A stretch of 23,908 nucleotides of DNA from a virus, in the IMG/VR virus record IMGVR_UViG_3300009786_002758, positions 1 through 23,908 of that record, one strand, 5' to 3'. The notes under the pieces were generated by a model. It worked only from the letters and a program-made list of their open reading frames with translations. It made no database searches and had not been told where the DNA came from. The position numbers and the translations under genes were made by a program. Position 1 is the stretch's first letter, and each line of letters begins with the position of its first letter. This document shows positions 1 to 23,908 of the stretch, one piece after another.

Positions 1-601
1 ACCCGTCGTCCTGGAGCGCAAGGGCCACGCGCCAGGGGATGCCGGCCAGATCCTTTGGTTTGAGATCCGCGACCTTCCTGCCCCCGGTGGGCACCGCACC
101 ATAGGATGCCGTCGGGCGTCCCATGTTCGTCGTCGTAGCCTTGTGACCGGAAGATCCGCCGCCCCCGATGTAGCTGTCGCCCAGATTCAACCAGACCACG
201 CCGTCGGGTCGCAGCACCCTGCGGATCTCCCTGAATATCTCGACCAGGCGGGCCACATACTCATGTGGAGACTCCTCGAGCCCGAACTGTGCGTCGATAC
301 GCGCCGCACCGCAGTCGAGGCACTTTGAAGCATCCACCCCCGGCCTCAATCCTGTGGAGTTGGTAAAAGAAGCCTTCTCCCAGATGGCCTGGCCGCCGAT
401 GCGGTGCTTGCAATCGGCGTCGCCCCCCTCCCATGTCCCCGTTCCATAATCACGGAGGCCCCAGTAGGGCGGGCTTGTGCAAACGACCTGGACGGACTCG
501 TCCTCGAGCATCTTGAGACCATCCACGACATCGACGCCGTAGATGAGCCTGGCAGACGGGGGATCATCCCCCACTGGATACTCGATTGTTCTGTCGATCA
601 C
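1..601 (-). CDS. DNA methyltransferase (N4-cytosine or N6-adenine type), partial
   Basis: The reading frame runs off the left edge, leaving about 200 N-terminal residues. TSPPYWG at residues 42-48 is the catalytic motif IV of amino-methyltransferases that modify exocyclic N4 of cytosine or N6 of adenine. It is followed by LRDYG, and later by LNLGDSY (138-144) and DLAGIPWRVALAL (184-196), a pattern familiar from phage and restriction-modification enzymes of this family. Cys64/His66 and Cys94/Cys97 could form a small zinc insertion, as in related enzymes. The start is GTG at 601; the resulting GTGA overlaps the TGA of the upstream ATPase gene by 4 bases, so the two are probably translationally coupled. 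The SAM-binding FxGxG motif would lie in the missing part. A likely role is protecting phage DNA or marking it epigenetically. No restriction gene is seen nearby. The target site cannot be read from the sequence. Confidence 0.9.
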   Translation of the reverse strand, partial: MIDRTIEYPVGDDPPSARLIYGVDVVDGLKMLEDESVQVVCTSPPYWGLRDYGTGTWEGGDADCKHRIGGQAIWEKASFTNSTGLRPGVDASKCLDCGAARIDAQFGLEESPHEYVARLVEIFREIRRVLRPDGVVWLNLGDSYIGGGGSSGHKATTTNMGRPTASYGAVPTGGRKVADLKPKDLAGIPWRVALALQDDG

Positions 602-1728
602 AGTACGGCTTCTCCGTGTACGTGGTTCCCATCTGACTCTACCGGGGACCCGCAGGTAGGGCACTCACCGAGGTCTCCGAGGATCTCTGCCACCTCGGCC
701 TCTGCGGCGGATGCTTCGGCTTCGGCTTCTGACAGCTCAACTCCGAGTTGCTTGAGGGTCGACTTCCTCTCGTCCATGTTCCGGCGGAGCTCGTCCATCT
801 CGGTGAACAAGGACCCCATCTTCTGTGCCTTTGCGATGGCTGCATCGGAGGGTGGCATATTCTCTGCCGCCGCTTCATCGAAGCCAGCGAGGGCCTGGAC
901 CTCGGACTGGACTGCAATCAGGGAGGACTTGAGGATCTCGGCATACTCCGCCGCGTCCCGTGCATCATCCGCAGCTGCGTAGAGGGTGGAGTCAGGATGT
1001 GGGATGGCATCTGCGCCCTTGAGGGCCGAAACCGACCCCCGTGCATCCGAGAGGCGGCATCGAAGGTCGTCGAGCCCCTTGATGGCCGCCGCTATCTTGC
1101 CTGTGCGTGCAACCCGGGATGCAAGATCCCCTACAGATGTGACGGCAGCATCGAGACCATCGAACCCCTCCATCTGATCCGCATATCCCTTGAGATCCTT
1201 ACGCCTGATCTTGAGCTCGGTTCCGGCCTTGCGCCTATCTGATTCGGACGCCTTGAGGGCTCTATTGAGTTTCCCCACCCGCTCAGCATCGGCCACCGCC
1301 TCGGCGATGACGGATCCCGGCTGGTCAACGAGGAACACCTGGTCGAACTGCTGTGCCGCATTGGGCCACAGCTCTCGGCCACCGGCCTGAATCGGGAGCA
1401 CCCCGAACTTCTTGATCTCATCGGGAACGTCACGTCCTGGGTGGATCGTGGTGCCATCCACCTCGTAGGTGGGCTTGATCTTCGGGCCCTTCTCCCAGGC
1501 CACCTTGCCATCGGCCCCGAAATCCATCTCCACCCTGAACTTGTCCTCCCCGTGCCTGACAACGGAACCCTCCTCCTCGAGGGCGGCGTTGCGGAACAAC
1601 CCAGACACGGCGCGCATGAGGGCGCTCTTGCCGGAGTTGTTGGGGCCGGTCACAACTGTGAACCCGTCCACCTCTATCTCGGCGTCCTTGATGGACTGAT
1701 AGTCCTTGATCTTGATCTTCACTGCCAT
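598..1728 (-). CDS. AAA/SMC-type ATPase, N-terminal half of an SbcC/Rad50-like protein with terminal zinc hook
   Basis: The 376-aa protein begins with an ABC-ATPase head: KIKDYQSIKDAEIEV is followed by a Walker A motif, GPNNSGKS, at residues 28-35. A long charged helical stretch (about 165-350, probably coiled coil) leads to ECPTCGSP, with the Cys356/Cys359 pair resembling the CxxC zinc hook of Rad50/SbcC. The protein ends 17 residues later, so the returning coiled coil, the ABC signature and the Walker B half of the head are absent. A full SbcC has about 1000 residues. ATP hydrolysis would therefore need a partner or an unusual dimer. GGGGAGG lies 6 bases before the ATG, and a phage-type promoter motif lies at 1749-1776. 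It is probably in one unit with the methyltransferase. Role inferred: DNA end processing or recombination. Confidence 0.8.
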   Translation of the reverse strand: MAVKIKIKDYQSIKDAEIEVDGFTVVTGPNNSGKSALMRAVSGLFRNAALEEEGSVVRHGEDKFRVEMDFGADGKVAWEKGPKIKPTYEVDGTTIHPGRDVPDEIKKFGVLPIQAGGRELWPNAAQQFDQVFLVDQPGSVIAEAVADAERVGKLNRALKASESDRRKAGTELKIRRKDLKGYADQMEGFDGLDAAVTSVGDLASRVARTGKIAAAIKGLDDLRCRLSDARGSVSALKGADAIPHPDSTLYAAADDARDAAEYAEILKSSLIAVQSEVQALAGFDEAAAENMPPSDAAIAKAQKMGSLFTEMDELRRNMDERKSTLKQLGVELSEAEAEASAAEAEVAEILGDLGECPTCGSPVESDGNHVHGEAVL

Positions 1729-1748
1729 GTGTCACCTCCCCATGCGGA

Positions 1749-1776
1749 TACGGAAAAGGGGCCACGAAGGACCCCC
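1749..1776 (-). promoter_or_regulatory. phage-type promoter motif a (GGGGGTCC-N14-TCCGTA)
   Basis: On the minus strand GGGGGTCC (1776-1769) is followed after exactly 14 bases by TCCGTA (1754-1749). It lies between the RecA-like gene and the SbcC-like ATPase gene, 20 bases before the ATG at 1728, leaving just room for a short leader with the GGGGAGG ribosome site. It belongs to the recurrent family described under findings. Confidence 0.75.
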
Positions 1777-1784
1777 TTGTCTGG

Positions 1785-2978
1785 CTACCCCTGTGGGGAA
1801 CCGGACTCGAACTCCTCAAGAAGTGCATCCATCGCTGTTGGGTCCTCCTCCTCTTCCACGACCACCTTGCCCATGTGGGGTTCCACCATAGCGAACATGA
1901 CGGCGGCCACATCGGGAACCACCTTGAGAGCCTCCCTGAACTTGGTGAGGCCCTGTGCCTTGATCTCGGAGCCATCGGGTGCCGTCCACGAGTAGAAGGA
2001 TCCACTCTTGCGGACGACGTTGTATGCCTGTGCGATCTCAAGGATCGTCCGCTCGTCGTCGATGCCGAACCCGCTCTTGAGGTAGAACTCCTGCTCGTGG
2101 TGTGCGGAGTCGCTGACTTTGCACTTCTCGAGCTTGGCCTTCACGATGCACCCCGTCACCTGCTCGTCGGGCTTTCCACTGATATGGTTGAAGGTCTTCT
2201 CCTTCTCCTTCTTGACGACGCGGAGCATCATCCTCACGGCAGAGTAGAACTTCCAGGCATGTCCTCCCTGTGCATCCGTCGTAGGGCCTCCGTAGCCACC
2301 CGTGTTGATCTTGGATCGGATCTGCGAGATGCCAACAATGGCCGTACCACTCTTGGCAGCCACGGCCTTGAGCTGAGGGAGAAACTTGCTCCACTTGGCG
2401 GCGAGGAGGCCGACACGGCCCTGCTCACCCTTCTCCTGACTCTTGAACCAGTCTTCAGGAACACCGGCACCCACAGAGTCAACCACAACGAGGTCAACGC
2501 CAGCGGCGCACATGGTCCACATGTAGCGAAACCCATCCTCGAGGGTCGTAGGCTGAATGAGGAGAAACCTGTCCTGGTCGGTCACGGGGACACCGAGGAT
2601 CTCGGCATAACGGGGCTCCACCTCGTTCTCGAAGTCGATGTAGCAGACAGTCCCTCCAGCGGCGCACGTCGAAGCGGCCACGGTGAGGGCAAGAGTCGTC
2701 TTGCCAGCTCCCGCCTGTCCATAGAGGTTCATGATCCGACCTCTCGGGATTCCCGGACAGGGGCGGATTCCGTGAATGTTCGGGCGACCCCCGATCAGAT
2801 AGTCGATGACGAGGGATCCAGAAGGGATGTGTGGAGCTGACTCCCGCATCTTCCGGGTGTCGAGTTGTGCCACCCCATCATCGGTCCCCTTGGGAAGGCT
2901 TGAGCGAACGGCTGCCAACCCCTTAGCCAGGGCAGAACCCGAGGTTGCCTTCTTTGTTGCCTTCTTCTTTGTTGCCAT
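1785..2978 (-). CDS. RecA/UvsX-family recombinase
   Basis: This 397-aa protein catalyses homologous strand exchange on single-stranded DNA. The RecA core is clear: Walker A GQAGAGKT (87-94), YIDFENEV (113-120, catalytic glutamate region), Walker B DLVVVDS (162-168), and VGISQIRSKINTGGYGG (215-231), corresponding to the motif and DNA-binding loop 2 region. The N-terminus is lysine-rich (MATKKKATKK). The C-terminus is acidic (VVVEEEEDP), a common autoregulatory feature of RecA. The start at 2978 is chosen over a longer frame because AGGAG sits 7 bases upstream and the core begins normally. The stop of the RuvC-like gene is 10 bases upstream, so both are on one transcript with the SSB gene. Length is slightly above bacterial RecA (about 350). 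Confidence 0.93.
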   Translation of the reverse strand: MATKKKATKKATSGSALAKGLAAVRSSLPKGTDDGVAQLDTRKMRESAPHIPSGSLVIDYLIGGRPNIHGIRPCPGIPRGRIMNLYGQAGAGKTTLALTVAASTCAAGGTVCYIDFENEVEPRYAEILGVPVTDQDRFLLIQPTTLEDGFRYMWTMCAAGVDLVVVDSVGAGVPEDWFKSQEKGEQGRVGLLAAKWSKFLPQLKAVAAKSGTAIVGISQIRSKINTGGYGGPTTDAQGGHAWKFYSAVRMMLRVVKKEKEKTFNHISGKPDEQVTGCIVKAKLEKCKVSDSAHHEQEFYLKSGFGIDDERTILEIAQAYNVVRKSGSFYSWTAPDGSEIKAQGLTKFREALKVVPDVAAVMFAMVEPHMGKVVVEEEEDPTAMDALLEEFESGSPQG

Positions 2979-2988
2979 CGTGCGTCTC

Positions 2989-3639
2989 CTATGGGGCGGG
3001 GCGCTCCGACCATAGGTGGAACCGCTCATCTGCACGATGCAGAATGCCGGATCGCACTGTCTGGCCGGCTCGCTTACCCCGACTGTAGGTGTGGATCTTC
3101 GTAAACTGGTGTGCCTCGACTATATCGAGGTCTTCTTCGGTGAGGTCGCCGTCGTACAGGCGCCAGAACCGGGTCGCGAGGTGGGCCGCCATGTAGGCAT
3201 CCGCCTCGTTGTGATTCCACCGACCCTTGCCCCCTGTGTCAGCCTTCGCAGCCTCCACCATGTCAGGCTTCCCCATCTTCCACCCCTTCGGGCGATTGGC
3301 GACGAGGCGAGCCTTGGCCTTGATCTGACCTGGGGAGAAGAACACGACATCCACCTTCCCGACTCGCAACGCTTCGCAGGAGTAGAGAAAGAGACCGTAC
3401 ATGCCCTCGCTGAACAGGTCATTGAACACGGGGTACTCGATGCCGACTCTGTCTGGGTTCGTAGTCTTTACAAGGTTGCTGAGACTCTCCCGGAGCTCAA
3501 TGTACCTGTCTACGAACAGCGCCTTCGAGGATGTCTGAAAGCGACCCCGGTCAGGGCACCTATCCACACCTTTGGCGCAGTCGTCATGTAGAGCCCACCC
3601 AAAGTTGGTCAGGCTCGGGTCGAGTCCGAGAACAAGCAT
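2989..3639 (-). CDS. RuvC-like Holliday junction resolvase
   Basis: The 216-aa protein has an RNase H-like resolvase fold: VLGLDPSLTNFGWAL puts the first catalytic aspartate at D7, GIEYP puts a glutamate at E68, and WNHNEADAYMAAHLA near 141-155 supplies the C-terminal acidic cluster (E145, D147). The residue three before D147, aspartate in E. coli RuvC, is N144 here, so metal binding may use E145 instead. It would resolve four-way or branched DNA during recombination and packaging. I chose the ATG at 3639, preceded by AAAGGGG, rather than an upstream extension of 21 Pro/Arg-rich residues, because the protein then starts directly at the catalytic strand. It is followed 10 bases later by the RecA-like gene. 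Confidence 0.88.
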   Translation of the reverse strand: MLVLGLDPSLTNFGWALHDDCAKGVDRCPDRGRFQTSSKALFVDRYIELRESLSNLVKTTNPDRVGIEYPVFNDLFSEGMYGLFLYSCEALRVGKVDVVFFSPGQIKAKARLVANRPKGWKMGKPDMVEAAKADTGGKGRWNHNEADAYMAAHLATRFWRLYDGDLTEEDLDIVEAHQFTKIHTYSRGKRAGQTVRSGILHRADERFHLWSERPAP

Positions 3640-3663
3640 TAGGCCCCTTTGCCCACCCCGGGT

Positions 3664-3693
3664 CCACCCCCGCTGGGTTTCCAGCGGGGGTGG
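3664..3693 (-). other. perfect 13-bp hairpin between SSB and RuvC genes
   Basis: CCACCCCCGCTGG and CCAGCGGGGGTGG form a perfect 13-bp stem with a 4-base loop. It lies in the 69-base gap between the SSB stop and the RuvC-like start. No run of T follows on the minus strand, so it is not a standard intrinsic terminator. It may attenuate transcription or protect the 3' end of the SSB message, giving much SSB and less RuvC/RecA. Confidence 0.7.
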
Positions 3694-3708
3694 TCGGAGC
3701 ATTGGAGC

Positions 3709-4431
3709 CTAGTCGTCGAGAAGGTCGTCGAGAATATCGTCCACATCCCCGACATCGGCAGCGCCGTTGTCGCCGGTCGGTGAGGCCGAGATCCCGCCGA
3801 GCTTCTCGCGGATCTGGTCGAGGGTGAGGTCACGTGCGATCTCGTCCCGAATGGCTGGCACAAGAGCAGAAACGGCCTGGATGATCTCCGCGCCCCGCTC
3901 CTGCATCTTCTTCGACTTGGATGCGAGCAACCCTGCGAACAGGTTCTTCTGCGCCGACACGAAGCTCATCTTCTGATACTGCGAATCGGTGCAGTTGATC
4001 ACGAGATCGTTCGTCCCGAAGTGGAAGTTGGCGTGGTTCGGCTCAAGGTCGCGGTACTTGTTCTGTCCGAACACCCACGGCATCACATCGAAGTCGCCCC
4101 TCTTGAAGAGATCCTCGTCCAACTTGCCGTTGGACATGGTGGGCCACACCACGATGATCGTAGCGATGGAGGTGCGGGCGCCGTCGGGCGCATACTTGGC
4201 GTACTCGGGTCCCTTGTCGAACACATAGCCGACGTTGGGGATGTAGAGGCGACGGCCACCGACGAACTGCGGGGTCTCGCCCTCGAAGTTCGGTGTGCCG
4301 TCCTCGATGCCCTCCCACCAGGCGAAGGAGATGCGGTAACGCTTACCGCCCTCGCCCTTGAAGCGCTTGCTCTGCTGACCGATACCACGGTCGCCTTGAC
4401 CGAATCCGAACTGTTGAATGAAATCTGACAT
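3709..4431 (-). CDS. putative single-stranded DNA-binding protein
   Basis: This 240-aa protein has an aromatic- and basic-rich body (RYRISFAWWEG near 31-41, FHFGTNDLVINC near 136-147) and ends in a strongly acidic tail, VGDVDDILDDLLDD. Such a tail is typical of phage SSBs (T4 gp32, T7 gp2.5), where it recruits replication partners. Its place immediately before the RuvC-like and RecA-like genes fits an SSB. The ribosome site is ideal (AGGAGG, 8 bases before the ATG). The leader is about 80 bases from the phage-type promoter at 4514-4541, and a strong hairpin follows the gene, both consistent with high expression. No OB-fold signature can be proven by eye, so the assignment rests on tail, size and context. 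Confidence 0.68.
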   Translation of the reverse strand: MSDFIQQFGFGQGDRGIGQQSKRFKGEGGKRYRISFAWWEGIEDGTPNFEGETPQFVGGRRLYIPNVGYVFDKGPEYAKYAPDGARTSIATIIVVWPTMSNGKLDEDLFKRGDFDVMPWVFGQNKYRDLEPNHANFHFGTNDLVINCTDSQYQKMSFVSAQKNLFAGLLASKSKKMQERGAEIIQAVSALVPAIRDEIARDLTLDQIREKLGGISASPTGDNGAADVGDVDDILDDLLDD

Positions 4432-4513
4432 GTCTCTGTCCTCCTGAACGGCGATTGGTTGAAGTGTGACGTGCCTCTTACCGGGCGTTGTCGGGACTGC
4501 CGTTCAATGTCCC

Positions 4514-4541
4514 TACGGATACGGGCGGAAGGTGGACCCCC
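4514..4541 (-). promoter_or_regulatory. phage-type promoter motif c (GGGGGTCC-N14-TCCGTA)
   Basis: GGGGGTCC (4541-4534) and TCCGTA (4519-4514) are separated by 14 bases on the minus strand. The motif begins directly after the stop codon of the upstream coiled-coil gene and heads the SSB-RuvC-RecA unit. The leader to the SSB start is about 80 bases and can form a short GGGAC/GTCCC stem. Confidence 0.75.
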
Positions 4542-4542
4542 C

Positions 4543-5397
4543 CTACCAGTCTCCATCGATCAATGCGTCGAGATCGAAGTCGCCATCATCGACGACTTCG
4601 GGTTTTGGTTGGTTGGTTGCACCCCCGTCATCGGAACCCTCCACGGAGTCGGGGAGGTTTGACAGGATGGCGTCATACATCTGCTGCGCCTCACCGTTGC
4701 CGTCACCGTTGCCGTCACCGTTGCCGTCACCGTTGCCGTCACCGGTATCGGGTGGACTGATACTATCGTCGGCCAGGAGATTCTCGAGAGGGGTGGATGT
4801 TTCCGAGAGTTCCTCGATCAACTTATCGACCGAGTCGCCCTCGCTCTGGACTCCTCCGGACGTTCTGATGCGAATGGAGGCTGGGAGGTGTGCCTCCGAC
4901 CCCCACATGGATCCAAGTGCGATCTCCTCATGGCACAGGCGTATCTGGTCTCGCAGACGGCCCTGTGTGTCCTTGAGGTCATTCTTCTTGGCCCGCACCA
5001 CGGCGATGGACGACTTGATGTCCTCCACATGCTGCATGGTGGTGGTCAGTAACCTACGTTCATCGCGCACCTTCGTGCTGGCGATGGCCTCCCTGTCCCT
5101 CACACTCCGGCCTGCACGTACTTCAGGGTCGTTGGCGAGCATGTCTTGCAGCTTGAGCTCCAGCTCGGCCTCATCCGCACGCATGGTCCTCGTGAGGAGG
5201 GCCATGCTGTGTGAAAGGCTGATCTCGATCTCGGTGCAGCGGGATACACGTTTCTTGCATCCGGCGACCTTCCCATTGAGTCTCTTTGGACCGAACCGGA
5301 TGGGGTCGGGATCAAGCTCCACATCCATGCCAGACAGCTCGTCATAGACGGCATCGATCTCCTCGTCAGTCCATGCTCCGGGCGATGATTCTCCCAT
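4543..5397 (-). CDS. unknown coiled-coil protein with GDGN repeats and acidic tail
   Basis: I do not recognise this 284-aa protein. Residues about 55-160 are charged and heptad-like (probable coiled coil), with Cys47, Cys54 and Cys155. A low-complexity (GDGN)n linker follows at about 220-236, encoded by four 12-bp DNA repeats. The end is very acidic (VVDDGDFDLDALIDGDW), resembling an SSB-type partner-binding tail. It sits between recombination genes, one base after the preceding gene's stop, so a recombination or replication accessory role (for instance a mediator that loads the RecA-like protein) is plausible but only inferred. The start is ATG at 5397 after GGGGG; a TTG at 5409 would add four residues but has a poor ribosome site. 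Confidence 0.8.
   Translation of the reverse strand: MGESSPGAWTDEEIDAVYDELSGMDVELDPDPIRFGPKRLNGKVAGCKKRVSRCTEIEISLSHSMALLTRTMRADEAELELKLQDMLANDPEVRAGRSVRDREAIASTKVRDERRLLTTTMQHVEDIKSSIAVVRAKKNDLKDTQGRLRDQIRLCHEEIALGSMWGSEAHLPASIRIRTSGGVQSEGDSVDKLIEELSETSTPLENLLADDSISPPDTGDGNGDGNGDGNGDGNGEAQQMYDAILSNLPDSVEGSDDGGATNQPKPEVVDDGDFDLDALIDGDW
4691..4744. repeat. 12-bp tandem repeat, four and a half copies, coding for GDGN
   Basis: The unit TCACCGTTGCCG is repeated four times without change (4691-4738), plus a partial copy. Read on the minus strand it encodes Gly-Asp-Gly-Asn repeats in the coiled-coil protein. Perfect identity suggests recent slippage, so copy number may vary between relatives. Confidence 0.95.
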
Positions 5398-5398
5398 G

Positions 5399-5791
5399 CT
5401 AACCCCCAATGATCTCTGCTACGAGGTTTGCGAACGAGCGCCTGATCTTGGAGACCTCGACATCCCGCATATCCTTGCTGATGTCCCCACCGGCGGCAGC
5501 TCCCTCAACGGCAGCGATGTCCGCCTGCATCTGTAGAAGTACACATGCCGTCCTTGCCTCCTTGAGGGTCATGGCTCCAAGCGGAGTACCATTCTCGCCG
5601 GAAACATTCACGGTATCGGCTCCGGGTCCAGACACATCGTCCTGGACGGAGTCAAACTGTGCGGAGAACCCCACGAAGTGATCCCCCCTGGGGCTCTTCA
5701 CGGAGCGCGTGGCCACCACCTTGGTAATGCGGAGTCCGTCCTTCACCCGTTTCAGGGTCTCGCGGATCTGGTCCTTGTTTTCGTCAGTCAT
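5399..5791 (-). CDS. unknown 130-aa protein
   Basis: I do not recognise this protein. It has a polar N-terminus (MTDENKDQIRETLKRVKDGLRITK), a beta-rich middle (HFVGFSAQFDSVQDDVSG) and a helical C-terminus (LKEARTACVLLQMQADIAAVEG). There are no signal peptide, membrane segment or known motif. The start at 5791 is set by a strong GGGAGGA site 8 bases upstream. The start overlaps the end of the RecD2-type helicase gene by 8 bases, and the coiled-coil gene follows almost at once. A phage-type promoter inside the last codons of the helicase gene (5834-5861) gives this gene pair its own transcription start. Confidence 0.82.
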   Translation of the reverse strand: MTDENKDQIRETLKRVKDGLRITKVVATRSVKSPRGDHFVGFSAQFDSVQDDVSGPGADTVNVSGENGTPLGAMTLKEARTACVLLQMQADIAAVEGAAAGGDISKDMRDVEVSKIRRSFANLVAEIIGG

Positions 5792-8207
5792 TATGTTGTC
5801 CTCCCTCTGGGGTGGTTTCTCTCCCCTCTTCGTTACGGGATGGTGCCTCGGAGGGACCCCCCTTTGCGGCAATCCTTTCGGAGAGGGCGGTGTACCTGAA
5901 TGCCTGCTTGTCGTTGGCGATGGCCTTCAGCATGGCAGACTCCTGCCCCACCAGGACGACCTTGCTCTTAGCCCGCGTGACCGCCGTGTAGAACAGGTTG
6001 CGCTGTAGCTGGAACCCAAACGACTCCAGAACAGGAAGCACGATGACATCATATTCCTGCCCCTGACTCTTGTGGACGGTCTGCGCGTAGGCGAGCCGTA
6101 GCAACCTGGCCGCCGTCTTGATGTCCGTGGAGATCCTGTAGGGGCGGGGTCCATGGATCTTGACCTCGATGCGCTTCCTTCCGAGGTCAATGCCCGTGAC
6201 CTTCCCCACATCGCCGTTGTAGACCCCGAGGTCGTAATCGTTCTGCACCACCATCACGCGGTCGCCCTCCCGCACATGTCCCGAAGCGATGCGGATCTCT
6301 CGGGATCCAGCACTGGGGGGATTGATCATGTCCCGCAGCTCGGAGTTGAGGTTCGTGACCCCCGCAACGCCCCCGTGCCTCGGTGAAAGGACCTGGAAGT
6401 TTGACCTGGTGTCATACAGGCGGCGCGTCACCTTCTTGATGATCTCGAGAGCGGCAGCCTCACTGGAGGCGGCGATGAGGCGGAAGTCACCTTCGAGGGG
6501 CGGCGCACCCCCAGCATGTATGGCGTGAGCGGCGATCACGATGTCGGATGCCTCCTCCTGCCGGAAAATCTCCCGGAGGTCGGTGACGGGAAAGATCCCG
6601 CATGACACCAGATCCCGCATGATGTTCCCGGGGCCGACGCTAGGGAGCTGAGCGGCATCCCCGACGAAAACGATGTGGGCATCAGGACGGGTGCCTTCCA
6701 GCACCCTCCATAGGAGCTCCATGTCGAGCATGGACGACTCGTCGATCACGACGATCTTTGCGGGATGCGTGTTGCCGGACCCGTAGGACCAAACCGAACC
6801 CCCCGCTACACGAGCTCCAGCATCCGACTCACCCGAGATCCCCTCGTAGACAGCCTCCCGCTTATCGGTAGAGCCGGGAGATCCACCGAGAGCTCTATGT
6901 ATGGTGGAAGCCTCCGCACCCGTGATGTGTGAGATGCGCTTGGCAGCGATGCCCGTGGGGGCCATGAGAAGGCACCCACTCTCGGCCTGGCTTCCAGAGA
7001 TGCTGACGCCAGCTATCTGGAGGGCCTTCACAAGCACCCTGAGGGATGTAGTCTTGCCCGTCCCCGGAAGGCCCGTGATCACCGAAACTGGATGGGTCAT
7101 GGCCTTCACAACCCCCTTGAACTGTGTGTCCGTCAGGTCGATGTCGAGAGACTCCATGGCCTCCTTCGCCGCCTCCGAGTAGAACTCGTCGGGATCCCCG
7201 TGCCTCTGCGGTTCGACGCAACAATGCTTGAACAGAGCTGTGAAAGGACCGTCTCCGCCGTAGTCGGCAAAGTAGAGTTCCACCTTCTTCAGCAGAGCTT
7301 CCGCAGCTTGCATCTCGAACCGGTGCATATCCGGGGTGTAGACGAGGGTGCCCCTGTCGGGGATGCCCCTGTCGATGAGAATGCGACCCGCCTCGTCGGC
7401 GGCCTTGAGGGCGGTGGCAATCTCGGCGTCCGGAACAGACGATCCGAGTGTGTCCCTCGCCGCAGCCAGAAGGGAGGAGAGGGGAAGCATGACATGGCCG
7501 TGCTTGCGGGCGGTGCGTACAGCGTGTGAACACGCCCCAATGATGCGACCCGGATCATCCATGGGGATTCCCATGGACGCTGCAACCTGGTCCGCATGGG
7601 AGAACCCGAACCCAGGAACCTCGACGAGGGCCCACGGATCCGTTGTCAGGACGTCGATGGACTCGTCCCCGAACACCGTGAAGATTCGGTTGATCTCCCG
7701 GGTCCCAAACCCCATGGCCTCCATCTTCGGGATGGCAGAGAAGAAGGCGCGCGCCTTCTTCCACGCCAGAGCGACTTGCGCTGCCGCCAAGGGTGTGACC
7801 CCCGGCACCTCTGTGAGGGCCTTCTCATCCTCCAAGCTGCTCATGAACGAATCCCCGAGTGCAGCCTTCAGGACGGCAACTGTACGAGGACCCACCCCCT
7901 GGTTCCGGAGAAGGTTCTCGGCAGCCTCGGGGGTCATCCCGCCGCGCAGGACAGGGGCTCTACTGATGAGGAACTGGTGTCCGAACTTCGGGTCATCAAC
8001 CCACGAACCCTCTGCCCCAATCCACGAACCGGGGCGGGGGGGTGCGCCTGCGATGGATCCCTTTGCGACACACCTCGACCCTATCCCTCCTTGTTGAGAA
8101 CTCTCAGGATCCCCAGGATCATCCCTGTTCAGGGAGAAAATGTAGAACGGTTGGGACTCATCACTGAACATCACGGAGTGGACCGTTCCAGAGATATATT
8201 CGGTCAC
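5784..8207 (-). CDS. RecD2-like superfamily 1B DNA helicase
   Basis: The 807-aa protein is a 5'-3' DNA helicase of the RecD2 type. The N-terminal OB-like segment (SGTVHSVMFSDESQPFYIFSL) and helix-hairpin-helix region (about 90-215, with GVGPRTV and VPGFGFSHADQVA) match the extended N-terminus of RecD2. The motor follows: Walker A GLPGTGKTT (379-387), DESS (489-492), GDAAQLPSVGPG (516-527), an SH3-like insert (YNGDVGKVTGIDL), AYAQTVHKSQGQEYD (707-720) and FYTAVTRAKSKV (739-750). Length is close to bacterial RecD2 (about 740-800). It probably unwinds DNA in replication, repair or recombination, playing the part that Dda plays in T4. The ATG overlaps the upstream TGA as ATGA. The last 25 codons contain a promoter motif and encode a disordered tail. 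Confidence 0.95.
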   Translation of the reverse strand: MTEYISGTVHSVMFSDESQPFYIFSLNRDDPGDPESSQQGGIGSRCVAKGSIAGAPPRPGSWIGAEGSWVDDPKFGHQFLISRAPVLRGGMTPEAAENLLRNQGVGPRTVAVLKAALGDSFMSSLEDEKALTEVPGVTPLAAAQVALAWKKARAFFSAIPKMEAMGFGTREINRIFTVFGDESIDVLTTDPWALVEVPGFGFSHADQVAASMGIPMDDPGRIIGACSHAVRTARKHGHVMLPLSSLLAAARDTLGSSVPDAEIATALKAADEAGRILIDRGIPDRGTLVYTPDMHRFEMQAAEALLKKVELYFADYGGDGPFTALFKHCCVEPQRHGDPDEFYSEAAKEAMESLDIDLTDTQFKGVVKAMTHPVSVITGLPGTGKTTSLRVLVKALQIAGVSISGSQAESGCLLMAPTGIAAKRISHITGAEASTIHRALGGSPGSTDKREAVYEGISGESDAGARVAGGSVWSYGSGNTHPAKIVVIDESSMLDMELLWRVLEGTRPDAHIVFVGDAAQLPSVGPGNIMRDLVSCGIFPVTDLREIFRQEEASDIVIAAHAIHAGGAPPLEGDFRLIAASSEAAALEIIKKVTRRLYDTRSNFQVLSPRHGGVAGVTNLNSELRDMINPPSAGSREIRIASGHVREGDRVMVVQNDYDLGVYNGDVGKVTGIDLGRKRIEVKIHGPRPYRISTDIKTAARLLRLAYAQTVHKSQGQEYDVIVLPVLESFGFQLQRNLFYTAVTRAKSKVVLVGQESAMLKAIANDKQAFRYTALSERIAAKGGPSEAPSRNEEGRETTPEGGQHND
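5834..5861 (-). promoter_or_regulatory. phage-type promoter motif d inside the helicase gene
   Basis: GGGGGTCC (5861-5854) and CCCGTA (5839-5834), 14 bases apart on the minus strand, lie within the C-terminal codons of the RecD2-type gene and 43 bases before the 130-aa gene. The 14-base spacer starts CTCCG, as in the copy at 8710-8737. Confidence 0.7.
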
Positions 8208-8701
8208 AGCTCCTCCTTGAGCTTCTCGGAGAGGGTCTGAAGCACGGACGACAGATTCGTTGCCCGGGTCAGAAGATCCCCGATGTCGTCGGAGCCGGCG
8301 ACGGCCTCCGCATCGAACTGCTCAACAATGACCAGCATGGAATGGTGGCCCTCGAGGAAATCCAAACCGAGTAGGGATCCCCCCACGGCCCACGGCTCCT
8401 TGGAAAGGATGCCCTGGGCGAACACATGGTGAAGCCATCCAGGGCGCTCATGATGACCCACAGGACAGGATCCTGTGGGTTCCCACATGCACGAACCACC
8501 GCCCCACCCCTCCGTGGGAGGATTGGGAGGGTTGTGGTGTACGGTCACCATGACCTTGCACCCGAGGTGCGGGGTGAGGGCATCTTCAACGATGCCACCG
8601 TCCTCCGAGCACAGATGCCCGTCGGCGTCCCTATAAAAGACGCCCCCGAGGATGGATGGGGCACTAACCCCCTGCATTTCATTATCCATAGAAGGATTCA
8701 T
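8204..8701 (-). CDS. unknown 165-aa protein
   Basis: I do not recognise this protein. It has a His/Cys/Pro-rich middle (VTVHHNPPNPPTEGWGGG, SCPVGHHERPGWLHH) and an amphipathic helical end (LLTRATNLSSVLQTLSEKLKEEL). The end overlaps the RecD2-type helicase start as ATGA, so translation is coupled and it may work with the helicase. The start is uncertain. ATG at 8701 is only 8 bases after the -10-like box of promoter e, so it would be almost leaderless; ATG at 8689 keeps the roughly 20-base box-to-start distance seen in two other units. Neither has a good Shine-Dalgarno site. Confidence 0.72.
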   Translation of the reverse strand: MNPSMDNEMQGVSAPSILGGVFYRDADGHLCSEDGGIVEDALTPHLGCKVMVTVHHNPPNPPTEGWGGGSCMWEPTGSCPVGHHERPGWLHHVFAQGILSKEPWAVGGSLLGLDFLEGHHSMLVIVEQFDAEAVAGSDDIGDLLTRATNLSSVLQTLSEKLKEEL

Positions 8702-8709
8702 ACCCGTGA

Positions 8710-8737
8710 TACGGGAAGAGGGTGCGGAGGGACCCCC
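8710..8737 (-). promoter_or_regulatory. phage-type promoter motif e (GGGGGTCC-N14-CCCGTA)
   Basis: GGGGGTCC (8737-8730) and CCCGTA (8715-8710) are 14 bases apart on the minus strand, in the 40-base gap between the ribonucleotide reductase gene and the 165-aa/RecD2 pair. The -10-like box is part of a small palindrome, CCCGT-ATC-ACGGG. Confidence 0.75.
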
Positions 8738-8741
8738 CGTA

Positions 8742-10823
8742 CTACGCTATGGAGCAGGAATCGCCGTCACAGAACTTATCCGTAACCTCGTGTTCGGCGG
8801 CCTCCAGATTGAGGGGGCCTACCTTCGCCACCATTCGTTCGTACTGCTTCTCCGTGATCTCGATGTAGGGTGCCTGCTCGTATCCGTGGTCGGCCAGTGG
8901 AAGGAGACTCACGCTCTTGAGTCTGTCCTCGAACACCTCCAAGCAGGACTGAATCTCCGCTGCCTCATCCTCGGAGAAGGTGACGGTGACGCTCACCTGG
9001 TTGTCGGCCCACCATCGCTGGAGGTCGGCGGCGTTGGCGAACTGCTCCCAGATCCCCACTCCGGACTTGCCCTTCGAGAAGTGCTCCTCATGGACTGGAA
9101 AGGAAACCACGACGGTCTTTGGGGCATACTTATCCACCTCAATCTTGTACCCAGCCGCCCTACAAGCATCCACAAGGGGACTTGAGTCGTGGACCCTGAT
9201 GTTCCGGATGTAGAACTCGGAGTGCGGATAGTGGATACCGGGGGTGGCTCCGCAGAGGAGACTCACAGTCCCCGACGGCTTGACCGAGGTGGTCTTGACC
9301 GAGTGCGGGATGCACATCCACTCGCTATAGATCCGGTCGAGCTCTTGGATGTACCCGTAGCCGGCATCACACCACTGAAGGTACTGCCGGCGCCCGAGCT
9401 TCTGGATGGCCTGGATGATCCCACTCTGACTGCAACCGATCCGGCGGTTGCGGAGCATGACGGCATTGGTCCTGTCATCGTGCGTCGGAATCAAGGTCAC
9501 CGTCTTGGCATACAGGTAGGCCATCTTCAAGGTGCGCTTGTAGTCCTCGAGGTCATCGTGATGAGCTGGGAACGTCTCGACCAGGCAGCAGAGCTCGAAA
9601 CTCTCGAGACTCTGTTCGGAGCAAGGATTGGACCCCATCACCCGGCGGTCCTTGTCATTCGGTGGATCGACCAGACGCCCGTAGCGGCGCATGGTGTCGA
9701 GCCAGATGACCCCAGGCTCGCCGTTGGCGGCGATGCTCTCGGACATCTGACTGTAGTCCATCCCAACTGTCCCAAACACGGAGTTGTTGCTGGCCCAGCG
9801 GTGAGTGCGGAGGGGATGGTCGGCAATCTTCGCACGGAGTCGGACGGCCTGCGTCGTGTCACTCTTGCCCTTGCCCTCGAGGCCGGCGAGCTCCCGACTC
9901 CACGCATTGATCTTGGTCGGATCCTTGAGGGTCCTGAAATCCTGATCCGAGGGATCACCGAACATGATCTCCGCCGTACGGCGGACGCCTCCGGCCACGA
10001 CACACCTGCCGATCAGGTTGAACACGTCGACGATGACAGTGGAGGTGATGCGGTACGGCTTCTCGTTCTTCGGGGCCAGAACCTTCGAGATCGAATCCAC
10101 GAGCTCCTTGAGGGGACCAGAGCCGGAGGCGATGCCGCCGAACCCGCTGATGGGGGATCCCTCGGGACGCACTTGAGAGTAGTCGATGGTGCGGGGGTAG
10201 TAGCCCTTCCCCACAAATGAGTTGAGTACGACCTTCACCAAATCGACCCACCCCTCGCGGCTGTCCTCAACGACGAAGGGCTCATCGGTGTAGCGGGGCA
10301 TCTGGACCTTGGCGGTGCCGGCCCCCTTGCAGTCCCCTCCCACGCCGACGCCCAACATGCTCATGTCCATGAGGAAGCAGAACGGGGCGGCGAAGTCGGT
10401 GCCGATGTCCTGCGTTGAAACGAACGCGCAGTTGTTCAGGGCCGCTGACCCCTTGGTGTAGACCAGGTCGGTCCCCATGGTCCAAAGACCACGACCGGGA
10501 GGGAGCCACTTGAACGAGAACATGCGCTCGTACATCTCCTGCGCAGTCCTCTGTGCCTTCGGCTCGTTCCAAGGGAGGCCGAGCTTGCGGCAGTGGATCT
10601 TCTGAACGTTGAAAGTCCCTTCGACGACGCGCTTACAAGTTTCCCACCAGGATTCAGTCGAACCATCTCCCTTGTCTCGGGCGTAAGTGCGCTTGAATGT
10701 GAAGAACCCGACGGGGCCCCAATCGGGAGCTCTGTCCCTGTATGCCTCGACGAAATCCGCTGATAATGAGAAGGTCCTGACCTTCCTGCCGTCTGCATCC
10801 GTTGGGAAGAACTCATATTGCAT
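8742..10823 (-). CDS. class II (adenosylcobalamin-dependent) ribonucleoside-triphosphate reductase
   Basis: This 693-aa enzyme reduces ribonucleotides to deoxyribonucleotides for phage DNA synthesis, using a cobalamin-generated thiyl radical. It matches the monomeric Lactobacillus leichmannii RTPR type (about 740 aa). Cys132 (NNCAF) and Cys412 would be the redox pair. NPCSE gives Cys401 as the thiyl-radical residue and Glu403 as the acid/base residue, and the 11-residue spacing from Cys401 to Cys412 is the same as C408-C419 in RTPR. The C-terminal CDGDSC (Cys685, Cys690) has the spacing of the shuttle pair C731/C736. VAGGVRRTAEI is also typical. The start is ATG at 10823 with GGAG 9 bases upstream; a 69-residue extension lacks the family pattern. 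It follows the clamp-loader genes. Thioredoxin, the usual reductant of RTPR, is encoded at 16653-16979. Confidence 0.95.
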   Translation of the reverse strand: MQYEFFPTDADGRKVRTFSLSADFVEAYRDRAPDWGPVGFFTFKRTYARDKGDGSTESWWETCKRVVEGTFNVQKIHCRKLGLPWNEPKAQRTAQEMYERMFSFKWLPPGRGLWTMGTDLVYTKGSAALNNCAFVSTQDIGTDFAAPFCFLMDMSMLGVGVGGDCKGAGTAKVQMPRYTDEPFVVEDSREGWVDLVKVVLNSFVGKGYYPRTIDYSQVRPEGSPISGFGGIASGSGPLKELVDSISKVLAPKNEKPYRITSTVIVDVFNLIGRCVVAGGVRRTAEIMFGDPSDQDFRTLKDPTKINAWSRELAGLEGKGKSDTTQAVRLRAKIADHPLRTHRWASNNSVFGTVGMDYSQMSESIAANGEPGVIWLDTMRRYGRLVDPPNDKDRRVMGSNPCSEQSLESFELCCLVETFPAHHDDLEDYKRTLKMAYLYAKTVTLIPTHDDRTNAVMLRNRRIGCSQSGIIQAIQKLGRRQYLQWCDAGYGYIQELDRIYSEWMCIPHSVKTTSVKPSGTVSLLCGATPGIHYPHSEFYIRNIRVHDSSPLVDACRAAGYKIEVDKYAPKTVVVSFPVHEEHFSKGKSGVGIWEQFANAADLQRWWADNQVSVTVTFSEDEAAEIQSCLEVFEDRLKSVSLLPLADHGYEQAPYIEITEKQYERMVAKVGPLNLEAAEHEVTDKFCDGDSCSIA

Positions 10824-10856
10824 GTGTATATCTCCGTGTTCCTTGTGTTCATCGTT

Positions 10857-10875
10857 CGGGCGGGGTGCCCGCCTC
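10857..10875 (-). other. small GC hairpin in the reductase leader
   Basis: GGCGGG and CCCGCC form a 6-bp stem in the 62-base gap between the delta-like gene and the reductase gene. No T run follows. It may tune reductase translation or transcription, or have no function. No cobalamin-riboswitch-like structure is seen in this short gap. Confidence 0.35.
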
Positions 10876-10885
10876 ATAACCCCGG

Positions 10886-11857
10886 CTATCGACTCGATAC
10901 CGAGGACCCCGCAGCAGCCTCCGCCAACCCGCACGAGAGCATGTTCCAAGGCGACGCCGCGCCATACCTTACCGCAGCCTCGGCCCCCGCCAGGACCGAC
11001 AGAATCTCGGCGCAGCCCGTCGAACCCCACTTCCGGGCGGCGGGTTCAATCCGGTTCTTCCAGACCCATGGATTGATGCCTACCGCTGCGGCCGCTGCGG
11101 ATCCGAGGGAGGTGGATGAGGCGGCTGACCACTTGACCACCGAGGGGGTCAACCACCCCACGGCCCACATCGTCGGATCCTTTGAGGACCGGGATCCAAT
11201 GCGGCGTGCGGCGGAGAGAATGGCCTTTGCTGACCGTGAAGCCAGTGCCTCCTCGAGCTGTGCGGGGCCAAGCTCGGCCACCGCGGATATGGATCCAGCC
11301 ACATGACCGGGTTGAATGTCTGGGGAACCCGATATGCGGGCCAGCGTATGTGCCTTCAGGACCTCAAAAAGGATGGCCCCAGGGTCGTCCCCTGAACGGG
11401 CGACCAGAGCGGCGGCGAGTCCCTGACCCATCGGGGTTCCCAGACGGGTTGCCTCCCGGACAGCCATGCTGGCTGTAAATGCCGCAAGTTCCCATGGCTT
11501 GCCGGGAATGTTGAACGTCTCGACCAGATCCTTCTTGAACAGGGGTTCGACGAGCTTCTTGAAATCCTTCTTCGTCGCACCCTCGTGTGCAACGATCACC
11601 ATCATGTCGGGGTCATCGACAGCGGACTCAACCAAGCTGGCTACAGCAGACGGAGAGGGTGCGGGGCCCCTGACAATATAGGCGGAGCGGGCAGCCTCGA
11701 AGAAGATGGATCCAGATGCGGCTGCGGCCACGGATGCGGGGTCGTCCCCCGAGAGGCGAGACACATCCCACCCACTCTGGAACAACCCGAGCTCCAGATC
11801 AGCGACTCTCCTGGACACCTGCACAGCGCAGTTGCCCTTCACAAGTGCGGCGGTCAT
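10886..11857 (-). CDS. DNA polymerase III delta-like clamp-loader subunit
   Basis: The 323-aa alanine-rich protein resembles HolA in size and layout. It has an N-terminal Rossmann-like part without a nucleotide-binding P-loop (SIFFEAARSAYIVRGP, then DPDMMVIVAHEGATKKDFKKL, similar to the sensor strand region), then NIPGKPWELAAFTASMAVREATRLG, the segment that in HolA begins the lid region, and a helical C-terminal collar-like domain. It would open the sliding clamp. Its start overlaps the delta'-like gene as ATGA, so the two subunits are probably made together. The family link comes from pattern and neighbour rather than a single invariant motif, so confidence is moderate. Confidence 0.65.
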   Translation of the reverse strand: MTAALVKGNCAVQVSRRVADLELGLFQSGWDVSRLSGDDPASVAAAASGSIFFEAARSAYIVRGPAPSPSAVASLVESAVDDPDMMVIVAHEGATKKDFKKLVEPLFKKDLVETFNIPGKPWELAAFTASMAVREATRLGTPMGQGLAAALVARSGDDPGAILFEVLKAHTLARISGSPDIQPGHVAGSISAVAELGPAQLEEALASRSAKAILSAARRIGSRSSKDPTMWAVGWLTPSVVKWSAASSTSLGSAAAAAVGINPWVWKNRIEPAARKWGSTGCAEILSVLAGAEAAVRYGAASPWNMLSCGLAEAAAGSSVSSR

Positions 11858-12483
11858 CTTGGACCCCCGAGGAGGACGTGTGCGATAGAGGCCTTTGATT
11901 CACGACCGAGGCATGGGCGGAGCCTTGACCAGGCATCCGCCCAGCGGGGATCTGCAAGGAAGGCGGCAGGATCCGTTGCGGCGGCATGTGCGATGTCGGC
12001 TGCGATGCCGCGCGCCAAGTCGATGGGGTCACCACCGAGGATTGTAGCCGCCAGCTCTGCGGGATCCGCCGACAAGAGGCCTGGAGGATCGTCGGAATCG
12101 GACGAACCGGGACACCACTCGGCGAGGCACCTTGACCTGATCGTGGGGCGTACACCCCCGAGGTCGCTAGCCCACAGTATCGGCATGGCGTCGGGATTGG
12201 GTTCCTCAACCATTTTGAGGAGGGCGTCGGCAGCCTCGTCGGTGGCCGCATCCATGGGGCCTATGACGACACAACCGGCCTGATCTGAAACGGGTGGGTT
12301 CCTGTGGAGAGAGGCGAAGGCCCGTGAGTCATCCTTGCGTACACCGGATCCCCCGAGGGGTGGGCAGAGCTGCCTACCCCACGAATCTGCATGGGACAGA
12401 GCCGCCTCGAATGCCCCTGGACCGTGGAAGATGCACGTGGATGGTGCCCTCTGCACCTCTATGGTTTTATTGGTCTCTCCCAA
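11854..12483 (-). CDS. clamp-loader delta'-like subunit (HolB-like)
   Basis: The clamp-loader signature is clear: EAADALLKMVEEPNPDAMPILWAS, then GGVRPTIRSRC, matching the LLK-EEP helix and the SRC sensor motif of delta'/gamma proteins. The P-loop position (IFHGPGAFEAAL) lacks GK[ST], so this subunit should not hydrolyse ATP, as in E. coli delta'. At about 209 aa it is shorter than HolB (334), mainly by loss of the C-terminal collar region. There is no ATG. I choose TTG at 12483 because GGAGGAG precedes it and it lies 19 bases after the promoter box, as in units a (20) and h (18); TTG at 12495 is the alternative and would add four residues. No Walker A-bearing gamma/tau subunit lies in the window. 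Confidence 0.78.
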   Translation of the reverse strand: MGETNKTIEVQRAPSTCIFHGPGAFEAALSHADSWGRQLCPPLGGSGVRKDDSRAFASLHRNPPVSDQAGCVVIGPMDAATDEAADALLKMVEEPNPDAMPILWASDLGGVRPTIRSRCLAEWCPGSSDSDDPPGLLSADPAELAATILGGDPIDLARGIAADIAHAAATDPAAFLADPRWADAWSRLRPCLGRESKASIAHVLLGGPR

Positions 12484-12502
12484 CAGCTCCTCCAATCCCT
12501 CC

Positions 12503-12530
12503 TACGGAGGCGGGCCTCCCGGGGACCCCC
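12503..12530 (-). promoter_or_regulatory. phage-type promoter motif f (GGGGGTCC-N14-TCCGTA)
   Basis: GGGGGTCC (12530-12523) and TCCGTA (12508-12503), 14 bases apart on the minus strand, lie between the zinc-ribbon gene and the clamp-loader genes. They head the delta'-delta-reductase unit. Confidence 0.75.
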
Positions 12531-12536
12531 CATCTG

Positions 12537-12725
12537 TCAGGTTGCGACGTGGAACGACCCACCGCAGGAGAGGCACTTGTAGCGGACATCGAAGCCACCC
12601 CCCGGCCGCTTCTTCTTGAACACGATGGAGGCTGTTTTTCCTTCACAGGGGCGGCATCCCCTGCAGGAGATCCAAACAATAGGGGACGTCTTGGCCGTCA
12701 TTGTCTTTTTCTCACCCGTCTTCAT
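12537..12725 (-). CDS. small zinc-ribbon protein
   Basis: The 62-aa protein has two CxxC knuckles, SCRGC (Cys21, Cys24) and KCLSC (Cys51, Cys54), separated by 26 residues with beta-forming sequence between. This is a classic zinc-ribbon arrangement, often found in small phage proteins that bind nucleic acid or RNA polymerase. The function is unknown. The start at 12725 (after GGGGGATTCA) overlaps the upstream gene by 14 bases; ATG at 12701, 10 bases after that gene's stop, is an alternative that keeps both knuckles. Confidence 0.78.
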   Translation of the reverse strand: MKTGEKKTMTAKTSPIVWISCRGCRPCEGKTASIVFKKKRPGGGFDVRYKCLSCGGSFHVAT

Positions 12726-13212
12726 TGAATCCCCCATCCCACTTGGCAGACCACCCGGCCTCCCTTGAAGGGGCAGTGGGGCCACCGGCTGGTTCCGGAT
12801 CCCCGAAGGGCAACCCGAGATCCTCGATCACCTTATCCGCCCTGGCGATAATGTACCCAATGTCCCCAGCCTCCAGAGCACTGGTGAGGTTCACGGATGC
12901 CTTTGAGAGAGCTCCCGACTCGATCTGCTGTGCAACCATGTCCCAGATAGCCCAATGGACCGATATGGGACGGACCCACAGGTCATGGGGATCCTTCTGC
13001 ACCGTAAGGCGCACCACGACACGCGCCGACGGAGCGGCCCTGTGAGATCCGGGGAAGTAGGGGATGGCCAGCCCGAGGGCCACATAGGCTGCGGCCAGTG
13101 CGACCGGATCTGAAGCTCCCTTTTCAGGGAGGGGGGCGGGGTCCCCAGAGTAGGGGAGCTCGTCCCCCAATCCGGAGGCTGGATACAGATTGTTGTCAGA
13201 GTTGTCTGGCAT
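12712..13212 (-). CDS. unknown 166-aa protein
   Basis: I do not recognise this protein. It is Pro/Gly/Asp-rich at both ends, with a helical centre (DPVALAAAYVALGLAIPYF, then SVHWAIWDMVAQQIESGALSKASVNLTSALEAGDIGYIIARADKVIEDLGL). It has no clear signal peptide. The hydrophobic stretch VALAAAYVALGLAIPYF is short and not obviously membrane-spanning. The start at 13212 is well supported by AGGAGGG 5 bases upstream. A -10-like TCCGTA (13231-13226) precedes it, but the upstream GGGGGTCC box is not recognisable. It is the first gene of the long leftward block next to the repeat region. Confidence 0.78.
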   Translation of the reverse strand: MPDNSDNNLYPASGLGDELPYSGDPAPLPEKGASDPVALAAAYVALGLAIPYFPGSHRAAPSARVVVRLTVQKDPHDLWVRPISVHWAIWDMVAQQIESGALSKASVNLTSALEAGDIGYIIARADKVIEDLGLPFGDPEPAGGPTAPSREAGWSAKWDGGFNEDG

Positions 13213-13320
13213 TGGATCCCTCCTATACGGAGGTTTGCCGATAGATGGGCGACCGTGAAGCCCACCCCCCACCCCGGTAGAGGGAGGGATTTTCCACCGA
13301 AGAGGAGGGAGAGCTAACTT

Positions 13321-13380
13321 TGGGGCTGGAAGTTACAGATTGAGGCTGGAACTTCCAGATTGAGGCTGGAAGTTCCAGAT
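13321..13380. repeat. three tandem 20-bp iteron-like repeats
   Basis: The unit TGRGGCTGGAASTTMCAGAT occurs three times with no gap (13321-13340, 13341-13360, 13361-13380), differing at three positions only. Each contains the near-palindrome CTGGAA-S-TTCCAG (broken in copy one by an A). Another AAGTTCCAGGAT lies at about 13434-13445. Such arrays are usual binding sites for replication initiators or repressors. Confidence 0.93.
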
Positions 13381-13412
13381 CCGCAAGCTCAAGACACACG
13401 AATACAAATCCC

Positions 13413-13433
13413 GTAGATGAGATTTTCATCTAC
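13413..13433. other. perfect 8-bp hairpin next to the iterons
   Basis: GTAGATGA and TCATCTAC are perfectly complementary around a GATTT loop. It is AT-richer than its surroundings and lies 33 bases from the repeat array. It could be a primer or cruciform site of an origin, or an operator. Confidence 0.8.
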
Positions 13434-14037
13434 AAGTTCCAGGATTCCGCACCCCGTCAGCCTTTTCAGCCGATTATCTTCAACACGCACCCCATTTGCG
13501 GGGCCCCGTTCCTACTATCAGGATCAAGGTAGAGATTCTCATCAGTCGTTCAGTCGGCTACGCCTCCCTCTCTCCCTATACATAGGGATCTGCTGGGGGA
13601 AGGCGACCGTAGAGGGCTATCCGGAATCTAGTCCCGTGGACTCCCTCTGGGTTCCCGCTTCCTAAATGGAAGGTGGGGACACCCTGAAATATGGGTCGTT
13701 GCTCTCAAAGATCGGTTGGGAGTTCTCCCTTCAAGGGCCTCCAGGCGGGTCCATACGTCCCCGCATCCTTTCAGACTCAGTGTACATCAACGATCCTCAA
13801 AGCAGCTGGGGATCGCCTCGGCCCCTGGAACAATACCTACAAGAGGCGTGAGCCCGGGGAGTTACCACCGACACCCTCCCAAAGAAGGGAGGAGGCTGAA
13901 CATCCGTTACCATCCTGCAGGAATGTTTGCAAGCACATCATCTGCGATGGGTAGCCTATCTGGAGTGATTATTGTGTGGGCATGGAAGGACAGGTGCCCC
14001 ATAAAGCTAAGTAGAAGGCCGTGAAGGAGAAATGAAA

Positions 14038-14271
14038 ATGGGAGTTGTGATCGACTTGAGGGACGAGCTCAGGATTCGACACCTGGCGAGAATGCTGGTT
14101 GAGGATCTCGGACTTGATGTACACGAACTCGGAGGTGAGCCTTTGGACTTTGCCAAGGATCTTCTGTCCCGCGTGGATGGCCTTCCTGAAGGTCACGGGG
14201 AGAGCATCGAGGAAGACCACCCTGAGCTGTTCGAGCTCCTCCGCAAGAACAAGCAGAAGGCTGTGGGTTGA
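14038..14271 (+). CDS. unknown 77-aa protein
   Basis: I do not recognise this short, charged, mostly helical protein (VVIDLRDELRIRHLARMLVEDLGLDVHEL, ending ELFELLRKNKQKAVG). It has no signal peptide or motif. AGGAG lies 8 bases before ATG 14038. ATG at 14032 would add two residues (MK) but is too close to the ribosome site. Its stop overlaps the TTG start of the lipoprotein gene (TTGA), so the two are translationally coupled. Confidence 0.72.
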   Translation: MGVVIDLRDELRIRHLARMLVEDLGLDVHELGGEPLDFAKDLLSRVDGLPEGHGESIEEDHPELFELLRKNKQKAVG

Positions 14272-14564
14272 GGGCCTTTGCAATACTGTCACTCGGGATT
14301 CTGCTTTCGTGCGGAGCTGGAGTGGAAGATGCCCCCGACACTGAATCTCACTGGCACGACCGCTACGTAGCGGACCACTGCGCCAGATGCCCCGACTGCT
14401 GCGTATCCGACCTCGACTACCCCATCGACCGCAAGGACGAGGACAAGTTCTGCTCGGTCGATGTGTGCCCGGGGCCCTGCTGCCCCTGCATCACGGGCAT
14501 AGATGGGCTGTGGTGGATCAACTACACGAGCTTCGGGACCGACGATGGAGCCTGTACACGTTGA
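14268..14564 (+). CDS. cysteine-rich small lipoprotein
   Basis: The 98-aa product starts with a short signal peptide, MRAFAILSLGILLSC, ending in a lipobox-like LLSC, so Cys15 is probably lipidated and the protein anchored at the cell surface or periplasmic face. The mature part has ten further cysteines in tight clusters (CARCPDCC at 38-45, FCSVDVC at 61-67, CCPC at 71-74), suggesting disulfides or metal binding. The TTG start at 14268 has AGAAGG 7 bases upstream and overlaps the previous stop. Proline content is low for an Rz1-type spanin. A surface role such as superinfection exclusion is possible but only inferred. Confidence 0.7.
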   Translation: MRAFAILSLGILLSCGAGVEDAPDTESHWHDRYVADHCARCPDCCVSDLDYPIDRKDEDKFCSVDVCPGPCCPCITGIDGLWWINYTSFGTDDGACTR

Positions 14565-14652
14565 AATAGCCCTGCGGGTGATGCTCTACATCATCGTGTC
14601 CGCATCCGTCCTGTGGTGGCTGAAGTCGGATGACTGGGACGATGGGGTCTAG
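14545..14652 (+). CDS. 35-aa single-span membrane protein
   Basis: This short frame overlaps the end of the lipoprotein gene by 20 bases. It encodes one hydrophobic segment (ALRVMLYIIVSASVLWWLK, about residues 9-27) with an acidic C-terminus (SDDWDDGV). The ribosome site is weak (GGGA). Hydrophobic pattern and coupling to the lipoprotein suggest a real gene, but its shortness leaves doubt. Its TAG shares the CTAG with the stop of the convergent 72-aa gene. Confidence 0.45.
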   Translation: MEPVHVEIALRVMLYIIVSASVLWWLKSDDWDDGV

Positions 14653-14867
14653 GGCGCTGAACTCACCTGGGCATCGCAGGATGCCCAGCACACATTCACG
14701 GCGTCGATGTCTGAAACCCTCTCCTGACACCCTGCATTCAAGAAGCAATCGTGTACTGCCAAGAGGTGGGCATCCCGCTGTGGAACCCACACCCCGAGCC
14801 ACCAAGTCGCCCCGAGGCTCAAGGACACCAACACACATGCACACGCGATTCTATCCATCCACAACAT
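14649..14867 (-). CDS. 72-aa membrane-anchored protein with four cysteines
   Basis: An N-terminal hydrophobic segment (about 6-28, IACACVLVSLSLGATWWLGVWV) is followed by a small domain with Cys41, Cys47, Cys60 and Cys64, suited to two disulfides outside the cytoplasm. The start at 14867 is backed by GGAGG 6 bases upstream and overlaps the HD-domain gene's end by 17 bases, so both share the promoter at 15397-15424. I do not recognise the family. Confidence 0.68.
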   Translation of the reverse strand: MLWMDRIACACVLVSLSLGATWWLGVWVPQRDAHLLAVHDCFLNAGCQERVSDIDAVNVCWASCDAQVSSAP

Positions 14868-15378
14868 CTTGAACCTCCAAAAGCATTTCTAAAGTACCCC
14901 ACATGGCGTCGGCCTCCCCCTCCCGGTGGAGGGCTTCCAGGAAGGATGCCTGCTCCCGCCTGTACATCTTGATGTAGCGGTCCCCTTCAAGGGCTGCCCT
15001 CGCTCTCTTCACATTGGCAATCCTGTCAGCGAGCTTCAGATGGATGGCGCCGGGAACCGTCGGGATGACCCGCATCGGGAGTGCCTTCCTTGCTGCTCTG
15101 TTCTCGCCTTCGGGGTCATCCGTGACAGCCCTGACAAGCTCTGCCACCCTGCGACCCAGGTTGCGTTCTATGTCCTCGTAGGTGGCCCGCGTGTCCTCGA
15201 GGGTGTCGTGCAGCCATCCCGCAGACATGAGAGCCTCGTCGTCCCCGTGGCCGAACCGGATGAGGATTCCTGCCACATCCTCCAGGTGGATCGAGTAGGG
15301 ATCACGACCGTACATCTGCCCTTCATGCAGATCCAGGGCCATGTCCCGGGCGCGCTCCACTTTGTTTGACTTCACCAT
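14851..15378 (-). CDS. HD-domain hydrolase resembling the (p)ppGpp hydrolase domain of SpoT/MESH1
   Basis: The 175-aa protein carries the HD pattern of alarmone hydrolases: His31 (YSIHLEDV), His57-Asp58 with Glu61-Asp62 (WLHDTLEDT), and Asp118 with Asn122 (LKLADRIANVKRAR). These match H53, H77-D78, E81-D82, D144 and N148 of the RelA/SpoT hydrolase site, and the 118-to-122 spacing is identical. VTDDPEG (85-91) also fits. There is no synthetase domain, so it resembles stand-alone MESH1-like small alarmone hydrolases. It would remove the stringent-response signal and keep the host in a growth state; other nucleotide substrates are possible. GGAGG lies 6 bases before the ATG. It has a phage-type promoter and is divergent from the sigma gene. 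Confidence 0.85.
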   Translation of the reverse strand: MVKSNKVERARDMALDLHEGQMYGRDPYSIHLEDVAGILIRFGHGDDEALMSAGWLHDTLEDTRATYEDIERNLGRRVAELVRAVTDDPEGENRAARKALPMRVIPTVPGAIHLKLADRIANVKRARAALEGDRYIKMYRREQASFLEALHREGEADAMWGTLEMLLEVQDVVDG

Positions 15379-15396
15379 GTGACACCTCCATTCATG

Positions 15397-15424
15397 TACG
15401 GATGGGATCCCCCAACGGACCCCC
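15397..15424 (-). promoter_or_regulatory. phage-type promoter motif h (GGGGGTCC-N14-TCCGTA)
   Basis: GGGGGTCC (15424-15417) and TCCGTA (15402-15397), 14 bases apart on the minus strand, lie 18 bases before the HD-hydrolase ATG. The spacer (GTTG...ATCCC) and the downstream CAT resemble promoter i at 19489-19516. Confidence 0.78.
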
Positions 15425-15446
15425 TACCCCCCGTCGAACGGGGACT

Positions 15447-15463
15447 GTATGTCTACGACATAC
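15447..15463. promoter_or_regulatory. perfect palindromic operator abutting the sigma70 -35 box
   Basis: GTATGTC and GACATAC are perfect inverted repeats separated by TAC. The right arm ends at the base before TTGACA. This spacing is typical of a site for a dimeric repressor or activator controlling the sigma gene. The binding protein is unknown. Confidence 0.7.
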
Positions 15464-15492
15464 TTGACACTTCAATATAGGGAGAATAGTAT
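15464..15492 (+). promoter_or_regulatory. canonical sigma70 promoter of the sigma-factor gene
   Basis: TTGACA (15464-15469) and TAGTAT (15487-15492) are separated by exactly 17 bases. The -35 is a perfect match and the -10 matches at five of six positions. It is the best sigma70 promoter I see in the window. It points at the sigma gene 95 bases downstream, as expected for an early gene read by host RNA polymerase. Confidence 0.85.
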
Positions 15493-15587
15493 TCAACCTG
15501 TAGTGCCACGACCCGCCTGTTATCAGGCAACGTCACCGGCTTTACCGACCACTTACCCCGAGCTGCACAGCAGCCGAAGGAGAGAGA

Positions 15588-16325
15588 ATGAGTTCGAGAC
15601 AGAAGTCCGATGTATGCCCCCCACAAAATAAAGAACACCACCGCCTGACGATCCAGTGGATCGACGACAACTGGGAATCCAAGGCGAAGCCGGCCATCAT
15701 GAAGGTGATCAGCCGGAAGATGCGGTGGGTGACTCCCGAAAGCGCGGAGGACATCGCCTCTGACCTCCTGATCAAGATTCTGGAGTCCTCGTCCATCGGA
15801 CGGTGGCTCGCTGGCGGTAACACCGTATCCCCGTGGGAACTCGCCAACTGGGCATACCAGGATCTCCTCGATGACTTGGAGAAGCAGGCGCAGGACGGCT
15901 CATGTAGAGGCCAGAACCCCGCCCTCCGAACCCGATCCGAACGCAAGGCCGTGACCGATCACGGATCCTCAGCCCGACCCATTCATTCAACCCCTGCACC
16001 GTTCAAGGAGCACCGCTCCTATGACGAGGACGGAACAGTCTCCTCGAAGGACATCGAGGATCAGTCGGATGATGCCCTGTCCATCCTCTTGATGAAGGAA
16101 GTGGAGGCAGCCCACATGGCGGCGATCCGCACTGGGTTCCCGCAGGGGACTGAAAGGATGAAGACCCTTTACCAGTTGCTCCGGGAGGACAAGGTGCGGT
16201 CGGAAATCGCCCCCCTCCTCGGCGTATCGAAGTCGAGGTGTGCCACCCTCGTCCAGAACCTCCGCTGGTGTCTACGCCACGGACCCGACGAGATGCGCAG
16301 GCTCCGTAAGCATTACGGGCAGTGA
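15588..16325 (+). CDS. ECF-like RNA polymerase sigma factor
   Basis: The 245-aa protein has the two-domain plan of extracytoplasmic-function sigma factors. Residues about 20-100 resemble region 2: TPESAEDIASDLLIKILES (49-67) parallels the AEDIVQEVFLRL core-binding helix, and SPWELANWAYQDLLDDLEKQ (81-100) parallels the -10-recognition helix. A disordered linker (about 101-160) follows. Residues 162-230 resemble region 4, with a helix-turn-helix DKVRSEIAPLLGVSKSRCATLVQNLRWCLR (201-230) that would contact the -35 box. No regions 1.1 or 3 are seen. The start has GAAGGAG 7 bases upstream. The promoter is sigma70-type, while most other units carry an ECF-like motif, so this protein is the prime candidate reader of that motif. 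A DNA-binding regulator without sigma activity is the main alternative. Confidence 0.78.
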   Translation: MSSRQKSDVCPPQNKEHHRLTIQWIDDNWESKAKPAIMKVISRKMRWVTPESAEDIASDLLIKILESSSIGRWLAGGNTVSPWELANWAYQDLLDDLEKQAQDGSCRGQNPALRTRSERKAVTDHGSSARPIHSTPAPFKEHRSYDEDGTVSSKDIEDQSDDALSILLMKEVEAAHMAAIRTGFPQGTERMKTLYQLLREDKVRSEIAPLLGVSKSRCATLVQNLRWCLRHGPDEMRRLRKHYGQ

Positions 16326-16326
16326 A

Positions 16327-16656
16327 TCAGTCTGACTGTCCGTGGTCGGAGTCGCCCATTTCTGACAGCACCCGCATCGTGGCATAGAGGATCACGTTGC
16401 ACCTAGGATCCGTCTCCATGGGCCCACCGTACTCATAGCAGAAGTCCACGCCCTCGTCGTCGAGGATCACATCTGCCACATGCTCGGCGTCGAAGAAGAC
16501 GTGTACAGTCGTCCAACTTGAGTGGGCCAAGATCCCCGCCCCGGATGAGCAGAGTTCGTCCACCATCCGACCAGTCCAGATGACTGGCGCTGCTGATGAC
16601 TTCGGAGCCTTCACACCTCGCTCCAGGATCGGCTTGAACAGGGGGAGGAGACTCAT
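16327..16656 (-). CDS. unknown 109-aa protein
   Basis: I do not recognise this protein. It has a basic N-terminus (MSLLPLFKPILERGVKAPKSS) and a compact beta-type centre (TTVHVFFDAEHVADVILDDEGVDFCYEYGGP), and ends DSDHGQSD. Its ATG overlaps the thioredoxin stop as ATGA, with GGAGACGAGGA just upstream, so it is the last gene of the thioredoxin operon. It stops one base from the convergent sigma gene; no terminator is seen between them. Confidence 0.78.
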   Translation of the reverse strand: MSLLPLFKPILERGVKAPKSSAAPVIWTGRMVDELCSSGAGILAHSSWTTVHVFFDAEHVADVILDDEGVDFCYEYGGPMETDPRCNVILYATMRVLSEMGDSDHGQSD

Positions 16657-16979
16657 TCCTCGTCTCCTTCGTCGATGAAGCACGCCTCGTAGAGCATAGC
16701 TTCGACTTCCTCCCTTGTACGGGCTCCCCGAAGTCGCCCGAGCTCCGCTCCATCGTGCTCGTCGATGAGAACGATGGTCGGGATGCTCATCACCCGGAAC
16801 CTCTCCACGGCTTCCTCATCCTTCCCAATGTCGATGGCAACGACGGCCAGGTCCCCATCCCACTCGTCTGCGATCTCCTGGATGACGGGTTCCATGGCCC
16901 GGCAAGGACCACACCAAGGGGCCTTGAAAACGGCCAGCACCGGGATCTCCGAGGATTCGATCAGGTCAGATAGATTCAT
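16653..16979 (-). CDS. thioredoxin
   Basis: The 108-aa protein is a complete thioredoxin with the active site WCGPC (22-26) and the cis-proline in SIPT (Pro67). It has normal length and no signal peptide, so it is cytoplasmic. It can reduce disulfides, including those of the class II ribonucleotide reductase encoded at 8742-10823, whose redox chemistry depends on a thioredoxin-like donor. In T7 a host thioredoxin also serves as a polymerase processivity factor, but no polymerase is seen here. The start overlaps the upstream stop as ATGA. Confidence 0.95.
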   Translation of the reverse strand: MNLSDLIESSEIPVLAVFKAPWCGPCRAMEPVIQEIADEWDGDLAVVAIDIGKDEEAVERFRVMSIPTIVLIDEHDGAELGRLRGARTREEVEAMLYEACFIDEGDEE

Positions 16980-17401
16980 TGGGATGCCTCGAACCAGATG
17001 GTCTCAAGCTCGTCGGATGTGCGCCGGGGTACACGGGTGAAGGCGAGCATGGCCGCACACAATGCTGCCTCGTCGTCCTCACCGAGCACCTTGGCGACGG
17101 CGTATCCGAGCTTGGCGGCCTCCCTGCCATCTTTGGCCTCCTGGTCGCGGGTCTGGTTCAGGAGGGCCTCAAGGTCCTCGGCCACCTCACCCGCCTCAAG
17201 GTCCTCGGACTCATCCGAGGCATCCGTATCAGCGCCGTAGTCCATGGACGCCATCTTGATGCAGAGCTCTATCCCACCCCCTGCCACCGCAACTCGGAGC
17301 CCTTCGGAGGAGGCCGTCCTGCGGTCTGGGAAGACCGACGACACGGCTGCTGCAACCCTCGGCCTCACGCCGTACCCAACTAGTTCTCTATACATGCTCA
17401 T
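16976..17401 (-). CDS. unknown 141-aa protein
   Basis: I do not recognise this protein. The middle is strongly acidic (DYGADTDASDESEDLEAGEVAEDLEALL, about 54-81), followed by an alanine-rich helical part and FTRVPRRTSDELETIWFEASQ at the end. Overlaps of 4 bases (ATGA) on both sides tie it into the operon with thioredoxin and the 167-aa gene. ATG 17401 is used because of the overlap; ATG 17395 is possible. Confidence 0.78.
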   Translation of the reverse strand: MSMYRELVGYGVRPRVAAAVSSVFPDRRTASSEGLRVAVAGGGIELCIKMASMDYGADTDASDESEDLEAGEVAEDLEALLNQTRDQEAKDGREAAKLGYAVAKVLGEDDEAALCAAMLAFTRVPRRTSDELETIWFEASQ

Positions 17402-17901
17402 CTCCCGTTCCAGGCCAGCTCGAGAAGCTCTGCCAACTCGTCATCAGATTCGACTTCCTGTTCATCTTCCTGCTCGGAGTGGCGCATCGGCCTGAACGAG
17501 CTGTACCCCCCGTATGACTTCTCCAGACTCCCGAATCCCAGGACCCTTCTACCGCCGCTCCAGTCGAACAGACCGCCAGTCCGCCTGGCGGTGACTCCCA
17601 CCGTCGTGTCGATTTGCTCGAGGTCGTATTGGTAGTCGGAGCCCTCCAGAGCGGATCCACCCATGCTGCGGCCGGGGCCTTCTGGATAGAGGCCAGGCTC
17701 CAGGATCTTCGTCCATTCGATCCGGCTCATTTCATAGTCGTGGAGGATCCGCACGGAGGCACCCGGAAACTTCGCCTCGAGGGCGTTGCGGAGCGCAGCG
17801 GTGAACCGCCCCGCATCCGTCGGGCGTACGAACAGGGAGGATGCCACCTCGTATTCGACGAGCAGCCCCTCGTAGTTCTCATACTCTGTGGTGTGAATCA
17901 C
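17398..17901 (-). CDS. unknown 167-aa protein
   Basis: I do not recognise this protein. The first half (YEGLLVEYEVASSLFVRPTDAGRFTAALRNALEAKFPGASVRILHDYEMSRIEW) reads as an alpha/beta domain; a Gly/Ser/Tyr-rich stretch follows, and the tail is acidic (SEQEDEQEVESDDELAELLELAW). The start is GTG at 17901 with GGAGGGAG about 4 bases upstream. It is the first gene of the ATGA-linked run 17901-16327. The 42 bases before it contain no clear promoter, so transcription may come from the exonuclease gene. Confidence 0.78.
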   Translation of the reverse strand: MIHTTEYENYEGLLVEYEVASSLFVRPTDAGRFTAALRNALEAKFPGASVRILHDYEMSRIEWTKILEPGLYPEGPGRSMGGSALEGSDYQYDLEQIDTTVGVTARRTGGLFDWSGGRRVLGFGSLEKSYGGYSSFRPMRHSEQEDEQEVESDDELAELLELAWNGR

Positions 17902-17943
17902 GCTTCTCCCTCCGGCTATCAGGAGTGGAGGGGGATAGGATTC

Positions 17944-18528
17944 CTATCGTTTCTGCGCCGCTTCCATGTTGGCAGGACCGGAGGTGGTCCACGAAGCCCT
18001 GTCCTCGTCGGTTGCCTGGTAGAGGGCATGGTAGAGGCGCCGTGCGGCCTCCGCATCGGCGAGGGCTGTGTGAGCCCCCTCCTCGGACCAGCCGAGCCAG
18101 CGGCGGCAGTTGACGAGGCTCACGGATCGGAGACCCGTGGGCTTCAGGTGTTCGTGGGCAAGGGTGATGGTGTCGATGACGCCGCGGTGCGACAGCTCCT
18201 GATTGATGCCCGCATCAGAGAGCATGGTGGTGAGGAACCCGATGTCGAAGTTGACGTTGTGGCCGCAGACGACAGCTCCCTTGAGTCTCTTAGCTACGGC
18301 GGAGGCCACCTCGGATGCGTCGGGTGCGCCCTTCCACGCCGCAGGGGTGTAGCCATTGATCTCAAGGGCGCGGGGGTGGGCATCCTCGATTCGCTGTGGA
18401 GCCACCTTGGACTCCCACCGCTCGATGGTGCCGTCCTCATGCTCGGTGATAATGGCGACCTCGATCACCTCGTGGCGTCCGGCCACAAGGCCCGTGGTCT
18501 CCGTGTCGATGAATGCGATGCGTCCCAT
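17944..18528 (-). CDS. DnaQ-like DEDDh 3'-5' exonuclease
   Basis: The 194-aa protein has all exonuclease motifs of the DEDDh family: IDTETTG with D8 and E10 (Exo I), GHNVNFDIGFL with D95 (Exo II), and H153xALAD158 (Exo III epsilon). Length matches the polymerase III epsilon catalytic domain. It could proofread for a polymerase encoded outside the window or degrade single-stranded DNA or RNA. AGGAG lies 7 bases before the ATG. It sits downstream of the terminator at 18562-18599, so it needs its own promoter; only an isolated AGGGTCC with no CCGTA partner is seen upstream. Confidence 0.93.
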   Translation of the reverse strand: MGRIAFIDTETTGLVAGRHEVIEVAIITEHEDGTIERWESKVAPQRIEDAHPRALEINGYTPAAWKGAPDASEVASAVAKRLKGAVVCGHNVNFDIGFLTTMLSDAGINQELSHRGVIDTITLAHEHLKPTGLRSVSLVNCRRWLGWSEEGAHTALADAEAARRLYHALYQATDEDRASWTTSGPANMEAAQKR

Positions 18529-18561
18529 GTTTCTCTCCTGTCAGTGGACCCTACCCTGAAT

Positions 18562-18599
18562 GAAAAGGCCCCCGCCCGGACTATGCCGGACGGGGGCCT
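18562..18599 (-). terminator. intrinsic terminator of the 257-aa gene
   Basis: On the minus strand AGGCCCCCGTCCGG pairs with CCGGGCGGGGGCCT (one T-G pair) around a six-base loop, and TTTTCA follows at once. This 14-bp GC-rich stem with a T run is a textbook rho-independent terminator, about 33 bases after the stop of the 257-aa gene. Confidence 0.92.
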
Positions 18600-18632
18600 G
18601 GGCGGACGACCAGTGAAGGACCGCCTGTTGCC

Positions 18633-19406
18633 CTATGCGACGAGGCCAAATACCTCCTCGGCGGTGGCGTCGGTGACGACGATTCCTGCCGAGGTCGCTG
18701 CGACCGCCGCCTCACCGCCCACCTTGAGGCGGAAGGACTCGGTAGCATCGAGGCGGTACTGACGCCAGCGGCGGGAAGGGAGAGCCAACCACGAGGTGAT
18801 CAGCCGCTTCGCCACCACATCACCTCGGGAGTTGGAGGGCGGGATGGGTCCGTTGACGGACGCTTCCAGCACTCGCTCCTCGACGCGGATTCCACTGATG
18901 TGGATGCTGCCGGCCTTCGGGGTGCGGGAGTTGCTGGGGTCGCCGCCGCCGATGTACACCTTGCATCCGGGGATGGTGGTGCCGTCCACGACCAGAGGCT
19001 CGTAGACGTGGGCGGAGGTGGACTCGTTGGTCCCCGCAAGGGTCTTGGCGATGGACGCCTTGAGAGCGTTGAACGCCATGTCGAAGTCAGCCGCCGTGAT
19101 AGCTGCGCCGCTCTTGCCCGAGATGCCCTTGGCGTTGGCCTTGGCAGCGAGGGTGGCGAACAGGTTGGCATCGTTGGCGAGAGCATCATCAAGACGTGCC
19201 TCGTCCCGCTCCTTGAGGCGCAGGTAGTTTGACCCGCCGATGAGCAGGGCGATAACGGTGTCGTCGCCGTGGCGAGTACCGTTCTTGCCACCCACCATCT
19301 TGCCGACCTTCTGGACGGACACGGTGAGGAACTTGTTGACGAGGTGATCGCCCACGAAGCTGTCGTGAAGCGCGAGTGAGGGGCGTGTGGTTCCGTTGGT
19401 AGCCAT
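18633..19406 (-). CDS. unknown 257-aa protein in its own transcription unit
   Basis: I do not recognise this protein. It has a basic, glycine-containing N-terminal part (LTVSVQKVGKMVGGKNGTRHGDDTVIALLIGGSNYLRLKERDEARLDD), an alanine/lysine-rich helical middle (FATLAAKANAKGISGKSGAAITAADFDMAFNALKAS) and a beta-rich C-terminal half. There is no signal peptide. It is expressed alone, with a phage-type promoter 82 bases upstream, AGGAG 8 bases before the ATG, a leader hairpin, and a strong terminator behind it. This suggests an abundant product, for example a DNA-binding, decoy or structural protein, but the sequence does not say which. Confidence 0.85.
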   Translation of the reverse strand: MATNGTTRPSLALHDSFVGDHLVNKFLTVSVQKVGKMVGGKNGTRHGDDTVIALLIGGSNYLRLKERDEARLDDALANDANLFATLAAKANAKGISGKSGAAITAADFDMAFNALKASIAKTLAGTNESTSAHVYEPLVVDGTTIPGCKVYIGGGDPSNSRTPKAGSIHISGIRVEERVLEASVNGPIPPSNSRGDVVAKRLITSWLALPSRRWRQYRLDATESFRLKVGGEAAVAATSAGIVVTDATAEEVFGLVA

Positions 19407-19427
19407 GTGAAGTCTCCTTGACTCTTG

Positions 19428-19440
19428 CCCGCTGTGCGGG
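19428..19440 (-). other. leader hairpin of the 257-aa gene
   Basis: CCCGC-ACA-GCGGG (minus strand) is a perfect 5-bp hairpin about 10 bases upstream of the AGGAG site. A similar CCCG...CGGG hairpin lies in the leader of the 93-aa gene (21491-21509). Confidence 0.55.
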
Positions 19441-19488
19441 ACTGGGGTTCAGGTTCGGGGGCGGTTTGTCTGCCCCTTCCACACTATG

Positions 19489-19516
19489 TACGGACGGGAT
19501 TCTGCAACGGACCCCC
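19489..19516 (-). promoter_or_regulatory. phage-type promoter motif i (GGGGGTCC-N14-TCCGTA)
   Basis: GGGGGTCC (19516-19509) and TCCGTA (19494-19489) are 14 bases apart on the minus strand, followed by CATAG. Box, spacer and flanks are closest to promoter h at 15397-15424. It heads the 257-aa gene. Confidence 0.78.
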
Positions 19517-19555
19517 CACCGTCAACTTTCCTCCGTTTGGACGGGGTGGCCTGCC

Positions 19556-19583
19556 TTGGTAGGGGCGGTGCCGCCCCTATATG
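19556..19583 (+). promoter_or_regulatory. possible sigma70-like promoter with a dyad in the spacer
   Basis: TTGGTA and TATATG are 16 bases apart. The spacer is almost entirely the palindrome AGGGGCGG-TG-CCGCCCCT (19561-19578). Each box matches the sigma70 consensus at four of six positions. A regulator of MerR style could bind such a spacer dyad, or the dyad may be a terminator without a T run. It would serve the 438-aa gene 40 bases downstream. Confidence 0.35.
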
Positions 19584-19624
19584 AACCGTGTGGGTAGAGC
19601 TACAGCGGCGACAGGAGCACACGA

Positions 19625-20941
19625 ATGAAAAGAAGACCATCACCATCAAGGGTCGCAGCACGCAAGCTGGCGGGCACCTACTTGAACCCTGCGGCCAAGG
19701 CATCCACCCTTGAAGGTGCTACAGGGGCATCGAAGGGCACCTGGTCGAACAGCTCCAATCCGCTCAAGGCTGCTATGCGCTCGGGGGATTTGCCTCCGGG
19801 GCTCCACCCCTCTTGGATGGATCCCCGAGGAAAGGGACCTATCACCAGCGATACAGTCCGAGCTCTGGATGCCATACTCTCGGGTCACCCGACGCTGGCG
19901 GGATCCGATCTCGCAACTGACATGTGGATGTCAGGATGGTTCTGGGACTTCGGCAAGAAGTTCGCCGCCAAGATAGGGGACGGCAGCCTTGAGGTCTCCA
20001 ACCTCGGCCGCGCATTCTCCCGGTTTTCCCAACGGCGGGCCAAGGGAGAGAAACGGGATGATGCATCCCGTCGCCGCAAACTCGATGAATCCTCGGGTGA
20101 GGTCCAGGATCAGGCCATGGGGTTCAATGGCGGTCCTGTTGATCTAGAGGATGCCATCCAACTCTCGTGGGGTACGCCCCTCGGTCTAAAGTTGAAGTCA
20201 TGGCTCCAGTCATCCATTCAGGATCTCCGCACGGAGAAACAGCAGCGGTCCATGGAGGCATGGCTTGATGCTCTACAAGGTAAGGGTGCCAATCAACGGG
20301 GTGCCTTCAGTGAAGCCGCAAAGAAGCTCACGGATGCGGGGTTCCCGATGTCCCGCAAGGGCGTTGAGAAGGCCGTGAATAAAGGGATCGAACAGTTGGC
20401 CCAGAAAGCGGACAGTGATCGTGAGCTCAAGGACATCCTTGAGGACATCTCCGACAAGTTCCTCGGGTATGCGGAAACCCAGAAAATCCCGGCCCAGAAA
20501 AAGAAAGCTGCAAGGAGCGTCGAGATCCACGATGTGGATTGGATGTCGGGGCAGGAGCCCCAAGATGACCTCGACGATGATTTCGGGCTGAGCCTCGAGC
20601 TGGAGTTCACCGTCACGGGCAAGTTCCTCTCGGGACTTCTCGGGGTCCAGGAGAGGGTGCTTCAGGCAACCCTCCAGAACCTCGACCGGCGCCAAGCTCT
20701 CGGGCGACTCGGCGGATCGGCCACCGCAAGGCGGATGGTCCAGCAGATCCTCCAGAAGGCGCGGGGCGATGTCGAAGCCCTTGTGAACCTCTATGCCTAC
20801 GATGAGTTCGGCCACGGGGCCAAGGTTGTCTCGCTCGAGCTGTCGGACAATGACTCCCGCTGGGATGTGAAGATCGACCCCCGCAGCGAGAAGATCCGGT
20901 ACACGGTCGAGTTGGCGGGAATCGGCGAATGGATCGGGTAG
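19625..20941 (+). CDS. unknown 438-aa protein
   Basis: I do not recognise this protein. The N-terminus is basic (MKRRPSPSRVAARKLAGTYLNP). The middle is helical and charged (LGLKLKSWLQSSIQDLRTEKQQRSMEAWLDAL, then a lysine-rich run to about 295). An acidic patch (PQDDLDDDFG) separates a C-terminal domain with a beta-strand end (GAKVVSLELSDNDSRWDVKIDP). No enzyme motif is seen. AGGAG lies 7 bases before the ATG. The stop is 13 bases inside the Nudix gene, so the two are co-translated. An RVAAR-like segment also occurs near the N-terminus of the 144-aa protein (QRVAQR). A structural or DNA-binding role is possible but not shown. Confidence 0.85.
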   Translation: MKRRPSPSRVAARKLAGTYLNPAAKASTLEGATGASKGTWSNSSNPLKAAMRSGDLPPGLHPSWMDPRGKGPITSDTVRALDAILSGHPTLAGSDLATDMWMSGWFWDFGKKFAAKIGDGSLEVSNLGRAFSRFSQRRAKGEKRDDASRRRKLDESSGEVQDQAMGFNGGPVDLEDAIQLSWGTPLGLKLKSWLQSSIQDLRTEKQQRSMEAWLDALQGKGANQRGAFSEAAKKLTDAGFPMSRKGVEKAVNKGIEQLAQKADSDRELKDILEDISDKFLGYAETQKIPAQKKKAARSVEIHDVDWMSGQEPQDDLDDDFGLSLELEFTVTGKFLSGLLGVQERVLQATLQNLDRRQALGRLGGSATARRMVQQILQKARGDVEALVNLYAYDEFGHGAKVVSLELSDNDSRWDVKIDPRSEKIRYTVELAGIGEWIG

Positions 20942-21438
20942 GAAGATACGAGAAGCTCAAGCAACCCGGCGGTGGGCCCCTTGAGGAGGTCGAACCCGTC
21001 GATTTCCCTTTCGGTGGGATCTACCAAGGCCCCCGGTTCGCTGATGCGGCGGGTCTCCTGTTCACCTCTGATGGGAGGATCCTCCTCGCACTGAGGGCCG
21101 GCGGGCAGGCCCGGCAAGGGACGTGGGCCCTCCCGGGCGGATGGGTGGAGGAGGGGGAGACACCCCTCCAAGCCGCCGTGAGGGAATCACAGGAGGAGCT
21201 CGGCATCCGACTCTCGCGGGGTTCCCTGTTCCTCAAGAACTGCAAGATACGATGGCACGGCGTTCTCTACATCGCCTGGCTCACCAGGACCCCCGTGGCC
21301 TTCCGCCCCCGCCTCGACCACTCCGAGCACACCCAGTACAGATGGTTCCTTCCTGGGGACCTCGCTGGCCGCCGCCTCCACGAGGGGGCCGAAGATGTCA
21401 TCGCACAGCTCGCCCCAGAGTTTCTCGAGGGCCGTTGA
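20929..21438 (+). CDS. Nudix hydrolase
   Basis: The 169-aa protein contains a complete Nudix box: G71-x5-E77-x7-R85-E86-x2-E89-E90-x-G92 (GWVEEGE...RESQEELG), which binds the metal and hydrolyses nucleoside diphosphate derivatives. TWALPGG just before it is typical. Substrates could be oxidised dNTPs, nucleotide sugars, NAD derivatives or capped RNA; the sequence does not decide. In T4, NudE plays a comparable supporting role. The start overlaps the 438-aa gene by 13 bases. Confidence 0.93.
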   Translation: MDRVGRYEKLKQPGGGPLEEVEPVDFPFGGIYQGPRFADAAGLLFTSDGRILLALRAGGQARQGTWALPGGWVEEGETPLQAAVRESQEELGIRLSRGSLFLKNCKIRWHGVLYIAWLTRTPVAFRPRLDHSEHTQYRWFLPGDLAGRRLHEGAEDVIAQLAPEFLEGR

Positions 21439-21446
21439 CCGGGGCA

Positions 21447-21475
21447 GGGGGTCCCGATGGACCCCCTATTCCGTA
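21447..21475 (+). promoter_or_regulatory. rightward phage-type promoter motif j (GGGGGTCC-N15-TCCGTA) with palindrome
   Basis: GGGGGTCC (21447-21454) and TCCGTA (21470-21475) on the plus strand are 15 bases apart, one more than in the leftward copies. The first box is also the left arm of a perfect inverted repeat, GGGGGTCC-CGAT-GGACCCCC, so a -35-like box exists on both strands, but the leftward side lacks a good CCGTA. It heads the 93-aa gene. Confidence 0.65.
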
Positions 21476-21490
21476 CCCATAGTAGATGAA

Positions 21491-21509
21491 CCCTCCCGTT
21501 CAGCGGGGG
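21491..21509 (+). other. leader hairpin of the 93-aa gene
   Basis: CCTCCCG and CGGGGG can form a short stem (one G-T pair) around TTCAG, in the 68-base leader. The right arm, CAGCGGGGGTGG, is also found in the hairpin at 3664-3693. Confidence 0.4.
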
Positions 21510-21543
21510 TGGATGCGATGTACAGAGATATGGAGACGAAGAT

Positions 21544-21825
21544 ATGGGAACCACCACCACGGCGGAACTGATTCGCGACGGGAACGAAGCTACCTTCGTC
21601 GTGGACATCAAGAACGTCCCCTCCGAAGACCCCACCTCATATGCCCACGGCTTTGCCAGGGCCCTATGGAACGATGACCCAACAAAGGGTCACTTGAGCA
21701 TACTCAAGGGCCTCTCCAAGGCGTTCAAGGCCGGCTTCCAACACGGGGGCAGGGTTCGTAGGGGCGAGAAGCCCATGCCCACCTGGGCGGGTAGCAACGA
21801 CGAAGAGATCCTCGAGCTACGCTGA
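21544..21825 (+). CDS. unknown 93-aa protein
   Basis: I do not recognise this small protein. It begins with a beta-rich part (TTTAELIRDGNEATFVVDIKNV), then a helical segment (YAHGFARALWND...LSILKGLSKAFKAGFQHGG) and a short tail ending DEEILELR. GGAG lies 9 bases before the ATG. It has its own phage-type promoter at 21447-21475 and is convergent with the 320-aa gene, 8 bases apart. Confidence 0.78.
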   Translation: MGTTTTAELIRDGNEATFVVDIKNVPSEDPTSYAHGFARALWNDDPTKGHLSILKGLSKAFKAGFQHGGRVRRGEKPMPTWAGSNDEEILELR

Positions 21826-21833
21826 GAGGCACC

Positions 21834-22796
21834 CTATAGTCGGAGAGCCTTCGTGATGTACTTGATCTCGTCTTTGGACAGAGGGACCTTGTCGGCCCTC
21901 TCAATGAACAGGTGGTTGATGGTGCGTTCGCCCGAGCGGTAGTCCTGATCGTCCTGCGACACGACCCAATCACGGGGGCCTGGGCTGCTTGAGCTCCACT
22001 CCAGCCAGCTCGCGTCATGCGATGCGCTGTCCACGGCCTCCTCCAGGGAGTCGAAGTGACTGTCCTGGTAGTCCCAACCCTTGTCATCGGTGTCGCCGGC
22101 CTCGACGGCCTCCTCATCCCACGTCTCGTAGGTCATGCTCGTCAGGTAACCCTTCCACTGTCGCTTGGTGCCGGGGTCGAGATCGTCGAACTCGTCCTCG
22201 GTGATGACCGGCGGCATTCCTGCGGCGGTGCGGCCCTCGTCGTCGGCATAGGGCATCGAGCTCTGCATGGAGTAGAGGTCGTCCTGGATGGCGTTCTGCT
22301 GGTCAAGTAGCTTTTGGGCTGTCTCTGTGCCCCTCTTGGCGAGTGCCACGACCCCCTTGTACTCTGGACCGTCTCGCTTGGCGCCCTTGGCGATGAAATC
22401 CATCACTTCTTCGTAGGCGCGCAGGCCGCGATACCACTGGTTGTGGGCCTCGTTGAAGTCCTTGACGACCTTGTCCCAGTTCAGGGACGGGGGCGTGATG
22501 TGGTCGTTGAACATGCCTGCGGTCCGGCCGTAGTTCTCGAGGTAGTCTGGGGTGTTCCACTTCTCCAACTTCTGGATGATCTTCTCCTGATCTCGAACTC
22601 CCTTGCGCCGGTACTCCTTGCGGAGATCCCTCATGCGGGCTGGTGAAGGCTCCACCATCCCGTCTCCGGTTACCCCCTCTGGGCCAGCATCCTCCCAGAT
22701 AAGTTTGTCGAGATCCTTGTCGGACATATCGGAAAATGGACGCCCAGCGGTGCGGCCGAACCAGGCGGCTTCGAGTCCTTGCGGGTCAGTGCTCAT
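21834..22796 (-). CDS. unknown 320-aa protein with GRTAG repeats
   Basis: I do not recognise this acidic, tryptophan-rich protein. The short motif GRTAG occurs at residues 14-18 (FGRTAGRP) and 90-94 (YGRTAGMF), and as GRTAAG at 188-193. The rest is mostly helical, with an acidic C-terminal third (WDEEAVEAGDTDDKGWDYQDSHFDSLEEAVDSASHDASWLEW). There is no signal peptide or enzyme motif. ATG at 22796 overlaps the upstream TGA as ATGA and is preferred to an extension of six residues. Repeated short motifs could be protease or assembly sites, as in some virion proteins, but this is a guess. Confidence 0.8.
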   Translation of the reverse strand: MSTDPQGLEAAWFGRTAGRPFSDMSDKDLDKLIWEDAGPEGVTGDGMVEPSPARMRDLRKEYRRKGVRDQEKIIQKLEKWNTPDYLENYGRTAGMFNDHITPPSLNWDKVVKDFNEAHNQWYRGLRAYEEVMDFIAKGAKRDGPEYKGVVALAKRGTETAQKLLDQQNAIQDDLYSMQSSMPYADDEGRTAAGMPPVITEDEFDDLDPGTKRQWKGYLTSMTYETWDEEAVEAGDTDDKGWDYQDSHFDSLEEAVDSASHDASWLEWSSSSPGPRDWVVSQDDQDYRSGERTINHLFIERADKVPLSKDEIKYITKALRL

Positions 22797-23227
22797 TTCC
22801 GTGTCACCTTCCACCCTGCCGAATGGAGAGCCTCCTCGACCTCATCGAGTACATCCGTGGTGAGATGGGGTTCCTGGGGAACCTCGTAGTCGTTGTCGGT
22901 CCAGTGCTCGGTCAGCAGATCAATGATGTCCTTGAGATCGTAGGAACAGGTGACGAGGAATCCTAAATCGTTCTTGTAGGACTCAACGGCCTCCGTCACG
23001 GTGGTATCTGGACCCCTCATCAGTGCCATGTGATGCGCGTCATCAACCTCTTTCAGGAATGCCGCCATGGCCTTCGTGAGCTGTCCGATCCCCATCGCCC
23101 CGAACCCGGAACTCGCCCTGAAGTCGAGGAGGATCGTGGCCCCCCGATGATCCATGAAGACTCGCATGTCCTTGAACGCTGCGCCCTGTTTGCGCTGGGC
23201 CACTCGTTGTGCGGATGGTTTCGTCAT
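22793..23227 (-). CDS. unknown 144-aa protein
   Basis: I do not recognise this protein. The N-terminus is basic (MTKPSAQRVAQRKQGAAFKDMRVFMD), followed by an alpha/beta-like body (ATILLDFRAS...MGIGQLTKAMAAFLKEVDDAHHMALM) and an acidic, helical C-terminus. The end overlaps the 320-aa gene as ATGA and the start follows the next upstream stop by 4 bases, with AAGGA 9 bases before the ATG, so the three genes form one unit. Confidence 0.8.
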   Translation of the reverse strand: MTKPSAQRVAQRKQGAAFKDMRVFMDHRGATILLDFRASSGFGAMGIGQLTKAMAAFLKEVDDAHHMALMRGPDTTVTEAVESYKNDLGFLVTCSYDLKDIIDLLTEHWTDNDYEVPQEPHLTTDVLDEVEEALHSAGWKVTRK

Positions 23228-23231
23228 GGTG

Positions 23232-23908
23232 TCAGTCCTTCAGCCAGATAAGGTCGCCGTCCTCGAGCTCTCGGACCTCGACCGTCGCCGCCTTGACCTC
23301 GCCGGCATCCCATCCGGATTCGGACAGGTCAGGCTGCGCATCATCGCCGCCTTCGCCGTCACCGGGGAGTTCGGATGAGTCCCTGTCAGGGTCAGCCGCC
23401 TTCAACAGCATCCCTGCGATGGCTCTGGCCATCCGCTGAGTCTCGCCGGGGTCATAGCCGTGCTGACTCATATCCGGCTGTGCTGCTACGGACTCTTCTT
23501 CGCCGGGGAGCGAGCTTGAAGGCTCGTCGTCAGCGACTCTGGAGGTCATGCGTGAGCGGGACGCCTTCTTGTCGTCCTTCTTGTCCTTGCCCTCTTCCTT
23601 CTTGTCCTTGCCCTCTTCCTTCTTGTCCTCACAGAGCTGCTGCATCTTCTCGTTGGGGAGCTTCTCGCAACCAGCTTCCTTGTCGCCGTCGTCTTTCTTC
23701 TTGGCCTCCTCCTTCTTCTTCTCGCAGTTCTCCACCATCTTCTCGTTGGGGAGCTTCTCGCAACCGGCGGTCACCGTGGCGTCCGGGTAGCTGGCGAGCA
23801 GGATTTTGGCGTAGGCGCACTTGGTTTCCTTTGAGTGTGCCTTCAGGAAGCCTGTGATGAGGGCGTGCCTGGCCGCCTTGCGGCGGTGCAGGTCGTAGGC
23901 GATGCGTC
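23232..23908 (-). CDS. unknown Lys/Glu-rich protein with a duplicated cysteine module, partial
   Basis: The reading frame is open to the right edge, so the start is missing; 225 residues are visible. It opens with a basic helical part (IAYDLHRRKAARHALITGFLKAHSKETKCAYAKILLASYPD), then two copies of GCEKLPNEKM, each followed by a cysteine and a long Lys/Glu/Asp run, then a disordered acidic region and a short end (VEVRELEDGDLIWLKD). PDMSQHGYDPGE and PDLSESGWDAGE also look like diverged copies of one unit. Composition suggests a largely disordered protein, perhaps virion-associated. A GTG at 23774 inside the frame is unlikely to be the true start because coding continues upstream. Confidence 0.78.
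   Translation of the reverse strand, partial: RIAYDLHRRKAARHALITGFLKAHSKETKCAYAKILLASYPDATVTAGCEKLPNEKMVENCEKKKEEAKKKDDGDKEAGCEKLPNEKMQQLCEDKKEEGKDKKEEGKDKKDDKKASRSRMTSRVADDEPSSSLPGEEESVAAQPDMSQHGYDPGETQRMARAIAGMLLKAADPDRDSSELPGDGEGGDDAQPDLSESGWDAGEVKAATVEVRELEDGDLIWLKD
23643..23765. repeat. two copies of a 30-bp direct repeat in the Lys/Glu-rich gene
   Basis: The same 30 bases occur at 23643-23672 and 23736-23765 without mismatch and encode the repeated CEKLPNEKM segment. The neighbouring 23578-23630 region also repeats a roughly 21-bp unit encoding KEEGKDK. The identity at DNA level suggests recent duplication. Confidence 0.93.

Follow-up and report, generated by a model that had tools for sequence, protein, structure and literature searches.

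A QxYG-type single-domain small alarmone hydrolase encoded on a viral sequence record

Within a viral sequence of 23,908 nucleotides (IMG/VR record IMGVR_UViG_3300009786_002758; the whole analysed stretch is called the window below), a short open reading frame next to a sigma-like gene resembles the hydrolase part of RelA/SpoT proteins. This locus raises the question of whether the frame indeed belongs to the alarmone hydrolases, whether it is connected to a sigma switch, and which nucleotide its product could act on during infection. Small alarmone hydrolases (SAHs) have the HD hydrolase domain known from RelA/SpoT proteins but no synthetase domain. The features of the locus are listed in Table 1.

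Table 1. Annotated features around the hydrolase gene (positions refer to the window).
Feature	Position	Strand	Remarks
Small alarmone hydrolase (SAH), "QxYG" type	14851..15378	-	RSH HD domain only; 175 aa, ATG-to-stop
Shine-Dalgarno sequence GGAGGT	15384..15389	-	5 nt 5' of the SAH ATG; read from the sequence
Small protein with a single hydrophobic segment and several conserved cysteines	14649..14867	-	Shares 17 nt with the 3' end of the SAH gene
Sigma-like gene (region 2 / region 4-like)	15588..16325	+	Divergent from the SAH, 209 bp away
Sigma-70-like promoter match TTGACA-17-TAGTAT	15464..15492	+	Points to the sigma-like gene, away from the SAH
Perfect 7+3+7 palindrome GTATGTC-TAC-GACATAC	15447..15463	.	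Immediately precedes the sigma-like gene's -35-like hexamer

A single-domain member of the RelA/SpoT superfamily

The reading frame encodes a single-domain SAH of the RelA/SpoT superfamily. Comparison with Pfam returned HD_4 (PF13328; E 8.4e-10, 39 bits with a cut-off of 27.2), NCBIfam returned spoT_relA over residues 12-125 (3.6e-16, far under the full-length cut-off, as expected for a single domain), and the best PHROGs assignment was PHROG_990, "metal-dependent phosphohydrolase" (7.5e-32). A single-sequence search of the PDB placed human MESH1 first (2e-11), the best matches being MESH1 and Rel/SpoT proteins. Using a profile of ten phage proteins of the same type as the window SAH, the P. 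aeruginosa SAH was the best PDB match (6yvc, 6.5e-25), followed by MESH1, Rel/SpoT, C. glutamicum RelH (7qoc) and Aph1 (7smg), with hardly any other HD enzymes. The AlphaFold2 model, based on 50 sequences, reached a mean pLDDT of 94.8, and its top 49 Foldseek matches in the PDB were all RSH/SAH hydrolase domains; the first HD protein outside this group was YpgQ with an E-value of 0.02.

The assignment to the alarmone hydrolases proposed in the initial annotation was thus confirmed consistently by Pfam, NCBIfam, PDB sequence, profile and fold searches, and RSH/SAH enzymes ranked ahead of other HD families throughout. Given the Pfam, NCBIfam, PHROGs and PDB matches and the presence of the named active-site residues, the family identity lies far above chance. 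Other HD families (nucleotidases, dNTPases, PDEs) were considered for the window SAH and gave no competitive match in the Pfam, PDB profile or fold searches. The predicted lack of a synthetase domain holds as well: only HD families were at or near the Pfam cut-off, no further family exceeded it, and 175 aa leave no room for such a domain.

All residues of the SpoT/MESH1 HD site that had been named for this protein are in place (H31, H57, D58, E61, D62, D118 and N122). Among 70 sequences of the window SAH type, H57, D58, D62, D118 and N122 are kept in every one, while H31 and E61 are kept in 69/70 each, the lone exception for H31 being a gap in a truncated row. Strong conservation was likewise observed for R94, K115, Y139 and E142 in the SAH alignment (96 phage and viral proteins), and the orthologue in a related virus, L181, retains the catalytic residues at 49% identity.

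Gene surroundings and the sigma-like neighbour

A scan with the class II ribonucleotide reductase yielded 11 virus records that carry the replication block of the window. One of these relatives has a size of 435,804 bp, which makes it probable that the window represents part of a larger phage genome.

The initial annotation had linked the hydrolase to a sigma switch. Its divergent orientation to the neighbouring gene is present in the window, and a sigma identity of this neighbour is plausible. A single-sequence scan with the sigma-like gene retrieved no homologues; these were found only via related viruses, namely in L209 (E 6e-8), L200 (E 1e-4) and, marginally, L256 (E 0.009). One homologue showed weak matches to Sigma70_r2 (E 5e-4) and r4_2, and the first PDB matches of the low-confidence structural model were nearly all sigma factors, none of them significant. 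The proposed link itself did not hold up in other genomes. L209 and L256 encode the sigma-like gene with no adjacent SAH, the L200 record (435 kb) carries the SAH at 146.6 kb and the sigma-like gene at ~64 kb, i.e. ~82 kb apart, and the SAH of L181 has no sigma neighbour. Since the two genes are unpaired in these four records, a sigma link would be local to the window genome.

A "phage-type promoter" of the hydrolase gene could not be substantiated either, as the lone promoter-like match lies on the opposite strand; the number of sigma-70-like matches (one found, 1.4 expected) is not above chance. Two copies of the T7-promoter-like string TATAGGGAGA were found in the window, at 15476-15485(+) and 13571-13580(-), and none in the 11 relatives; no shared promoter word stood out. 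The palindrome is present as a single copy in the window and is a possible operator.

Compared to the sigma-like gene, the small membrane-protein gene overlapping the SAH 3' end is the better-conserved partner. In L181, the closest relative, its homologue (37% in tblastn, L181:6181(-)) is an ORF that again overlaps the SAH ORF, and a homologue of p14268 lies beyond it. Divergent from the L181 SAH lie, in place of a sigma-like gene, two ORFs of 93 and 139 aa and one that is phosphoesterase-like.

Among the window proteins scanned, neither a toxic alarmone synthetase next to the SAH, as a toxSAS antitoxin would have, nor a CCA-enzyme, RNA-ligase or NAD gene was detected, and both the tRNA gene search and the Rfam search of the window were empty. 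Elsewhere in the window, a tandem repeat of TTGAGGCTGGAAGTTCCAGAT (13320-13380; three copies of 20 nt, palindromic in their cores) edges a ~600-nt stretch (13430-14030) showing no clear genes and no Rfam match. Furthermore, positions 20929-21438(+) encode a Nudix hydrolase; some Nudix enzymes act on alarmones, too.

Motif types and relatives of the hydrolase

SAHs are already established as a kind of phage protein, and the window gene adds a member of the QxYG type, which is common among phages and is represented, for example, in the cultured Caulobacter phage phiCbK. Homologues were found in 414 annotated phage records and in at least 421 IMG/VR stretches; the IMG/VR relatives came from an alignment-based scan, while a scan with the single window sequence retrieved none. 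According to the residues around their PY motif, the phage SAHs sort into three types. Type 1 shows R-K-Y-[TS]-x-x-P-Y-x-x-H-P, with R-K as in SpoT/MESH1, and includes the SSU5 protein; type 2 shows D-K-A/G-G and comprises Aph1 (7smg), proteins of two phages and PVP-SE1 gp220; type 3, to which the window SAH belongs, shows Q-x-Y-[GD]-x-x-P-Y-x-x-H-L. The base-contact motif of the window SAH has diverged: the R-K (HD1) that precedes PYxxHP is absent from this protein (MYGRDPYSIHL) and from its type, and D-K-A-G, used here as the mark of the Aph1 family because it is present in 7smg and in phage Aph1 proteins, is missing from the type too, the window SAH having M-Y-G-R.

In a tree of 112 rows, in which some branches are long, the bootstrap did not converge and support is modest, the window SAH groups with L017/L018/L019 (100/92), the R-K phage type groups with SpoT/Rel/MESH1 (83/85), and the P. 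aeruginosa SAH and Aph1 fall among rows of the window type. Bacterial members of the QxYG type were found in Flavobacterium, Chryseobacterium, Nocardia and one Cytophagales genome. Alarmone synthetases were analysed in seven bacterial genomes with such members: five showed a single full match, alone or with an additional fragment, and a second synthetase was present in two Flavobacterium genomes. As most of these genomes contain the housekeeping synthetase only, no toxin partner is indicated for this type.

Among characterised proteins, the P. aeruginosa SAH (PDB 6yvc, 6z3n) is the nearest solved structure to the window type by profile. It shares the single HD domain, the lack of R-K, the PYxxHL motif and the catalytic residues, but is encoded by a bacterial chromosomal gene, sits on a long tree branch (2.33) and shows ~26% identity on the model. 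The MESH1/SpoT hydrolase domains (3nr1, 3nqw, 5vxa, 7qpr) match the window SAH in fold (TM 0.76-0.81 for MESH1) and in their catalytic residues, whereas R-K precedes their PY motif. The SAH of Salmonella phage SSU5 (PaSpo) is phage-encoded and single-domain like that of the window, but of the R-K type (QKRKYTGEDYINHP) and placed in a separate tree cluster. The Aph1 (p)ppApp hydrolases (7smg; Pasteurella/Aggregatibacter phages) and PVP-SE1 gp220 are also HD-only proteins, several of them phage- or prophage-encoded, and differ from the window SAH by their D-K-A/G-G motif, shorter length and weaker structural match (TM 0.58). Finally, Pakpunaviruses encode SAHs as well (PaAdele_032 of phage Adele; phage K5 in L013), and the K5 protein has QxYG, but identity to the window SAH is ~30% and both phage lineage and neighbouring genes are different. 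PaAdele_032 was published as a small alarmone hydrolase with no substrate preference assigned (PMC12846349).

Several observations on other phage SAHs were made along with this comparison. In Caulobacter phages Ccr29 and Ccr32 and Brevundimonas phage Bajun, for example, SAH genes are annotated as "GTP pyrophosphokinase", i.e. as synthetase, in ORFs with room for a hydrolase domain only. One 12-kb phage stretch (L094) carries three distinct HD_4-type genes, one R-K and two D-K-G-G. In L076:2-6697(+), the SAH domain is part of a large polyvalent protein of >2200 aa (LPD38), in which "EQFSRA" spacers recur and one stretch looks ADP-ribosyltransferase-like; this protein is possibly injected together with the DNA.

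Candidate substrates and role during infection

We propose, with a probability of about 0.78, that the window gene encodes a single-domain SAH that removes a 3'-pyrophosphate from a purine ribonucleotide and so reverses a host alarm or defence mark during infection. RSH hydrolases bind one Mn2+ by two His and two Asp ligands and use it to activate water with the help of an ED pair, which leads to removal of the 3'-pyrophosphate. In the window SAH, one Mn2+ would most likely be bound through H31, H57, D58 and D118, while E61/D62 would activate the water, and the enzyme would strip the 3'-pyrophosphate off its purine ribonucleotide substrate. The target could be an alarmone, (p)ppGpp or (p)ppApp, or else a 3'-pyrophosphate attached to tRNA CCA ends by toxic alarmone synthetases, and translation and nucleotide pools might in this way remain usable for the phage. 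An effect on the host polymerase, which the initial annotation had also envisaged, can only be conjectured. Deciding between the stringent response, damaged tRNA and toxic (p)ppApp as the target of large phages would give a function to a gene commonly annotated as "metal-dependent phosphohydrolase" or, misleadingly, "GTP pyrophosphokinase".

Hydrolysis of (p)ppGpp, blunting the host stringent response, is a quite possible form of this proposal. It agrees with MESH1 and Rel/SpoT as the best single-sequence PDB matches, with the NCBIfam match to spoT_relA, and with the P. aeruginosa SAH, for which the title of a paper cited in PMC12846349 reports degradation of (p)ppApp along with (p)ppGpp. On the other hand, the R-K motif of SpoT/MESH1 is missing, and the tree places SpoT/MESH1/Rel with another phage type, at a support of only 83/85. 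The P. aeruginosa SAH lacks this motif as well, so ppGpp activity may occur without it. Because that enzyme is reported to accept both alarmones and the residues setting base choice are not settled (PMC7644958), the substrate of the window SAH is not readable from its sequence.

Counter-defence acting on adenosine 3'-pyrophosphates, either (p)ppApp or the tRNA end, is likewise possible, with odds of the order of one in three, and is suggested by the grouping of the window type with the P. aeruginosa SAH and Aph1. Our literature search found experiments for two phage SAHs, both from Salmonella phages: the SSU5 enzyme takes off the modification that FaRel2 puts on tRNA (PMC11559606), and the SSU5 and PVP-SE1 enzymes relieve FaRel toxicity (PMC7644958). 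As both belong to non-QxYG motif types, their activities are not directly transferable to the window SAH. In a 1272-aa phage ORF, L082:2817-6632(+), also found in L110, an SAH domain is fused with the head domain and the RNA-binding domain of a CCA-adding/poly(A) polymerase (PolyA_pol 1.2e-35, HD_4 8e-16); the product is possibly a tRNA-end repair protein, but its SAH domain belongs to the R-K type. L017, a close relative, carries a CCA-enzyme gene ~2.6 kb away from its SAH; overall, CCA enzymes were present in 15/50 SAH phages and 11/50 RNR phages, no clear excess, and their proximity to the SAH gave P 0.06. An RNA ligase (PF09414) was found within 6 kb of the SAH in 10/25 of the IMG/VR records of L017-L094 (expected 3.3), a significant excess at face value, which dropped to a borderline 5/17 (expected 2.25, P 0.05; range P 0.05-0.10) once related phages were collapsed. 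The window itself shows none of these tRNA-related genes among the proteins and searches described above. By analogy, the SSU5 and PVP-SE1 results and the SAH fusions possibly point to tRNA or (p)ppApp, albeit from other motif types and with weak neighbourhood statistics. It appears rather doubtful that the QxYG SAHs found in large phages make up a third class next to the R-K and D-K-x-G ones, specialised for adenosine 3'-pyrophosphates (chiefly the 3'-pyrophosphorylated tRNA CCA end) instead of ppGpp and serving as a general counter-defence against toxic alarmone synthetases; if they do, tRNA end repair of this kind would show most plainly in the natural fusion of a phage SAH with a CCA-adding enzyme.

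An improbable alternative to 3'-pyrophosphate removal as a counter to host alarm is that the window SAH acts chiefly on NADP(H) or another nucleotide and tunes cofactor pools, as reported for MESH1 and the Xanthomonas SAH. The X. campestris SAH hydrolyses NADPH, but the kinetic table of the same study shows this bacterial SAH to be ~1000 times weaker on NADPH than on alarmones (PMC9765508). Ranked by TM-score, the top PDB match of the SAH model is the complex of MESH1 with NADPH. In some phages the SAH lies near NAMPT/NMNAT genes, and NAMPT occurs within 6 kb of it in 4/13 records (expected 0.97, P 0.01, uncorrected for relatedness), yet it is at chance within 3 kb, and the window proteins scanned include no NAD gene. 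With the RNA-ligase signal borderline after collapsing and several families and distances tried, such proximities do not constitute firm support. A neutral passenger or catalytically dead regulator is very improbable. The SAH is patchy among the 11 replication-block relatives, with strong matches in G008 and G010 only and weaker ones in G013 and G016, many of these records being incomplete; against this reading, the full active site is retained across ~50% divergence, the ribosome-binding site is good and the overlapping gene pair is conserved.

Further observations concern the neighbourhood of SAH genes in other phages. In L046:5744-6798, the SAH stands beside a tRNA array and is followed immediately downstream by a tmRNA, and in L088:7321-12509 it stands beside a cluster of >30 tRNAs. 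Around the SAHs of L017/L018 (L267, L268), a motif resembling MKITKRQLRRIIKE recurs at the N-terminus of several small ORFs and is perhaps a common packaging or targeting signal.
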